From Bacillus sp. N1-1 (GTDB lineage: Bacteria; Bacillota; Bacilli; Bacillales; Guptibacillaceae), in NCBI RefSeq assembly GCF_009818105.1, contig NZ_CP046564.1:2170001-2234000 (forward strand): a stretch of 64,000 bases of DNA. Reading direction: 5' to 3'. The notes under the pieces were generated by a model. It was not told where the DNA came from. It saw nothing but the letters and a program-made list of their open reading frames with translations, and did not search any database. Shown here in pieces: positions 1 through 64,000 of the stretch (positions are counted from its first letter, which is position 1; each line of letters opens with the position of its first letter). Both the position numbers and the translations under genes were made by a program.

Positions 1-29
1 ACAGTTTACGAATTAATTGGATCTAAAAA

Positions 30-980
30 GTGTTTAACTCATTTATATGGCGTTCTGCTGTTCAATTTCTTTTAACTTCCCTAGGAATTCTATTAATCGG
101 ATCTCTACCTTATCTCTTTTTTAACATGAAGCAACAGCTTGAAATTCTTGCGATGATTGATGAAGGTACTTTATCAAACACATTGTTTTTATATGATTCG
201 ATCGTTTTTAACGTTGAAGCTTATATTAATCAAATCGGTCAAACCGTAAAGATGGTATTTAACGACCAGACGATGCAGTATTATGCAAGAGGCGGTAGTT
301 TGCCGCTATTTCCTGACTTATGGAAAGCTTATTCACTTTCTATGTCTTATTTGCTCGCTTCATTAATGATCTCTATGCTTATAGGGATTGTTTTGACGAT
401 AATGACGATGGTGTTTCCAAAAAGAATAAGAGGCTATCTGAAAGGCTTTTTCTTTATTATCGAATCGTTACCTGATATTTTCGTTATTCTTCTTGCTCAG
501 ATAGGAGTGATCTGGATTTATAAACAGACAGACCTTCTGCTATTCAACCTAACGAGTGGTTTTGACGAAAAAGCAATCGTTTTGCCAATTCTTATCCTTT
601 CATTGCTTCCTTCCGTTTACATTTATAAGTATTTGTTGCTCTCTTTTGAAGAAGAAGAAAGTCAGCTTTATGTAGAACTTGCGAGAGGGAAGGGATTAGA
701 TCGGTATACCATTTTACTTGTTCATATGTTTCGTAATGCTATGGTCTCGCTATTTAACCATTTTAAAGGAGTATTTCTATTTGCCCTTGCAAACTTGCTT
801 ATGCTTGAAATTATTTTTGACATGAACGGTCTAATGATGTTCATTTACAAAAATGGTGTCGTAAATACAGAAATTGTGACGCTTGCCCTGTATATGATCT
901 TTCTACCAGCCTTTATTCTCTTTACTACTTTCGAGTGGCTGATTGAACGATGGATGGCAAGACAGGAGGGAGCACAATGA
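30..980 (+). CDS. ABC transporter permease, OppB-type
   Basis: Inner-membrane permease of a peptide/nickel-type (Opp/Dpp) ABC importer. The 316-aa protein has about six hydrophobic segments (near 9-31, 105-128, 135-160, 184-205, 245-265 and 283-310). A cytoplasmic EAA-type loop, ELARGKGLDRYTILLVHMF, lies near 219-237 and is where the ATPase docks. The start is GTG at 30, forced by an in-frame TAA at 24-26; the ribosome binding site is poor. It overlaps the next permease gene by an ATGA junction, so the two are co-translated. No ATPase or binding protein is visible in the window, so these are probably upstream of base 1. The substrate cannot be told from sequence; oligopeptide is a guess from the family. 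Confidence 0.8.
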   Translation: MFNSFIWRSAVQFLLTSLGILLIGSLPYLFFNMKQQLEILAMIDEGTLSNTLFLYDSIVFNVEAYINQIGQTVKMVFNDQTMQYYARGGSLPLFPDLWKAYSLSMSYLLASLMISMLIGIVLTIMTMVFPKRIRGYLKGFFFIIESLPDIFVILLAQIGVIWIYKQTDLLLFNLTSGFDEKAIVLPILILSLLPSVYIYKYLLLSFEEEESQLYVELARGKGLDRYTILLVHMFRNAMVSLFNHFKGVFLFALANLLMLEIIFDMNGLMMFIYKNGVVNTEIVTLALYMIFLPAFILFTTFEWLIERWMARQEGAQ

Positions 981-1999
981 ATAAAGCGTCACTTTTGCGA
1001 AATGGTCCGTTTGTAATCGGTGTTATCTTTCTCTTATGTCTTTTAGTAAGTAGCTACGTGTATAACTTTTACGATTCGTATGTTCAACCAGAGAAAATGC
1101 TTTACGATAAAAGTGGAAATGTCGTGGCTTTAGCCCCGTTTTCTCCTTCACTGCGCTTTCCACTTGGAAGTGATCTCGACGGTCATTCATTTGTGTTCAA
1201 ACTGATAAAAGGTGCTAAATACACAATTGGTTTATCCTTAATCATTGCTTTTTGTAGAATGATCTTTTCTTTTGGATTTGGCTATCTGCTTTATCGCATG
1301 CCACTTTCTTTAAGAACGTTATTTAGTGGGCTTTCCAATGCGCTCCACTATGCTCCAGTTACGATTTTTACATATATCCTCATCGCACCTGTCGTTTTAA
1401 CGTTTAGCTGGAGCTATGATGTCACCACGAAGATCATTTTTCCGATGCTTATTTTAATTGCGATCAGCATCCCTGTTTTAGCTCTGTACATACAAAATGA
1501 GTTAGATGCCCTATCTAAAAAAGAATACATAGATAGTGCAAAAATAATGGGAGGAAGCCACTCTCATATTTTCAGAAAACATCTGGCCCCTTTTTTGTAC
1601 CCAAAGCTTCTCATCCTATTTGTACAACAGGTAGGACAGGTGCTCATTATATTCGCACATCTTGGTTTGTTAAACGTTTTTATTGGTGGAACTGATGTAA
1701 GAGTGGTCGATTATGATATGAAAACAGGGGAGGAGACAACTCAATCATTCTCCATGTCGAATGAATGGGCCGGATTAATTGCACAAAATTTTCCTTATGC
1801 ACAGTCATTTCCATGGATGGTTCTTGCACCGGTCATTGCTTTTGCACTATCGATTCTGGCCATTAATAGCATCGTATATGGATTAAAGAATCGCAAAATC
1901 TTTCGAAAACGAGAGGTGAAATCAAGCACATCTCCGTCAAACATGATCCTTCGTCAAGACCATTTTGAATTTAAGCAAACGAGGACTTCTTCTAAGTAA
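977..1999 (+). CDS. ABC transporter permease, OppC-type
   Basis: Second permease of the same importer, 340 aa. I start it at ATG 977, which overlaps the stop of the first permease and has an AGGAGGG ribosome binding site at 964-970; the in-frame ATG at 950 has none. The N-terminal membrane segment (about 10-31) is followed by an external region with FPLGSDLDGHSFVFKLIKG, the counterpart of the 'HPLGTDxxGRD' signature of OppC/DppC proteins. The EAA loop is EYIDSAKIMGG (183-193). About 45 residues inserted before the last membrane segments are unusual for OppC. The pair must form a heterodimer; ATPase and solute-binding genes are not in the window. Confidence 0.82.
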   Translation: MNKASLLRNGPFVIGVIFLLCLLVSSYVYNFYDSYVQPEKMLYDKSGNVVALAPFSPSLRFPLGSDLDGHSFVFKLIKGAKYTIGLSLIIAFCRMIFSFGFGYLLYRMPLSLRTLFSGLSNALHYAPVTIFTYILIAPVVLTFSWSYDVTTKIIFPMLILIAISIPVLALYIQNELDALSKKEYIDSAKIMGGSHSHIFRKHLAPFLYPKLLILFVQQVGQVLIIFAHLGLLNVFIGGTDVRVVDYDMKTGEETTQSFSMSNEWAGLIAQNFPYAQSFPWMVLAPVIAFALSILAINSIVYGLKNRKIFRKREVKSSTSPSNMILRQDHFEFKQTRTSSK

Positions 2000-2028
2000 G
2001 GATAACACTATCCTATACGATCACTTGT

Positions 2029-2057
2029 ACGCTATACTAATAGCTAGCGTATTTTTT
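2029..2057 (+). terminator. Possible rho-independent terminator after the permease genes
   Basis: ACGCTA (2029-2034) can pair with TAGCGT (2045-2050), followed by ATTTTTTAG. The stem is only 6 bp, so this is a weak candidate. Confidence 0.4.
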
Positions 2058-2076
2058 AGAGAGAGGGATGTTACGA

Positions 2077-4218
2077 TTGGCCGTTTGTATTATCGCCGAA
2101 AAGCCAGATCAGGGAACGCGCCTTGCAGCGCCTTACCCAACTGAAAAAAAACAAGGATATTTGTACATAAAACCAAACCCGGACTTTCCTGACGGAGCTT
2201 ATATGACATGGGCGGTGGGACACTTATGTGAACTAGTTCCGCCTGAAACCTATGAATCTTCATGGAAGAAGTGGTCTCTTCAAACACTTCCTATGATTCC
2301 AAACCAATTTCAATATCAGGTAACGAAAGGAAAGTGGAAGCAGTTTAACGTGATTAAAGAACTAGTCAATAAAAAAGAAGTTGGCTCAATTATCCATGCT
2401 GGAGATGCTGGGAGAGAAGGTGAGCTGATCGTTCGGACGATTTTGAATCAGGCTCGTTGTAAAAAGCCGATGAAGCGACTTTGGATTTCTTCCTTAACTG
2501 AGCGTGCTGTAAAGGAAGGATTTCAATCTCTGTTAGAAGAAGAAGAGACTCGTAATCTTTACTATGAGGCTTATGCCAGATCGTGTGCAGATTGGGTTGT
2601 TGGCATTAATGCTTCACGTGTCTATACGCTTCTTTTTAAACAGAAAGGTGTTCAGGATGTGTTTTCTGCAGGGAGAGTTCAAACGCCTACACTTGCGTTA
2701 GTTGTGCAAAGAGAGAAAGAAATCGCGGACTTTAAATCAGAGCCATTCTGGGAAGTGAAGGGGGAGTTTGACTACAATGGAAAAATCGTTGTTGGAAAAT
2801 GGATTAAAGACGAGCAAACGAGGTTGCAATCTCCCGAAATGGCGCAGGCTGTCGCTCAATTTTGTAACCAAAAAGACTGCGTAGCAAGTGAAGTAAAGAA
2901 AGAACGAAAGCAATACAAGCCTCCCTTTTTGTATCAACTTTCTTCTCTTCAATCCACTGCGAACAAACGGTACAAATTTTCGCCAAAAAAAACGTTGGAC
3001 ATTGCGCAAAAGCTTTATACGAAAGGGAATATTTCCTATCCACGAAGTGATTCTAGCTTTGTTACGAAGGATGAAGCGGCTGAATTTCCTTCCATTTTAT
3101 CAAAGCTACAAAAACAAAGTGCTTATCAAGATTATTTTCCATTAAAACGGGAGACGATCTTAAATGACAAGAGGTTTGTCAATGCATCAAAAGTAAGCGA
3201 CCACTATGCGATCATCCCAACAGAGCAGGTTCCAAACCTTGATAAACTGTCAGGGGATGAGGCAAAGATTTATGATTTAATTGCAAGAAGTTTACTTGCG
3301 GCGCATGAAGAGGCCTCAATCGTTGATTATACGACTTTATTCACGCTTGTCGATCAACGAGCTTTGTTCCAATCAAAAGGGCAGGTGCGCGTACAAGAAG
3401 GTTGGCAGCGGATCATACCATCGACTCAAAAAGATGAGGAACTACCTGCTATTGAGCAGAACGAGCAAGGTAAGGTGCTCTCAGCGGAAGTAACAGAGGG
3501 TAAAACCCAGCCGCCAAAACGATTTACTGAAGGTCAGCTGATTACAATGATGAAAACGGCTGGAAAGCATCTTGACGATGAGTCATTAGAGAAAATCCTG
3601 AAAGATACGGAAGGGCTAGGAACAGAAGCAACGAGGGCAGGCATTATTACGATGCTGAAAGATCGGAAATACATTGAAGTTGTTAAGAACCAAGTATTCG
3701 CAACAGATAAGGGAATTCTTTTAATCGACTCCATTGGGGACGCGGTTCTTTCAAGTCCAGAAATGACGGCGAAGTGGGAGCAGCGGCTCAAACAAATAGG
3801 TAGCGGTGAAGCATCACCACAAACCTTTATGGAATCTGTTAAGAAGCTTGCAGCGAAACTAACATCAGATGCGATTGAATCTTCAGCTGCCTGGGATTTA
3901 AAAGATATAAAAATAGAAGCCCAACCTTCCAAAAAATCATTAGGGAAAAAGGTAGGTACATGCCCGCTCTGTGGCTCTGATGTACTAGATAAGGGGAAGT
4001 TATTTGGGTGTAGTAGCTATTCTAAAACAAACTGTTCGTTCACGATTTCTAAGCGAATTTTGGGGAAACCTATTTCACAAACGAACGCGAAGAAAATTCT
4101 AACGGACGGAAAATCAAATGTAATTAAAGGATTAAAAAGTAAAAAAGGCACATTTGATGCAGCGCTCGTTTGGAGTGCAGAAGAAAAGAAACTAACATTT
4201 GAATTTGAAAAGAAGTGA
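2077..4218 (+). CDS. topB: DNA topoisomerase III-like (type IA)
   Basis: Type IA topoisomerase, which nicks one DNA strand through a 5'-phosphotyrosine link and passes the other; TopB enzymes act in decatenation and recombination. The protein is 713 aa. The TOPRIM domain carries AEKPDQ near residue 7 and GDAGREGE near 109-116. The catalytic tyrosine is Y321 in GNISYPRSDSS. A C-terminal zinc ribbon begins with CPLCG (C629/C632), followed by further cysteines. I choose TTG at 2077 over ATG 2068: GAGAGGG (2061-2067) abuts the ATG but is 9 nt from the TTG, and the product then begins MAVCIIAEKP as in the family. The N-terminal AEKPDQGTRLAAPY differs from B. subtilis TopB, so it may be a divergent second TopB lineage. 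It stands alone and ends in a terminator. Confidence 0.88.
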   Translation: MAVCIIAEKPDQGTRLAAPYPTEKKQGYLYIKPNPDFPDGAYMTWAVGHLCELVPPETYESSWKKWSLQTLPMIPNQFQYQVTKGKWKQFNVIKELVNKKEVGSIIHAGDAGREGELIVRTILNQARCKKPMKRLWISSLTERAVKEGFQSLLEEEETRNLYYEAYARSCADWVVGINASRVYTLLFKQKGVQDVFSAGRVQTPTLALVVQREKEIADFKSEPFWEVKGEFDYNGKIVVGKWIKDEQTRLQSPEMAQAVAQFCNQKDCVASEVKKERKQYKPPFLYQLSSLQSTANKRYKFSPKKTLDIAQKLYTKGNISYPRSDSSFVTKDEAAEFPSILSKLQKQSAYQDYFPLKRETILNDKRFVNASKVSDHYAIIPTEQVPNLDKLSGDEAKIYDLIARSLLAAHEEASIVDYTTLFTLVDQRALFQSKGQVRVQEGWQRIIPSTQKDEELPAIEQNEQGKVLSAEVTEGKTQPPKRFTEGQLITMMKTAGKHLDDESLEKILKDTEGLGTEATRAGIITMLKDRKYIEVVKNQVFATDKGILLIDSIGDAVLSSPEMTAKWEQRLKQIGSGEASPQTFMESVKKLAAKLTSDAIESSAAWDLKDIKIEAQPSKKSLGKKVGTCPLCGSDVLDKGKLFGCSSYSKTNCSFTISKRILGKPISQTNAKKILTDGKSNVIKGLKSKKGTFDAALVWSAEEKKLTFEFEKK

Positions 4219-4222
4219 TTTG

Positions 4223-4253
4223 AAGCATGCCTCTCCTAAAGGCATGCTTTTTC
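4223..4253 (+). terminator. Terminator of topB
   Basis: AAGCATGCCT (4223-4232) pairs with AGGCATGCTT (4240-4249), closing a short loop and followed by a T-rich run. Confidence 0.8.
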
Positions 4254-4302
4254 TATTTGGGGATTTATTTAGGGTAGTTCTAAAAAATAATTAAAAAACT
4301 TG

Positions 4303-4338
4303 TTGTATATATATTCTTTAATATGTATAATCATTCAA
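4303..4338 (+). promoter_or_regulatory. argC promoter with overlapping ARG box
   Basis: The -35 is TTGTAT (4303-4308) and the -10 is TATAAT (4326-4331), with a 17-nt spacer. Overlapping the -10, TGTATAATCATTCA (4324-4337) fits the arginine-repressor half-site pair TGNAT-N4-ATNCA exactly. From known ArgR/AhrC biology, arginine-loaded repressor would block this promoter. Confidence 0.75.
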
Positions 4339-4365
4339 TAAGAACAGTAAGAGGGAGTGGAAGCA

Positions 4366-5403
4366 GTGAAAGCAAGTATTGTCGGTGCTAGCGGATATAG
4401 CGGACTAGAATTAATTCGCTTATTGCTTAGTCACCCTGAAGTAGAAATTAATACAATCGTTTCTCCAACTAACGCAGGAATTAATGTACACGAAGTTTTC
4501 CCACATCTCACGAATATACAAGTAAGTCAATTTGAAGCACTTGAGGCAGAAGAGCTTGCTTGCGAATCAGATGTTATTTTCTTCGCAACACCAGCTGGCA
4601 TTAGCAGTCAGTCAATTCCAAAGCTTCTCGAGAAAAGTGTTCCTATGATCGATCTATCCGGGGACTTCCGATTAAGGGATGGAGATGTATACGAGAAATG
4701 GTATAACCATTCATCTCCACCTGATGAAGCACTTACTAAGGCGGTATATGGATTATCGGAATACTACTCAGAAGATATTACAACGGCCGACTTAATTGCC
4801 AATCCGGGGTGCTATCCTACAGCGACGTTACTTGGTATTCTTCCGATCATCGAATCAGGATGGGCGAACCCAAATTCATTAATCATTGACGGTAAATCAG
4901 GTTTGTCAGGAGCGGGACGTAAGACGAGTCTTACAGCACATTACTCTGAGGTTAATGAGAATGTATCAGCATACAAACTTGGAAAACATCAGCATATTCC
5001 AGAAATAGAACAAATTATTTCTAATAAAATCGGTGAAGATGTAACTGTTTCGTTTTCTACTCATCTCGTCCCGCTTACAAGAGGAATGATGTGTAGTATG
5101 TATGTCAATTTAAATCAGGACTTATCCGAAACAGAAGTGATTGATCTTTATCAATCAACATATGAGAATCATCCTTTTATTCGAGTTATGCCTGAAGGGA
5201 AATGGCCGACAACAAAAGGTGTTTCCGGTTCTAACTACTGTGATATTGGCCTTTCTATTGATCCGAGAACGAAACGGTTAACAGTCATCTCGGTGATTGA
5301 CAATTTGATGAAAGGTGCTGCCGGGCAAGCGGTTCAAAATATGAATCTACGATTTGGTTACCCTGAAACAGCAGGTCTTAGTTTATCACCAGTATTTCCA
5401 TAA
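4366..5403 (+). CDS. argC: N-acetyl-gamma-glutamyl-phosphate reductase
   Basis: Third enzyme of ornithine/arginine synthesis: NADPH-dependent reduction of N-acetylglutamyl-5-phosphate to the semialdehyde. The Rossmann motif VGASGYSG is at the N-terminus, and the catalytic cysteine is C149 in ANPGCYPTATLLG. I place the start at GTG 4366 (MKASIVGASG): GAGGGAG at 4351-4357 is then 8 nt upstream, and the 345-aa product matches the family length. GTG 4357 lies within that binding site. It is the first gene of the arg operon and directly follows the ARG-box promoter; argJ begins about 27 nt after the stop. Confidence 0.95.
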   Translation: MKASIVGASGYSGLELIRLLLSHPEVEINTIVSPTNAGINVHEVFPHLTNIQVSQFEALEAEELACESDVIFFATPAGISSQSIPKLLEKSVPMIDLSGDFRLRDGDVYEKWYNHSSPPDEALTKAVYGLSEYYSEDITTADLIANPGCYPTATLLGILPIIESGWANPNSLIIDGKSGLSGAGRKTSLTAHYSEVNENVSAYKLGKHQHIPEIEQIISNKIGEDVTVSFSTHLVPLTRGMMCSMYVNLNQDLSETEVIDLYQSTYENHPFIRVMPEGKWPTTKGVSGSNYCDIGLSIDPRTKRLTVISVIDNLMKGAAGQAVQNMNLRFGYPETAGLSLSPVFP

Positions 5404-5430
5404 AACTAGCAAATGAAAGGGTTGAATACT

Positions 5431-6663
5431 TTGGCAACATCGACAATAAGTGAGGAACTTTTTTCGATTGTAAACGATGGCACAGTTACTTCTCCTAAAG
5501 GTTATGAAGCAGGTGGATTTCATGCAGGTTTAAAACGAAAGCGTAAGGATCTTGGCTGGATAAAGTCCGTTGTCCCAGCGAATGCTGCAGGGGTATTTAC
5601 AATGAATACTTTTCAGGCACCGCCATTAAAGGTGACAAAAGAAAGTTTAAAAGGTGGAAAGCTTCAAGGTCTCATTGTGAATTCGGGGAACGCTAATGCT
5701 TTTACAGGTGAAAAAGGGCTTGAAGATGCCTATGAAATGCGTAAACAGTTTGCATCTGTTATGGGACTGACTGAAATGCAAACAGCAGTGACTTCAACTG
5801 GAGTGATCGGAGAGTATTTGCCGATGGAAGCCATCATTCAGGGGATTCATCAGATCCCACAATATGCGCCAAAAACAAGCGGAGCTGACTTTGCTGAAGC
5901 GATCGTCACGACGGATACGATGACAAAGGAAGTGGCAGTTACATGTAAGATTGATGGTAAGGAGATAACGATTGGAGGCGCTGCAAAAGGCTCCGGTATG
6001 ATTAAGCCGAATATGGCTACGATGCTAGCCTTTGTAACAACTGATGCCAAAGTAGAGAATGACGCTCTTCAGTCAGCATTAAGCTCTGTTACTAACACGA
6101 CCTACAACATGATAACCGTCGACGGTGAAACGAGTACAAACGATATGGTTCTTCTGCTCGCAAACGGGCAGGCTGACAATGAAGAGTTATCGGAAAGCCA
6201 CCCTGAGTGGCAAACGTTCTTAAGTTCACTTGAGTATGTTTGTCAGCAGTTAGCTAAATTAATCGCAAAAGATGGCGAAGGGGCTACTAAACTCGTAGAA
6301 GTTCACGTAATGGGGGCTAAATCAGAAGACGGGGCAAAAGCAATCGCAAAATCTGTTGTTGGGTCAAGTCTTGTTAAAACAGCGATTTACGGAACCGATG
6401 CAAACTGGGGAAGGATCGTTTGTGCGATCGGGTACAGTGGTGAATCTGTTCAAGAAGATTCTCTTTCCATCTCACTGGGACCCATTAAAGTAGTGGATTA
6501 TGGGATCACCACAGAATTTAATGAGGAAGAGGCAAAAACTTATTTAGAAAATGAGAACATTCATATCTATATTGATTTGCATAAAGGAAACGAATCAGCA
6601 ACAGCATGGGGGTGTGACCTTTCTTATGATTATGTCAGAATCAATGCCTCCTACAGAACATAA
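5431..6663 (+). CDS. argJ: Bifunctional ornithine acetyltransferase/N-acetylglutamate synthase
   Basis: Moves the acetyl group from N-acetylornithine to glutamate (cyclic pathway); many ArgJ enzymes can also acetylate glutamate from acetyl-CoA. The precursor self-cleaves before the threonine of KPNMATML; T197 in this numbering is that nucleophile. The start is taken as TTG 5431 (MATSTISEE), 9 nt after GAAAGGG (5415-5421); ATG 5413 has no ribosome binding site. The 410-aa length agrees with the family. Whether it is bifunctional cannot be decided by eye, and no argA is seen nearby. Confidence 0.93.
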   Translation: MATSTISEELFSIVNDGTVTSPKGYEAGGFHAGLKRKRKDLGWIKSVVPANAAGVFTMNTFQAPPLKVTKESLKGGKLQGLIVNSGNANAFTGEKGLEDAYEMRKQFASVMGLTEMQTAVTSTGVIGEYLPMEAIIQGIHQIPQYAPKTSGADFAEAIVTTDTMTKEVAVTCKIDGKEITIGGAAKGSGMIKPNMATMLAFVTTDAKVENDALQSALSSVTNTTYNMITVDGETSTNDMVLLLANGQADNEELSESHPEWQTFLSSLEYVCQQLAKLIAKDGEGATKLVEVHVMGAKSEDGAKAIAKSVVGSSLVKTAIYGTDANWGRIVCAIGYSGESVQEDSLSISLGPIKVVDYGITTEFNEEEAKTYLENENIHIYIDLHKGNESATAWGCDLSYDYVRINASYRT

Positions 6664-7459
6664 AAACATGTATTTTGTCATTAAATGTGGAGGAAGTATA
6701 TTAAATCAGCTTCCAGATGCATTCTACCATGACCTTGTTGCGATAAAAAAACAAGGTTATCATCCGGTACTTGTTCATGGTGGAGGCCCTGAGATCTCAG
6801 GATTGCTTGATAAGCTATCGATTCACACATCGTTTGTCGATGGCTTACGAGTAACAACAGATGAGATGGTTGATACTGTTGAAATGGTACTAAGCGGTAA
6901 AGTGAATAAGCAGCTTGTAAGGAAAATTTTTCGCGCTGGTGCTAAAGCAATCGGCATCAGCGGAGTTGACGGAAAAATGTTTACATGTAAACCGTTAAAC
7001 AAAGCACTTGGCCGTGTAGGAGAAGTAACTTCAGTTGATCGAACGATTATTGATCAGCTTTCATTCGCTGGATACATACCCGTAATCTCACCAATAAGTA
7101 TGGATGAAGATGGTGGGTCTCTTAACATTAATGGGGATGAAGCTGCTTCGGCCGTTGCTCAGGCGTTGCATGCAGACATTTGTCTAGTAAGTAATACGCC
7201 AGGTGTTTATGAAGAAATCGATGGGCAAAAAAACATTTACAGCACGCTTGATGAACTAAAAATTACAAGTTTGATAGAAGAAGGCACGATTAGTGGTGGA
7301 ATGATTCCAAAAGTAAAAGGAGCACTTGCAGCTCTCTCAGATGAAGTATCCTCCGTCATCATTCTTGATGGTCGAGAAAAAAATGCCCTCTTAAAAGCAG
7401 TAAACCATGAACAAATTGGCACACGTATCGTTCGAAAGGAGCTTCGAGAATGTCACTAA
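6626..7459 (+). CDS. argB: Acetylglutamate kinase
   Basis: Phosphorylates N-acetylglutamate, the usual feedback point of the pathway. The family core begins YFVIKCGGSILNQL, with KCGGS and HGGGPEIS as phosphate and substrate loops; NINGDEAASAVA and GGMIPKV follow. The start is uncertain. ATG 6626 has a GGGGGTG binding site (6608-6614) and lies inside argJ; ATG 6668, 4 nt after the argJ stop, gives 263 aa, closer to the usual ~258. The open frame runs back to 6551, but that is too long for the family. It overlaps argD by 10 nt, so translation is coupled. Confidence 0.9.
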   Translation: MIMSESMPPTEHKNMYFVIKCGGSILNQLPDAFYHDLVAIKKQGYHPVLVHGGGPEISGLLDKLSIHTSFVDGLRVTTDEMVDTVEMVLSGKVNKQLVRKIFRAGAKAIGISGVDGKMFTCKPLNKALGRVGEVTSVDRTIIDQLSFAGYIPVISPISMDEDGGSLNINGDEAASAVAQALHADICLVSNTPGVYEEIDGQKNIYSTLDELKITSLIEEGTISGGMIPKVKGALAALSDEVSSVIILDGREKNALLKAVNHEQIGTRIVRKELRECH

Positions 7460-8622
7460 CTAAAACGTCACAAACAAGCATTATGAAAACCTACAATCGA
7501 CTTCCGATCACTGCGGTAAAGGGTGCAGGAAGCTTCTTATATGATGAAAACGGAACAAAATATCTTGACTTCACTTCAGGAATCGCGACTTGTAATCTCG
7601 GTCACCAGCCGGAAGTGGTTAAAAAAGGTTTAACAGAGCAGCTTGATCTACTCTGGCATTGTTCTAATCTGTACCATATTCCAAAACAGGAAGAGCTTGC
7701 TAACTTACTTGTAGGAAAAAGTTGTTTTGACCAGGCTTTCTTCTGTAATAGCGGTACGGAAGCGAATGAAGCTGCGATTAAGCTCGTTAGAAAATGGAGC
7801 GGTAAAGACACCATAGCAACGTTTACGAAGTCTTTCCATGGACGAACGCTTGGTTCCCTTTCTGCTACAGCACAACAAAACCTTCAAGATGGTTTTGGCT
7901 CTATGCTTCCTGGTTTTGAATATTTTTCTTACAACGATTTTAGTAGTTTATCAGAAATCGAGGAACTAAAACCAGCAGCCGTCATGTTAGAACTCGTTCA
8001 AGGCGAAGGTGGCGTTCGACCAGCAGATCAGAAGTGGGTTTCTGAACTTGTATCGATTTGCCATTCTAACGATATTCTCATTGTAGTTGATGAAGTACAA
8101 ACCGGGATGGGGAGAACTGGCACATTATTTGCACATGAGCAATATGGATTTGAGCCTGATATTATGACTCTAGCAAAAGGGTTAGGTTCAGGGTTCCCAA
8201 TTGGAGCGATGCTAGCGAAAGAAAGCGTTGCGACAACATTTGGCCCAGGGACTCATGGTAGTACGTTTGGAGGAAATCCACTTGCATCTGCTGCTGCGAC
8301 TGAAACTGCAAAAGAGATCATCTCCTTACTGAACCATGCAAAAGAGATGGGAGAGTTTATGGTAAATGCAATTCACAATTTATCTGAGAAGTACAAATCC
8401 ATTATAGAAGTGAGGGGTCTCGGATTACTTCTAGGAATTGAGGTGAAGGATGCCGCACCATTTGTTAATCAGCTGAGGGAAAAAGACGTTCTTGTTTTAA
8501 GCGCAGGACCTATGGTCATTCGCATACTCCCACCTCTCAATGTGAGTAAGAAGGAAGCAGAGGAATTCTTGAAGAAATTAACAGAGGTTTTTAAGGCAGC
8601 AGACGAGGAGGATCAATCATGA
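7450..8622 (+). CDS. argD: Acetylornithine aminotransferase
   Basis: PLP-dependent transaminase that makes N-acetylornithine from the semialdehyde and glutamate. It is 390 aa, class III fold: FCNSGTEANEAAIKL phosphate-binding segment, VDEVQTGMGRTG, and the PLP lysine K243 in LAKGLGSGFPIGA. The ATG lies inside the end of argB with an AAGGAG site at 7437-7442. The end overlaps carA by ATGA. A second class III aminotransferase gene at 62048 is only distantly similar and belongs to pyrimidine degradation. Confidence 0.94.
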   Translation: MSLTKTSQTSIMKTYNRLPITAVKGAGSFLYDENGTKYLDFTSGIATCNLGHQPEVVKKGLTEQLDLLWHCSNLYHIPKQEELANLLVGKSCFDQAFFCNSGTEANEAAIKLVRKWSGKDTIATFTKSFHGRTLGSLSATAQQNLQDGFGSMLPGFEYFSYNDFSSLSEIEELKPAAVMLELVQGEGGVRPADQKWVSELVSICHSNDILIVVDEVQTGMGRTGTLFAHEQYGFEPDIMTLAKGLGSGFPIGAMLAKESVATTFGPGTHGSTFGGNPLASAAATETAKEIISLLNHAKEMGEFMVNAIHNLSEKYKSIIEVRGLGLLLGIEVKDAAPFVNQLREKDVLVLSAGPMVIRILPPLNVSKKEAEEFLKKLTEVFKAADEEDQS

Positions 8623-9692
8623 AAAAAGGCTATCTTGTATTAGAAAACGGAGCAGTATTTGAAGGCGATCTAATAGGGGCGATTGAAGCTTCTGGTGAAG
8701 TTGTTTTCAATACAAGTATGACGGGTTATCAAGAAATTGTAACGGATCCTTCCTATGCAGGACAAATCATCGTTTTTTGTTACCCACAGATTGGTAACTA
8801 CGGAATAAACAAACTTGATAGTGAAAGTGACCAGCTTCATCTTCATGGGGTGATTACCGGTGAACAATGTGAAGCACCGAGTCATTATTTAGCAACGGGT
8901 TCCTTTTCAAGTAGCCTTTTGCAAAATCAAATTCCTTCTTTAACAGGTGTAGACACAAGGGCTCTTGTTAAAATGCTACGTGATCATGGCACAATGAGAG
9001 GGAAAATAATGGCTGAACTTAGTGAGGACAATGATGAATGGCTATCAGAGCAGTCTTTTGTTACAAATGTTTCAGTAAAAGAAAAAACATATTATGCAGG
9101 TGATGGGCCACACATTATTCTCATGGATTATGGCTATAAGAAGTCAATTCTCACGTCCCTTCAATCTCTTGGGTGTGCCGTAACGGTCGTACCGTTTCAT
9201 ACATCATATGAGCAGCTTGTTGCCCTCCAACCAGACGGCGTGGTGTTAAGTAATGGTCCTGGAGATCCTGAAGCTTTATCCTCATGCTTCGAAACCATTC
9301 GACTAATTAGTGAAACTTATCCAGTATTCGGGATTTGTCTCGGTCATCAGCTTCTAGCCCTTGCACATGGAGCCTCAACACGAAAGCTGACATTTGGCCA
9401 TCGAGGATCGAATCACCCGGTTAAACATTTGGAGACGGGTAAAGTGTTTATCACCTCACAAAACCATGGATATGAAGTTGTAGAAGATAGCTTAGAAAAA
9501 ACGGGGTTTGCGCTAACTTTTGTTAATTTAAATGATGGAACGGTTGAAGGATTAAAACATCAGCATTACAATATCCAATCCGTACAGTTCCATCCTGAAG
9601 CACACGCAGGACCTTCAGATACAGCCTTTTTATTCGATGCATTTTTGAAACAGATAACAAGAACAGGAGACCAGCACTATGCCTTTACGTAA
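8619..9692 (+). CDS. carA: Carbamoyl-phosphate synthase, arginine-type, small subunit
   Basis: Glutaminase subunit that feeds ammonia to CarB for carbamoyl phosphate. The 357-aa protein has the CPSase small-subunit N-domain (FNTSMTGYQEIVTDPSYAGQ) and a class I glutamine amidotransferase domain. The nucleophile C240 is in FGICLGHQLLA, and the catalytic His-Glu pair is in QFHPEA near 325. Its place between argD and argF marks it as the arginine-specific enzyme, as in B. subtilis, rather than the pyrimidine one. It overlaps argD by 4 nt and carB by 14 nt. Confidence 0.94.
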   Translation: MKKGYLVLENGAVFEGDLIGAIEASGEVVFNTSMTGYQEIVTDPSYAGQIIVFCYPQIGNYGINKLDSESDQLHLHGVITGEQCEAPSHYLATGSFSSSLLQNQIPSLTGVDTRALVKMLRDHGTMRGKIMAELSEDNDEWLSEQSFVTNVSVKEKTYYAGDGPHIILMDYGYKKSILTSLQSLGCAVTVVPFHTSYEQLVALQPDGVVLSNGPGDPEALSSCFETIRLISETYPVFGICLGHQLLALAHGASTRKLTFGHRGSNHPVKHLETGKVFITSQNHGYEVVEDSLEKTGFALTFVNLNDGTVEGLKHQHYNIQSVQFHPEAHAGPSDTAFLFDAFLKQITRTGDQHYAFT

Positions 9693-12600
9693 AGAGTTAA
9701 ATAAAGTTGTGATTTTAGGATCTGGCCCTATTGTCATTGGTCAGGCAGCAGAATTTGATTATGCAGGCACTCAGGCGTGTCTTGCTCTGAAAGAAGAAGG
9801 AATTGAGGTTGTTCTTATTAATAGCAATCCAGCGACCATCATGACGGATTCTTCGGTAGCAGATCATGTCTATATGGAACCGATGACGCTTCCATACGTC
9901 GAAGAAATTCTCAAAAAAGAAAAACCGGATGGAATCATTGGAACGCTAGGAGGACAAACAGGATTAAATCTCGTGGTCCAACTTTATGAGAAAGGAATCC
10001 TAGAGAAATTAAATGTAGCGCTTCTTGGCACGTCAGTTGAATCAATACAAAACGGAGAAGACCGAGAGAAATTTCGACAGCTTATGCTTGATATCGGCGA
10101 ACCAGTTCCTGAATCGAAAATAGCTGTAACGAGTGAAGAGGCACTTGCATTTGCGCAAGAAATTGGCTACCCAATTATGGTTCGTCCAGCTTATACGATG
10201 GGAGGCGAAGGTGGAGGTTTTGCTGCAGATGACGTCGCTTTGCTTGAAATCGTCGATCGTGGTCTTTCATTAAGTCCAATCCATCAGGTTTTGATTGAGA
10301 AAAGCATGCTAGGTTGGAAAGAAATCGAATATGAAGTAATGCGGGATGACAATGATACGTGCATGATCGTATGTAACATGGAAAACATGGATCCTGTTGG
10401 AATTCATACGGGAGATTCCATTGTAGTGGCGCCTTCGCAGACGTTGAATGATTATCAGTATCAGATGCTTCGAAACGTTTCATTAAAAGTGATTCGTGCC
10501 TTGAATGTAATCGGGGGCTGCAACATTCAAATTGGTTTAAATCCTGAATCAAACGATTATTACATTATTGAAGTGAATCCGCGTGTAAGCCGATCTTCCG
10601 CACTAGCTTCGAAAGCAACGGGGTATCCAATTGCTCGTATGGCAGCAAAATGTGCGATCGGGTATACGCTAGACGAACTCCCAAATCCAATAACAGGTAC
10701 AACTTATGCAGCGTTTGAACCTGCACTTGACTATCTTGTCGTTAAAATACCGAGGTTTCCATTTGATAAATTTCCTGAAGGTGATCGCGTACTGGGCACG
10801 CAAATGAAAGCAACAGGAGAAGTGATGGCGATTGATCGTAGTTTTGAGGGAGCATTAAATAAAGCCATTCGCTCCTTAGAGAGTGGGCATCATTCATTGA
10901 CTAGTAGTCTTTATCAGAAAATTAGTCAGAAGTATTTAAATGAACAGCTAAAGACTCCTACGGATGAAAGACTTTTTTTCATTAGCGAAGCTTTTAGAAG
11001 AGGATACTCTGTTGCAGCCGTGAAAGAATTTACAGCAATTGATAGCTGGTTCCTTCACAAAGTAAACCGCATTGTTCAAGCGGAAATGAAGACTTTAAAT
11101 CAAAAAGTACTTACGAAAGAATGGTTGCTTGAATTGAAGCAGCTTAACGTAAGTGATGCGTTTATTGCAGACGCAACTGAAATAACGATTGATGAAGTTA
11201 TAGCGATGTCTAAAAAGGCAAACATCAACAGAGGCATGAAGCAAGTCGATACGTGTGCCGGAGAATTCGAAGCGATTACGCCTTACTTTTATTCAACCTA
11301 TTTAGGGAACGATGAAGTGGAATACCACAATGACCCAGCCATCCTCGTACTTGGTTCAGGGCCGATCCGAATCGGCCAAGGCGTTGAGTTTGACTATTGC
11401 TCGGTTCACGCAGCAGAAGCGGTTAAAAAGTTAGGGTATCGAGCAGTTGTTATGAATAATAACCCGGAAACCGTCAGTACGGACTATAGCGTGGCAGATC
11501 GTCTCTATTTTGAGCCACTTTCGCTCGAAGACGTTCTCGGAGTTATTGAGAAAGAACATATTGTTGGTGTGGCTGTTCAATTTGGTGGGCAAACTGCTGT
11601 TAATTTAGCGGAAGAGTTGAATGAGCGAGGTGTTCCTATTTTGGGTACACCAGTTCAAAATATTAATAAGGTGGAAGATCGTCATCAGTTTTATAATCTG
11701 TTGGACTCTCTTTCAATCCCTTATATTGAAGGGAAAATGGCTTATCAGCCAGAAGAAATGGAACAGCTTGCAGCAGAGTTAGGTTTCCCAATCATTGTTA
11801 GACCTTCTTATGTCATTGGCGGACAAAACATGTTTATTTTCCGTCATATGGATGAGCTGAAACGCTACTCACAAAAATTAGAGAACAGTTCAACTAAAAT
11901 GTGGCCGTTTCTTCTCGATCGCTTTGTCGAAGGGATTGAATGTGAAGTTGATGTCATTTGTGACGGAGAATCAATCGCCATTCCAGGCATTATGGAGCAC
12001 CTTGAACGAGCGGGCGTTCATTCTGGAGATAGCACAGCGATTTATCCTCCTATTTCCATTACAGAAGAGCAGAAAGAAACGATAACGATGTATTCTGAAA
12101 AGTTATCACATGCGCTCGAATGTCGTGGACTAATGAATATCCAATTTGTTATAGAGCAAGATGTGATTTATGTGCTGGAAATCAATCCAAGATCGTCAAG
12201 AACCGTTCCTGTCATTAGTAAGGTGACGAACGTTCCAATGATTGAATGGGCTATCAAAGCACAATTACAACCAGGCTCATTAGAAGTAACTGGATTGTTA
12301 GAAGAAAAACCTTATTATACCGTAAAGTTTCCAATTTTCTCTAAAGGAAAGTTAAAAAACGTCGATCATGTTCTTGGACCTGAGATGAAGTCAACAGGAG
12401 AAGTTTTAGCTATTTCAAAAACAAAAGATGAAGCTTTACGTAAGGCATCTTTATCAACATGGAATCCAAATAAACAGCCTTCTTCCATACTTTGTTCGAT
12501 TAGTGAGGAGCATAAGGAAGCTGCCTTTAATGTCTTGATGAAGCTTAAGCAAAAAGATATTACTTTCTACGCTACACCGGGGACGGCTGAATTCTTAAAC

Positions 12601-12882
12601 GAAAAAGGAATTCAATCGATTGTCATTCAGAAAGATTTGCATGAAGTAGAGGCGTTGATGAAAGAAGAGCTAAGTGCTGTTATATCGATTCCGACGATCG
12701 GTAGAGAAAAAGACCGTTCTGGCTTCCAGATGAGAGCACTCGCGACTCGGTATAAAGTTCCTTGTTTTACCCACGTCGACACGCTTCAGCTTTTGGATTT
12801 AGAAACTTCAAAAACGCTTGAAGTGAACAGTCTCCAACATTGGCACCAAATGAAACATATTTCAATCGGACAGGAAGGATGA
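9679..12882 (+). CDS. carB: Carbamoyl-phosphate synthase, arginine-type, large subunit
   Basis: Makes carbamoyl phosphate from bicarbonate, ammonia and two ATP. It is 1067 aa with the duplicated ATP-grasp layout. The first half starts VVILGSGPIVIGQAAEFDYAG and the second repeats it as VLGSGPIRIGQGVEFDY near residue 557. ATP-grasp metal sites end in EVNPRVSRSSALASKATG and EINPRSSRTVPVISKVT, and the last ~130 residues are the allosteric MGS-like domain. At 1067 aa it is close to the E. coli length. It overlaps carA by 14 nt; argF follows 7 nt after the stop. Confidence 0.95.
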   Translation: MPLRKELNKVVILGSGPIVIGQAAEFDYAGTQACLALKEEGIEVVLINSNPATIMTDSSVADHVYMEPMTLPYVEEILKKEKPDGIIGTLGGQTGLNLVVQLYEKGILEKLNVALLGTSVESIQNGEDREKFRQLMLDIGEPVPESKIAVTSEEALAFAQEIGYPIMVRPAYTMGGEGGGFAADDVALLEIVDRGLSLSPIHQVLIEKSMLGWKEIEYEVMRDDNDTCMIVCNMENMDPVGIHTGDSIVVAPSQTLNDYQYQMLRNVSLKVIRALNVIGGCNIQIGLNPESNDYYIIEVNPRVSRSSALASKATGYPIARMAAKCAIGYTLDELPNPITGTTYAAFEPALDYLVVKIPRFPFDKFPEGDRVLGTQMKATGEVMAIDRSFEGALNKAIRSLESGHHSLTSSLYQKISQKYLNEQLKTPTDERLFFISEAFRRGYSVAAVKEFTAIDSWFLHKVNRIVQAEMKTLNQKVLTKEWLLELKQLNVSDAFIADATEITIDEVIAMSKKANINRGMKQVDTCAGEFEAITPYFYSTYLGNDEVEYHNDPAILVLGSGPIRIGQGVEFDYCSVHAAEAVKKLGYRAVVMNNNPETVSTDYSVADRLYFEPLSLEDVLGVIEKEHIVGVAVQFGGQTAVNLAEELNERGVPILGTPVQNINKVEDRHQFYNLLDSLSIPYIEGKMAYQPEEMEQLAAELGFPIIVRPSYVIGGQNMFIFRHMDELKRYSQKLENSSTKMWPFLLDRFVEGIECEVDVICDGESIAIPGIMEHLERAGVHSGDSTAIYPPISITEEQKETITMYSEKLSHALECRGLMNIQFVIEQDVIYVLEINPRSSRTVPVISKVTNVPMIEWAIKAQLQPGSLEVTGLLEEKPYYTVKFPIFSKGKLKNVDHVLGPEMKSTGEVLAISKTKDEALRKASLSTWNPNKQPSSILCSISEEHKEAAFNVLMKLKQKDITFYATPGTAEFLNEKGIQSIVIQKDLHEVEALMKEELSAVISIPTIGREKDRSGFQMRALATRYKVPCFTHVDTLQLLDLETSKTLEVNSLQHWHQMKHISIGQEG

Positions 12883-12889
12883 TTTAATC

Positions 12890-13852
12890 ATGCAAACCGT
12901 ACAATCTCAAACCATCGCTGAAGGAATGAAAGGAAAAGACTTTCTTACGATTGATGAGTTAACATCTGAAGAAATCCATCATTTATTAGATGAAGCTGCA
13001 CAGTTAAAGAAGCTACAAAAACAAGGTGTACCACATGAAGAGTTGAAAGGTAAAGTGCTTGGAATGATCTTTGAAAAGTCTTCCACAAGAACGCGTATAT
13101 CTTTTGAAGTCGCGATGCTTCAGCTTGGAGGTCATGCCTTGTTTCTAAGTTCAAAGGATATCCAGTTGGGAAGAGGAGAAACAATTGAGGATACTGCGAA
13201 CGTACTAGCAGGGTATCTTGACGGAGTCATGATTCGTACTTTTGGTCATGAGACCATTGAACGTTTTGCTTCGGCTTCTTCAGTGCCAGTTATTAATGGA
13301 TTAACGGATTCTCATCATCCAGCTCAAATCCTTGCTGATTTACTCACTATTATGGAGCATAAAGGGCAATTAAGTGGACTGAAAGCAGCCTATTTCGGGG
13401 ATGGAAACAATGTGGCTCATTCTCTTATTGAAGGAGCTGCGAAAGTCGGTATGCATTTTACAATTGCCTGTCCACCTGACTATGAACCAGATGAGGCCAT
13501 CGTAGCGAAAGCGAAAGAGGTGGCAAAGGAAACAGGAGCTATTATCCAAATAACTGATGATCCAAAGGCGGCTGCATCGAATGCGGATGTGTTGATCACA
13601 GACGTTTGGGCTAGTATGGGTCAGGAAGAAGAGCAAGCTGAGCGTGAAGGCGTGTTTGCACCTTATCAGATTAATGAGGAGTTATGCATAAATGCAGACG
13701 AAAATTACATCTTTATGCACTGCTTGCCAGCTCACAGAGGAGAAGAGGTTACGGCAGAGATAATCGACGGGCCGCATTCGGTTATATACCAGGAAGCAGA
13801 GAATCGTCTACACGCTCAAAAGGCACTTTTAAAACTTTTATTAAAAAGTTAA
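12890..13852 (+). CDS. argF: Ornithine carbamoyltransferase
   Basis: Joins carbamoyl phosphate to ornithine to give citrulline. The 320-aa protein has the carbamoyl-phosphate motif STRTR (65-69), HPAQ in SHHPAQILADL, and the ornithine-binding HCLPAHRGEEV near the C-terminus. That last motif separates ornithine from aspartate transcarbamylases. The ATG at 12890 has an AGGAAGGATG-type binding site. It closes the argC-argF co-transcribed block; 61 nt separate its stop from argG's most upstream in-frame codon. An anabolic role is inferred from context. Confidence 0.95.
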   Translation: MQTVQSQTIAEGMKGKDFLTIDELTSEEIHHLLDEAAQLKKLQKQGVPHEELKGKVLGMIFEKSSTRTRISFEVAMLQLGGHALFLSSKDIQLGRGETIEDTANVLAGYLDGVMIRTFGHETIERFASASSVPVINGLTDSHHPAQILADLLTIMEHKGQLSGLKAAYFGDGNNVAHSLIEGAAKVGMHFTIACPPDYEPDEAIVAKAKEVAKETGAIIQITDDPKAAASNADVLITDVWASMGQEEEQAEREGVFAPYQINEELCINADENYIFMHCLPAHRGEEVTAEIIDGPHSVIYQEAENRLHAQKALLKLLLKS

Positions 13853-13868
13853 ATTTTTTTCGTGCATT

Positions 13869-13899
13869 TTGAATAAATATACGTTATCATAGATATTAA
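13869..13899 (+). promoter_or_regulatory. Possible second ARG box and promoter before argG
   Basis: TGAATAAATATACG (13870-13883) fits TGNAT-N4-ATNCA with one mismatch in the last position. TTGAAT (13869-13874) could act as a -35 with TAGATA or TATTAA at 13890-13899, though spacing is not ideal. It suggests that argGH has its own arginine-controlled promoter. Confidence 0.45.
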
Positions 13900-13922
13900 T
13901 ACAAAGATAAGGAGTGGATGAC

Positions 13923-15134
13923 ATGGCAAAAGAGAAAATCATTCTTGCTTATTCCGGAGGTCTCGATACCTCCATATCGATAAAATGGTTAGAAGAAAAA
14001 TATGGGTATGAGGTTATTGCGCTTGGCCTTGATGTAGGAGAAGGGAAGGATCTAGAATCCATTAGAGAAAAAGCGTTAAATGTAGGTGCATCAAAAGCAT
14101 ATATGATCGAAGCGAAGGAACTTCTTGCTGAGAACTATCTTTTACCCGCATTAAAAGCTAATGCATTATATGAAGGAAAATATCCGCTTTCCTCGGCGCT
14201 GTCACGTCCCCTCATTTCAAAGCTTCTCGTTGAAGCTGCTGAACGTGAAGGAGCGACGGCAGTGGCACACGGATGTACAGGGAAAGGAAATGATCAGGTT
14301 CGCTTTGAAGTATCGATTCAAGCGTTGAATCCGGACTTGAAAGTGATCGCGCCTGTTCGTGAATGGGGAATGACGCGTGATGAACAGATTGCTTACGCGC
14401 AAGAAAAAGGAATCCCAGTTCCAGTTAAACTTGATAACCCATTTTCAATTGATGCCAACATTTGGGGACGTGCATGTGAAGCTGGTGTTCTTGAAGATCC
14501 GTGGGCTGAGGCACCTGAAGCCGCATTCGATTGGACAGCACCAATTCACTTAACACCCGATGAGCCGGAATACATTGAAATTGATTTTGAAGAAGGCTGT
14601 CCAACAGCACTCAATGGCCAAAAAATGGGGCTAGTTGATCTTATTGAGAAGTTAAATGAAATCGGCGGTGTTCACGGTATTGGACGTATCGACCATATCG
14701 AAAACCGTCTTGTTGGAATTAAATCTAGAGAAGTATACGAAAATCCAGGCGCACTCATTTTGATTAATGCCCATAAAGAATTAGAATTTTTAACTCATAC
14801 GCGTGAAGTATCACAGTTTAAAACGACGATTGATCAGCAGCTGTCAAAACTAATCTATGATGGACTCTGGTACTCACCACTTCGTCAGGCGCTTGAAGGA
14901 TTCATTAACGAAACGCAGAAAGTAGTAAGTGGTAAGATTCGTCTTAAATTACACAAAGGGTCAAACACAGTGGTTGGCCGTAAATCAGAGAATTCTCTCT
15001 ATAACGAGCAGCTTGCCACATATCTTAAAGGCGATCTTTTCGATCATGATGCAGCAGTTGGCTTTATTAAACTTTGGGGCTTACCAACGAAAGTAAATGC
15101 AGAGGTGCATAAGAAACAAAAAGTAACTCAATAA
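13923..15134 (+). CDS. argG: Argininosuccinate synthase
   Basis: ATP-dependent joining of citrulline and aspartate. It is 403 aa, the same length as the B. subtilis enzyme. The PP-loop SGGLDTS is at 11-17; further family segments are [14 protein letters not shown] and [15 protein letters not shown] 13923 is 8 nt after AAGGAG (13909-13914); the GTG at 13914 is part of that site and is not the start. argH starts 12 nt downstream. A possible ARG box upstream suggests a separate transcript for argGH as well as read-through from argF. Confidence 0.95.
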
Positions 15135-15146
15135 GGAGATGTTAGT

Positions 15147-16529
15147 GTGTCTAAGCTATGGGGTGGACGCTTTACAAAAGAAACGAATAAGCTCGTAGAA
15201 GAATATACAGCTTCGATCCAGTACGATAAAGAACTAGCAGAAGAAGATATTGAAGGCAGTCTGGCCCATGTTCAGATGCTTAGTGAATGCGGTGTGATCA
15301 GTAATGCGGATATGAAAGAAATCAAGCGTGGCTTACAGGTCGTTCTAAATAACATCCAATCAGGAACCTTCCAATATGATGTTTCTCAAGAAGACATTCA
15401 TATGAACATTGAAAAAGCACTTATTGATGAGATTGGACCTGTCGGTGGAAAGTTGCACACTGGAAGAAGCCGTAATGACCAGGTTGCAACGGATATGCAT
15501 ATGTATTTAATGAAAAAGGTTAACCTTTTTATTTCTCATATCGAAGAGGTTCAGCAGGCGATTTTAAGCCAGGCTGAATCTCATGTTGAAACAGTTTTAC
15601 CAGGATATACGCATTTACAGCGGGCTCAACCGGTATCATTTGCGCATCACATGCTCGCGTATTTCTGGATGTTTGAACGTGATAAAGAAAGATTTCAAGA
15701 TAGCTTAAAGAGAACAAGTATGTTACCGCTTGGTGCAGGCGCATTAGCTGGTACAACTTTTCCGATTGATCGTCATCGTACGTCAGAACTGTTAGGGTTT
15801 GACGGGGTTTATCCGAATAGCATGGACGCTGTTAGTGACCGTGATTTTATTGTCGAGTTTCTTTCAAATGCTTCCATGCTTATGATGCACATGTCACGTT
15901 TGTCGGAAGAATTGGTGATCTGGAGCAGTCAGGAATTTCAATTTATCGAACTAGATGACTCATTCTGTACGGGATCAAGTATTATGCCTCAGAAAAAGAA
16001 TCCGGATGTACCTGAACTTCTTCGAGCGAAAACCGGTAGAGTGTATGGGAATTTGTTTAGCTTGTTAACTGTATTGAAGGGACTGCCCCTTGCTTATAAC
16101 AAAGACATGCAGGAAGATAAGGAAGGCATGTTTGATACAGCTAAAACCCTTGATGGTGCTCTTCAACTTTTAGCTCCTATGATTGAAACGATGAGTGTTA
16201 AAACAGAAAACATGAAGCAAGCTGTAAATGAAGATTATTCTAATGCAACGGATATTGCGGACTACCTTGTTAATAAAGGTATGACTTTCCGTGAGTCACA
16301 TGAGGTAATAGGGAAAATTGTCCTTTATGGAATCGAGAGAAAGAAATTTTTACTTGATCTTACAATGGAAGAATTTAAATCATTCACGCCGTTGTTTGAA
16401 GAAGATGTATTTGATGTATTAAAACCTGCTAATGTGATGAATGCAAGAAAAAGTTATGGAGGAACGTCGCCCGAGCAAATCGCGATTCAGATTAAATTAG
16501 CTCATCGGCAGGTGAAAGAAAACGCATAA
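15147..16529 (+). CDS. argH: Argininosuccinate lyase
   Basis: Splits argininosuccinate into arginine and fumarate, the last step of the pathway. The 460-aa protein belongs to the fumarase/aspartase superfamily: N-terminal [35 protein letters not shown], and the mobile signature loop [15 protein letters not shown] near 278-292. The GTG start has AAGGAG at 15134-15139. It ends the nine-gene arginine block. A hairpin GGG-TATCC/GGATA-CCC follows at about 16530-16557, but without a clear T-run. Confidence 0.95.
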
Positions 16530-16850
16530 AGGGCCCTATCCGATAGGATAAGACCCTCATGAAGAAGGAAGTTATTAGCGTTTGCTAAACAAGCGATGGG
16601 GTAGAACGGTAGTTGTCTTTTGGAGACACCTCTTTCTAATGAAAGTTGTTAGAGCCTTGTTTTACCAACAGAGTAGTTCAACGCGACCATCTCCTTAAAA
16701 GCTTCCGTTTTCCTTATGCACTTTTGTTCTTCCCTCTTCACTAGTTATGATAGCCACTTTCATCTTGTTCTATACATGCCCATTCAAATTTTTTTCGGAT
16801 ACTTTTTTTCTGTAAGTGGGAGAATAGAAAGAGATGAAAGGAGGGATTTG
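16530..16850. other. Gene-free stretch of about 320 nt, content not recognised
   Basis: Between argH and the next small gene I see no ORF with a ribosome binding site on either strand; open frames here are out of context. It holds a hairpin just after argH (about 16530-16557) and a small stem TGTCT/AGACA near 16614-16628. No known riboswitch or T-box consensus is visible. A small RNA cannot be ruled out. Confidence 0.3.
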
Positions 16851-16988
16851 ATGGGCCGAGGGAAAGCATTTGATCATAAGAAAAAAGGGATGGAACGCGA
16901 AAGACCAAAAACAGCAGATCGCACAAAATTCCCTTATGAAGCTTCAACAGGACATAAAACAATTCGTAATGAAGAACGTGAAGAATAA
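16851..16988 (+). CDS. Small, highly charged protein of unknown function (45 aa)
   Basis: The 45-aa product MGRGKAFDHKKKGMERERPK and onward is rich in Lys, Arg, Glu and Asp, with no membrane segment and no cysteine. ATG 16851 has an excellent AAAGGAGGG site (16838-16846), and a terminator follows the stop at once, which together make it a real gene. The composition is like the small hydrophilic proteins that Bacilli make late in growth or in spores, but I do not recognise a family. A longer open frame back to 16716 lacks any start support. Confidence 0.65.
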   Translation: MGRGKAFDHKKKGMERERPKTADRTKFPYEASTGHKTIRNEEREE

Positions 16989-16992
16989 ACCG

Positions 16993-17026
16993 AGCTTCCT
17001 GCAAATGCAGGGAGCTTTTTGTTTTT
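16993..17026 (+). terminator. Terminator of the 45-aa gene
   Basis: AGCTTCCTGC (16993-17002) pairs with GCAGGGAGCT (17007-17016), with one T-G pair, followed by TTTTGTTTTT. Confidence 0.85.
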
Positions 17027-17102
17027 ACGAAGCTTGCTTTCTTGAGCTTCATTTCCAATTCCAGTAAACTTAGTGGTAGATGATTAAAAAGGGGATTTTA
17101 AT

Positions 17103-17972
17103 ATGGATTCAGTAGGCCTTGTATTAGAAGGTGGAGGTATGAGAGGGGTATACACAGCTGGTGTTTTAGAGTATATGATGGAGAATAATTTATACTTTCC
17201 GTACGTTATTGGCGTATCAGCTGGAGCGTGTAATGCTGCATCGTATCTTTCAAGGCAAAGTGGAAGGAACCGTACAGTTCTTATTGATTACGTCAATCAT
17301 CCGGAGTACATCTCATACAAAAATTTAGTTCGGAAAAAGCAACTTTTTGGGATGGACTTGATTTTTGATGAAATTCCTTCAACACATGTACCGTTTGACT
17401 TTGATACATTTCAGAATGCTACGGAACAATTTGTGATTGGGACAACCGATATTTTTACAGGAAAACCTTATTATTTTAATAAGAAAGATGATGGTGAACA
17501 AATACTTCCCATTTTAAGAGCATCAAGCTCTTTGCCGTTTATGGCCCCTCCCGTTCAAATTAACAATCGTTTTCACCTTGATGGAGGCATTACAGATCCA
17601 ATACCTGTGCATAAATCAGAAGCAGATGGTAATCACAGTCATGTCGTTATTTTGACACGTAATGAAGGATATCGAAAACAAAAATCTAAGCTCTCCTGGA
17701 TGATTCAACGTCTTTATCGGAAAAATCCAGCACTCGCTTTAGCCATTACTTCTCGATACAAACATTACAACCAAACGCTTGAGCACATTGAAGCCAATCG
17801 CCAAAATTATTTTATTATTCAACCGTCTACGCCACTGGAAGTAGCGAGAATTGAAAAATCTCAAATGCGGTTAACATCGTTATATAATCAAGGATATGCT
17901 GATATGAAAAAGCGTCATAAAGAACTTGAAAATTGGTTAGAAAAGCGAGCTTTAGTAAAAGAAACTGTTTGA
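17103..17972 (+). CDS. Patatin-like phospholipase family protein
   Basis: Predicted lipid acyl hydrolase with a Ser-Asp dyad. The 289-aa protein opens with the oxyanion loop LEGGGMRGVYTAG (8-20); the nucleophile S39 is in GVSAGA, and the aspartate D160 is in LDGGITDPIP. The layout matches the small bacterial YjjU-type patatins, which have a C-terminal helical extension. There is no signal peptide, so it is likely cytoplasmic or peripheral. ATG 17103 follows an AAAAAGGGGA site. The substrate is unknown; neighbours give no hint. Confidence 0.85.
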   Translation: MDSVGLVLEGGGMRGVYTAGVLEYMMENNLYFPYVIGVSAGACNAASYLSRQSGRNRTVLIDYVNHPEYISYKNLVRKKQLFGMDLIFDEIPSTHVPFDFDTFQNATEQFVIGTTDIFTGKPYYFNKKDDGEQILPILRASSSLPFMAPPVQINNRFHLDGGITDPIPVHKSEADGNHSHVVILTRNEGYRKQKSKLSWMIQRLYRKNPALALAITSRYKHYNQTLEHIEANRQNYFIIQPSTPLEVARIEKSQMRLTSLYNQGYADMKKRHKELENWLEKRALVKETV

Positions 17973-18045
17973 ATATGTGATCATATGTTTAAAGGGATAG
18001 CTATTTAGGGAACAGTCCTTCAACACTATGTAGGAGGTCATTCAA

Positions 18046-19494
18046 GTGAAAAGCTATCAAATTTATATTAATGGTGAATTTACAAATAGTCATTCTGAAG
18101 AAATGCTAGACGTTATCAACCCAGCTACAGAACAAGTGATTTCACGTATTCCGAAAAGTGATGAGAATGACGTGCAGCGTGCTATTGAAGCAGCTAAAGC
18201 TTCCCAAAGAGAGTGGGAAAAGAAACCTTCAATCGAACGAGCAGAGTACTTATACAAAATTGCAGATAAAATAGAAGAGAAAAAAGAAGCGTTTATTAAC
18301 ATGTTGACTGAGGAAAATGGCAAAACAGTTGACGCTTCAAAGGCAGAAGTGGAATTAACGATTGACTACTTCCGCTACATGGCAGGTTGGGCAAGAAGAT
18401 ACGAAGGAGAAGTACTCCCAAGTGATCGCCCAAATGAAAATATCCTTGTCATGAAAAAACCAATTGGAATCGTTGGGGGAATTGTTCCGTGGAACTTCCC
18501 AATGTTTATCTTTGCTCGAAAAGTAGCGCCAGCATTTGTAACAGGTTGTCCGATCATTATTAAACCAAGTCAATATACACCGAATACAGCATGTGAGCTA
18601 GCAAGCATTATCCATGATGTTGGTGTTCCAAATGGGGTATTCAGTTTAGTCACTGGTAAAGGCTCAGACATTGGCACGCCACTTGCTTCTTCACCAGACG
18701 TACAGATGATTAGTTTAACAGGAAGCTACCCAGCAGGTTCAAAAGTGATGGAAGCAGCTGCTAAAAACATTACTAAAGTGAACTTGGAGTTAGGTGGTAA
18801 AGCGCCGGCAATCGTGGCGAAACATGCTAACGTTGATCTTGCTGTTGAAAAGATTACGACGTCTCGTATTACGAACAACGGTCAGGCTTGTACGAACGCA
18901 GAGCGTGTTTATGTTCATGAAGACGTAGCTGAAGAATTCATTTCAAAGATAACAGAAACGTTTAAGAATACAAAAGTTGGGGATTCATTAAACGAAGATG
19001 GATGTGACATTGGTCCACTAGCGAATAAACAGCAAATCGACTCTGTTGAAGAAATGGTAAACAATGCCGTAAAAGCCGGTGCAGTTGTAAAAACAGGCGG
19101 GAAGCGTGTAGACCGAGATAAAGGCTTTTTCTTTGAACCAACTGTTTTGACAGATGTTTCACAGGATATGAATGTCATCCAAGAAGAAATTTTCGGACCT
19201 GTGTTACCAATTGTTGTTTATAGTGATTTTGATAAAGTGCTTGAAATGGCTAACGACACTTATTACGGTCTTTCTTCATCAATCTTTAGTGATAACATGC
19301 ATGAAGTCATGAAAGCTTCTAATGTTCTTCGCTATGGTGAAACGTATGTGAACCGCGAGAACTTTGAAGCCGTACAAGGTTTCCACGCTGGAATGGGCCA
19401 ATCAGGTATTGGCGGTGCAGATGGAAAACATGGTCTTAATGAATACCTTAAGACTCACGTGATCTACATGGAATATGATCAAGATATTAAATAA
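18046..19494 (+). CDS. aldA: Aldehyde dehydrogenase, lactaldehyde/glycolaldehyde (AldA) type
   Basis: NAD-dependent oxidation of short hydroxy-aldehydes such as lactaldehyde to lactate is known for AldA. It is 482 aa. The catalytic cysteine C282 is in NNGQACTNAERV; ELGGK carries the general base, and the cofactor region is SLTGSYPAGSK. The C-terminal GETYVNRENFEAVQGFHAG and IGGADGKHGL strongly resemble E. coli AldA rather than betaine- or succinate-semialdehyde enzymes. GTG 18046 follows TAGGAGGT. It is a single gene with its own terminator; no fucose, rhamnose or glycol genes are adjacent, so the true substrate is open. Confidence 0.85.
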   Translation: MKSYQIYINGEFTNSHSEEMLDVINPATEQVISRIPKSDENDVQRAIEAAKASQREWEKKPSIERAEYLYKIADKIEEKKEAFINMLTEENGKTVDASKAEVELTIDYFRYMAGWARRYEGEVLPSDRPNENILVMKKPIGIVGGIVPWNFPMFIFARKVAPAFVTGCPIIIKPSQYTPNTACELASIIHDVGVPNGVFSLVTGKGSDIGTPLASSPDVQMISLTGSYPAGSKVMEAAAKNITKVNLELGGKAPAIVAKHANVDLAVEKITTSRITNNGQACTNAERVYVHEDVAEEFISKITETFKNTKVGDSLNEDGCDIGPLANKQQIDSVEEMVNNAVKAGAVVKTGGKRVDRDKGFFFEPTVLTDVSQDMNVIQEEIFGPVLPIVVYSDFDKVLEMANDTYYGLSSSIFSDNMHEVMKASNVLRYGETYVNRENFEAVQGFHAGMGQSGIGGADGKHGLNEYLKTHVIYMEYDQDIK

Positions 19495-19496
19495 TG

Positions 19497-19522
19497 AAAA
19501 CCGGGCATATGCCCGGTTTTCT
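19497..19522 (+). terminator. Terminator of aldA
   Basis: Near-perfect hairpin AAACCGGGCA/TGCCCGGTTT, followed by T residues. Confidence 0.85.
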
Positions 19523-19527
19523 AATGT

Positions 19528-19557
19528 TTGAAGAAAGTTGAATGTAGGGCGTATAAT
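19528..19557 (+). promoter_or_regulatory. Promoter of the M29 aminopeptidase gene
   Basis: TTGAAG (19528-19533), 18 nt, TATAAT (19552-19557). It lies about 43 nt before the start codon. Confidence 0.6.
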
Positions 19558-19599
19558 AGGAAGGCAGAACAATATTAATTTGAAGAAAAGAGGGAGAAT

Positions 19600-20715
19600 A
19601 TGTTTGATTCTCGTATTATAGAGTTTGCTGAGAAATTAGTACAATACTCAACCAAAGTTCAGCAAGGTGAACATGTGTTAATCGAAGCATTTGATGTAGA
19701 CAATACTCTCGTACGCAGCATTGTGAAAGAGGTACATAAAGCGGGTGGTTTTCCTCATGTAAACTTGAGAGATAATCAGGTTCTACGGGAACTGTTGATG
19801 AATGCGACAGAAGAACAAATCACGGAGTGGGCTGAGATTGATTTAAATCAAATGAAGAAAATAGATGCTTATATTGGAATACGTGGCTCTGAGAACATTA
19901 ATGAGCTTTCGGACGTACCAGAAGCGAAAATGGCGTTATATAATCAAATTTACAAAACAAAGGTTCACAGTAATCAACGTGTGAAGCATACAAAATGGGT
20001 TGTTATGAGATATCCCAATGAATCCATGGCACAGCTATCTGGCATGAGTACTGAAGCATTTGAGGACTTTTATTTCAATGTTTGCACGATGGATTATGCA
20101 AAGATGAGTGAAGCCATGGATTCACTTGTGGATCGTATGAACAAAGCCGATGAGGTACGAATTGTTTCTCCTGATACAAATCTAAGTTTCTCTATTAAAG
20201 ATATTCCGGCTGTAAAATGTGCTGGCGAACTTAATATACCTGATGGGGAAGTTTTTACTGCACCAGTTAAGGAAAGTGTAAATGGTGTCATTACGTATAA
20301 TACACCTTCTCCTTACAATGGTTTTGTATTTGAGAATGTTCAGCTTACGTTTGAGAACGGGAAAGTGATTGATGCTGAAGCAAATGATACAGAGAGGCTA
20401 AACCAAATTCTCGATACGGATGAAGGAGCTCGGTATATCGGGGAATTCGCGATTGGTGTCAATCCGTTTATTCGTGAGCCGATGAAAGATATTCTATTTG
20501 ATGAAAAAATAGATGGTTCTTTCCATTTCACCCCAGGACAAGCATATGATGAAGCGCCAAATGGCAATGATTCTTCTGTTCACTGGGATCTTGTCTTAAT
20601 ACAGCGCCCTGAATATGGTGGCGGCGAAATTTGGTTTGATGACGAGTTAATTCGTAAAGATGGCAAGTTTGTCCCAGAAGCACTTCAAGTTTTAAATCCA
20701 GAAAATCTTAAATAA
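19600..20715 (+). CDS. Aminopeptidase, peptidase family M29
   Basis: Cytoplasmic metallo-aminopeptidase of the AmpS/PepS type that trims N-terminal residues using a two-metal centre. It is 371 aa, somewhat shorter than the ~410 aa of classic M29 members. The family's metal-binding segments are visible: GEVFTAPVKESVNG (first Glu), IGEFAIGVNP (second Glu), and GSFHFTPGQAY with the later HWDLVL giving His and Asp. ATG 19600 follows GAGGGAG. It has its own promoter and terminator. Confidence 0.87.
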   Translation: MFDSRIIEFAEKLVQYSTKVQQGEHVLIEAFDVDNTLVRSIVKEVHKAGGFPHVNLRDNQVLRELLMNATEEQITEWAEIDLNQMKKIDAYIGIRGSENINELSDVPEAKMALYNQIYKTKVHSNQRVKHTKWVVMRYPNESMAQLSGMSTEAFEDFYFNVCTMDYAKMSEAMDSLVDRMNKADEVRIVSPDTNLSFSIKDIPAVKCAGELNIPDGEVFTAPVKESVNGVITYNTPSPYNGFVFENVQLTFENGKVIDAEANDTERLNQILDTDEGARYIGEFAIGVNPFIREPMKDILFDEKIDGSFHFTPGQAYDEAPNGNDSSVHWDLVLIQRPEYGGGEIWFDDELIRKDGKFVPEALQVLNPENLK

Positions 20716-20723
20716 AGAAGAGG

Positions 20724-20748
20724 AACGCATCCAATGGATGCGTTTTTT
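20724..20748 (+). terminator. Terminator of the M29 aminopeptidase gene
   Basis: AACGCATCC and GGATGCGTT around an AAT loop, then TTTTTT. Confidence 0.88.
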
Positions 20749-20826
20749 CGTACAGATGACCAATCACATTTTCATCCTTTTGAATATAAATAAAGAAAAC
20801 TACTTTAAGACAGGAAGTGCCTTCCA

Positions 20827-21033
20827 ATGGAAATACATTGTGATGGATGTACGAAGGAGATGAGAGACTGGGAAACCATTCATATGGTGAAGTTCGATAA
20901 ATGGTATGTTGGTCATTTCAACTGCTTATTGAACTTGAAAAAAAAATTGAATCTCAATAGACCGATTAAGTGGGATAAACTAGAAGGTAAGAAAGATAAT
21001 CAGAAGGGCTCGGATGGGAAAACAGCAAATTAG
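20827..21033 (+). CDS. Small protein with a CxxC motif, unknown function (68 aa)
   Basis: Starts MEIHCDGCTKEMRDWE; a CxxC pair at C5/C8 and a third cysteine in HFNCLL could bind zinc. The C-terminal third is Lys/Asp/Asn-rich and probably disordered. AGGAAG lies about 10 nt before the ATG, and a strong hairpin follows the stop, so I treat it as a gene. I do not recognise the family. Confidence 0.6.
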   Translation: MEIHCDGCTKEMRDWETIHMVKFDKWYVGHFNCLLNLKKKLNLNRPIKWDKLEGKKDNQKGSDGKTAN

Positions 21034-21045
21034 ATCGAGGGCAAG

Positions 21046-21080
21046 AAAAGACGCTAATTTTTAGTTAGCGTCTTTTCTTG
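21046..21080. terminator. Terminator between the CxxC gene and the Crp/Fnr gene
   Basis: AAAAGACGCTAA and TTAGCGTCTTTT form a long stem flanked by A and T runs, so it can serve both the gene on the left and the opposing regulator gene. Confidence 0.8.
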
Positions 21081-21129
21081 TGAAATGTATATGAGACGTC
21101 TCTTTATTCGCCGCTTTCTTTCATATATG

Positions 21130-21807
21130 TTATTGCTTGATCTGCATGAATCGCAAAAGTGAGCGGCGTTTTTTTATGTAGCCAGCTTTTTTAAGTTCGC
21201 TAACCGTGGCGCTCACTGTTTCTCTTGTTGAACCGATCATCGTGGCAATATCATAATGTGTTAACTTAATGTCAATGGTTTGCCATTCATTCTTTCTTTT
21301 TCCGAATTTTTCACTTAGTTTCAACAGAAGAGAAAGGATTCGATATTTTACGCTTCTTAACGCAAGGTTTTCGCTCATTTCATAGATTTCTTTCAGGCGA
21401 GCTGAGAGGATTTCAATAAATTTGATAGCGAGTTTAGGGTTTTCGGATATAAGTTCTTCAAATTGATCTTTCCCGATGACGCAAATGTAGACGTCAGACA
21501 TTGCCTCTGCGTATACAGAGTCATCGCTTAGCGAGAAACTTGATGTTTCGCCAAAAACATTTCCGTCTCCCAAGAGGTCAACTGTTAGTTGTTTACCTGC
21601 TGCATTTGAGCGATAAAGTCGAACGGTGCCTTTTTTAAGAAGAAATAGAGCTTTCATGGGTTTTTCAGGACCAAGTATCACCGTCCCTTTTTTTAAAGGC
21701 TGCATGTCACAAACGCGATCGATTTGCATTAAATCGTTCATTTCCAATTCTTCAAATAAGTTGATTTGAGATAACATTGTTAATTTATTGATTTTCTTCA
21801 CCTGCAT
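21130..21807 (-). CDS. Crp/Fnr family transcriptional regulator
   Basis: The 225-aa protein has an N-terminal cyclic-nucleotide-binding beta-roll (about 20-135; GTVILGPEKPMKALFLLKKG and GNVFGETSSF). A long dimer helix leads to a winged helix with LTHYDIATMIGSTRETVSATV as its helix-turn-helix. It lacks an Fnr-type cysteine cluster, so iron-sulfur oxygen sensing is unlikely. The roll is not a clear cAMP site either, so the ligand is unknown. The start at 21807 has no strong ribosome binding site; the internal Met at residue 11 is possible. It lies alone on the minus strand. Confidence 0.85.
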   Translation of the reverse strand: MQVKKINKLTMLSQINLFEELEMNDLMQIDRVCDMQPLKKGTVILGPEKPMKALFLLKKGTVRLYRSNAAGKQLTVDLLGDGNVFGETSSFSLSDDSVYAEAMSDVYICVIGKDQFEELISENPKLAIKFIEILSARLKEIYEMSENLALRSVKYRILSLLLKLSEKFGKRKNEWQTIDIKLTHYDIATMIGSTRETVSATVSELKKAGYIKKRRSLLRFMQIKQ

Positions 21808-21902
21808 TCATTTAATTGTTGCTATGTTCTGTAAGTTAGCTTACAGCATCTTACTTATTTTATCACTTATACTTAGTCGTGTTAGGAGGTTAAAGGTCTA
21901 AC

Positions 21903-22108
21903 ATGGAACAGATTAAATTATACACGATTACAAGCTGTATGGAATGGCTCAAGACCAAACAACAATTAGGGTTAAAAAATGTTCCGTTTGAAGAAGTGAA
22001 CATCTTGGAACAACCAGAGCGACTGGAAGAGCTGATCAGGCTCGCTGGTGAACTTTATGTCCCTTTTTAGTAGAAGGGGATCGGTCTATTTCTCTAGAGA
22101 ATTTATAA
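21903..22108 (+). pseudogene. Glutaredoxin-like gene, apparently frameshifted and active-site degenerate
   Basis: A strong AGGAGGT site (about 21884-21890) precedes ATG 21903. The open frame is 55 codons, to TAG 22068: it starts MEQIKLYTITSCMEWLKTK and ends GELYVPF. This follows the glutaredoxin fold (beta-alpha-beta, VPFEEVNI, then the cis-proline 'VP' segment). The reading stops in a run of five T residues (22064-22068). One more T would continue it as LVEGDRSISLENL to TAA 22106-22108, which fits the missing final strand. The usual CPYC is SCMEW, so only the first cysteine remains. It is either a real pseudogene or a sequencing indel on a monothiol-like protein. Confidence 0.55.
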
Positions 22109-22138
22109 ATTGAACGCCAGTCACCGGAGGAGGATGAG

Positions 22139-22183
22139 GTGAATATTGTAGAGCATCTAATAAATGAGGTGATACAATGTTAG
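22139..22183 (+). CDS. Possible 14-codon leader ORF before the SGNH hydrolase gene
   Basis: GTG 22139 is 5 nt after GGAGGAGG (22126-22133). The frame runs 14 codons to TAG 22181-22183, overlapping the ATG of the hydrolase gene at 22177. Such overlap is typical of translational coupling. Chance is quite possible at this length. Confidence 0.3.
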   Translation: MNIVEHLINEVIQC

Positions 22184-22815
22184 CTTGTCATCCTGCAATA
22201 GGTTACACAGCAATCGGTGACTCTATTACATTAGGAACAGGGACCTTATTGTTTTCTCCAACCTTTGTAGATTTTTATAAAAATGATATACAATGTTCCC
22301 TAAGAAAAACGGTGAACCTGCGTGTTTTTGCTGAAAATGGAGCGACAACGTCGGAAGTGAAAAAATGGCTATCTTGCTCGAAGATCGACCTGGAACAAAC
22401 GCACATCGTTACATTAACAGCTGGTGGAAATGACCTTATCGATGCGGCTGAATCTTATGCAATAACGAAAAATGATGATGTGTTGGAAGATGCTTTGCAT
22501 GTTTGCTGTCAAAATATGAGTTGGATTGTATCCTATTTATCTAATGCTATAAACCAGTCAGATGCAAAAGCGATGATACGAATTGTCAACTTGTATAACC
22601 CCATTCCTACTATTCCTTTTTCGGATTACTGGGTAAAGCAGTTCAACCGTCATATTGACAAATGTTCCACTGGAGAGTTGGTGAGAGTGGCTAACGTATT
22701 TCCCGTTTTTAAAGGGAGAGAAAAGCAATTGTTAGCTTCAGATTGTATCCATCCGAACACGCATGGGCATAAAGAAATTTCAAATGTACTTATGAAAACA
22801 GGAATATGTCTATAA
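22177..22815 (+). CDS. SGNH/GDSL-type hydrolase
   Basis: Predicted esterase/lipase of the SGNH superfamily, 212 aa. Block I is AIGDSITLGTG with nucleophile S16; block III is AGGNDLID with N85; block V is DCIHPNTHGH with D189 and H192. There is no signal peptide, unlike secreted GDSL lipases, so it likely acts in the cytoplasm. ATG 22177 has GAGGTG upstream. The substrate is unknown. A 70-nt gap separates it from egtB; they may be co-transcribed. Confidence 0.83.
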   Translation: MLACHPAIGYTAIGDSITLGTGTLLFSPTFVDFYKNDIQCSLRKTVNLRVFAENGATTSEVKKWLSCSKIDLEQTHIVTLTAGGNDLIDAAESYAITKNDDVLEDALHVCCQNMSWIVSYLSNAINQSDAKAMIRIVNLYNPIPTIPFSDYWVKQFNRHIDKCSTGELVRVANVFPVFKGREKQLLASDCIHPNTHGHKEISNVLMKTGICL

Positions 22816-22885
22816 ATGTTTAATTTATTTGAAGCAAGGGTAAATTTTTGTGTTAATACATTATAGAAATACTGGGGAGGAACAT

Positions 22886-24172
22886 ATGGTACAACAATCG
22901 ATTCAGTTAAGCGAATTACGAGAACAATTGCTTCATTCCTTTGAGGCGACACGTGCAATGACAAATACATTAGTGGAACCGCTTGAGACGGAGGATTTCA
23001 CCATCCAATCAATTCCCGATGTAAGTCCTCCCAAATGGCATATGGCTCACACAACTTGGTTTTTTGAGACGTTTATTTTAAAAGAGTATAAAGAACATTA
23101 TGAGTCTTTTCATAAAGAATTTGACTATTTATTTAACTCGTACTATGAAAGTGTTGGAAGTTACTTTCCACGACATTCAAGGGGATTATTAAGTAGACCA
23201 AGTATCGATAAAGTAAGAAGCTATCGTTCGGATATCGATGAAGAAATGGTGAACTTAATTCAACAAATCGATGAAGGAGATCTTCATCAAGTTGCAGATC
23301 TCGTTGAAATTGGACTAAATCATGAACAGCAGCATCAAGAACTTTTAATGACAGATATTAAATATAACTTCTCCGTTAATCCGTTGTACCCTGTATACCG
23401 TCCACTTGATGGCGAACCTAAAGCAAAAGCGACACCGCTAGAGTGGGTGTCATTCGAAGGTGGACTTATTGAAGCGGGTATGGATGAAGACGACGGCTTT
23501 TCTTTTGACAATGAGCGTCCAGTACATAAGGTATGGCTTGAACCATTTAAGTTAGCGACGAGAACTGTGACGAATGGAGAATATATGGAATTTATCAATG
23601 CTGGAGGCTATGAAGAGGCTACCTACTGGTTGTCTGACGGTTGGGCAACTGTGAAGAAAGAAAATTGGAAAGCGCCATTGCATTGGATCGAAAAAGATGA
23701 TGAGTGGTATGCTTTTACACTTCATGGACTAGTGCCGGTTAATAAAGAAGAGCCCGTTACCCACATTAGCTATTACGAAGCCGAAGCATATGCGAGTTTT
23801 GTAGGGAAGCGCCTACCTTCAGAATCAGAATGGGAAGTTGCGGTGAGGGATCAGCCGATCGCTGGTAATTTTGTAGAGGATGGTCACTATCATCCGGTTG
23901 CATCAGTGAAAGAAGAAGAAGGTAACATTAAAAAAGCTTATGGAGATGTATGGGAATGGACGAAAAGTCCTTATATGCCATATCCAGGTAACAAACCTCT
24001 TGACGGAGCATTAGGTGAATATAATGCCAAATTTATGAGTAGCCAAATGATTTTACGAGGAGGGTCATGCGTCACTTCACAATCTCATATCCGTCCGACA
24101 TATCGTAATTTCTTTGGTCCAGATAAACGCTGGCAATTTACAGGTATTCGCCTTGCAGAGGACGTGGAATAA
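22886..24172 (+). CDS. egtB: EgtB-like iron-dependent sulfoxide synthase
   Basis: EgtB enzymes use non-heme iron and oxygen to join a thiol (gamma-glutamylcysteine or cysteine) to hercynine in ergothioneine synthesis. The 428-aa protein has an N-terminal DinB-like four-helix domain with iron ligands in HMAHTTW (H52/H55 region) and NHEQQHQE (H146, H150). A C-terminal formylglycine-generating-enzyme fold follows, with GDVWEWTKSPY, LRGGSC and RPTYRNFF. ATG 22886 has GGGGAGG upstream; the longer frame from 22850 lacks one. No EgtD methyltransferase or EgtE lies next to it. It could therefore work with a distant EgtD, on ovothiol-like chemistry, or on another thiol. Confidence 0.85.
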   Translation: MVQQSIQLSELREQLLHSFEATRAMTNTLVEPLETEDFTIQSIPDVSPPKWHMAHTTWFFETFILKEYKEHYESFHKEFDYLFNSYYESVGSYFPRHSRGLLSRPSIDKVRSYRSDIDEEMVNLIQQIDEGDLHQVADLVEIGLNHEQQHQELLMTDIKYNFSVNPLYPVYRPLDGEPKAKATPLEWVSFEGGLIEAGMDEDDGFSFDNERPVHKVWLEPFKLATRTVTNGEYMEFINAGGYEEATYWLSDGWATVKKENWKAPLHWIEKDDEWYAFTLHGLVPVNKEEPVTHISYYEAEAYASFVGKRLPSESEWEVAVRDQPIAGNFVEDGHYHPVASVKEEEGNIKKAYGDVWEWTKSPYMPYPGNKPLDGALGEYNAKFMSSQMILRGGSCVTSQSHIRPTYRNFFGPDKRWQFTGIRLAEDVE

Positions 24173-24335
24173 CAGGGGATTTTAGCCTAATTTACTGAGT
24201 TATTGGATATGACAGCCTTCGACCTCATTAGGCTATAACTTCTTAATGCTCAAATATCGTAATCTTCCTTACAGACATTAGAAGATTATTTCGATATAAT
24301 TGTCACTGAAGATAAAGATAGAAGGAGCGATGATT

Positions 24336-24650
24336 GTGAAAAAAATTGAAACGGCTGAATCTTATCAGTCCTTTATTAACGATAAAAAGGTATCCATTCT
24401 AAAATACGAAGCCAACTGGTGCCCTGATTGCAAACGTCTTGATTTTTTTATTGATGATATTATTAATGTTAATCAAGATAAATCGTGGGCTCAAATTGAC
24501 ATTGAACAGTTTCCTGAAATCACAGAGGAAAATGACGTAATGGGCATTCCTAGCTTACTTGTTTATAAAGACGGGAAGAAAATTGGTCACTTGCATAGTG
24601 CAAATACTAAAAATCCTGATCAAGTGAAAGAATATCTAAGTCAGTTTTAA
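24336..24650 (+). CDS. Thioredoxin-family protein
   Basis: A 104-aa single thioredoxin fold with the redox motif WCPDC (C29, C32) and the cis-proline loop GIPSLLVY. WCPDC instead of WCGPC suggests a reductase of a special target rather than a general thioredoxin. There is no signal peptide. I choose GTG 24336, 8 nt after AAGGAG (24322-24327), over ATG 24330, which is too close. It lies 163 nt after egtB, facing a small minus-strand gene across a shared hairpin. Confidence 0.87.
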   Translation: MKKIETAESYQSFINDKKVSILKYEANWCPDCKRLDFFIDDIINVNQDKSWAQIDIEQFPEITEENDVMGIPSLLVYKDGKKIGHLHSANTKNPDQVKEYLSQF

Positions 24651-24652
24651 TA

Positions 24653-24686
24653 ATGAGAGAAGGTTGCACTTGCAACCTTCTCTCAT
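24653..24686. terminator. Bidirectional terminator
   Basis: Long perfect hairpin: ATGAGAGAAGGTTGCA (from 24653) and TGCAACCTTCTCTCAT (to 24686) around a 2-nt loop. It serves the thioredoxin gene on the plus strand and the small gene on the minus strand. Confidence 0.85.
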
Positions 24687-24913
24687 TTTGTAAGTACATA
24701 TTCAACTGTGCCATCGTTAAGTGAATGAACGTAAGCAATTGAGTAGCCGATGCTAAGATAAATCGATAGTGTTTCGGTACATGAAGGATGGAGGGGCTCA
24801 GTTGGCGCGTGAAGACTTTTGTGGAGTGCAGTTGTTTGATTGGAAAATGGTGAACAGTGAAGAAGTACAACATGTTTTCCACTCCAAGCAGTCCCGATTT
24901 GATGTCGTCTCAT
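24683..24913 (-). CDS. Hypothetical protein (76 aa)
   Basis: Starts MRRHQIGTAWSGKHVVLLHC. The minus-strand ATG at 24913 has AAAGGAAGAG just upstream, and the gene runs into the shared terminator, so I accept it. Ser, Thr and His are abundant; two cysteines are present; there is no clear membrane segment. I do not recognise a family. The overlapping 91-codon minus frame to 24607 is a shadow, as it crosses the terminator. Confidence 0.55.
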   Translation of the reverse strand: MRRHQIGTAWSGKHVVLLHCSPFSNQTTALHKSLHAPTEPLHPSCTETLSIYLSIGYSIAYVHSLNDGTVEYVLTK

Positions 24914-25067
24914 GACACTCTTCCTTTACCTATTTTTAGTTCTCTTCAATCACCTGCAAAAATGAGAAGCTATTCGGTTTAGACGGAAAGATTCACTTTG
25001 GTGATAGGAGTATGATATGATTCATGCAAGTTGAATGATATGAATACAACATTATTTTAAAAATATT

Positions 25068-25096
25068 TTGAATTTTTTCTCCATAGCTGGTATATT
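25068..25096 (+). promoter_or_regulatory. Promoter of the c-di-GMP riboswitch transcript
   Basis: TTGAAT (25068-25073), 17 nt, TATATT (25091-25096). It would start a leader of about 205 nt. A second candidate, TTGAAA at 25122-25127 with AAATAT at 25145-25150, is weaker. Confidence 0.6.
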
Positions 25097-25195
25097 AGTA
25101 GCATATACCGGCAAACTTCTATTGAAAATCTGTAAATTCTTTAAAAATATGTAGGATTTCTAGGAAAATAGTCGGTGCATGTCATTTCTTAATTC

Positions 25196-25285
25196 TCCAG
25201 ATAAGGGCAAACCATTCTAAAGAATGGGACGCAAAGACACAGGTCTAATGTTGGGTCACCAACGATGACGGCTGGTCCTCCTGGA
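25196..25285 (+). ncRNA. Cyclic di-GMP-I riboswitch (GEMM-I)
   Basis: The sequence carries the GEMM-I core: AGGGCAAACC, a stem CATTC/GAATG with a TAAA loop, then GGGACGCAAAG, then the second arm AGGTCTAA...GATGACGGCTGG with inner stem TTGG/CCAA. P1 closes by TCCAG (25196-25200) with CTGGA (25281-25285). Just inside the 3' side, TCCTCC (25276-25281) is a perfect complement of GGAGGA (25296-25301), part of the ribosome binding site of the next gene. Ligand-stabilised P1 would compete with that pairing, so I infer a translational ON switch; the polarity is not proven. Confidence 0.87.
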
Positions 25286-25308
25286 AACCCGATAAGGAGG
25301 AGAAAAGA

Positions 25309-25461
25309 ATGACCATGGCAGAGATTAAGCCTAAGAAAGTACTTGATCAAGAATGGGTTATTCTAATGAGGGCTGCCCGGGAGCTTGGATTACAAAAGGA
25401 AGAGGTAAGGTCATTCCTAAGACAAGACAAAAAACCGACATCTACGAATGTACATAAATGA
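25309..25461 (+). CDS. SinI-like antirepressor
   Basis: A 50-aa protein. LDQEWVILMRAARELGLQ (12-29) and KEEVRSFLRQDKK match the SinI/SlrA antirepressor domain, a helical hook that binds the master biofilm repressor SinR and keeps it off DNA. It has no DNA-binding part, as expected for an antirepressor. ATG 25309 is 8 nt after AAGGAGG (25294-25300); a second in-frame ATG at 25315 is possible. No sinR neighbour is present. The gene stands alone behind a c-di-GMP riboswitch and has its own terminator. This suggests that c-di-GMP level sets antirepressor supply. Confidence 0.82.
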   Translation: MTMAEIKPKKVLDQEWVILMRAARELGLQKEEVRSFLRQDKKPTSTNVHK

Positions 25462-25463
25462 TA

Positions 25464-25487
25464 AGCGACCAGTAAGGTCGTTTTTTT
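25464..25487 (+). terminator. Terminator of the SinI-like gene
   Basis: GCGACC/GGTCGT stem with an AGTAA loop, followed by seven T residues. Confidence 0.8.
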
Positions 25488-25499
25488 CTGGCTTAATCC

Positions 25500-25529
25500 T
25501 TGACTTTAGGTGAACATTTTTTGTATCAT
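25500..25529 (+). promoter_or_regulatory. Promoter of the glycyl-tRNA synthetase leader
   Basis: TTGACT (25500-25505), 18 nt, TATCAT (25524-25529). Confidence 0.6.
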
Positions 25530-25567
25530 ATGTCATATCAATCTCATACATAAACCATACTAACTAT

Positions 25568-25763
25568 GAAGGACAAATAGTAATCAGATAAACCTCATTT
25601 AAGCGATTCGGGGATGGTGAGAGCCCGAATAAGGTCTGATGAAACGGCGGTCTGGAGTTTACGTTCTGAAAGTGGATGCATGAAATGCATCAACTAGGGT
25701 GGAACCGCGGGTGCATAAGCTCTCGTCCCTGGACATTTATTGTCCATGGAGCGGGAGCTTTTT
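25568..25763 (+). promoter_or_regulatory. T-box leader (glycine type) with terminator
   Basis: The canonical T-box AGGGTGGAACCGCGGG is at 25696-25711. Upstream stem I contains GGGGATGGTGAGAGCCCG and a candidate glycine specifier GGC (25646-25648). The intrinsic terminator is AAGCTCTCG...CGGGAGCTT plus T-run, with an inner TGGACA/TGTCCA stem (25717-25763). Uncharged tRNA-Gly would bind and favour antitermination, raising synthetase expression. The leader's 5' limit is approximate. Confidence 0.9.
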
Positions 25764-25791
25764 ATATTGATTGAAAAAAGGAGAGAATAAC

Positions 25792-27174
25792 ATGACAATT
25801 TCAATGGATCAGATCGTATCTGTATCAAAGCACAGAGGATTTATTTTTCCGGGGTCTGATATTTACGGAGGACTCGCAAATACGTGGGACTATGGTCCAC
25901 TTGGCGTAGAATTAAAAAACAATATTAAAGGAGCATGGTGGAAGAAATTTGTTCAAGAATCACCATACAATAGTGGCCTAGACGCTGCCATATTGATGAA
26001 CCCTAAGACTTGGGAAGCTTCAGGGCATCTAGGTAACTTTAATGATCCATTAATTGATTGCAAAAGCTGTAAAACACGACACCGTGCTGACAAGTTAATT
26101 GAAGACGCACTATCGACAGAAGAAGATGAAATGATTGCTGACGGCCTTTCATTTGAAGAAATGGAACGACTTATTAAAAACAACAACATTACATGTCCTG
26201 AATGTGGTAGTGAAGACTTTACAGAAATTCGTCAGTTTGATTTAATGTTTAAAACACATCAAGGTGTAACAAAATCAAGCACAAGTGAAATTTACCTTCG
26301 ACCGGAAACAGCACAGGGGATTTTTGTTAACTTTAAAAATGTACAGCGTTCGATGCGTAAAAAAGTACCTTTTGGTATTGCACAAATAGGAAAAAGCTTC
26401 CGAAACGAAATCACACCTGGTAACTTTACGTTCCGTACTCGCGAATTTGAACAAATGGAGCTTGAATTTTTCTGTAAACCTGGTGATGAGCTAGAATGGC
26501 ATGAATATTGGAAAGAGTATTGCAAAAACTGGTTGCTGAATCTAGGGGTAAGTGAGGAGAGCATTCGATTACGTGAGCATGCGGAAGATGAGCTTTCTCA
26601 TTATAGTAATGCAACAACTGATATTGAGTACAAATTCCCATTTGGTTGGGGTGAGCTATGGGGTGTTGCTTCTAGAACAGATTATGATCTTAAGCAGCAT
26701 ATGGAACACTCAAATGAAGACTTTACTTATCATGATCAGCAAACGGGTGAAAAGTATGTACCATATTGTATCGAGCCTTCACTAGGTGCAGATCGTGTGA
26801 CGCTTGCCTTTTTGATTGAAGCATATGAAGAACAAGAGCTTGAAGATGGCACTTCAAGAAGTGTGATGCACTTCCACCCGGCGATTGCGCCATTTAAAGC
26901 AGCTGTCTTCCCACTTTCTAAAAAACTTTCTGAAGAAGCGCGTGCAGTTCATGCTGAGCTATCTAAATACTTCATGGTTGATTATGACGAAGCTGGTTCA
27001 ATCGGTAAACGTTACCGTCGCCATGATGAAATTGGTACACCTTACGCGATTACGTTTGATTTTGATTCTGTAGAAGATCAGCAAGTAACAATCCGTGACC
27101 GTGATACGATGGAACAAAAAAGAATGCCGATTTCACAACTGAAAAGCTTTCTTGAAGAAAAAACACAATTTTAA
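25792..27174 (+). CDS. glyQS: Glycyl-tRNA synthetase, single-chain (alpha2) type
   Basis: Charges tRNA-Gly. The 460-aa class II synthetase is of the eukaryote/archaea-like homodimeric kind, not the GlyQ+GlyS two-gene enzyme of B. subtilis. Seen: [23 protein letters not shown] at the N-terminus (motif 1 region), a zinc-type insertion with CKSCKTRH and [24 protein letters not shown], motif 2 [21 protein letters not shown], and motif 3 in [13 protein letters not shown]. The anticodon-binding domain is at the C-terminus. ATG 25792 follows AAAAGGAGAG; the upstream TTG at 25771 lacks a site. It is controlled by the T-box directly before it. Confidence 0.94.
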
Positions 27175-27182
27175 TTAAACTA

Positions 27183-27213
27183 GCCGCTCATGTACGAGCG
27201 GCTTTTCTTTACT
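27183..27213 (+). terminator. Terminator of the glycyl-tRNA synthetase gene
   Basis: GCCGCTC and GAGCGGC stem, then TTTTCTTT. Confidence 0.8.
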
Positions 27214-27234
27214 AATGAGGAGAGTGAGTGAAAG

Positions 27235-27810
27235 GTGAGAATACTTTGGGATTTTGATGGGACATTATTTGATACATACCCAGCGTTTACAAAAGTGATG
27301 AAACAGTTAGTCTCCTCTGCCATATCGGAAGAAGAGATATTGAGGGAGTTGAAAGTTTCCTTTCATCATGCAACAGAAGTGTTTCAGTTAACTGAGGAGC
27401 AGATTACAGCATTTCGCAAAAAAGATAACGCCCTTTCGCCTGACGACAAACCACCATTCAGAGGATTAAAAACGATTTTGGAAAAAGCCGAGTTAAATGT
27501 GATCATGACACATAAACCACGTGCTGAAGTAATTGCTATTTTAAAGCATTTTGATATGGAACATTATTTTGCTGATCTCGTAGCAGGTGACGATGGTTTT
27601 CCACGAAAGCCCGATCCTGCTTCTTACCACCATTTGAATGATCAATACCATTTGGACCTTGCAGTAGGGGATCGCCTGCTTGATATTATTCCTGCAAAAG
27701 AAGTTGGTATGAAAACCTGTCTCTTTCAAAATGACTCTCCGGGAGCCGATTTTTATGTGACAAATTATTATGACTTAAACGAAATGCTTTGGCCTTCTAA
27801 TCATTCATAA
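27235..27810 (+). CDS. HAD-family hydrolase (phosphoglycolate phosphatase-like)
   Basis: A 191-aa HAD phosphatase. Motif I is WDFDGTLFDT with nucleophile D6 and acid D8; motif II is in NVIMTHKP; motif III lysine is in FPRKPDP; motif IV is VGDRLLDIIPAK. A small helical cap (about 15-75) fits the beta-PGM/phosphoglycolate phosphatase subfamily. GTG 27235 follows GAGGAG. The substrate is unknown. The MFS gene starts 69 nt later from its own promoter. Confidence 0.83.
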   Translation: MRILWDFDGTLFDTYPAFTKVMKQLVSSAISEEEILRELKVSFHHATEVFQLTEEQITAFRKKDNALSPDDKPPFRGLKTILEKAELNVIMTHKPRAEVIAILKHFDMEHYFADLVAGDDGFPRKPDPASYHHLNDQYHLDLAVGDRLLDIIPAKEVGMKTCLFQNDSPGADFYVTNYYDLNEMLWPSNHS

Positions 27811-27818
27811 TCAAGTAG

Positions 27819-27868
27819 TTGATCCCTTTTGTGTTCAAATGTGATAATACACATACGAACACAAAGGG
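27819..27868 (+). promoter_or_regulatory. MFS gene promoter inside a nested palindrome (putative operator)
   Basis: TTGATC (27819-27824) and GATAAT (27843-27848), 18 nt apart. The promoter is wrapped by two inverted repeats: outer CCCTTTTGTGTTC (27824-27836) with GAACACAAAGGG (27857-27868), and inner ATGTG (27839-27843) with CACAT (27850-27854). The arrangement fits a repressor operator covering the -10. The right outer arm also contains the ribosome binding site, so read-through RNA from the upstream gene would sequester it. Confidence 0.55.
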
Positions 27869-27878
27869 GATGTTTTGG

Positions 27879-29291
27879 TTGGATAAAAAACTTCGGTTTA
27901 TATTGATTACATTTTTGTTAGGTGTTTTTCTAGGTGCTCTTGACTCAGGCATTGTATCTCCTGCGTTAACGACCCTTATAGAAGATCTAGGAATTGACTT
28001 AAAATGGACGGTTTGGATAGTAACAATCTATACGCTTGTCTATGCAGTAAGCATGCCAATTGTAGGGAAATTTGCTGATTTATTTGGAAGAAAACGAATT
28101 TTCCTAACTGGAATTACGTTATTTGCCATTGGTTCCGTAATCGCTGGATTTAGTCAGTCACTTTCCTTTCTTCTTGTTGGTCGAGCTATTCAAGCTCTCG
28201 GTGGTGGTGGCATTATCCCTATTGCAAATGCCGTAATCGGAAACAGCTTTCCAAAGGAGAAACGGGGCATGGCGCTCGGATTTGTTGGAGCTATGTTTGG
28301 TATAGCGACGATTCTTGGACCAAATGTAGGAGGCTTTTTCGTTGCTCAGTTTAGTTGGAGATGGATATTCTTCATTAACGTCCCTATTGCACTTATTATC
28401 ATCATAATGGGCTTGAAACTTCCCGATGATCGAAAAGAGACAAAAAAACCTTCACTTGATTGGGGCGGAGCAGGCGTATTATCTTTTGTTATCATAAGTT
28501 TACTGCTTGGATTAACGAATCTGGAAACAAATGAATTTGGGCAATCGATCCAATCGCTCATGGTTTGGCCGCTTTTACTTATTAGTGTTGTTTTTATTTA
28601 TCCACTTATTCGAGTTGAAAAAGCTGCAAAAGACCCCATTCTTAAATTAAGTTACTTTAAAGACCGCAATATCGTGTTAGCATTACTCATTTCAATGATT
28701 ACAGGAATTGGCATTATTAGTATGATTTTTGTTCCTTCATTCTCAGAAATCATATTATTACTGTCCAGAGGTCAAGGTGGGTACGTTATGACGATTCTGG
28801 CAGTAGCATCTGGTTTTGCTGCTCCTATAGGTGGAGTGCTTCTCGACAAGTGGGGAGCAAAACAAGTGGTATTACTTGGCTTTTCATTAAGTCTTCTTGG
28901 TTCACTTTCCTTTGTTTATCTAGCAGATGGATGGATTACACTATCCCTCGGGATGATTCTGTCTGGTATAGGTATAGGGTTCACTATGGGAACACCGTTA
29001 AATTATATTATTCTTGAGTTAACACCTGATCATGAAGCTGGATCAGCTCTATCACTCGTAAGTTTGTTTAGATCGGTAGGTACTTCACTTGGCCCTGTTA
29101 TTCTTGCAGGATTTATCGCTATGTCAGGAGCTACATTTAGCGGAAGCAAAGTGACTGAAGCGATCAGAGATGTCATTTTATCCGGCTATCAACATATGTA
29201 CCTTGCTGCCTCTGTTATTTTCTTGATTGGTCTCATACTCGGAGTTTTTCTGAAAATGCCTTCCAAAGGTTCGGAAGTTCAAAGTTCGTAG
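27879..29291 (+). CDS. MFS transporter, DHA2 (drug:H+ antiporter) type
   Basis: Predicted proton-driven exporter, 470 aa, with roughly 13-14 membrane segments. The first segment ends in LDSGIVSPALTTL, the DHA2 signature region. Motif A is GKFADLFGRKRIF; motif C-like glycines are in ATILGPNVGG. Start TTG 27879 (MDKKLRFILITF) is 8 nt from AAGGGGA; ATG 27870 touches that site. The palindromic promoter suggests control by a local or distant repressor, but no regulator gene adjoins it in the same direction. The drug or substrate is not predictable. Confidence 0.85.
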   Translation: MDKKLRFILITFLLGVFLGALDSGIVSPALTTLIEDLGIDLKWTVWIVTIYTLVYAVSMPIVGKFADLFGRKRIFLTGITLFAIGSVIAGFSQSLSFLLVGRAIQALGGGGIIPIANAVIGNSFPKEKRGMALGFVGAMFGIATILGPNVGGFFVAQFSWRWIFFINVPIALIIIIMGLKLPDDRKETKKPSLDWGGAGVLSFVIISLLLGLTNLETNEFGQSIQSLMVWPLLLISVVFIYPLIRVEKAAKDPILKLSYFKDRNIVLALLISMITGIGIISMIFVPSFSEIILLLSRGQGGYVMTILAVASGFAAPIGGVLLDKWGAKQVVLLGFSLSLLGSLSFVYLADGWITLSLGMILSGIGIGFTMGTPLNYIILELTPDHEAGSALSLVSLFRSVGTSLGPVILAGFIAMSGATFSGSKVTEAIRDVILSGYQHMYLAASVIFLIGLILGVFLKMPSKGSEVQSS

Positions 29292-29337
29292 TAAATGGTA
29301 GATTCGCTGGATTTTTCCTTCATTATAATAGCATACG

Positions 29338-29379
29338 AAAAGCCAGATCTGAACACGTATGTTCGATCTGGCTTTTTTT
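29338..29379. terminator. Bidirectional terminator between the MFS gene and gltC
   Basis: AAGCCAGATC and GATCTGGCTT with an inner GAAC/GTTC stem, A-run on the left and T-run on the right. Confidence 0.88.
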
Positions 29380-30283
29380 ATTGTCCAAACCTGTTAAGAA
29401 CTTCATAGAAGTGTTTAAGAAATTCGAAAAACTTTCTTTCTGAAGGGGCTAGTTCTCTTCCTTGAGGAATAATGACGCCCACAGTCCTTGTCACGTTGGG
29501 CTCTGATAATTCAATTTTTACTGTTTCACCAGGCAACTGTTCTGAGAGTGTTATTTCAGGTAAGAGACTTACACCTAACCCTGCTGCTACAAGCCCCTTA
29601 ATCGTGTCAATGTCTTCCCCTTCAAATGCAATTCGAGGTTTAAAACCAACCTGCTGACATGCTGATGTAACTAGATGATGAAGCGCATACCCTGAACGAA
29701 ATAGAACAAATGGTTCATTCTTCAATTGTCCTAGTCTCAACATTGGATAATCTGCTAACTCGTGTGAGATTGGTAGAAGAGCGAGTAGTTTTTCAGTGAA
29801 AAAGATGTGGCCTTCAACATCTGTTCGATCTTTTGGTACTGGAGATACGAATGCAATATCGATTTCTCCTTTGCTGACAGCGTCCGTCAGATCTTGCACA
29901 GATCCTTGCCTTAATTGAAATCCAACGCTTGGATGCTCTTTACGAAATGCTGATATAACAGTAGGTAGCGTTTTGGCGGCTAAACTGTTCGGAAAGCCGA
30001 TGCGGATTGTTCCGGTATCTGGATTTAGAAATTCGTAGACTGCTTGTCTCGCACGTTCAATCTCTGAAATGGCCGTCTCAGCGTGATCCATAAATATTTG
30101 TCCAACTTGAGTTAACTTTACGTTTCTCCCTTCCCGAATAAATAATTGTACGCCAAGTTCCGATTCAAGATTGGCAATTTGTCGACTTACAGCTGATTGA
30201 GCTACATGAAGAGAAGTAGCTGCTGCAGTCACATGCTCTCGTTTTGCAACTTCCATAAAATAATATAACTGCCTAAGTTCCAT
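29378..30283 (-). CDS. gltC: LysR-type activator of glutamate synthase
   Basis: 301 aa. The N-terminal winged helix reads MELRQLYYFMEVAKREHVTA then HVAQSAVSRQIANLE, very close to B. subtilis GltC; a periplasmic-binding-type effector domain follows. GltC activates gltAB and senses 2-oxoglutarate versus glutamate. It is divergent from the glutamate synthase genes with about 180 nt between, the classic LysR layout. I start at 30283 (AAGGAGA about 11 nt upstream); the longer frame to 30310 would include the ribosome binding site. Confidence 0.92.
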   Translation of the reverse strand: MELRQLYYFMEVAKREHVTAAATSLHVAQSAVSRQIANLESELGVQLFIREGRNVKLTQVGQIFMDHAETAISEIERARQAVYEFLNPDTGTIRIGFPNSLAAKTLPTVISAFRKEHPSVGFQLRQGSVQDLTDAVSKGEIDIAFVSPVPKDRTDVEGHIFFTEKLLALLPISHELADYPMLRLGQLKNEPFVLFRSGYALHHLVTSACQQVGFKPRIAFEGEDIDTIKGLVAAGLGVSLLPEITLSEQLPGETVKIELSEPNVTRTVGVIIPQGRELAPSERKFFEFLKHFYEVLNRFGQ

Positions 30284-30344
30284 AAAAAAGCAATCTCCTT
30301 TTTGATTCATATCAATAATAGATTAATTATATCTAAATTATATA

Positions 30345-30374
30345 TTGGAAGCATTGGTTAAAGCAATGTACAAT
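30345..30374 (+). promoter_or_regulatory. Glutamate synthase promoter in the gltC intergenic region
   Basis: TTGGAA (30345-30350), 18 nt, TACAAT (30369-30374). AT-rich repeats such as ATATCTAAATTATATAT just upstream (30329-30345) are likely GltC contact sites. Confidence 0.5.
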
Positions 30375-30460
30375 GAGTGTAGAATATTTAAACAATTTCG
30401 ACGTTATGGCGTTAAAGCGAGAAACCATAATGAATTGGGATAAGAGCGAGGAGTGGGAAT

Positions 30461-33400
30461 ATGGATAGAACAAACTTTCCAGAGAAACAGGGATTATATG
30501 ATCCAATTCATGAGCATGACGCTTGTGGCATCGGACTGATTGCAAATATAAATAATGTACCAGCGCATGACATTATTGAAAAGGGAGTCTATATGCTACG
30601 CCAGCTAGATCATCGCGGAGGGCAGGGAAGCGATCCTGACACGGGTGACGGTGCGGGCATTATGCTACAGATTCCACACGAATTTTTCCTAAAGCATTCT
30701 GGGTTTAACCTCCCAGCTAAAGGAGAGTACGGGGTTGGAATGATGTTCCTACCCGTTGATAATCAGCTGAGACAGCGCGCAAAGCAAATTGTTGAAAAAG
30801 CAATCGAGGAAGCAGGTCAAGAATTTATTGGCTGGAGAACCGTTCCTGTAGATGAAACAACAATTGGAGAAGCCGCATGTATTGCTCAGCCTGTCATTCG
30901 ACAGGTCTTTATTAAGAAGAGCGATATTTCTGCTGAAGAATTTGAACGTAAATTGTATGTCATTCGTAAAAAAGCAGAGAAACTAGTATCTCAAGATTCG
31001 CAGCTATCAAAGACGAAGTATTACGCAGCAAGTTTCTCAAAAGATACGATCGTTTATAAAGGAATGCTCACACCAGAACAGCTTGATCAATTTTATTTGG
31101 ATTTAAAAGATCCAAGTTTTAAATCTGCTTTTTCAATGGTGCATTCACGTTTCAGTACAAATACTTTTCCAAGCTGGGATCGGGCGCATCCAAACCGCTA
31201 CCTCATTCATAATGGAGAGATTAATACGCTTCGAGGAAATGTAAACTGGATGAGAGCAAGAGAAGGTGCTCTTCAATCAGAAGTATTTGGAGATGATATG
31301 AAAGACATTGCTCCAATCGTACGACCAAACGGGAGTGATTCTTCATCCTTAGATAACTGTCTTGAATTTTTGAATCTTTCAGGTCGTTCATTACCCCATG
31401 CGGCAATGATGATGATACCAGAACCGTGGGATCGTGATGCAACGATGCTTGATCCTAAAAAAGCCTTTTATGAATACCATAGTACATTAATGGAACCATG
31501 GGACGGACCGACAGCGATCGCGTTTACGAACGGTCGTCAAATCGGAGCGATGCTTGATCGAAATGGACTGCGTCCTGCCCGATACGTGATCACAAACGAT
31601 GATACGTTTATTCTTTCATCCGAAGTAGGTGTCATTGAAATCGATGAAGAGAAAATAGTGGAAAAAGGTCGCATAAGCCCTGGCAAAATGCTTCTTTTAG
31701 ATCTTGAAGAAAAGCGACTTGTGTATGATGAAGAGATTAAAACACAAATCGCAACAGACAAACCGTACCGCAAATGGTTAGATGAAAATTTAATGAATTT
31801 GTCTCCTAAAGCAAGTAAAACGAGAGAAATTGATGAGAAAGAGCTCATTAAAACGCAAAGAGCATTCGGTTACACGTATGAAGAGTTAACGAAGAATATT
31901 GCTCCAATGGTAACAGAAAAGAAAGATCCAATCGGCTCAATGGGGAACGATGTCCCTCTTGCTGTTCTATCTGAGCGACCGCAGCTATTGTTTAACTACT
32001 TTAAGCAACTGTTTGCTCAAGTGACGAATCCACCGATCGATTCCATTCGTGAAGAATCGGTTACTTCAACAATGACGCTGCTTGGACCAGAGGGCAACTT
32101 GCTTGAAACGGATCCAGGAAGTGCTAGAAGAATTCGACTTGAAACACCGATTCTTACCGATAGTCGTTTTGAGGCGATTAAAGCATTAAATGAAGAGGAT
32201 TTTCATCCAGAAACATTAAGTTTGCTGTTTGATGCAGCTCGTGGTGAAACGGAAATGGAACATGCTTTACTTGCCTTGTTCCGAAAAGCTGATCGTGCCA
32301 TTAAAAACGGGAAAAGCATCCTTGTTCTTTCAGATTTCGGGGTTAACCGTGATAAAGCAGCGATTCCATCATTACTTGCTTTGAGTGGTCTTCATCATCA
32401 CTTAATTAAGAGAGAAACTCGAACGAAAGTAAGTTTAATCGTTGAAACAGGTGAGGCTAGGGATGTTCATCAGTTTGCCATGCTAACTGGATATGGTGCT
32501 GACGCTATTTATCCTTATGCCGCTTACGATTCAATTGACCAGATGATTTTGGACGGCACCATTGAAGGATTTACGTTCGATGAGGCGATTGAAAATTACA
32601 TTGAGGCTGCCACAACCGGTATCGTTAAAGTTATGTCGAAAATGGGTATTTCGACTATCCAAAGTTATCGTGGGGCTCAAATCTTTGAAGCAATCGGTGT
32701 AAGCAACGAAGTAATCGATCGGTATTTTGCTGGTACCGCTTCACAAATTGACGGCATTCCAATCGATATTATTGCGACAGAAACGTTGATGAGGCATCAT
32801 TTTGCTTATCATGATTCCGAATATAGTGATTTAACTCTTGAAACAGGAAGTGAACTTCAGTGGAGGAATGGAGGAGAGCATCACTCTTTTAATCCGAAAA
32901 CAATTCATACGCTACAACACGCTGCTAGAAGTAATAACTATGAACTATATAAAAAATTCTCTGGAATGGCTCTTGAAGAGAATTTAACTTATCTTAGACA
33001 GGCGATTGATTTTGGTTCAAAAGAAGCGATTTCGATTGATGAGGTTGAAAGTATTGAATCCATTACACGTCGTTTTAAGACAGGTGCAATGAGTTATGGC
33101 GCTCTTAGTGGTGAGGCTCACGAAGCTCTCGCGATTGCAATGAACCGCATTGGAGGACGAAGCAATAGCGGTGAAGGTGGAGAAGATCCTTCTCGCTTTA
33201 CGCCAGATGAAAATGGGGATCTCCGTCGAAGTGCGATTAAACAGGTAGCGTCAGGTCGCTTTGGCGTATCAAGCTATTACTTAAGCAATGCAGATGAAAT
33301 TCAAATTAAAATGGCGCAAGGTGCTAAGCCTGGTGAGGGTGGACAGTTACCTGGTAAGAAAGTATATCCTTGGATTGCTGAAGTTCGTGGGTCGACGCCA

Positions 33401-35050
33401 GGGGTTGGATTAATTTCACCACCACCACACCATGATATTTATTCGATTGAGGATCTTGCCCAACTCATCCATGATTTGAAAAATGCAAATCCATCTGCAC
33501 GAATCAACGTAAAGCTCGTTTCGAAAGCAGGCGTTGGTACGATTGCTGCAGGAGTAGCGAAAGGGCTGGCGGATGTGATTCTCATTAGCGGATATGAGGG
33601 TGGAACAGGAGCATCGCCAAGAACGAGTATTAAACACGCTGGTCTTCCATGGGAACTGGGGTTAGCTGAGACGCATCAAACGCTCGTATTGAATGATCTT
33701 CGTGATCGCGTGGTTCTTGAAGCAGATGGAAAAATGATGACCGGTCGGGATGTTGTGATGGCAGCCATTCTTGGCGCTGAAGAATTTGGGTTTTCAACTG
33801 CACCTCTTGTTGTTCTTGGATGTATTTTAATGAGAGCTTGTCATTTGGACACATGTCCAGTTGGTGTGGCAACTCAAAATCCTGAACTTCGTAAGAAATT
33901 TATGGGTAACCCGGATCATGTGGTTAATTATATGCAGTTTATTGCTCAAGAAGTGCGAGAAATCATGGCTGAACTTGGATTTAGAACAATTGAAGAAATG
34001 ATTGGTCGTACCGATGTACTGAAAGTAAGTCGTCGTACAAAAGACCATTGGAAAGCAAGATATCTTGACCTTAAACCGCTTCTTTATCAGCCGCATGTAT
34101 CCGATGAAGTCGGTAGATTCAACCAGCGACAGCAGGATCATAAACTAGATGCTGCGCTTGATAATACGTCAATTATTCCTGCAGCACTTGGAGCACTTGA
34201 GGAGCAAAAACCTTTTGAAGGCTCTTACGTTATTCGCAATACAAACCGTGTGGCTGGTGCGCTGTTAGGACATGAGATTACGAAGCGGTATGGTGCTGAT
34301 GGACTTCCAGAAGACATGATTCGCCTGCATTTTAAAGGCTCTGCTGGTCAAAGTTTCGGAGCATTCGTACCTAACGGGGTGACAATGCAGTTAGAAGGCG
34401 ATGCAAACGACTATGTTGGAAAAGGATTATCAGGCGGGAAGCTCATTATTTATCCTTCCGCAAAAGCAGGGTTTGCTAGAGACGAAAATACAATCGTAGG
34501 AAATGTTGCTTTTTATGGAGCAACTTCAGGTGAAGCATACATCAGTGGACTTGCAGGAGAACGTTTCTGCGTGAGAAACAGTGGGGCAAAAGCGGTAGTA
34601 GAAGGAATTGGCGACAATGGATGTGAATACATGACGGGTGGCCGTGTCGTTGTTCTTGGTGAGACTGGTAAGAACTTTGCAGCCGGTATGTCTGGGGGAA
34701 TTGCCTACGTTCTATCAGATGATCAAGAAGCATTTAAGCGCAATGTTAATGCTGAAATGGTCCACATTGAATCGTTGAGCAACTATGAAGAGATTCTTGA
34801 AGTAAAGCATATGATTCAACAGCATGCTTACTTTACTGATAGTCCAAAAGCTATTCGATTTATTCAAAACTGGAATGAAGTTGTAGGGAAGATCGTGAAG
34901 ATAATTCCTAAAGAATATAAGCGAATTACAGAATCATTAGAAGAGCTTAAAGAACAAGGCTATAAAGACGATGACGCAGCATATGAAGTGTTCCAACAGG
35001 CGAAGAACGGTGAAGTAAAGCCGCGTAAAAGTGATCTGGAACCGGTATAA
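30461..35050 (+). CDS. gltB: Glutamate synthase, large subunit
   Basis: Converts glutamine and 2-oxoglutarate to two glutamates, using electrons from the small subunit (named gltA in B. subtilis). The 1529-aa protein is made with a 21-residue propeptide; removal exposes C22 in HDACGIGLIA, the amidotransferase nucleophile. The FMN/synthase domain holds the 3Fe-4S cysteines C1121, C1127 and C1132 in CILMRACHLDTCPVG. The C-terminal right-handed helix carries glycine repeats (GRVVVLGETGKNFAAGMSGG). ATG 30461 has GAGGAG upstream. The small-subunit gene follows 14 nt later. Confidence 0.96.
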   Translation: MDRTNFPEKQGLYDPIHEHDACGIGLIANINNVPAHDIIEKGVYMLRQLDHRGGQGSDPDTGDGAGIMLQIPHEFFLKHSGFNLPAKGEYGVGMMFLPVDNQLRQRAKQIVEKAIEEAGQEFIGWRTVPVDETTIGEAACIAQPVIRQVFIKKSDISAEEFERKLYVIRKKAEKLVSQDSQLSKTKYYAASFSKDTIVYKGMLTPEQLDQFYLDLKDPSFKSAFSMVHSRFSTNTFPSWDRAHPNRYLIHNGEINTLRGNVNWMRAREGALQSEVFGDDMKDIAPIVRPNGSDSSSLDNCLEFLNLSGRSLPHAAMMMIPEPWDRDATMLDPKKAFYEYHSTLMEPWDGPTAIAFTNGRQIGAMLDRNGLRPARYVITNDDTFILSSEVGVIEIDEEKIVEKGRISPGKMLLLDLEEKRLVYDEEIKTQIATDKPYRKWLDENLMNLSPKASKTREIDEKELIKTQRAFGYTYEELTKNIAPMVTEKKDPIGSMGNDVPLAVLSERPQLLFNYFKQLFAQVTNPPIDSIREESVTSTMTLLGPEGNLLETDPGSARRIRLETPILTDSRFEAIKALNEEDFHPETLSLLFDAARGETEMEHALLALFRKADRAIKNGKSILVLSDFGVNRDKAAIPSLLALSGLHHHLIKRETRTKVSLIVETGEARDVHQFAMLTGYGADAIYPYAAYDSIDQMILDGTIEGFTFDEAIENYIEAATTGIVKVMSKMGISTIQSYRGAQIFEAIGVSNEVIDRYFAGTASQIDGIPIDIIATETLMRHHFAYHDSEYSDLTLETGSELQWRNGGEHHSFNPKTIHTLQHAARSNNYELYKKFSGMALEENLTYLRQAIDFGSKEAISIDEVESIESITRRFKTGAMSYGALSGEAHEALAIAMNRIGGRSNSGEGGEDPSRFTPDENGDLRRSAIKQVASGRFGVSSYYLSNADEIQIKMAQGAKPGEGGQLPGKKVYPWIAEVRGSTPGVGLISPPPHHDIYSIEDLAQLIHDLKNANPSARINVKLVSKAGVGTIAAGVAKGLADVILISGYEGGTGASPRTSIKHAGLPWELGLAETHQTLVLNDLRDRVVLEADGKMMTGRDVVMAAILGAEEFGFSTAPLVVLGCILMRACHLDTCPVGVATQNPELRKKFMGNPDHVVNYMQFIAQEVREIMAELGFRTIEEMIGRTDVLKVSRRTKDHWKARYLDLKPLLYQPHVSDEVGRFNQRQQDHKLDAALDNTSIIPAALGALEEQKPFEGSYVIRNTNRVAGALLGHEITKRYGADGLPEDMIRLHFKGSAGQSFGAFVPNGVTMQLEGDANDYVGKGLSGGKLIIYPSAKAGFARDENTIVGNVAFYGATSGEAYISGLAGERFCVRNSGAKAVVEGIGDNGCEYMTGGRVVVLGETGKNFAAGMSGGIAYVLSDDQEAFKRNVNAEMVHIESLSNYEEILEVKHMIQQHAYFTDSPKAIRFIQNWNEVVGKIVKIIPKEYKRITESLEELKEQGYKDDDAAYEVFQQAKNGEVKPRKSDLEPV

Positions 35051-35064
35051 GGGGAGGTATTCGA

Positions 35065-36549
35065 TTGGGTAAGCCAACAGGATTTATAGACTATCCTAGA
35101 GAAAAAGCACGTGAAAGAGATCTATCAACACGATTAAAAGATTGGGGAGAATACCAACTCCCTCAATCTGAAGAAAATTTGAAAACACAGGGGGCACGCT
35201 GCATGGATTGTGGCACGCCCTTCTGCCACTCAGGAATAGAATTAAATGGTAGTGCATCAGGTTGTCCACTCTATAATCTAATTCCAGAATGGAATCATCT
35301 TGTTTATCAAGGTAAATGGAAAGATGCCCTAGATCGCCTACTTAAAACAAATAATTTTCCTGAATTCACTGGTCGAGTATGTCCGGCTCCATGTGAAGGT
35401 GCCTGCGTAGCAGCGATTCCTGATGATGCGGTTGCGATTAAAAGCATTGAAAAAGAAATCATAGACCGTGGGTTTGCTGAAGGATGGATGACACCTCAGC
35501 CTCCTAAAAATCGCACGGGGAAAAAGATTGCCATCGTAGGATCAGGTCCCGCAGGGTTAGCTGCCGCTGATCAGCTGAATAAAGCAGGACATTCTGTTAA
35601 AGTATATGAACGTGATGATCGTATTGGCGGTTTATTGATGTACGGCATTCCTAACATGAAGTTAGATAAAGAGTTGGTAGAGCGCCGTGTAAAACTTCTT
35701 GCTGATGAGGGCGTAACCTTTGTGACGAACACAGAAATCGGTAAAGATGTGACGCAAGATGAGCTTCGTGATGAGCATGATGCGGTGATTCTTTGTACGG
35801 GAGCTCAAAAACACCGTGACCTACCAATTGAAGGACGTAAGCTCGGAGGAATTCATTATGCGATGGATTACTTAAAGCAAAATACAAAGAGTTTGCTGGA
35901 TTCCGAGCTTCAAGATAAGAAATACGTTTCAGCAGAAGGAAAAAATGTTATTGTTATTGGTGGTGGAGATACAGGTGCGGACTGTGTCGCTACGGCGCTT
36001 AGACACGGATGTAAAAGTGTTCACCAATTTGGTAAACATCCGCAGTTAACAGCAGATCGAATGATTGATAACCCTTGGCCAGAATTCCCGAAGGTTTTTA
36101 CTCTTGATTATGCTTATGAAGAGGCTCAAGCAGAGTATGGAGAAGACCCTCGTCAATATTCCATCATGACTAAAAAATTCGTTGGTGATGAGAATGGTCA
36201 AGTAAAAGAGCTTCATACGGTTACGATCGAAAAACATGTTGATAAAAGAGGGAATGTATTCATGAAAGAGCTTCCTGGAACAGAACAAGTTTGGCCAGTT
36301 GAACTCGTCCTAATCGCAATTGGCTTTACTGGTCCTGAGGAAGGTGTTCTTGAACATTTTGAAGTAGATCAAGATAACCGTAAACGAGCGAAAGCAGAAT
36401 TTGAAGATTATCGTACAAATGTAGACGGAGTATTTGCAGCTGGTGATGTTCGTAGAGGGCAGAGCCTCATTGTTTGGGCAATCAATGAAGGGCGCGGAGT
36501 AGCTCGTGAGACGGATCGCTATTTAATGAACAAAACGGTTATGCCTTAA
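35065..36549 (+). CDS. gltD: Glutamate synthase, small subunit
   Basis: NADPH-oxidising flavoprotein partner of the large subunit (gltB in B. subtilis). It is 494 aa. N-terminal cysteines for 4Fe-4S clusters are in [12 protein letters not shown] and CPAPCEGAC; the FAD loop is [12 protein letters not shown], the NADPH loop is [13 protein letters not shown], and [11 protein letters not shown] is the final flavin motif. TTG start, with GGGGAGGT upstream. PreT (52503) is a paralogue of this fold. A strong terminator follows. Confidence 0.95.
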
Positions 36550-36555
36550 TAACAA

Positions 36556-36582
36556 GAAAAGCACTCCAGCGGAGTGCTTTTC
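36556..36582. terminator. Bidirectional terminator after gltD
   Basis: GAAAAGCACTCC and GGAGTGCTTTTC around AGC. It also lies just past the stop of the small minus-strand gene. Confidence 0.82.
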
Positions 36583-36588
36583 GGTTTG

Positions 36589-36678
36589 TTACGAAGAACG
36601 ATCTTTCGTGTGGATGATGGCGAGCACAAGAGCGGAAAAGCTGACCATTAACGACAGGGCCTCAAATACGCTAAGCAT
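36589..36678 (-). CDS. Putative holin-like, type I toxin-like peptide (29 aa)
   Basis: The 29-aa peptide starts MLSVFEALSLMVSFSALVLA and ends IIHTKDRSS: one hydrophobic helix with a charged tail. The opening 'VFEAL' and the helix fit the Firmicute holin-like toxin family (TxpA/BsrG-like small membrane peptides, 'MTVFEAL...' type). AAAGGAG lies about 7 nt before the minus-strand ATG at 36678, and the gltD hairpin terminates it. In known members an overlapping antisense RNA silences the toxin; I cannot define its promoter here. It could instead be a harmless membrane peptide. Confidence 0.6.
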   Translation of the reverse strand: MLSVFEALSLMVSFSALVLAIIHTKDRSS

Positions 36679-36745
36679 CACATCACTCCTTTACAAATAG
36701 AATGTCACTTACAGGGGTTGTCCTATACGCAAAAAAGCGAAGTAT

Positions 36746-36802
36746 TTGACAGAATGTCTGGAATCAAATACACTTAAATCAAATATCTCGAATTAAAGAT
36801 AT
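36746..36802 (+). promoter_or_regulatory. mhqO promoter with MhqR-type operator
   Basis: TTGACA (36746-36751), 17 nt, TACACT (36769-36774). Downstream, ATATCTCGAATTAAAGATAT (36783-36802) is an inverted repeat very like the published MhqR box (tATCTcgaAtTCgAGATa). MhqR is a MarR-type repressor released by quinones. It would sit at the transcription start. Confidence 0.72.
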
Positions 36803-36890
36803 TTATAACTTTCAAATTAGATGATTAAGATGAATGCAAGTCGGGAACCTTCTAAAGTGGATAAAACAATGAAAAGGAGACTTATAACTT

Positions 36891-37835
36891 ATGAAGCATA
36901 CAACAGGAATACATCATATTACAGCAATCGTAGGAAATCCTCAGGAAAATGTTGACTTTTATAGTGGGGTCTTGGGGCTCCGACTCGTTAAAAAAACAGT
37001 GAACTTTGACGACCCAGGAACGTATCATCTTTACTTCGGAAACGAAGAAGGGGCACCAGGTACAATTATGACGTTCTTTCCTTGGTCGAACGCTCATAAT
37101 GGTGAAATCGGCTCTGGTCAAGTAGGCGTAACAAGCTTCGTAGTTCCAACAGGTAGCCTATCTTTCTGGAAAAAGCGTCTAGACAAGTTAAATGTGGAGA
37201 ACGGTGAAATGACTCGCTTTGGTGAAAAGGTTCTCGCTTTTGATGATCCTCATGGCTTGCATCTAGAACTTGTTGAACGAGAAGAAGGTGAATCCAATAC
37301 TTGGAGTTTTGGCGGTGTTAGTACGAAACATGCAATCAAAGGGTTTGCTGGTGCAACGCTATTAACAGGAAAACCAGATTCAACAATGACAGTTCTTGAA
37401 GAAGTTCTCGGGTTTATTCGTGTTGCGGAAGAAGAGGATTTCGTTCGCTTTAAATCAAGTGCTTCTATTGGTAATACGATCGACGTTAAGAAAACACCAA
37501 TGGCTTCTGGAAGAATGGGTTCAGGCACAGTCCATCATATTGCATTCCGTGCTAATGATTTCAATGATCATGAGGAATGGAGAAATTTACTCGAAGAAAA
37601 AGAGTATGGTCCTACACCAGTCGTAGATCGTCAATATTTTAATGCCATTTACTTTAGAGAAGAAGGCGGAATACTTTTTGAAATTGCAACAGATCCTCCA
37701 GGATTTGCAAAAGATGAAGACCCTGATGAAATGGGGAAAAACCTTCTACTACCACCATGGCTCGAGGAAAAGCGTCCTGAGATTGAACAAGTATTAGAGC
37801 CTGCAAACGCAAGAGTGCTTGAGGGTGACAAATAA
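36891..37835 (+). CDS. mhqO: Ring-cleaving dioxygenase of the MhqO type (glyoxalase fold)
   Basis: A 314-aa tandem vicinal-oxygen-chelate protein; MhqO-type proteins give resistance to methylhydroquinone and catechols. The first module starts TGIHHITAIVGNPQENVDFY; the second carries GTVHHIAFRAND (metal His) and ILFEIATDPPGF (metal Glu). The metal ligands are thus kept. ATG 36891 follows AAAAGGAGA. It overlaps mhqD by 1 nt. The operator before it supports quinone/thiol-stress control. Confidence 0.88.
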   Translation: MKHTTGIHHITAIVGNPQENVDFYSGVLGLRLVKKTVNFDDPGTYHLYFGNEEGAPGTIMTFFPWSNAHNGEIGSGQVGVTSFVVPTGSLSFWKKRLDKLNVENGEMTRFGEKVLAFDDPHGLHLELVEREEGESNTWSFGGVSTKHAIKGFAGATLLTGKPDSTMTVLEEVLGFIRVAEEEDFVRFKSSASIGNTIDVKKTPMASGRMGSGTVHHIAFRANDFNDHEEWRNLLEEKEYGPTPVVDRQYFNAIYFREEGGILFEIATDPPGFAKDEDPDEMGKNLLLPPWLEEKRPEIEQVLEPANARVLEGDK

Positions 37836-38437
37836 TGAAACACATTTTCAAGCAAGGAAAAAAGGACCTTCCCGTATTACTCTTACTTCATGGGACGGGT
37901 GGAACAGAAGAAGATTTGCTTCCTCTAGCAGAGCTCGTGGCGCCGGGGCACTCGATTCTGAGTGTGAGAGGCAATGTTTCAGAAAATGGGATGCCACGAT
38001 TTTTTAAAAGATTAGCAGAAGGCGTTTTTGATGAGGTTGATTTAATTGAGAAAACGCACGAGTTAAATGCCTTCATTGATGAATCCGCAAAGAATTATAA
38101 CTTTGATCGAAATCATGTTATTGCCATAGGCTATTCAAATGGTGCTAACATTGCAGGAAGTTTACTTTTCCATGATGCAAACGCACTTAGAGGCGCAATT
38201 CTTCATCACCCAATGGTGCCACTGCGAAATCTGAAGCTACCAAATCTTTCTGGAAAGCCTATCTTTATAGGCGCAGGAGAGAATGATCCGATTTGCTCTC
38301 CTGAGGAAACGAAGGAACTTCATGAAATGCTCTCTCGTGCTGGGGCAGATGTATCTGTCCATTGGGAAAGTGCAGGGCATCAATTAACAAGGTCTGAAGC
38401 TGAAACAGCGGCAGATTGGTTTCATAAGCATTTTTAA
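37835..38437 (+). CDS. mhqD: Carboxylesterase of the MhqD type
   Basis: A 200-aa alpha/beta hydrolase of the phospholipase/carboxylesterase family. Oxyanion loop LLLHGTGGTEEDL; nucleophile S101 in IGYSNGAN; acid D in AGENDPICS near 150; H182 in ESAGHQLT. It shares its N-terminal MKHIFKQGK and length with B. subtilis MhqD, whose gene also follows mhqO. It likely acts on products of quinone or hydroquinone ring cleavage, though the exact substrate is not known. Confidence 0.88.
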   Translation: MKHIFKQGKKDLPVLLLLHGTGGTEEDLLPLAELVAPGHSILSVRGNVSENGMPRFFKRLAEGVFDEVDLIEKTHELNAFIDESAKNYNFDRNHVIAIGYSNGANIAGSLLFHDANALRGAILHHPMVPLRNLKLPNLSGKPIFIGAGENDPICSPEETKELHEMLSRAGADVSVHWESAGHQLTRSEAETAADWFHKHF

Positions 38438-38474
38438 ATAGTTGAGGGAATACTTTATCATGGGTATTCAATAA

Positions 38475-38522
38475 TAAAAAAGCGAGCATCAAATTCGTAC
38501 GATTTTGATGCTCGCTTTTTTT
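38475..38522 (+). terminator. Terminator of mhqOD
   Basis: AAAAAAGCGAGCATCAAA and TTTGATGCTCGCTTTTTT form an 18-bp stem. Confidence 0.9.
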
Positions 38523-38669
38523 CGGTATGCCAGTTTAGGTAGAGGAAACCTGTGTTGAACTAAGAATTTGTTGTCTAGTGATGGTTATTGGTTTATTGTT
38601 TTTGGGAACATAGAAAAATCAACAGCAGGCTAGTAGTTGTATGAAGATTAGCGGGTTGAATTAAATTTT

Positions 38670-38710
38670 AAAGGCGTCGCAAGTATTTATTGAAATACTT
38701 GGACGCCTTT
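38670..38710 (-). terminator. Terminator of the DAACS symporter gene
   Basis: AAAGGCGTC...GACGCCTTT outer stem with an AAGTATTT/AAATACTT inner stem. On the minus strand it is followed by a T-rich run. Confidence 0.7.
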
Positions 38711-38720
38711 AACGTATCTA

Positions 38721-39956
38721 CTAAACAGCAGAATTCGTTGTTTTCTTTTCATCACGATCAATCACGGCAGCTCCAATAATGTCTCCTAGTACGTTTGAAG
38801 CTGTGCCAGCCATACCGATTAGTACATCAACACCTGCGATGAGGGCGACGATTTCTAATGGTAAATTAAACATCGTCAAAACAGCTGATAGTGTTACTAA
38901 GCCAGCAGCTGGAATGCCCGCTGTACCTATTGAGAGAAGAGTGCCAATCGCAACGATGGTCACATAATCCATAATCGAGAAGTTTAACCCTGTTACATTT
39001 GCAGCAAATACAATCGAGGCTCCCATTCTTAATGCCCCTCCATCAGAATTAAACACGGCTCCAATCGGTAAAGAAAAATTCACAATACGCTCTGAAATAC
39101 CGGCTTTTTTTGCAGAGTCAATGGCTATCGGAAGAGAAGCAATACTACTTGATGTGAAAAAGGCTGTAAGATAAGCGTCCTTCGTTTGAGAGAAGAAGTT
39201 TCGAATACTCAACTTTGAGTACTTTAGAAAAGAAGTATAAATCAGTGCCCACAACAACAAAACACCCAAGTAAAACACCCCTGTAAAAGCGATGAGAGAC
39301 TGGAAGGTTTGAAAGCCCTGATTACCGAATGATGTTGCGCTGATCGCAAAAATACCAATTGGTGCATAAAGCAAAATCCCCTGTAATAGCAGAAAGAACA
39401 AGTCATTTGCAGATGAGAAAAGACGATGGAGCCTTTCACCTGATTCCCGCAGATCTTTTTTCTCGGAATAACGCATTTTCCCCATCGTTAATCCGATGAT
39501 CACAGCGAGAAAGAGAATGCCCATTAGCTGGCCAGAAGAAAAAGTTTCAAAAAGGTTACTAGGTACAATGTTAAGAAGCACATCAGAAAAGTCGGGTGTG
39601 TCTGGCTTTTCTACTTTAGTATCTGGAAGGGTTAAGCCAGAACCGGGGTTAATCCATAAAGCGATTGTGACCCCTATTAATACAGCGGCGGCTGTCGTTA
39701 ATCCGTAATACACGAGTAGCTTCCCGCCAAGTCGACCAAAGTATTTCGGATTCATTTGATTAATTGCGAGCACTACTGTTAAGAAAATGACTGGAATTGC
39801 GACAAGGTTAAGCAAGTTGATCAAAATGGTGCCAACTGGTTTGATGATTTCAATACTTGGTCCAAAAAGAACGCCTGTTAATATACCTAATAGAAAGCCA
39901 ATGGTCATTTTTAATACGAAAGAAGAATTTTTATACAATTGCCACATTACCTGCAT
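38721..39956 (-). CDS. Dicarboxylate/amino acid:cation symporter (DAACS)
   Basis: Sodium- or proton-coupled uptake of glutamate/aspartate or C4-dicarboxylates, 411 aa. It shows the glutamate-transporter fold: eight membrane helices plus two re-entrant hairpins, the serine-rich FFTSSSIASLP of hairpin 1, and the NSDGGALRMGAS helix and IPAAGLVTLS hairpin 2. GltP, GltT and DctP of B. subtilis are all of this length, and I cannot separate them by eye. The minus-strand ATG follows AGAGGTGT. It has its own terminator. Confidence 0.85.
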   Translation of the reverse strand: MQVMWQLYKNSSFVLKMTIGFLLGILTGVLFGPSIEIIKPVGTILINLLNLVAIPVIFLTVVLAINQMNPKYFGRLGGKLLVYYGLTTAAAVLIGVTIALWINPGSGLTLPDTKVEKPDTPDFSDVLLNIVPSNLFETFSSGQLMGILFLAVIIGLTMGKMRYSEKKDLRESGERLHRLFSSANDLFFLLLQGILLYAPIGIFAISATSFGNQGFQTFQSLIAFTGVFYLGVLLLWALIYTSFLKYSKLSIRNFFSQTKDAYLTAFFTSSSIASLPIAIDSAKKAGISERIVNFSLPIGAVFNSDGGALRMGASIVFAANVTGLNFSIMDYVTIVAIGTLLSIGTAGIPAAGLVTLSAVLTMFNLPLEIVALIAGVDVLIGMAGTASNVLGDIIGAAVIDRDEKKTTNSAV

Positions 39957-40231
39957 GGTTACACCTCTTATTAAATAGTGTTATTAGTATAACAGCTAGA
40001 AAGGAACTTGTTTAGAAATTATATTTCCTTTTTAATAAAATTCATTTACAAAAGTCTATTTATCATTGGATAGGGGAGTTGTACTTCTGTTTTTAATAGC
40101 TACTTAAGAAATTTGTATCTTATTTATATATTTTTTTAGAATAGTTTTTTTGAATAGCCTATTCCTCTATTATTTGCTTTTGAAGCCAAATGGTATACTA
40201 ACTAAGAAGGAATTAGAAGGAGTTTAGAAGA

Positions 40232-41008
40232 ATGATTTATACAACTGCAGGTAGACCAACTGAATCGCTTGTGAGAGAAGCTGAAAGATTGAGCCAATTA
40301 CACAAAGGCACATACATACCAAGGGAAAAACGATCGATTAGCCAACTTATGAATCTATGTGATGAACCACTTATAGTTGTTGGATTTGATCGCCTTTTTC
40401 TATACAAAGATCATGCAGAAAAACCGGTTTTCTTTCACCCGAATTCAGCGATGTTTCGTACAAAAGCTCTCTTACGTGGAGGCAGTGATGCGTTCATCCA
40501 GGCGAGCGGACTTAAAATAGGGATGAGTCTGTTAGACTGTACTGCGGGTCTGGGAGCTGATAGCATCGTTGCGAGCCTTGTTGCAGGAGAAGCTGGAAGT
40601 GTTCAAGCAATCGAAGGCTCAGACCATGCTCTTATACTTCAAGAGGGACTAAAAAATTGGCAAAGTGGCGAGGCAAAGATCGATGATGCTATGAGGAGAG
40701 TAGTCGTGATAGGGAAGCGGTATGAAGCTGTTTTACCGAATTTACCTGATGATTCTGTAGATGTGGTTTATTTTGACCCAATGTTTGAAGATACCATACT
40801 TGAATCTGATGGCGTACTAGAAATGAAGAAGATTGCCCTGTACGATGCGCTATCTGAGGAAATGATAAAAGAAGCAAAACGAATTGCTCGTATAAGAGTT
40901 GTTTTAAAAGATTCATGGAAAAGTTCACAGTTTCAAAAGTTTGACTTTCAACAACAAATTCGAAAAACATCCAAATTTCATTATGGAATCCTTGAATGTA
41001 AGGAGTGA
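40232..41008 (+). CDS. SAM-dependent methyltransferase, RsmJ/YpiP-like
   Basis: A 258-aa class I methyltransferase. SAM motif I is LLDCTAGLGADSIVA; the substrate-side motif is VVYFDPMFED (DPMF in place of DPPY/DPMY). The overall shape follows the RsmJ family (16S rRNA guanine-N2 methylase in E. coli); the Bacillus homologue is YpiP. The RNA target here is inferred. ATG 40232 follows AGAAGGAG. The mug gene starts 6 nt after the stop, implying one transcript. Confidence 0.75.
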   Translation: MIYTTAGRPTESLVREAERLSQLHKGTYIPREKRSISQLMNLCDEPLIVVGFDRLFLYKDHAEKPVFFHPNSAMFRTKALLRGGSDAFIQASGLKIGMSLLDCTAGLGADSIVASLVAGEAGSVQAIEGSDHALILQEGLKNWQSGEAKIDDAMRRVVVIGKRYEAVLPNLPDDSVDVVYFDPMFEDTILESDGVLEMKKIALYDALSEEMIKEAKRIARIRVVLKDSWKSSQFQKFDFQQQIRKTSKFHYGILECKE

Positions 41009-41014
41009 AGCAAT

Positions 41015-41506
41015 TTGTTACCAGATCACTTAGATTATGATTTGAAAATCCTGTTTATCGGTTTCAATCCTGGGCTTCAATCAGAAGAAGTAGGCCATCA
41101 CTATGCGAATCCTACAAATCGTTTTTTTGCTGTATTAAATAAGGCGGGACTAACTGACCGGAAGCTCTCACCAGAAGAAGATCATAGACTTCTAGAATAT
41201 GGGTATGGATTAACGAATATCGTTGATCGTCCTACAAGAGGAGCGAGTGACTTAACTATTGAAGATTATGTCCAAGGAAGAAAACATCTTTTGAAAAAAA
41301 TTAATGTGTATATGCCTTTAGTAAACTGCTATGTCGGGAAAGGAGTATATCAGAAATTATCTGGTATAAAAAAGGTTGATTGGGGATTTCAACCGATTAA
41401 TCAAGTGGAAGGTGTTCGCGACTTTGTTGCACCATCTACAAGCGGATTAGTTAGGATGTCTCTTAAGGAATTAACTGAAATTTATCGTCAATTAAAACTA
41501 TATTAG
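41015..41506 (+). CDS. mug: G/T(U) mismatch-specific DNA glycosylase
   Basis: Removes uracil or ethenocytosine opposite guanine. The 163-aa protein of the uracil-glycosylase superfamily has motif 1 GFNPGL (16-21), where N18 activates water, and the C-terminal SPSTSGL-like motif APSTSGLVRM, with an 'NRFF' segment typical of Mug. TTG 41015 is 9 nt after AAGGAG. It is likely co-transcribed with the methyltransferase gene before it and the DUF4256 gene 21 nt after. Confidence 0.88.
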   Translation: MLPDHLDYDLKILFIGFNPGLQSEEVGHHYANPTNRFFAVLNKAGLTDRKLSPEEDHRLLEYGYGLTNIVDRPTRGASDLTIEDYVQGRKHLLKKINVYMPLVNCYVGKGVYQKLSGIKKVDWGFQPINQVEGVRDFVAPSTSGLVRMSLKELTEIYRQLKLY

Positions 41507-41527
41507 AAAATTTAGGAGGGAATGAGC

Positions 41528-42109
41528 ATGACAAAAAGAATTAAAAGTAGTGAAAGAAAAGAGTTGTTACCTGAACAAAGGGAAGAAATACTTTGCAAAT
41601 TAAAAGACCGCTTTGAGAAAAATATGAACCGTCATAAAGAACTTGAATGGGCTAAAGTACGATCAAAACTTGAGGAGCATTCAGATAAACTGTGGTCTCT
41701 TAATGAAATGGAAATGACGGATGGGGAGCCGGATGTTGTAGGTTATTTCAAAGAAAGTGACGAATACATTTTTTATGATTGTTCGGCGGAGAGTCCTAAA
41801 GGCCGCAGAAGTGTTTGTTATGATCTAAAAGCATTAGAGTCCAGAAAAAAATTCAAGCCTGAGAATAACGCTATGGATATGGCAACATCTATGGGTGCTG
41901 AGTTATTAACTGAAGAGCAGTATCGCGAATTGCAAATGCTTGGTAATTTCGATGTAAAAACGTCGAGCTGGGTGCAAACCCCCTCTGATGTTAGAGAACT
42001 CGGGGGTGCCCTTTTTTGTGATCGTCGTTACGGTCGTGTGTTTGTTTATCACAATGGCGCAGAATCTTATTATGCTGCCAGGGGGTTTCGTTGCTCGGTA
42101 AAAGTCTAA
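41528..42109 (+). CDS. DUF4256-family protein
   Basis: 193 aa. Acidic/basic N-terminal helices lead to a compact domain with EMTDGEPDVVGY, IFYDCSAESPKGRRSVCYD and SSWVQTPSDVRELGGALFCD, which I recognise as the DUF4256 pattern. No enzyme function is established. I start at ATG 41528, 7 nt after AGGAGGG (41514-41520); ATG 41522 is too close to it. Confidence 0.75.
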   Translation: MTKRIKSSERKELLPEQREEILCKLKDRFEKNMNRHKELEWAKVRSKLEEHSDKLWSLNEMEMTDGEPDVVGYFKESDEYIFYDCSAESPKGRRSVCYDLKALESRKKFKPENNAMDMATSMGAELLTEEQYRELQMLGNFDVKTSSWVQTPSDVRELGGALFCDRRYGRVFVYHNGAESYYAARGFRCSVKV

Positions 42110-42223
42110 AGATGCCATCAAGATGAAGGTATTATCGGGGACATCATTCGATCACTTACACTCGAAAAATATTTTTTGGACAGAGTGTCAGCCTATCTAG
42201 TAATAAGTCTTTAACTGTGAATG

Positions 42224-42270
42224 AAAAACGGTCACCATCTTGTCCTACAAGATGGTGACCGTTTTTTATT
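42224..42270. terminator. Bidirectional terminator between the DUF4256 gene and yojO
   Basis: AAAAACGGTCACCATCTTG and CAAGATGGTGACCGTTTTTT, a 19-bp stem. Confidence 0.9.
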
Positions 42271-44152
42271 ATACAAATCGTAGTAATAACCGCTTTAACA
42301 ATGGTGTTAAATAAGCGGGTATTTCATTCGCAGAAGGAATAACAAGACTTTGCGTCCCGTATATATTTCGCATTGTATTTTTCTCTTTTTCTTGTGGTTC
42401 TCCGTTTGATAAAAAGACGCCGATTACTTCAAAGCCTTTTTTTCGTGTTTGAATAACGGCCTCATGCGTGTCGATGATACCATTTTCGCTGTAATCATAT
42501 GCGGAAGGCTCACCATCTGTAAAAACAAGTAAGATTTTATGTTTTTCATTACGTTCAGCAAGTTCTTGTGCAGCTTTTCGAATCGCGTAACCATCTCGAT
42601 TGTCTTCTTCCGGTTCCAATTGCATAATCTTTGCACCTTCGTTTAGCTGTGTGGAGCGGTTGTAATCAACAATTTGAAAAAGGGTATTTGGTTGTTCCTG
42701 ATCATCTGCATCGAATGCATCTTCATAAAAGCCAGTGATGGAGTGTTTAATATTGAGTCCTTTTAACGTCTCATGGAAAAGCGTAATACCTAGGCGCGTT
42801 TCTTCCATTTTGTCATACATCGATGCCGAGCAATCGACGAGTAACGAGAACGTAACATCTAGTTCAGTACTAGGTGCGTTCTTTTTATAAAAGAGACGAG
42901 GATTTTCGTCTGTTAATAACCTAAGCAGCTTACGATTCAAACGTCCAAAGTGGAGGTCGCTTCTTGGAGCAATTTGTTTTTGCTCGATCGTTTTTTGGAT
43001 CGCAGAGCGAAGGGACTTTTCAGCATATTGTATTTCAGCTTTCGCAGTTCTGTAATTTGATTGCTCTTCAGGTGATGGCTTTTCTGCTTGACGAATCACT
43101 TCTCTCACGTTTCGATTCGCTTCACCAAGGGGCTCATCTGCTCCTGTGACAGTTTTTGTATCATGGCTGTCAAGAATAGCTTCTTCATCAAACTGACTGC
43201 CTTCTGATTGTTTTGATGCGCCCTGTACGCTGACAAATGCCTGATCTCCTGATTCTTCTTTACGTTCACCTTCTCCAATCAGGTCGGATTTAGCGCCTTC
43301 TTCCAAATCAAATTGAAGGAAGTTGGATCCTTCTTGCTCCTGCTCTTCGTGCCACGTATTCATTTCTTCATCATACGTTTCTTTGTCTTCTTTATCAGTC
43401 GTTTCCATCGTATCGTCACTTTTTAACTGACGAGCTTCTTCATCCTCAACAAAAGCGGAGGGGGTGGGTGAGCTCCCATACATTGTTAAATATTCTGTAG
43501 TCATATCGAAATGGTCATTATTTAGCTCCTGGCAAAAAGCGTTTCCGAGAGTGGCGACGTCTTTTGTTGAACTCGCTTTAGATATCTCGATAATTAAATG
43601 GCGCAGATAGGGCTTATATTCTGCCAGGTCATTTCCGAGAGCAACTGGTTTACCGATCGCTTGGAGGTAGATTGCGCAAAACAAAGCATCAAGCAGCTGA
43701 TGCTGGCGATTATGAACTTCGAGACGACCTCGGAAACGCTTCTGAAATAGCGTTCGTCTTGTATCAAAAGCAGCACTCATTCCAGGTCGGATAGTCATAC
43801 AAATCTTCTCAAGTCTTATATCTTCTAATAACGCAAACAGCTGTTTACGAAAAAGAGGATGTGATTTGTTTTTGATAGAAGAAAGGTAGCGATCCACTTC
43901 ATTAAAATTCGTGTAATGAACATTACCAAGTGCACGAAGGTAGATATCGCTTTTCATACCATCAAATTGCGTTCCATCAAAAATATCATTCCAATAATGA
44001 CTGACCGTAATCAACTGCTCGGCCGGTCTGTAATAGGAATGGAAAGCAAACTGTACTTCACTCTCCATGTGACTTAATGTTTCCGCGAGATCAGATAAAC
44101 TAAGATGAAGAAAAGGATCCGTCTGATTCTCAGCAAAGTTTAGAAACTTCAT
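42269..44152 (-). CDS. yojO: VWA-domain protein (YojO/CobT-NorD type)
   Basis: 627 aa. The middle (about 230-390) is acidic and low-complexity. The C-terminal von Willebrand A domain carries the MIDAS motif DCSAS near residue 436 and LLVFTDGEPSAYDY. Such proteins pair with a MoxR-type AAA ATPase to insert metals or remodel enzymes (NorQ/NorD, CbbQ/CbbO). The ATPase gene yojN directly abuts it upstream with no gap, so they form one operon. The client protein is unknown. Confidence 0.82.
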   Translation of the reverse strand: MKFLNFAENQTDPFLHLSLSDLAETLSHMESEVQFAFHSYYRPAEQLITVSHYWNDIFDGTQFDGMKSDIYLRALGNVHYTNFNEVDRYLSSIKNKSHPLFRKQLFALLEDIRLEKICMTIRPGMSAAFDTRRTLFQKRFRGRLEVHNRQHQLLDALFCAIYLQAIGKPVALGNDLAEYKPYLRHLIIEISKASSTKDVATLGNAFCQELNNDHFDMTTEYLTMYGSSPTPSAFVEDEEARQLKSDDTMETTDKEDKETYDEEMNTWHEEQEQEGSNFLQFDLEEGAKSDLIGEGERKEESGDQAFVSVQGASKQSEGSQFDEEAILDSHDTKTVTGADEPLGEANRNVREVIRQAEKPSPEEQSNYRTAKAEIQYAEKSLRSAIQKTIEQKQIAPRSDLHFGRLNRKLLRLLTDENPRLFYKKNAPSTELDVTFSLLVDCSASMYDKMEETRLGITLFHETLKGLNIKHSITGFYEDAFDADDQEQPNTLFQIVDYNRSTQLNEGAKIMQLEPEEDNRDGYAIRKAAQELAERNEKHKILLVFTDGEPSAYDYSENGIIDTHEAVIQTRKKGFEVIGVFLSNGEPQEKEKNTMRNIYGTQSLVIPSANEIPAYLTPLLKRLLLRFV

Positions 44153-45058
44153 TTACGCCTTCTCCTGATAACGTCCAAAAATCGTTTCCGCAATGTTTTC
44201 TACCGCTGCTTTTTCACGCTCATCCTCGAGTTTATCAGTAATCGCACGTTTAATCGCACGTCTCGCTTCCATAAATGTTGTTAAATCGCATGCATCTAAT
44301 AGAGAACGAGGAGATGCTGCTTCTTCTGAAACTTGTCCATCCCTTACTTTCGATTGAAGGTCAGCTGATAAAGTAACAAATTGATCAAGCTGCTCAGAAT
44401 CATCTAGAAGAGATTGTTCGTTCAACATTTCTTTTAACGCAGACCCTTGTAAGTAAGGTACTTCTATTACGATAAAGCGATTTTTTAATGCTTCATTTAA
44501 TGGTGCTGTTCCAATATATCCTTCATTAATTGCAGCAATAACACCAAAGTTCTCTTTTGCACGAACCGTTTCACCAGTGAAAGGATTTAGAACCATGCGA
44601 CGATAGTCCAGTACACCATTTAAAATAGGAAGAGTTTCTGCCTTTGCGGTATTAATCTCATCAATATAAAGAAGTTCACCGTTTTTCATCGCATTTTCAA
44701 CAGGACCAGGAATGAATGTAATGTGCGCATTATTTTGATCGTCATAAGTGAGTGTTTTGTACCCTAGAAGCGCTTCAGCATCAAGGTCAACGGAGCAGTT
44801 AATCGAGTACATAGGTTGGTTAAAGAAGTAGCTTATTAGTTCAGCCAGTTTTGTTTTACCAGCTCCAGTTGGTCCTTTTAGTAACACATTTTTTCCTAGA
44901 ATTAGAGCCGTTACAGCATCTTTTACAATCGACATGTCCGGTGCAGTGTATCCTTTAGATCCGATGAGATAGTGATCTGGGTTTGTATTGGCATCTCGTC
45001 TGTCTTCAATACGATCTTGTATTTTATCTGGAATATCAAACGTTTCATATAATTGCAT
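44153..45058 (-). CDS. yojN: MoxR-family AAA+ ATPase
   Basis: 301 aa. Walker A GPTGAGKT (62-69), Walker B LLYIDEIN (D133/E134), sensor 1 in VIAAINEGYIGT, and an arginine-finger region ALKNRFIVIEV. It is a MoxR/CbbQ-type chaperone ATPase that works with the VWA partner encoded immediately downstream. It runs divergently from yojF-bshB2, as genes near this locus do in B. subtilis. Confidence 0.87.
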   Translation of the reverse strand: MQLYETFDIPDKIQDRIEDRRDANTNPDHYLIGSKGYTAPDMSIVKDAVTALILGKNVLLKGPTGAGKTKLAELISYFFNQPMYSINCSVDLDAEALLGYKTLTYDDQNNAHITFIPGPVENAMKNGELLYIDEINTAKAETLPILNGVLDYRRMVLNPFTGETVRAKENFGVIAAINEGYIGTAPLNEALKNRFIVIEVPYLQGSALKEMLNEQSLLDDSEQLDQFVTLSADLQSKVRDGQVSEEAASPRSLLDACDLTTFMEARRAIKRAITDKLEDEREKAAVENIAETIFGRYQEKA

Positions 45059-45165
45059 CTGTCATACCTCCGAGTTTCAAATTCACATCTATTCAAAAGT
45101 TAACTATAACGGAAAAAAACAGTCCCTGTCTAATGAAAGTCGTCCAAAAGCCAACGTCAATCATT

Positions 45166-45194
45166 TTACCGGGCGGGATAGATGAGCTATACTA
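45166..45194 (+). promoter_or_regulatory. Promoter of yojF-bshB2
   Basis: TTTACC (45166-45171), 17 nt, TATACT (45189-45194), about 40 nt before yojF. Confidence 0.5.
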
Positions 45195-45233
45195 GTTCTA
45201 GCAAGTAGGCCTAAGAAAGAAGGGGGCATAAGA

Positions 45234-45575
45234 ATGAAGCCTATTCAAATAGAAAAAGTACAAGAAATTCTTGAAACATTTGAAAACAAAGACTTATATT
45301 TCCATCTAGAAACAACGAGTGGAGCCTATGCGGCACAAGATAAAGACAAGCTTGCAGTCGGAGCTTACATAAGAAATGGTTCGATCAAATTCACCAACGT
45401 CAAAATGGCCGGGAGTGGACCATTTCGCGTTGGGTTTAAATTAAATGAAGGCTGGATGTATGCTGAAGGATTAACGGATTATCAGTTAGATGATGGTCGG
45501 TTGTTAATGGCAGGCCATGACTCAAGCGGACGTTTAGCTGTGGCCGTTCAACTAAGCTATACACCATTCGATTAA
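45234..45575 (+). CDS. yojF: YojF family protein (DUF1806)
   Basis: A small 113-aa beta-rich protein with GAYAAQDKDKLAVGAYIRNG and VGFKLNEGWMYAEGLTDY, matching B. subtilis YojF in size and place. In B. subtilis it also precedes bshB2, so a link to bacillithiol metabolism is plausible but unproven. ATG 45234 follows AAGGGGG. bshB2 starts 13 nt after the stop. Confidence 0.8.
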   Translation: MKPIQIEKVQEILETFENKDLYFHLETTSGAYAAQDKDKLAVGAYIRNGSIKFTNVKMAGSGPFRVGFKLNEGWMYAEGLTDYQLDDGRLLMAGHDSSGRLAVAVQLSYTPFD

Positions 45576-45588
45576 GGAGGAAATGATT

Positions 45589-46254
45589 ATGGAGAAACAA
45601 GTCCTCGTTATCTTCCCGCACCCGGATGATGAAGCTTTCGGAACTGCAGGGTTGATCACGAAATTTGTCAATCAAGGCGTGCCTGTCACTTATGCATGTG
45701 CAACGCTAGGAGAAATGGGACGCAATATGGGTAACCCATTTTTTGCGACAAGAGAAACCCTTCCAGAAGTGCGTAAGAAAGAATTGCAAGATGCATGCAA
45801 TGCAATGGGCGTAAAAGATCTTCGCATGCTCGGTTTTAGAGATAAGACACTTGAGTTTGAAGATCCTGAACTGCTCGTATCAACAATTGGAAAGCTTGTT
45901 GATGAATTAAATCCATCATTAATTATTACTTTTTATCCGAAATTTGGTATCCACCCCGATCATGATGCCTGCTCTGCAGCTGTCGTAGAAACGTTAAAAC
46001 GGATTCCGAAAGAAAATCGTCCAACGGTTTATGCATTGCCAATTACTCCGGATCGTGAAGCAGTACTTGGTAAGCCAGATAAAGTATTTGATGTAACGGA
46101 TGTGTTAGAAACGAAGATTAAAACGATTGAAGCACATCGTTCTCAAACGGAAGCAATGGTTGCAAGACTTGAAGATGGTTCAATGGATCCTAACTCCGAA
46201 ATGATGTCGTTCATTAAGCAAGAATCCTTCTGGATCTACCCATTTGATGAATAA
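45589..46254 (+). CDS. bshB2: Bacillithiol biosynthesis deacetylase BshB2
   Basis: Zinc-dependent LmbE-type deacetylase that removes acetate from GlcNAc-malate on the way to bacillithiol. It is 221 aa. The zinc/catalytic motif HPDDE is at 11-15, with the third metal histidine in GIHPDHDAC. ATG 45589 is 8 nt after AAGGAGG (45574-45580); ATG 45583 is too close. bshA and bshC are not in the window, as is normal for this paralogue. Confidence 0.9.
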   Translation: MEKQVLVIFPHPDDEAFGTAGLITKFVNQGVPVTYACATLGEMGRNMGNPFFATRETLPEVRKKELQDACNAMGVKDLRMLGFRDKTLEFEDPELLVSTIGKLVDELNPSLIITFYPKFGIHPDHDACSAAVVETLKRIPKENRPTVYALPITPDREAVLGKPDKVFDVTDVLETKIKTIEAHRSQTEAMVARLEDGSMDPNSEMMSFIKQESFWIYPFDE

Positions 46255-46336
46255 GATCTGAAGCGTTCATATCTATTCCGAACAGAACGTGATATAATTT
46301 GCACTATAATATGATAGATGGAGGAATACGACCTAA

Positions 46337-47956
<1,620 letters not shown>

Positions 47957-47962
47957 TAAGTT

Positions 47963-47996
47963 AAAAGCGGGTTCCCTAAATGGGACCCGCTTTTAT
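47963..47996. terminator. Terminator shared by ykpA and the MATE gene
   Basis: AAAAGCGGGTTCCC/TGGGACCCGCTTTT hairpin followed by ATT; it also falls at the 3' end of the opposing gene. Confidence 0.82.
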
Positions 47997-49348
47997 TCGT
48001 ATATCGTTCGTTTTGATTTTTGAACATGACGCAAACGAAGAAATAAGGTAATGGCCGCAACAAAAAGTCCGGCGCTAAGGCCGACCCAGTACCCATATGG
48101 ACCAAACGCAGAGTATTTCGCTAGTAAGTATCCTGAAGGAAGACCAATCACCCAATAAGAAATTAAGCTCATAACGAGTGTCACATTCACATCCTTATAT
48201 CCTCGGAGTGCTCCCTGAATTGGAGCAGCAACAGCATCTGAAAGCTGGAAAAAGATCGCGTAGATTAAGAATACTTTAATCAAATCGAATACGTTCTGAT
48301 TACTCGTATACCAGCTTGCTACAGCATCATTGAAGAGATATAAACAAAGAGCTGAAAACAGAGCCATACCAACCGCAAAAGCGATGCCCATGTAACTGTA
48401 GTGCTTCGCGTCTTGTAATCTTCTTGCGCCAACTTCAAATCCGATGGCGATCGTTAAAGCCATAGAAATACTAAGTGGAATCATATATAGAAGAGAAGCG
48501 AAGTTTATGGCTGCCTGATGAGCAGCGATCGTTTCGGTTGAATACATACTCATTAATAGCGTAACGGCTGCGAAAATACTAACTTCAAAAAAGATGGAAA
48601 AACCAATGGGTACACCAATTTTTAACTGTTCTTTCCAAGTGGAAAATGAGATTGGATAAAAACGTTTGAAGATGTCGTATACTCTAAAAGGTCTTACTTT
48701 TATCACGACGAGTAATGCGATTAAAAGAATAAACCAGTAAGTAATCGCTGATGCATATCCGGCACCAACACCACCTAATTTAGGGAATCCCCATTTTCCA
48801 AAGATGAGAACGTAGTTGAAAAATACATTGATTGGAAGCGATGTAAGTGTAACGAGCATCGTGGTTCTTGTCTCTCCAAGTGCGTCAAAGAAACTTCTTA
48901 GTACGGAGTAAATAAACAGTGGGATAATCCCAAATGAAAGTCCGATTAAATACTCTTTTGCAATTTGAGCTACGTTGTCTTGAAGATCCATTGTATTTAA
49001 AATAGGATCCAAAATGAAACTCCCAACTACTAAAATACTAATCGATAAAGCAATGGAAAGATAAATGCCCTGCAGGACTGAAAAGGAAACGCGTTCTTCC
49101 TGTTTGGCCCCAATATAGTGTGATACGATTGGAGTTATGGCAAGTAAAATGCCGCTTAAGCCTGTGAAGACAGGTACCCAAAGGCTTGAGCCAATCGCAA
49201 CCCCGGCAAGATCATTTGCTCCAGCTCTCCCGCTCATGATCGTGTCTACAAAATTCATTGAATAAAGACCAACTTGCGTAATTAAAATCGGGTACAAAAT
49301 CACAAATAATAGTTTGATTTTTTCCTTGAGTGAATGAGTTGGATACAT
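47993..49348 (-). CDS. MATE-family multidrug efflux transporter
   Basis: A 451-aa protein with 12 membrane helices and the NorM-type MATE pattern: FVDTIMSGRAGANDLAGVAIGSSLW in the first bundle and the related segment of the second after residue 230. It uses a sodium or proton gradient to expel cationic compounds in known members. Its size and location near yojF/bshB2/yojNO match B. subtilis YojI. The minus-strand ATG is preceded by AAGGATG. Substrates are not predictable. Confidence 0.87.
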   Translation of the reverse strand: MYPTHSLKEKIKLLFVILYPILITQVGLYSMNFVDTIMSGRAGANDLAGVAIGSSLWVPVFTGLSGILLAITPIVSHYIGAKQEERVSFSVLQGIYLSIALSISILVVGSFILDPILNTMDLQDNVAQIAKEYLIGLSFGIIPLFIYSVLRSFFDALGETRTTMLVTLTSLPINVFFNYVLIFGKWGFPKLGGVGAGYASAITYWFILLIALLVVIKVRPFRVYDIFKRFYPISFSTWKEQLKIGVPIGFSIFFEVSIFAAVTLLMSMYSTETIAAHQAAINFASLLYMIPLSISMALTIAIGFEVGARRLQDAKHYSYMGIAFAVGMALFSALCLYLFNDAVASWYTSNQNVFDLIKVFLIYAIFFQLSDAVAAPIQGALRGYKDVNVTLVMSLISYWVIGLPSGYLLAKYSAFGPYGYWVGLSAGLFVAAITLFLRLRHVQKSKRTIYE

Positions 49349-49475
49349 GGTGCAACATCCTTGCTATGTAGAATACTGAACACGGAAATTATAGCACATT
49401 CTGCATCAACAATTAGAAAGTTATGCTACACTTAATATGTGAAATGGTGAACATATAAAAATGAGGTGTTAAAAC

Positions 49476-49886
49476 GTGAAAAATCGAGAAGGCGTGGATA
49501 CAAATATCATTCTATTTGATGGGGTTTGTAATTTATGCAATGGATTAGTAAAGTTTATGTTTAAATACGATAAGAAAGCCGTTTTCTCTTTTGCATCTCT
49601 TCAATCAGAAACGGCAGAGATTCTTCTTAAGAAAGCTGGTCTTACAGAAGTCCCAGATAGTGTGATTGTGATAAAAGAAGGGAAGGCGCTCGTTAAATCC
49701 GAAGCGGCACTTTCGATCATTAAACAACTTGGTGGATTGTTTAAGCTTTTGCTAGTATTTCGCTTATTCCCACGTTCAATTAGAGATCGGATCTATGACG
49801 AAGTAGCTAAACGTCGTTATAAATGGTTCGGAAAAAAAGAAAGCTGTATGATCCCAACAAAGGAACAAAGAAAGCGATTTTTGTGA
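49476..49886 (+). CDS. DCC family thiol-disulfide oxidoreductase-like protein
   Basis: 136 aa. The DCC family motif is FDGVCNLCNG near residue 14, giving the CxxC pair of a thioredoxin-like fold; FASLQSETA and ESCMIPT are further family segments. Bacillus YuxK is a relative. GTG 49476 is 7 nt after GAGGTG. The biochemical role of this family is not established. Confidence 0.8.
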   Translation: MKNREGVDTNIILFDGVCNLCNGLVKFMFKYDKKAVFSFASLQSETAEILLKKAGLTEVPDSVIVIKEGKALVKSEAALSIIKQLGGLFKLLLVFRLFPRSIRDRIYDEVAKRRYKWFGKKESCMIPTKEQRKRFL

Positions 49887-50100
49887 AGATGAAAATTCTG
49901 ATGGTACTGGAAATAAAGATTGAGAGGATTCCCGTTAAAAATGTTGAAAAATAGGTTTCACATAATAAAACAACCTTTATTTTAATGATTTTGATTAAAA
50001 TACGAACGATTACGTAATTTTATTAAATAATATTCATATTTTAGTTGAAGATAGATTATGGGTTTGTTATGGTAGGTAAGTACTAACTAAATCAATTTTC

Positions 50101-50170
50101 ACTCGTATATTCTCAGAAATATGGTCTGAGCGTTTCTACCCGGTTCCCGTTAAAGTACTGGACTACGAGT
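50101..50170 (+). ncRNA. Purine riboswitch, guanine class
   Basis: P1 is ACTCGTA (50101-50107) with TACGAGT (50164-50170). P2 is CTCAG/CTGAG with loop AAATATGGT, P3 is CCGG/CTGG, and the joining strand is GTTTCTACC, all as in the purine aptamer. The specificity base before the 3' P1 strand is C (GGAC|TACGAG), which reads guanine/hypoxanthine rather than adenine. An intrinsic terminator at 50252-50295 completes the switch, so guanine would turn the next gene off. Confidence 0.9.
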
Positions 50171-50251
50171 TGAAGTATGCTGATAACTGTCTTTAACTTT
50201 ATGAATAAGAATTAGATGACAGCTATTTTTTGTATACTTGAACTTTCGTAG

Positions 50252-50295
50252 GTCTGGAGGGTAGAACATTTTCTACATAATCCAGACTTTTTTTA
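50252..50295 (+). terminator. Expression-platform terminator of the purine riboswitch
   Basis: GTCTGGA/TCCAGAC outer stem with GTAGAA/TTCTAC inner stem, then seven T residues. Confidence 0.85.
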
Positions 50296-50416
50296 TTTTC
50301 ATGAATACGAGAATGATCATCTAGAAGGGAGCAGCAAAAGAAAAGGTTAGTCAGTCACGATTAACGTGTTTATTTAAAAGAAGTATCCGAACTTACATAC
50401 TAGGGAGAGAGCAACC

Positions 50417-51298
50417 ATGAGGAAACCATTGATTAAAAAATACGTAGCCACAACTATGATAACTTTACTTTTGCTAAGTGTTTTGTCAGCATGCAACACT
50501 GAATCAAAATCTTCTGCAGAGCAAGAAGCAACGGAGCGGCCCATTCTTGTTCAGGGGCCAATGCCAATTGAAGCAGAAGAATTTGCACAAAAACTAGAGA
50601 ATGTAACGGAAGAAACTTCAGGTTCGTTTGTTTTTTATAAAGGAACGGTAGATAATTATCCAGTTATCGTTGCAAAAACGGGCAAAGGCATGGAAAATAC
50701 GGCAGCCGCTACTGCCGTAGCAATCGAGAAATACAATCCACTTGCGATTATCAACCAGGGTACTTCGGGTGGCCATGACCCTGAATTAGAAGTATTTGAT
50801 ATTGTTTTAGGCGAAAGAACGACGAATATCGGATCTTTAAAAACGGTTAACTTGAATGAGGATGAAGGTATAAAGCCAACGGAATGGAAGCCAATGGATT
50901 TAATGGCGTCTGAAGGTAGCGCAGGGGAGGATCCTGATGCAGAAAACATTCGGTACTTTGAAGGAGATCAAGACCTACTTGCTGCAGCAAATGCTGTGAA
51001 GGATGACTATCAAAAAGGAAAAGTTGTGGAAGGAACGATTGGTTCTGCCGACGTGTGGAATAATGAAATTGATCGTATTAAGTGGTTTCATGAGAAGTAT
51101 GGTACTTCCGTTGAAGAAATGGAAGGCGCTGCAGGAGCACAAATCGCTCAAGCCTACGACGTACCTTTCCTTGGGATTCGTATTCTTTCAAATAATAAAG
51201 TAAACGGAGGAGAATACAACCCAAATACTGCTGAAGCTAATCAGGAGTATGTTTACAAAGTTGTCCAACAGTATATAAAGAATCAAGAAAATAACTAA
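50417..51298 (+). CDS. Lipoprotein of the nucleoside phosphorylase / MTA-SAH nucleosidase family
   Basis: 293 aa. The signal peptide (about 1-25) ends in the lipobox LSAC with C26, so it is anchored outside the cell membrane. The mature part has the PNP/UDP fold: VIVAKTGKGMENTAAATAVA and AIINQGTSGGHDPEL. VEEMEGAAGAQIAQ carries the family's purine/ribose-binding MEG segment, followed by FLGIRILSN. Cytosolic relatives cleave or phosphorolyse purine nucleosides. A guanine riboswitch controls it, so extracellular purine salvage is the likely purpose. An insertion (about 150-185) is not typical of MtnN. The exact reaction is unknown. Confidence 0.82.
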   Translation: MRKPLIKKYVATTMITLLLLSVLSACNTESKSSAEQEATERPILVQGPMPIEAEEFAQKLENVTEETSGSFVFYKGTVDNYPVIVAKTGKGMENTAAATAVAIEKYNPLAIINQGTSGGHDPELEVFDIVLGERTTNIGSLKTVNLNEDEGIKPTEWKPMDLMASEGSAGEDPDAENIRYFEGDQDLLAAANAVKDDYQKGKVVEGTIGSADVWNNEIDRIKWFHEKYGTSVEEMEGAAGAQIAQAYDVPFLGIRILSNNKVNGGEYNPNTAEANQEYVYKVVQQYIKNQENN

Positions 51299-51320
51299 AA
51301 TCCCGCCGGGTTTAAACAAG

Positions 51321-51378
51321 AAACAGCTTAAGTAATAAGTGCATTGTAAGACGCACTTTTCTTAAGCTGTTTTTTTAT
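51321..51378 (+). terminator. Terminator of the nucleosidase lipoprotein gene
   Basis: AAACAGCTTAAG and CTTAAGCTGTTT stem with an inner loop, then a long T-run. Confidence 0.8.
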
Positions 51379-51424
51379 TTTCTTATCTATCTAACTTTCC
51401 TGCTTGCGACAGTATGCTAGTTTT

Positions 51425-51457
51425 TTGTGCTTTTCATTTTACACTTTGTATAGTGTA
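51425..51457 (+). promoter_or_regulatory. Promoter and palindromic operator of the pyrimidine-degradation genes
   Basis: TTGTGC (51425-51430), 18 nt, TATAGT (51449-51454). The -10 lies within a perfect inverted repeat TACACT-TTGTAT-AGTGTA (51440-51457). It is a candidate binding site for the regulator of this locus; which protein binds is not known. Confidence 0.5.
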
Positions 51458-51530
51458 TCAAAGAAATGAATCTTCTACACTTTTATTAGAAAGAAAATTC
51501 AGTTAATTACTCGAATGGGAGGGTATACAT

Positions 51531-52421
51531 ATGTCAGATTCAGTGAAAATTGGGTTGATTCAGGCCAAAAATGATGTCGATGGTAACGAACCGGTTGAGC
51601 TGCATAAGCAAAAAGCGATTGAAAAACATATTCAGCTTGTAAGAGAAGCAAGTGAAAAGGGAGCTCAAATTGTCTGTTTACAAGAGATTTTCTATGGACC
51701 GTATTTTTGTGCAGAGCAGAATACGAAGTGGTACGACGCTGCAGAAGAAATTCCTGAGGGACCGACGACGGTAAGGTTTCAAGCACTTGCTCGTGAACTT
51801 GGAATCGTGATCGTATTACCTATTTATGAACGTGAAGGTATATCAACCTATTACAACACAGCTGCTGTCCTTGATGCGGATGGTTCATATCTTGGAAAAT
51901 ACCGAAAACAACATATTCCGCACGTAGCGGTTGGGGACAACGGACACGGCTTCTGGGAAAAGTATTATTTTAAGCCAGGAAACCTTGGATATCCTGTGTT
52001 TGATACGACTTTCGGAAAAATTGGCGTATACATTTGTTATGATCGTCACTTTCCTGAAGGAGCGCGCTTACTTGGGTTAAACGGAGCAGAGATTGTTTTT
52101 AACCCTTCCGCTACAGTAGCTGGACTTTCTAAATATTTATGGAAGCTTGAGCAGCCAGCTCATGCTGTTGCGAACGGCTACTATTTAGGAGCAATTAATC
52201 GCGTCGGGACTGAAGCTCCATGGAATATGGGGGAATTTTATGGCCAGTCATATTTGGTAGACCCACGTGGCAACTTTGTTGCGATGGGCTCGCGTGATGA
52301 AGATGAAGTTATTATCGGTGAAGTGAATAAAAAGATGATTCGTGAAGTTCGAGATACATGGCAATTCTATCGTGATCGTCGTCCAGAAACTTACGGAGAA
52401 ATGACGTCGTTATTGCCTTAG
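51531..52421 (+). CDS. Beta-ureidopropionase (N-carbamoyl-beta-alanine amidohydrolase), nitrilase family
   Basis: Third step of reductive pyrimidine breakdown: N-carbamoyl-beta-alanine to beta-alanine, CO2 and ammonia. The 296-aa nitrilase-fold protein has the Glu-Lys-Cys triad E52 (CLQEIFYG), K126 (YRKQHIPH) and C169 (YICYDRHFPE). Specificity is inferred from the neighbouring dihydropyrimidine dehydrogenase and dihydropyrimidinase genes. ATG 51531 follows GGGAGGG. It is the first gene of the locus; a hairpin between it and preT may lower downstream transcription. Confidence 0.87.
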   Translation: MSDSVKIGLIQAKNDVDGNEPVELHKQKAIEKHIQLVREASEKGAQIVCLQEIFYGPYFCAEQNTKWYDAAEEIPEGPTTVRFQALARELGIVIVLPIYEREGISTYYNTAAVLDADGSYLGKYRKQHIPHVAVGDNGHGFWEKYYFKPGNLGYPVFDTTFGKIGVYICYDRHFPEGARLLGLNGAEIVFNPSATVAGLSKYLWKLEQPAHAVANGYYLGAINRVGTEAPWNMGEFYGQSYLVDPRGNFVAMGSRDEDEVIIGEVNKKMIREVRDTWQFYRDRRPETYGEMTSLLP

Positions 52422-52423
52422 CG

Positions 52424-52453
52424 AGCAGGTGTGGCTTGGCCACCTGCTTTTTC
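52424..52453 (+). terminator. Hairpin with T-run between the ureidopropionase gene and preT
   Basis: GCAGGTG/CACCTGC with GGC/GCC inner pairs, then TTTTT. A second stem AGCTCTT/AAGAGCT follows at 52460-52477. It could be a partial terminator within the locus or an RNA-processing element. Confidence 0.65.
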
Positions 52454-52502
52454 ATTTAAAGCTCTTGCAGAAGAGCTCATTTAATTATAGGGGGGGACCC
52501 AT

Positions 52503-53864
52503 ATGAGTACTAGCGAACCAATGATTCAAAGGGAGCTTCAGAAACGATTTACCGAGGTCACACCACCGCTCACGAACCAGGAAGCGTTTCAAGAATCGCA
52601 AAGGTGTCTGTATTGTTACGATGCTCCGTGCATCCAGGCGTGTCCAACTGGCATTGATATTCCTACCTTTATTAAGAAAATAGCGTCAGATAATATGAAA
52701 GGTTCCGCTAAAACAATTATGACAGCCAATCCAGTAGGAGCAAGCTGTGCGAGAGTTTGTCCAACTGAAGAACTATGTGAAGGTGCTTGCGTACTTAACC
52801 ATTCGACTAAACCGATTTTAATCGGAAACCTTCAAAGATATGCCACTGATTGGGCAATAAAAAATGATCAGGTACTATTTAAAGAAGGTCAACCGAACGG
52901 TAAGAGAGTCGCCATTGTAGGTGGAGGTCCAGCGGGATTATCTGCTGCTCGCGAGCTTGCTCTGCTTGGGTATAGTGTGACGGTTTATGAAGCTGAAAAG
53001 CAAGCTGGGGGTCTCGATACGTATGGTATCGTCTCATTTCGCTTACCAAAGGCAATATCTTTATGGGAAGTTGAGCAAATCGAAAACCTAGGCGTTACGA
53101 TTAAAACGGGTGTGAAGATTGGCAAAGATATCCCCTTTAATGAGCTTCTCTCAACGAATGATCGCGTGATTTTAGCAATTGGAATGGCAAACGTCCCTGA
53201 TCTTCAAATTCCAGGAGAAAATGCGGAGGGCGTTTATGATGCGATTGAACTCGTTAAGATGACGAAAGACGCACCATTCCCAACTCACTTAAAAGATAAG
53301 AAAGTTGTTGTTATTGGCGCGGGCAATACTGCAATCGATGGTGCTACTTGCTCCGTTCGACTTGGTGCAGAAAATGTGAAAATTCTTTATCGTCGATCCG
53401 AACAAGAAATGACCGCCTATGATTTTGAATACGAGTTCGCCAAACAAGATGGCGTTGAGTTTCGCTGGTTAACACAGCCGGTCGAAATCCTCACAAATGA
53501 ATCAGGAGAAGTAAAAGGAATGAAATGCGTTAAAATGAAGCTTTCAGAAGCGGCTGAAGATGGGAGAAGGAGAACAGAACCTATCCCGAACTCTGAATTT
53601 TTAATTGAATGCGATGCGATCGTAAAGGCAATTGGTCAAAAGCGCCATCTTTCTTTTATTGAAGATCTTGGTCTTGCGCATAACGACGGTGTTATTTTAA
53701 TTAACCCAGATACGATGGAAACATCCAATCCAAAAATCTATGCTTGTGGCGATGTGATCTTTGGAAAAGGTCAGGGGGAAGCCATGGTTGTTTCCGCAGC
53801 ACAACAGGGGAAAACGGCTGCTTATCATATGCATGAAAGCTTAAAAGAAACGTACTCAGCGTAA
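52503..53864 (+). CDS. preT: Dihydropyrimidine dehydrogenase, NAD-binding subunit
   Basis: Feeds electrons from NAD(P)H to PreA for reduction of uracil and thymine. It is 453 aa with a GltD-like fold. N-terminal 4Fe-4S cysteines C35, C38, C43 and C47 are in CLYCYDAPCIQACPTG, with a second set in CARVCPTEELCEGAC. The FAD loop is IVGGGPAGLSAA, the NAD loop is VIGAGNTAIDGAT, and ACGDVIFGKGQGEA is near the end. ATG 52503 follows an unusual run of seven Gs (52491-52497). preA follows 20 nt later. Confidence 0.9.
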   Translation: MSTSEPMIQRELQKRFTEVTPPLTNQEAFQESQRCLYCYDAPCIQACPTGIDIPTFIKKIASDNMKGSAKTIMTANPVGASCARVCPTEELCEGACVLNHSTKPILIGNLQRYATDWAIKNDQVLFKEGQPNGKRVAIVGGGPAGLSAARELALLGYSVTVYEAEKQAGGLDTYGIVSFRLPKAISLWEVEQIENLGVTIKTGVKIGKDIPFNELLSTNDRVILAIGMANVPDLQIPGENAEGVYDAIELVKMTKDAPFPTHLKDKKVVVIGAGNTAIDGATCSVRLGAENVKILYRRSEQEMTAYDFEYEFAKQDGVEFRWLTQPVEILTNESGEVKGMKCVKMKLSEAAEDGRRRTEPIPNSEFLIECDAIVKAIGQKRHLSFIEDLGLAHNDGVILINPDTMETSNPKIYACGDVIFGKGQGEAMVVSAAQQGKTAAYHMHESLKETYSA

Positions 53865-53884
53865 CTGGAGAAAGGGGAATATCG

Positions 53885-55165
53885 ATGGCAGATCTTAGAA
53901 CGAATCTTGCGGGGATTACTTCACCGAACCCATTTTGGCTCGCATCTGCACCACCTACTAACTCAGGATATCAAGTGCAGCGTGCGTTTGAAGCAGGATG
54001 GGGAGGGGCTGTTTGGAAAACGCTAGGGGATCCGATTTTAAATGTTTCTTCAAGATATGCAGCCGTTCACTTTAATGGGCAACGAGTAGCAGGGTTTAAT
54101 AATATTGAGCTCATCACGGATCGACCGCTGGAAGTGAATTTGAAGGAAATCTATGAAACGAAGAAAAAATTCCCGAATCACGCCGTAGTTGCTTCGTTGA
54201 TGGTTGAGCCCAATCAAGAAGCATGGCATGAAATCGTTAAAAAGACAGAGGCTGCAGGTGTAGATGGTCTAGAACTTAACTTTGGTTGTCCTCATGGAAT
54301 GGCTGAACGAGGAATGGGGTCAGCGTCTGGGCAAGTGCCTGAACTTGTAGAAAAACAAACCTATTGGGCAAAAGAAGCGGCTGAAACACCAGTTATTGTT
54401 AAGTTAACACCTAATATTACGGATATTACCGCTACTGCTGAGGCTGCAGTTAGTGGTGGAGCCGATGCGGTGAGCATGATTAATACGATTAATAGTCTTG
54501 CAGGAGTAGATATTGATACGTGGCTACCCATTCCGCATGTTGGAGGAAAAGGAGCCCATGGTGGCTATTGTGGACCTGCCGTGAAGCCTATCGCATTAAA
54601 CATGGTTAGTGAATGTGCAAGAAACAGTCGTATTAATGTTCCGATTTCTGGTATGGGTGGCGTATCTAATTGGCAGAATGCGATTGAATTTATGTTAATG
54701 GGTGCAAGCAATGTACAAATATGCACAGCAGCGATGCACCACGGTTTCCGCATCGTTGAAGATCTTATCGACGGTTTGTCTACTTACCTTGATGAAAGAG
54801 GCATTCTTTCAGTTCAAGACATTATTGGAAAATCTGTTCCTACCTTTTCAGACTGGGGGAACCTCGACCTCAATTACAAAGTTGTCGCGCGGATTAATAA
54901 TGACGTTTGCATCAATTGTAACAAATGCCACATTGCCTGCGAGGACACTTCTCATCAATGTATTGACATGTTAAATGATCCAAATGGACATGCCATTCTT
55001 CAAGTAAGAGAAGAGGATTGTGTTGGGTGTAACTTATGTTCAATAGTATGTCCTGTTGATGGAGCGATTGATATGGTAGAGCTCAAAAGTGATCTACCAC
55101 AGATGACGTGGAATGAACGTCAATCTCTTATCGGTTCGCTTAAAGACCGGAAAGTAACCAAATAA
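53885..55165 (+). CDS. preA: Dihydropyrimidine dehydrogenase, catalytic subunit
   Basis: Reduces uracil/thymine to the dihydro form; fused to a PreT-like part in mammalian DPD. It is 426 aa. An FMN-binding TIM barrel begins NLAGITSPNPFWLASAPPT; the active-site cysteine is in LNFGCPHGMAERGMG. Two C-terminal 4Fe-4S motifs follow, CINCNKCHIAC and CVGCNLCSIVC. ATG 53885 follows AAAGGGG. It sits between preT and hydA, all in one direction with short gaps. Confidence 0.93.
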   Translation: MADLRTNLAGITSPNPFWLASAPPTNSGYQVQRAFEAGWGGAVWKTLGDPILNVSSRYAAVHFNGQRVAGFNNIELITDRPLEVNLKEIYETKKKFPNHAVVASLMVEPNQEAWHEIVKKTEAAGVDGLELNFGCPHGMAERGMGSASGQVPELVEKQTYWAKEAAETPVIVKLTPNITDITATAEAAVSGGADAVSMINTINSLAGVDIDTWLPIPHVGGKGAHGGYCGPAVKPIALNMVSECARNSRINVPISGMGGVSNWQNAIEFMLMGASNVQICTAAMHHGFRIVEDLIDGLSTYLDERGILSVQDIIGKSVPTFSDWGNLDLNYKVVARINNDVCINCNKCHIACEDTSHQCIDMLNDPNGHAILQVREEDCVGCNLCSIVCPVDGAIDMVELKSDLPQMTWNERQSLIGSLKDRKVTK

Positions 55166-55180
55166 GTAGGAGGACTTTAA

Positions 55181-56599
55181 ATGAAAAAGATCATTCGAAA
55201 TGGAACAATTGTAACAGCAAGTGAAACGTACCAGGCAGATATTCTTATATCAGATGGCGTCATCTCTTCTATCGGAAAAAGCATTGAAGTGGAGGGTGCC
55301 GAAGTTGTTGATGCTACGGATCGCTATGTTTTTCCTGGAGGTATTGACCCTCATACACATCTTGAAATGCCATTTGGAGGCACAGTAACTAAAGATGATT
55401 TTGAGACTGGGACGATAGCGGCAGCGTTTGGCGGAACAACCTCGGTCATTGATTTTTGTCTCACTGAAAAAGGAAAACCACTTTCTCACGCAATTAAAGC
55501 GTGGCATGACAAATCAAAAGAGAAATCGGTTATCGATTATAGCTTTCACTTAATGATTAGTGAAATAAATGACGCTGTTTTGGATCAATTACCTGATGTG
55601 ATCAATCAAGAAGGAATAACATCTTTTAAAGTATTTATGGCCTATAAAAATGTATTTCAAGCCGATGATGAAACACTTTATCGTACCCTTTTAGCAGCGA
55701 AAGAGCATGGGGCGCTCGTCATGGTACATGCGGAAAACGGAGATGTTATCGAGTATTTAACGAAAGAAGCGCTAGCAAAAGGACAGACAGAGCCGATTTA
55801 TCATGCTCTTACAAGGCCACCGGAAGTTGAAGGAGAGGCCACTGGGCGTGCTGCACAATTAACAGGACTCGCCTCTTCTCAATTATATGTGGTGCACGTA
55901 AGTTGTCAGGAAGCGGCGGATAAAATTGCGGAAGCAAGAAAGAAAGGCTATGACATACATGGAGAAACGTGTCCGCAATACCTTGTTCTAGACCAATCGT
56001 ACTTAGAGAAACCCAATTTCGAAGGCGCAAAATATGTGTGGAGTCCACCTCTGAGAGAAAAATGGAATCAGGAAGCGCTCTGGAATGCACTTAGAACAGG
56101 GCAGCTAGAAACAATAGGTTCGGATCAGTGCTCTTTTGACTTTAATGGTCAAAAAGATTTGGGAAGAGATGATTTTACAAAAATACCAAACGGCGGACCA
56201 ATGATTGAAGATCGATTTAGCATTCTTTTTTCAGAAGGTGTTCGAAAAGGTAGGATTTCATTAAACAAATTTGTTGATATTACTTCTACAAAATCAGCAA
56301 AGCTATTTGGGTTATTCCCTAAGAAAGGAACCATATCGATTGGAGCAGATGCCGATTTAGTCATTTTCAATCCAGAAACAAAACGAAAAATTTCTGCCGA
56401 CACTCACCATATGGCCGTTGACTACAATGCGTTCGAAGGGATGGAAGTGACTGGTGAACCTGAAACAGTACTTGTAAGAGGAGAGTTTGTTATTAAAAAC
56501 AAACAGTTTGTTGGAACACCGGGTTCAGGACAGTATCTAAAACGAGCAAAGTATGGCAAGACGACAAATATGACAGACAAGCCGATGATGATCCAGTAA
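55181..56599 (+). CDS. hydA: Dihydropyrimidinase
   Basis: Opens dihydrouracil or dihydrothymine to the N-carbamoyl amino acid. It is a 472-aa cyclic amidohydrolase. The metal motif GIDPHTHLEMPFGG is near 54-67, the lysine to be carboxylated is in FKVFMAYKN near 150, and further metal histidines are in MVHAEN and VVHVSC, with the catalytic Asp in IGSDQCSFDFNGQ. HLEMPFGG, together with context, favours dihydropyrimidinase over allantoinase or a hydantoinase. ATG 55181 follows AGGAGG. Confidence 0.92.
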   Translation: MKKIIRNGTIVTASETYQADILISDGVISSIGKSIEVEGAEVVDATDRYVFPGGIDPHTHLEMPFGGTVTKDDFETGTIAAAFGGTTSVIDFCLTEKGKPLSHAIKAWHDKSKEKSVIDYSFHLMISEINDAVLDQLPDVINQEGITSFKVFMAYKNVFQADDETLYRTLLAAKEHGALVMVHAENGDVIEYLTKEALAKGQTEPIYHALTRPPEVEGEATGRAAQLTGLASSQLYVVHVSCQEAADKIAEARKKGYDIHGETCPQYLVLDQSYLEKPNFEGAKYVWSPPLREKWNQEALWNALRTGQLETIGSDQCSFDFNGQKDLGRDDFTKIPNGGPMIEDRFSILFSEGVRKGRISLNKFVDITSTKSAKLFGLFPKKGTISIGADADLVIFNPETKRKISADTHHMAVDYNAFEGMEVTGEPETVLVRGEFVIKNKQFVGTPGSGQYLKRAKYGKTTNMTDKPMMIQ

Positions 56600-56623
56600 G
56601 AGACTGAAAAAGGAGATAGCTGA

Positions 56624-58105
56624 ATGAAAAAAGAGGAAAGCTATTTAAAATCACCTGATCTTTTGCCAATTGCTCATAAGGATAAAAAGATCGGGACCGG
56701 CGGGTTTGCCATGATGTGGGTTGGAATGGCTGTTGTGCTTGCAGCGTTCGCAATTGGTGGAGCCGGGGTTCAATCCTTATCACTGACATGGGTCGTCGTT
56801 GCAACGATTATTGGAACCATTGGAATTGGGTTGTTTATTACGGTGATAGGTGATATTGGCATTGAACATGGGTTATCTTTTCCCGTTTATATGAGAGCGC
56901 CTTTTGGAACGATTGGAACCCATATACCCTCAATCGTTAGAGGACTTGCAGCATCATTCTGGTTTGGAATCAACACTTACTTTGGCGCGACCGCGATGAA
57001 TGCGATATTAAACGTTCTATTTGGATTTGATAACTGGTTCGTCTGTTTCCTTATTTTTGCTACTGTTCAGCTTGTTAATACAGCGCTTGGCATTAAAGCT
57101 GTGGAACGATTCGCAGATCTTGCCGCCCCGGTTATTATCATTATTTCGGTTTGGATGTACGCTTCTCTTTCAGAACAAGCCATTTCTCAAGGCAGAGAAG
57201 TGTGGGCTTGGATTGAAAGTCCCGTAACAGGTGGTGCTGCAGTAACTGCCTTTCTCGTCGTCATCTTTAGTAATATGGGATTTTGGGCAACGATTTCAGC
57301 TGACATTCCATCGATCTCTCGCTTCATAAAAGCCCCTAAATTTGAACGAAGCTGGGTAAAAAGAAATAAAGGAACACTTGTCGGAAGTATGGTTGCGTTA
57401 CCGATTACCCAGACCTTCATGGTCGTGATCGGTGGTGTGTCTTACATTGCTGTATCAAATTACGATCCAGTAGTTGCGTTACAAGAAGCCGCGACGGGTT
57501 TGGTACTAGGTGTCCTTTTATTAATGATTGTACTTGCACAGTGGTCAACAAATGTTTCTGCAAATCTTGTGCCAGCAGCAACGATTTTTTCAAATGTTGG
57601 AGGCCCAAGAGTACCGTTTTGGGCTGGGGTATTCATTGCAGGGATTGTCGGATCGGTAGTTCAGCCTTGGAGTCTATTTAATATACTTATCCCTATTCTA
57701 TTGATCGTGGGTGGGATCTTATCCGCTATCGTTGGTATTCTCTTTGCTGACTATTACCTTTTACGAAAAAGACGAGTAAATGTGCCAGACTTGTATGAGA
57801 AAGATGGACAGTATCGCTATATGAATGGGGTTAATGCTGCTGGTTTTATCGCCTGGTTCATCGGGGGATTGGCTGCCTATTTTCTTTCTAACTACTCGTT
57901 TTTAGTCGGCTTTCTTGTAGGCGCCGGCACTTATTACGTATTAGCAAAGTACTGGTGGTTCAAAAAATACAAACAAGCAGAAATGCTTGATCCGAGTGAT
58001 GAGAAATATCTCGGCATTACAGTTGGGCGTGATTGGATCATCGGAAGTGACAGTGAATCTCAAGCTGTGCAAGAAGTTGGTAGTGGACTTGATGAAGGGA
58101 GGTAA
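56624..58105 (+). CDS. NCS1-family nucleobase permease
   Basis: Predicted cytoplasmic-membrane importer for uracil, thymine or a related base. It is 493 aa with 12 membrane segments. The N-terminal GTGGFAMMWVGMAVVLAAF and SFPVYMRAPFGTIG are NCS1 landmarks, and SNMGFWATISADIPSISRF is a conserved substrate-site helix. It is close in length to the B. subtilis allantoin permease PucI, but the location among pyrimidine genes suggests a pyrimidine base. ATG 56624 follows AAAAGGAGA, 24 nt after hydA. Confidence 0.85.
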   Translation: MKKEESYLKSPDLLPIAHKDKKIGTGGFAMMWVGMAVVLAAFAIGGAGVQSLSLTWVVVATIIGTIGIGLFITVIGDIGIEHGLSFPVYMRAPFGTIGTHIPSIVRGLAASFWFGINTYFGATAMNAILNVLFGFDNWFVCFLIFATVQLVNTALGIKAVERFADLAAPVIIIISVWMYASLSEQAISQGREVWAWIESPVTGGAAVTAFLVVIFSNMGFWATISADIPSISRFIKAPKFERSWVKRNKGTLVGSMVALPITQTFMVVIGGVSYIAVSNYDPVVALQEAATGLVLGVLLLMIVLAQWSTNVSANLVPAATIFSNVGGPRVPFWAGVFIAGIVGSVVQPWSLFNILIPILLIVGGILSAIVGILFADYYLLRKRRVNVPDLYEKDGQYRYMNGVNAAGFIAWFIGGLAAYFLSNYSFLVGFLVGAGTYYVLAKYWWFKKYKQAEMLDPSDEKYLGITVGRDWIIGSDSESQAVQEVGSGLDEGR

Positions 58106-58109
58106 GGTG

Positions 58110-58340
58110 ATGAAAGAACATCAGCATTACTTAATTGAACGCGAGAAGATCGACTATTTTATTGATCGTGGCTATCATATTAATGGAATTACGGAAAATT
58201 TAAGTGGAGCCTTCATCGAGTTTGTTCTAAAGGACGTAAAGTCAGGTGAAATTTCGAATGAAATTCTTCATATTCAGACAGCAAATGGGAGAAAATATTT
58301 CTCAGCTCTTCTATTAAAACAGATCCAATCCGTTACTTAA
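58110..58340 (+). CDS. Hypothetical protein in the pyrimidine locus (76 aa)
   Basis: Starts MKEHQHYLIEREKIDYFIDR; mixed helix/strand, no cysteine, no membrane segment. ATG 58110 is 4 nt after the permease stop and 6 nt after GGGAGGT (58097-58103), clearly an operon member. The longer frame back to 57987 only overlaps the permease gene. I do not recognise a family. Being tied to these genes, it may help regulate or stabilise one of the enzymes, but that is a guess. Confidence 0.7.
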   Translation: MKEHQHYLIEREKIDYFIDRGYHINGITENLSGAFIEFVLKDVKSGEISNEILHIQTANGRKYFSALLLKQIQSVT

Positions 58341-58355
58341 GTGAGGAGGGAAGAG

Positions 58356-58598
58356 ATGGAGTACAACTTGTATTCAAAAGATAGCGCCTATCCATGTGAA
58401 GTGACGATCGACGAGGAAAACGGTCGCTATATGATAAGAAAAGCGGATACGAGTGGAGAAATATTTAATTCAGCAGCGGAATTAACTTCATGGATTCGAT
58501 CCAATTGGAAAGAGACTGACTTTAGAAGTAAAAAACAGTATTATTATCTCATGGAACTATTAGATGAATATGAATGGGAAGTAGAATCCGGGCAATAG
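58356..58598 (+). CDS. Hypothetical protein in the pyrimidine locus (80 aa)
   Basis: Starts MEYNLYSKDSAYPCEVTIDE and ends LLDEYEWEVESGQ: acidic, aromatic-rich, one cysteine. ATG 58356 follows GAGGAGGG with good spacing, 15 nt after the previous gene. The stop codon lies within the terminator loop, so the transcript of the permease block ends here. No family recognised; the predicted beta hairpin and C-terminal helix suggest a small soluble fold. Confidence 0.7.
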   Translation: MEYNLYSKDSAYPCEVTIDEENGRYMIRKADTSGEIFNSAAELTSWIRSNWKETDFRSKKQYYYLMELLDEYEWEVESGQ

Positions 58599-58615
58599 TT
58601 GCCCGGTGTTTTTTT
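58588..58615 (+). terminator. Terminator of the catabolic block
   Basis: CCGGGCAA/TTGCCCGG around TAG (the stop codon of the 80-aa gene), then TG and seven T residues. Confidence 0.88.
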
Positions 58616-58695
58616 GATCATTAATTAAATTTCATATACCGTATTAATATAAAACAATTAAAATCTGTCATTATGACTAATAGTGTCACAATATA

Positions 58696-58740
58696 GAGAA
58701 TAACTAGAAATGACTTTGATGATATAGTAAAGTTATTCTC
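58696..58740. repeat. Perfect 10-bp inverted repeat upstream of pucR
   Basis: GAGAATAACT (58696-58705) and AGTTATTCTC (58731-58740), 25 nt apart. It may be a regulator site on DNA or a stem in the leader RNA. Confidence 0.45.
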
Positions 58741-58745
58741 AAAAG

Positions 58746-58761
58746 ATGTAAGCGCTATCAT
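58746..58761 (+). promoter_or_regulatory. cre site (CcpA catabolite repression)
   Basis: ATGTAAGCGCTATCAT matches the cre consensus WTGNNARCGNWWWCAW at every position. It lies about 100 nt before pucR, so preferred sugars should repress the regulator and through it the locus. Confidence 0.78.
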
Positions 58762-58857
58762 AAATGATGACTGAAAGATAATCTTCCGTAATGCCCCACC
58801 ATTACAAATCTTCATGGTTAGATTAAACATATAATCTTCAGAAGAGGAAGTGATCGG

Positions 58858-60456
58858 ATGCTGCGAATGACCAGTTTAACAGTCCATGAAGTGTTAGAAA
58901 GAGATCATTTTCAACATGCTACTGTCATAGCTGGCAAAGAGGGCTTAGCTAGACGTATTAAATGGGTGCACGTGATGGAAGTAACTAGTGTTAAACAATT
59001 ATTACACGGTGAAGAATTAATTCTATCAACTGGTTTTGTATGGAAAGATAATGTGCAGGTTTTTCATTCGATCGTAAATCAATTGATACAAAGTCATGCT
59101 GCGGGTCTTTGTATTGAAATTGGTACATATATGGATCATATCCCTAAAGAAATTATCGAACTTGCTAATCAACATCATTTCCCCATCATTGTATTTACAA
59201 AAGAAGTTCGCTTTGTAGATATCACGCAAGACCTTCACTCCCTTTTAATTGCTCATCATTATCAGATGATTTCAGATCTCGAACAATTTTCACAAGAACT
59301 CAACCGTCTCCTTCTTCTACCAGGCTGTTTAACGAAGATTTTATCTCTATTGTCTACTAAGACAGGTATGCAGGTCATTTATAATCCAAAAGAAGCAGCG
59401 CCTATTTTTGTGCCAGAAGCGACAGAAGAAAAACGAGAAACTTACTTGCATTTTCTGAAAATCCAACCTGACGGGAAAGGGCTCGTGCTCCAACCCGTTC
59501 GTGCAATGGATTATCATTTTGCGAACCTTAGCCTTGTTCCAGCACAGCATGCGTCTGTCTCAGATTATGACATGCTACTACTTGATCGAAGCGCAACCGC
59601 AATTGCTCAATATCTTCTACGAGAGCTATATATTGAAGAAAAGAAGCGAGCACTAGAGACAGAGTGGTTATATGAATGGCTTGAAGGCAAGCACACGGAA
59701 GAACGAATTTTATCCTATCTCGTTGACGTAGACGAAACGCTCATTCCACGTGGACTTCATGTCTGTACATGCAAATTTAAAAAGCCTCATGATTCATATA
59801 CATCTTCTCAAATGACGTATTTCATGCTTCTTATGCGTTCAATGTTTGAGCAAGAAGGTTTTTTTATCTTATCGTTAACAACTCGGAATAAGCTGATCAT
59901 CATCGTTTTAAATCGACGGACAGAAGAAAATGTGGAAGAGCGTTTGCGTGAAGCTTTTAACCGTTTTCTACAAAGTGATATTTTACAGAAAGAAACAGTA
60001 CCTGAAGTTGAAAAAGTCGGTGTTGGTAAACATGTCCGATTATTAAAAGACATGCATAAAAGCTATGATTCGTCGCTTGAAACCATCATGATGAATGACA
60101 AGATACCGACACAATCTTCACTCGTTACCTATTACAATGACTTTCATATCTACCGTATGATCTTACACCTGGCAAGAGGTAAAGAGCTAAATGAGTTTAT
60201 GTATGATTATTTAGATCCAGTTATTGAATATGATATAAAGAACAATAGTAACCTTTTAAACACATTGAAAGTCTATATGTGTTGTAATGGTTCAAAAAAG
60301 GAAACTGCTGAACAACTTTATGTAGTGAGACAAACACTCTATCATCGCTTAGAAAAACTAGAGGAATTGCTTGGTCAAGATTTCATGTGTTCTCCGAAAC
60401 GATTAGCAATCGAATTCGCTATTCATGCATACAGTTATTTAAAACAGCAGGGTTAA
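58858..60456 (+). CDS. PucR-family transcriptional regulator
   Basis: 532 aa. The N-terminal PucR purine-catabolism domain starts SLTVHEVLERDHFQHATVIAG. A central region follows (about 230-380), and the C-terminal helix-turn-helix is SKKETAEQLYVVRQTLYHRL in NLLNTLKVYMCCN context. PucR of B. subtilis activates purine degradation; this one sits inside a pyrimidine locus and is the obvious candidate regulator, with uracil or an intermediate as effector (inference). ATG 58858 follows GAGGAAG; ATG 58867 is an alternative. Confidence 0.87.
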   Translation: MLRMTSLTVHEVLERDHFQHATVIAGKEGLARRIKWVHVMEVTSVKQLLHGEELILSTGFVWKDNVQVFHSIVNQLIQSHAAGLCIEIGTYMDHIPKEIIELANQHHFPIIVFTKEVRFVDITQDLHSLLIAHHYQMISDLEQFSQELNRLLLLPGCLTKILSLLSTKTGMQVIYNPKEAAPIFVPEATEEKRETYLHFLKIQPDGKGLVLQPVRAMDYHFANLSLVPAQHASVSDYDMLLLDRSATAIAQYLLRELYIEEKKRALETEWLYEWLEGKHTEERILSYLVDVDETLIPRGLHVCTCKFKKPHDSYTSSQMTYFMLLMRSMFEQEGFFILSLTTRNKLIIIVLNRRTEENVEERLREAFNRFLQSDILQKETVPEVEKVGVGKHVRLLKDMHKSYDSSLETIMMNDKIPTQSSLVTYYNDFHIYRMILHLARGKELNEFMYDYLDPVIEYDIKNNSNLLNTLKVYMCCNGSKKETAEQLYVVRQTLYHRLEKLEELLGQDFMCSPKRLAIEFAIHAYSYLKQQG

Positions 60457-60469
60457 ATGTGCAACGTGT

Positions 60470-60501
60470 ACAAAACGTAACATATCCATGTTACGTTTTG
60501 T
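60470..60501 (+). terminator. Hairpin after pucR, likely terminator
   Basis: A perfect 14-bp inverted repeat ACAAAACGTAACAT/ATGTTACGTTTTGT around ATCC. The T-run is part of the stem, so a double role as operator upstream of mmsA is also possible. Confidence 0.6.
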
Positions 60502-60565
60502 CTAATGAATGAAAGCCGTTACATCCCCTACAATGAAAATAGGAAAGATTAAAGGAGGGCATGTA

Positions 60566-62032
60566 ATGACTGTTGTAAAAAAGGAAACCACTTTATTAAA
60601 AAACTTTGTCAACGGAGAATGGGTGAGCGCCAAAAGTAAAGATACGCTTGAGGTGCCAAATCCTGCAACAGATGAAAACCTAGCATATGTGCCACTGTCT
60701 TCAAAAGAGGACGTGGATCTTGCAGTTAGTGCTGCATCAGTTGCCTTTCAGACGTGGAGTAAAGTACCTGTCCCGAAAAGGGCGCGCATCCTTTTTAAGT
60801 ATCACTCCCTTTTAATTAAACACCATGATGAACTAGCGGAACTAGTTGTAAAAGAAAATGGTAAAAGTTTTAAAGAAGCTCATGGAGAAGTGCTTCGAGG
60901 TATTGAGTGTGTGGAGTTTGCAACAGGTGCACCTTCTTTAATGATGGGAGATAATTTATCGACAATTGCGGAAAATATTGATTCAGAAATGTTCCGTTAT
61001 CCAGTAGGAGTAGTCGGAGGAATTACACCTTTTAACTTTCCAATGATGGTGCCTCATTGGATGTTTCCACTTGCGATCGCGTGTGGCAATACGTTTGTCT
61101 TAAAGCCTTCTGAACGAACGCCAATTCTTGCTAATCGTATGGCTGAATTATTAACAGAAGCAGGATTACCAAAAGGCGTATTTAATATCGTTCACGGAGC
61201 ACATGACGTTGTGAATGGCTTATTGGAACATGATGACATAAAAGCAATCTCATTTGTAGGATCCCAACCGGTCGCGAAATACGTCTATGAAGAAGCTGCT
61301 TCTCGTGGTAAAAGAGTGCAGGCCCTTTCTGGAGCCAAAAATCATCATATTATTATGCCCGATGCTGATATTGAGAAAGCTGTACAACAAGTCATAAGCT
61401 CAACATTTGGTAGCGCTGGCCAGCGGTGTATGGCTTGTAGTGCTGTTGTGATTGTTGGAGACGGTGAGTCATTTATTACTGCACTTAAAGAAAAAGCAGA
61501 TGATTTAAAAATGGGAAATGGTTTAGATGACGAAGTTCTATTAACGCCTGTTATCCGAAAATCTCATCGAGAAAAAGTAATCGGGTATATCGATAAAGGA
61601 TTAGAAGAAGGGGCAGCGTTAATTCGTGATGGTCGCAGGGAAATGGATGCCCACGAAGAAGGGAACTTTCTTGGACCAACAATATTTGATGAAGTCACGC
61701 CTGAAATGACGATTGCGAAAGAAGAAATATTTGCACCTGTTCTAAGCTTGCTACATGCAGATTCGATCGATTCCGCTCTCGGCATCCTTCGTAAATCGCG
61801 ATATGGAAATGGTGCGACTATTTATACGAAAGATGCAGGTGTGATTAGGCAATTCCGTGAAGAAGCAGATGCGGGGATGCTTGGTGTTAATGTTGGTGTA
61901 CCAGCACCTATGGCTTTTTTCCCTTTTTCCGGATGGAAAGATTCTTTTTATGGAGATCTGCATGCAAATGGAAAAGATGGTGTGAATTTTTATACGAGAA
62001 GAAAAATGATTACAACTCGCTTTGACTACTAG
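60566..62032 (+). CDS. mmsA: CoA-acylating (methyl)malonate-semialdehyde dehydrogenase
   Basis: Oxidises malonate semialdehyde to acetyl-CoA and methylmalonate semialdehyde to propionyl-CoA, releasing CO2. It is 488 aa, the size of B. subtilis IolA. The catalytic cysteine C288 is in SAGQRCMACS; the family's GVVGGITPFNFPMMVPHWM and ALSGAKNHHIIMPDAD (no general-base Glu) mark the CoA-dependent type. ATG 60566 follows AAAGGAGGG; the frame from 60509 lacks a site. Here it ends the beta-alanine branch of uracil/thymine breakdown. Confidence 0.9.
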   Translation: MTVVKKETTLLKNFVNGEWVSAKSKDTLEVPNPATDENLAYVPLSSKEDVDLAVSAASVAFQTWSKVPVPKRARILFKYHSLLIKHHDELAELVVKENGKSFKEAHGEVLRGIECVEFATGAPSLMMGDNLSTIAENIDSEMFRYPVGVVGGITPFNFPMMVPHWMFPLAIACGNTFVLKPSERTPILANRMAELLTEAGLPKGVFNIVHGAHDVVNGLLEHDDIKAISFVGSQPVAKYVYEEAASRGKRVQALSGAKNHHIIMPDADIEKAVQQVISSTFGSAGQRCMACSAVVIVGDGESFITALKEKADDLKMGNGLDDEVLLTPVIRKSHREKVIGYIDKGLEEGAALIRDGRREMDAHEEGNFLGPTIFDEVTPEMTIAKEEIFAPVLSLLHADSIDSALGILRKSRYGNGATIYTKDAGVIRQFREEADAGMLGVNVGVPAPMAFFPFSGWKDSFYGDLHANGKDGVNFYTRRKMITTRFDY

Positions 62033-62047
62033 AGGGGAGTGAAGAGT

Positions 62048-63385
62048 ATGCAAACTGCTCACGAGAATCTTGCAGGAAAAGACGAGAAATACGTTTGGCA
62101 TGCGATGCGACCATATGATCCGAAATCGACAATGGTAATTGAAAAAGCAAAAGGCGCGTGGTTATCTGATTACGATGGGAATAAATTTCTTGATGCTATG
62201 GCGGGTCTTTGGTGTGTTAATGTTGGATACGGTCGAGAAGAGCTCGCTCAGGCAGCTTTCGACCAGCTTAAAGAACTATCTTATTATCCCTTAACACATA
62301 CACATGCTCCGGCGATAAAATTAGCGGAAAAGTTAAATGAAATGCTTGGTGGAGGATATGTCATCTTTTTTTCAAATAGTGGTTCTGAAGCAAATGAAAC
62401 TGCTTTTAAGATCGCCAGACAATATCATGAGCAAAAAGGGGAAGGAAGCAGACATAAAGTTGTTTCACGCTATAGAGCGTATCATGGGAATACGATGGGG
62501 TCATTAGCTGCAACCGGTCAGGCGCAGCGGAAGTATAAGTATGAACCGCTTGGCCAGGGCTTTTTACATGTGCAGCCACCAGATACGTATCGTGATGTTG
62601 AAGACGATCGAGTTCAACTTGCTTCTGTCAAAGCAGTTGACGATCTGATGACCTGGGAACTGAGTCAGACAGTAGCAGCAATGATCATGGAGCCCATCAT
62701 CACAGGTGGAGGAATCATCATGCCTCAACAAGATTACATGAAATCCGTAAAAGAAGTATGCGAAAAGCACGGTGCTCTTTTAATATGTGATGAAGTAATT
62801 TGTGGTTTTGGAAGAACAGGGAAAGCATTTGGTTTTATGAATTATGATGTAAAACCGGACATCGTAACAATGGCAAAGGGGCTAACAAGTGGATACCTTC
62901 CTTTATCTGCTACAGCGGTGAAAGAAGAAATCTATGAAGCATTTAAAGGGAAAGATTCATATGATCACTTTCGTCACATAAATACATTCGGGGGTAATCC
63001 TGCATCATGCGCACTTGCTTTAAAAAATCTAGAAATTATGGAGCAGGAAAAGCTTTTTGACCGGTCGCAAGAATTAGGAGAAAAGCTGAAGCGTCAATTA
63101 ACAGAACAGTTATCTTCTCATTCCAATGTCGGTGATATCCGTGGGAAAGGGTTGTTGATTGGAATTGAGCTTGTTGAAGACAAAAGGACAAAAAAACCGC
63201 TTGACGTGGGTGAGCTTAATAAAGTTATCGGTTATTGCAAATCGAAGGGAGTAATCATCGGAAAAAATGGTGATACCGTAGCAGGTTATAATAATGTGCT
63301 TACGATGGCCCCTCCATTAATGATCGAAGAAAAAGACATCGATTTACTTGTGGAAACCATTGTAGCAGGATTATCCCATTTATAA
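62048..63385 (+). CDS. Class III aminotransferase, beta-alanine:2-oxoacid type
   Basis: 445 aa, PLP-dependent. FFSNSGSEANETAFKIARQYH binds the phosphate; CDEVICGFGRTGKAFG precedes the PLP lysine K277 in TMAKGLTSGYLPL. The N-terminal HAMRPYD and MAGLWCVNVGYG match omega-amino acid:pyruvate transaminases. With mmsA 15 nt upstream it would turn beta-alanine (or 3-aminoisobutyrate) into (methyl)malonate semialdehyde. ATG 62048 is 8 nt after GGGGAG. The amino acceptor (pyruvate or 2-oxoglutarate) is not certain. Confidence 0.86.
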   Translation: MQTAHENLAGKDEKYVWHAMRPYDPKSTMVIEKAKGAWLSDYDGNKFLDAMAGLWCVNVGYGREELAQAAFDQLKELSYYPLTHTHAPAIKLAEKLNEMLGGGYVIFFSNSGSEANETAFKIARQYHEQKGEGSRHKVVSRYRAYHGNTMGSLAATGQAQRKYKYEPLGQGFLHVQPPDTYRDVEDDRVQLASVKAVDDLMTWELSQTVAAMIMEPIITGGGIIMPQQDYMKSVKEVCEKHGALLICDEVICGFGRTGKAFGFMNYDVKPDIVTMAKGLTSGYLPLSATAVKEEIYEAFKGKDSYDHFRHINTFGGNPASCALALKNLEIMEQEKLFDRSQELGEKLKRQLTEQLSSHSNVGDIRGKGLLIGIELVEDKRTKKPLDVGELNKVIGYCKSKGVIIGKNGDTVAGYNNVLTMAPPLMIEEKDIDLLVETIVAGLSHL

Positions 63386-63408
63386 AGTGCGCTTCGCGCG
63401 CACTTTTT
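63384..63408 (+). terminator. Terminator of mmsA-aminotransferase genes
   Basis: AAAGTGCGC/GCGCACTTT stem and TTTTT. Confidence 0.85.
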
Positions 63409-63432
63409 CCTATGAGCTTGTTATAAAAAAGA

Positions 63433-63488
63433 TTGAATAATTAAAATAATTGGTTTATAGTAAAGGTGTTACATACCGACTGGTTAGT
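63433..63488 (+). promoter_or_regulatory. Promoter of the quinone oxidoreductase gene, possible operator
   Basis: TTGAAT (63433-63438), 17 nt, TATAGT (63456-63461). Downstream, ACCGACTGGTTAGT (63475-63488) is an imperfect palindrome of the kind bound by TetR-family repressors; only the promoter part is well supported. Confidence 0.55.
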
Positions 63489-63506
63489 TAATAAAGGAGG
63501 ATGGAA

Positions 63507-64000
63507 ATGAAAGCGATTCAATTAACAGAGTTTGGTGGCCCGGAAGTATTAAAACTAATCGACTTGGATGTCCCTGATCCAAAAGGACACGAAGTATTGA
63601 TTGAGATTCAGGCAATCGGAGTTAATTACGCAGATACCGCAAGAAGAGAAGGCCAATATGTTGTGGAAACACCTCTACCATATGTGCCAGGATCTGAAGT
63701 GGCTGGTGTTGTAAAAGCAGTTGGAGAAAAAGTGACTTCTGTAAAACCAGGCTCTTCAGTGGTTACATTATTAGGAACGAAAAATGCAACAGGTTATGCA
63801 GAATATACGTTAGCTGATGAAAGAGGACTCATTGCGATTCCAGAAGGCGTTGATCCTCAGTATGCAGTAGCTCTCCCATTACAGGGATTAAGTGCTTATC
63901 ACACACTTAAGACAATGGGGCGTTTTGAAAATGGTGAAACGGTTCTGATTCATGCTGCAGCAGGCGGCGTTGGAACAATTGCCGTACAGCTCGCCAGACT
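63507..64000 (+). CDS. Quinone oxidoreductase / zinc-independent alcohol dehydrogenase family (partial, cut by window end)
   Basis: The first 164 codons of an MDR-superfamily reductase. It begins MKAIQLTEFGGPEVLKL; VNYADTARREGQY and LPYVPGSEVAGVV are typical of the NADPH:quinone reductase (Qor) group. The dinucleotide loop AAAGGVGTIAVQLAR starts at the window edge. Zinc ligands of true alcohol dehydrogenases are absent. ATG 63507 follows AAAGGAGG (63493-63500). The rest lies outside the window. Confidence 0.85.
   Translation, partial: MKAIQLTEFGGPEVLKLIDLDVPDPKGHEVLIEIQAIGVNYADTARREGQYVVETPLPYVPGSEVAGVVKAVGEKVTSVKPGSSVVTLLGTKNATGYAEYTLADERGLIAIPEGVDPQYAVALPLQGLSAYHTLKTMGRFENGETVLIHAAAGGVGTIAVQLAR

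Follow-up and report, generated by a model that had tools for sequence, protein, structure and literature searches.

The window analysed here is a 64,000-nt stretch covering bases 2170001-2234000 of a single-contig genome of 4.50 Mb, and positions 25068-25487 of its plus strand hold a complete small unit made up of promoter, leader, aptamer, Shine-Dalgarno (SD) sequence, open reading frame and terminator-like hairpin. A consensus scan placed a sigma-A-type promoter (TTGAAT-17-TATATT) at 25068-25096 (+). This call is weak taken alone, because the scan returned four such sites in the region against 2.0 in shuffled sequences; the promoter is kept in all 14 orthologous loci of the genus (TATATT in 12, TATAAT in two). 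The SD sequence GGAGGA (25296-25301, +) stands 7 nt before the ATG of sinI (25309-25461, +), which encodes a 50-aa SinI-family antirepressor and is followed by a predicted intrinsic terminator (25463-25487, +). In the terminator-like scan the latter is a hairpin of eight pairs (25463-25483) plus a T run, and it is the sole terminator-like site on the plus strand between 24950 and 25600. Judged from its sequence, the sinI unit is monocistronic, with the terminator directly downstream of the ORF. The closest named relatives in our scan were Pseudalkalibacillus (NCBI: Guptibacillus) hwajinpoensis strains; one record, L083, carries a leader identical to that of the window, and the ORF, SD, promoter and D-x-EW core of the protein are retained in 14/14 genus genomes. 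The exact sequence TGTCGAA, which we take to be the Spo0A box, does not occur within 285 nt upstream of the 22 genus leaders examined. This agrees with the remark of an earlier note on this DNA that c-di-GMP would act here without Spo0A-driven sinI transcription, although it does not prove it.

SinI acts by switching off SinR, the repressor of biofilm formation. The assignment of the window ORF to this family rests on its match to PF08671 (E 7.3e-11; 42.1 bits against a cut-off of 31.4), the sole family above cut-off in a short, single-domain protein without a helix-turn-helix, and its two best matches in the PDB are both SinI chains (5tmx_A, E 1.6e-4; 1b0n_B, E 1.8e-4), as expected from the earlier reading of the gene as SinI-type. 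The genome holds five PF08671 places, which correspond to three SinI proteins and two SinR paralogues, SinR1 (111 aa; C1:4205978-4206313) and SinR2 (113 aa; C1:4207145-4207486), each carrying PF08671 as its Sin domain. A SinR partner is therefore present in the genome, both paralogues being encoded away from the window pair (hereafter locus A). Additionally, there are six GGDEF places in the genome, and these proteins could be a supply of c-di-GMP, the signal on which bacteria turn to a settled life.

The leader carries a c-di-GMP-I (GEMM-I) aptamer (25196-25285, +), which cmscan matched to RF01051 at 25196-25284 with 66.9 bits against a gathering cut-off of 35 (E 6.6e-11 for the window). The helix closing the aptamer, P1, can form five pairs between UCCAG (25196-25200) and CUGGA (25281-25285), and the aptamer end at 25285 given in the earlier note is right, since the P1 strand CUGGA runs to that position. 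The residue at the c-di-GMP/cGAMP specificity position is a G (25206, +), presumably the equivalent of G20 in Vc2 numbering, and the two Gs of GGCAA are invariant across 64 leaders from outside the genus. The alignment also places the ligand-pocket cytosines at 25280-25281, where we assume the equivalent of C92 to lie, within a UCCUCC motif (25276-25281, +) that can act as an anti-SD strand. By analogy, the G at 25206 is expected to confer specificity for c-di-GMP rather than for cGAMP, as a G20A change has been linked to cGAMP binding (PMC6274999). Elsewhere in the window there is a purine riboswitch aptamer (RF00167; 50083-50185, +; 77.5 bits).

Predicted expression platform of the sinI leader

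Only 10 nt separate P1 from the SD, and UCCUCC (25276-25281) can form six Watson-Crick pairs with GGAGGA (25296-25301), the complementarity on which the earlier note was built. UCCUCC is present at locus A in 13/14 genus orthologues, with UUCUCC in the remaining one. In the free minimum free energy (MFE) fold of 25190-25330, the SD region is occupied by another strand, the 5' flank UUCUCC (25193-25198, +), which overlaps the 5' strand of P1 and pairs with GGAGAA of the SD region while UCCUCC pairs elsewhere; the UCUCC of this flank is kept in 14/14 locus-A orthologues. Across the predicted ensemble of the window leader the two strands share this role, with 2.5 expected SD pairs to the 5' strand and 3.4 to the pocket/3' strand. 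Because both overlap P1, either one is excluded once P1 closes, and thus the earlier proposal that aptamer closure and SD sequestration are mutually exclusive stands, but its choice of UCCUCC as the sequestering strand does not hold for the MFE fold.

Folding with the aptamer core and P1 enforced raised the unpaired probability of the six GGAGGA positions from 0.00-0.24 in the free ensemble to 0.28-1.0, at a cost of 6.7 kcal/mol for the window leader. When the core was enforced without P1, the window SD was predicted to remain mostly paired, so the predicted switch depends wholly on P1 closure. Among 81 parsed leaders of 83 distinct ones (L026 and L062 being unparsed), P1 enforcement increased mean access to the SD core in 77 (11/11 of locus A, 8/8 of the second pair of this genus, locus B, and 58/62 others), in thermodynamic predictions in which enforcing P1 removes the competitor by construction. 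The rise exceeded 0.3 in 58 of the 81 and was absent in four (L045, L056, L064 and L078). With P1 enforced and the pocket cytosine removed, mean SD access went from 0.10 to 0.45 for locus A (11 leaders), from 0.31 to 0.76 for locus B (8) and from 0.32 to 0.70 for the others (62). In a separate run, in which some pockets were misplaced, mean access for these three groups was 0.16, 0.31 and 0.33 in the free leaders, 0.31, 0.43 and 0.61 with four bases of the pocket blocked, and 0.16, 0.33 and 0.30 with four bases blocked elsewhere. We still infer the ON polarity, as the earlier note did, now from the freeing of the predicted SD in 77/81 leaders, and these folds favour a translational ON switch.

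The same arrangement was sought in an alignment of 64 leaders from outside the genus, which leaves out L071 (a duplicate), L081 (truncated) and nine records of the window's genus. The consensus 3' of the aptamer reads CUGCCUGAAAUAC-loop-GUAUUUUAGGAGG, a hairpin whose 5' arm, made up of the pocket CC, the 3' strand of P1 and the bases that follow, pairs with a stretch ending in the SD. Its ten pairs are standard in 95.4% of 635 cells, compared with 28.9-53.8% when the strands are slid by one to three columns, and both the pairing percentage and the covariation score were reached by 0/500 shuffles. Of 500 shuffles, 21 reached the observed number of double-change pairs and 24 that of further pair types. 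Compensatory changes are modest, with double-change cells numbering 10 in the hairpin and 1-9 in the slid versions. Since such cells are few, the case for the hairpin rests more on pairing kept across divergent genera than on covariation. The competing three-pair P1 is paired in 84.9%, and its covariation score was reached by 65/500 shuffles. At locus A in the window's genus, UCCUCC:GGAGGA replaces this hairpin and the 5'-flank UCUCC provides a second partner. A variant, CCUGAA...UUCAGG, was seen by eye in L160 and L161 (the latter with GGAAAAA), where the hairpin takes the pocket and leaves the SD outside.

As a specificity control within the genus, pocket:SD pairing was scored in 3/14 parsed non-sinI aptamers against 4/5 sinI ones, in a set from which 11 of 30 loci were dropped (nine without a parsed pocket; L095 and L096 without an aptamer or SD found) and in which L097 is possibly misplaced. 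Pocket:SD pairing is not exclusive to sinI aptamers.

A second pair and occurrence across Bacilli

The genome holds four c-di-GMP-I aptamers, two of which directly precede two of the sinI genes. At locus B, the aptamer (C1:4205624-4205722) leads into four genes, in this order: sinI (39 aa), sinR1 (111 aa), a sinI of 40 aa on the minus strand and sinR2 (113 aa). Both pairs are found in 14/14 genus genomes, two per genome, where they account for 28/58 aptamer matches, and an association in 2/4 aptamers of this genome and 28/58 of the genus indicates that the pairing is beyond chance. Locus A is an extra copy of the riboswitch-sinI pair, lying away from sinR. The 5' P1 strand of locus B carries UCCUCC in seven of eight leaders read by script and CCCUCC in one, with a weaker 3' hairpin, and locus B may use the 5' UCCUCC instead of that hairpin; of its 14 leaders these eight and one read later were covered, and the other five are known from match positions only. 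The two remaining aptamers of the genome lie ahead of a 300-codon ORF, whose N-terminus looks signal-like by eye, and of a probable membrane peptide of 45 aa (MKESWLTPEEIQYRR...). Both of these targets recur in other genus genomes (records L001, L002 and several of L098-L122).

A strict pattern of aptamer core, SD and SinI core retrieved 82 stretches from GTDB contigs, of which 75 contain a SinI ORF and seven (L032, L048, L054, L060, L065, L069 and L076) were left out for having none. Together with the two of this genome, 77/77 proteins matched PF08671 at E 0.01. A looser aptamer-SD-SinI DNA pattern was found in 68/299 genomes and 29/116 genera of the order, which is a lower bound on prevalence, and the same pattern reversed gave no match in the 299 order genomes. 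In each of the 30 loci fetched from this search, a short ORF that has a start codon carries D-x-EW in frame, as judged by eye. A still looser pattern over the class matched 19/398 genomes, and five genomes outside the order contributed six SinI-like loci between them; the matches L187 and L197 were rejected as SinI loci, being due to chance. In one genome outside the order (L188), two c-di-GMP-I-type aptamers (1559-1643 and 2329-2414, -) lie less than 1 kb apart upstream of sinI. All 17 loci sampled across this spread gave c-di-GMP-I or c-di-GMP-I-GGC above cut-off at the expected place. At the scale of the order, at least 266/299 genomes have some RF01051 match and at least 223/299 some SinI domain. 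The recurrence of the pair in related genomes, named as a check in the earlier note, was thus found in 14/14 genomes of the genus and 68/299 of the order. Its remark that sinI of B. subtilis is not riboswitch-controlled fits with the absence of RF01051 from 14 control genomes (0/14), B. subtilis, which is positive for PF08671, among them.

Of 76 pairs, 47 have a SinR-like ORF no more than 1.5 kb away, on the same strand in 19 and on the opposite strand in 28, in a set in which 10/76 loci hold less than 600 nt downstream, eight of these being without a SinR match. Eight locus-A records of the named set showed no SinR-like gene within 1.5 kb, one of them (L025) holding just 45 nt downstream.

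Proposed circuit and alternatives

We consider it likely that the monocistronic sinI is translationally switched on by c-di-GMP and that the SinI produced relieves repression by SinR. This is our best explanation of the locus. The analysis establishes the aptamer, the SinI family match, the complementarity, the conservation, the predicted coupling of P1 with the SD and the SinR partners in the genome, and what we infer is ligand binding, the ON polarity, the SinI-SinR contact and the genes under SinR. Without ligand, initiation would be blocked because UCCUCC and the 5' P1 flank UUCUCC would between them pair with the SD region GGAGGAGAA. The ligand, once bound, would engage the pocket cytosines and close P1, and the closed P1 would take up parts of both anti-SD strands and free the SD. 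SinI made at high c-di-GMP would then bind one or both SinR paralogues at the Sin domain, and SinR repression would be lifted.

Among the alternatives, it is unlikely that SinI acts on a Sin-domain protein other than SinR or that the gene is a decaying copy. The lack of a SinR-like gene within 1.5 kb in the eight locus-A records, L025 with its 45 nt included, would be in line with either possibility, but all 14 genus genomes retain the ORF with its SD, promoter and D-x-EW core, and the PF08671 places of this genome, five in all, correspond to the two SinR paralogues, which both carry this domain, and the three SinI proteins. An OFF switch, in which the ligand lowers sinI expression and high c-di-GMP strengthens SinR repression, is quite improbable. 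Both 'off' and 'on' c-di-GMP riboswitches are named in B. thuringiensis (PMC7793685), the polarity is a prediction here and four of 81 leaders gave no rise in SD access when P1 was enforced; however, in the window, as in most leaders, the strands predicted to compete for the SD share bases with the pocket and with P1, and no SD-blocking element specific to closed P1 was seen in the window leader beyond a two-pair helix.

A transcriptional platform, with termination or antitermination before sinI, has a precedent in the cbpA riboswitch of the B. cereus group, which has been described as switching on transcription (PMC7423583). The short 10-nt stretch between P1 and the SD and the position of the sole plus-strand terminator-like site in 24950-25600, downstream of sinI, make this very improbable in our case. 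Furthermore, none of the 77 pairs contains a T6 run between the point 45 nt past the first base of GACGCAAAG and the start codon, and there is therefore no sign of an intrinsic-terminator platform. That the riboswitch belongs instead to the next long ORF on the same strand (25771-27174), which by eye resembles a glycyl-tRNA synthetase gene (glyS), is hardly credible, as the terminator-like site lies 3' of sinI, the glyS-like gene appears by eye to have a T-box-like leader of its own and aptamer and sinI stand together in many genomes besides this one. This T-box-like leader (AGGGTGGAACCGCGGG; by eye) is found at about 25600-25760 (+) and has no Rfam match at gathering score.

Relation to known systems

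The preferred reading, a c-di-GMP-induced translational switch on sinI, shares with other c-di-GMP-I riboswitches (RF01051) the aptamer fold and the conserved ligand positions (66.9 bits), and differs from them in having an antirepressor gene as its target and pocket cytosines that double as anti-SD strand. The aptamer-sinI pairing is not wholly new, since one member was in print in 2015: the same pairing appears in the transcriptome of Bacillus methanolicus MGA3 by Irla et al., where a putative c-di-GMP riboswitch is listed before sinI (BMMGA3_08510) in Table 4 (PMC4342826). That report devotes one sentence and one table line to it, for one species, and these do not give the platform, polarity, conservation or SinR linkage. 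Searches of the open-access literature turned up no earlier account of the platform, of how widely it occurs, of the duplication or of the linkage to SinR, which are new to that extent; there may be further material in subscription papers.

In B. subtilis, the SinI family is the same and the SinR partner likewise has a Sin domain (PDB 1b0n); unlike the window genome, PF08671 is present there while RF01051 is absent. Transcription of its sinI is activated by Spo0A, and the SinI-SinR biofilm switch has been read as a Spo0A output (PMC8876208). The cbpA 'on' riboswitch of the B. cereus group is also a c-di-GMP riboswitch that promotes a sessility function, but it is described as transcriptional and as controlling an adhesin directly and not an antirepressor (PMC7423583, PMC7793685). 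In B. thuringiensis, sinI was reported as up at high c-di-GMP with reference to unpublished microarray data, in a passage that does not mention a riboswitch on sinI (PMC7793685). In addition, a c-di-GMP-I riboswitch of Paenibacillus has been proposed to be 'antisense-acting' towards a SinR-like gene, and there the aptamer likewise lies on the strand opposite the sinR-like gene (PMC9943018). In our set, by comparison, 28 of the 47 sinR-adjacent pairs have sinR opposite to both the riboswitch and its sinI, and by analogy the Paenibacillus element may be the leader of an overlooked sense sinI.

The observation is real, and the sinI riboswitch probably works much as the earlier note guessed; it is one of a broad set. 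As a tentative generalisation, which we regard as slightly less likely than not, direct c-di-GMP control of sinI translation would be widespread and possibly the ancestral Sin wiring in Bacilli, with pocket cytosines as anti-SD and the Spo0A-driven B. subtilis as the exception; this genus would have gained a second riboswitch-sinI copy apart from sinR, and c-di-GMP riboswitches reported as 'antisense' opposite sinR-like genes would in some cases be leaders of overlooked sinI. The interest lies in the conserved platform together with a direct second-messenger input to the Sin switch. If true, the circuit would be simple and open to testing in many culturable genera and would provide a compact natural ON switch for reporters, and it may explain c-di-GMP-I aptamers adjoining sinR-like genes.

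Candidate SinR outputs

Lastly, we searched the genome for genes under SinR. The TasA/CalY family (PF12389) had no match in the genome, with B. subtilis positive as a control, and TasA/CalY was ruled out as a SinR output on this ground. A candidate SinR operator palindrome, GTTCTRTTTACRGAAC, has exact copies in the genome only upstream of sinR1 and sinR2 (L010; GTTCTATTTACGGAAC at 2401-2416 and GTTCTGTTTACAGAAC at 3575-3590), and a like palindrome occurs in each of 13 other genus clusters; these positions suggest that SinR autoregulates through the palindrome. The expectation of the earlier note that high c-di-GMP favours matrix production finds no backing in these results, with no PF12389 match and exact candidate operators before the two sinR genes only. 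With up to two mismatches, GTTCTRTTTACRGAAC matched nine times in the genome and its reversed control 23 times, which puts the inexact matches at chance level; a SinR regulon drawn from them was rejected, and inspection of five two-mismatch loci gave nothing firm. One palindrome, GTTCTTTTTATAGAAC at L182 1501-1516, is flanked by a DUF192-like gene on one side and a prepilin-peptidase/TadE-like pair on the other, all named by eye; it is a chance-level match to the SinR site, yet a possible adhesion target.
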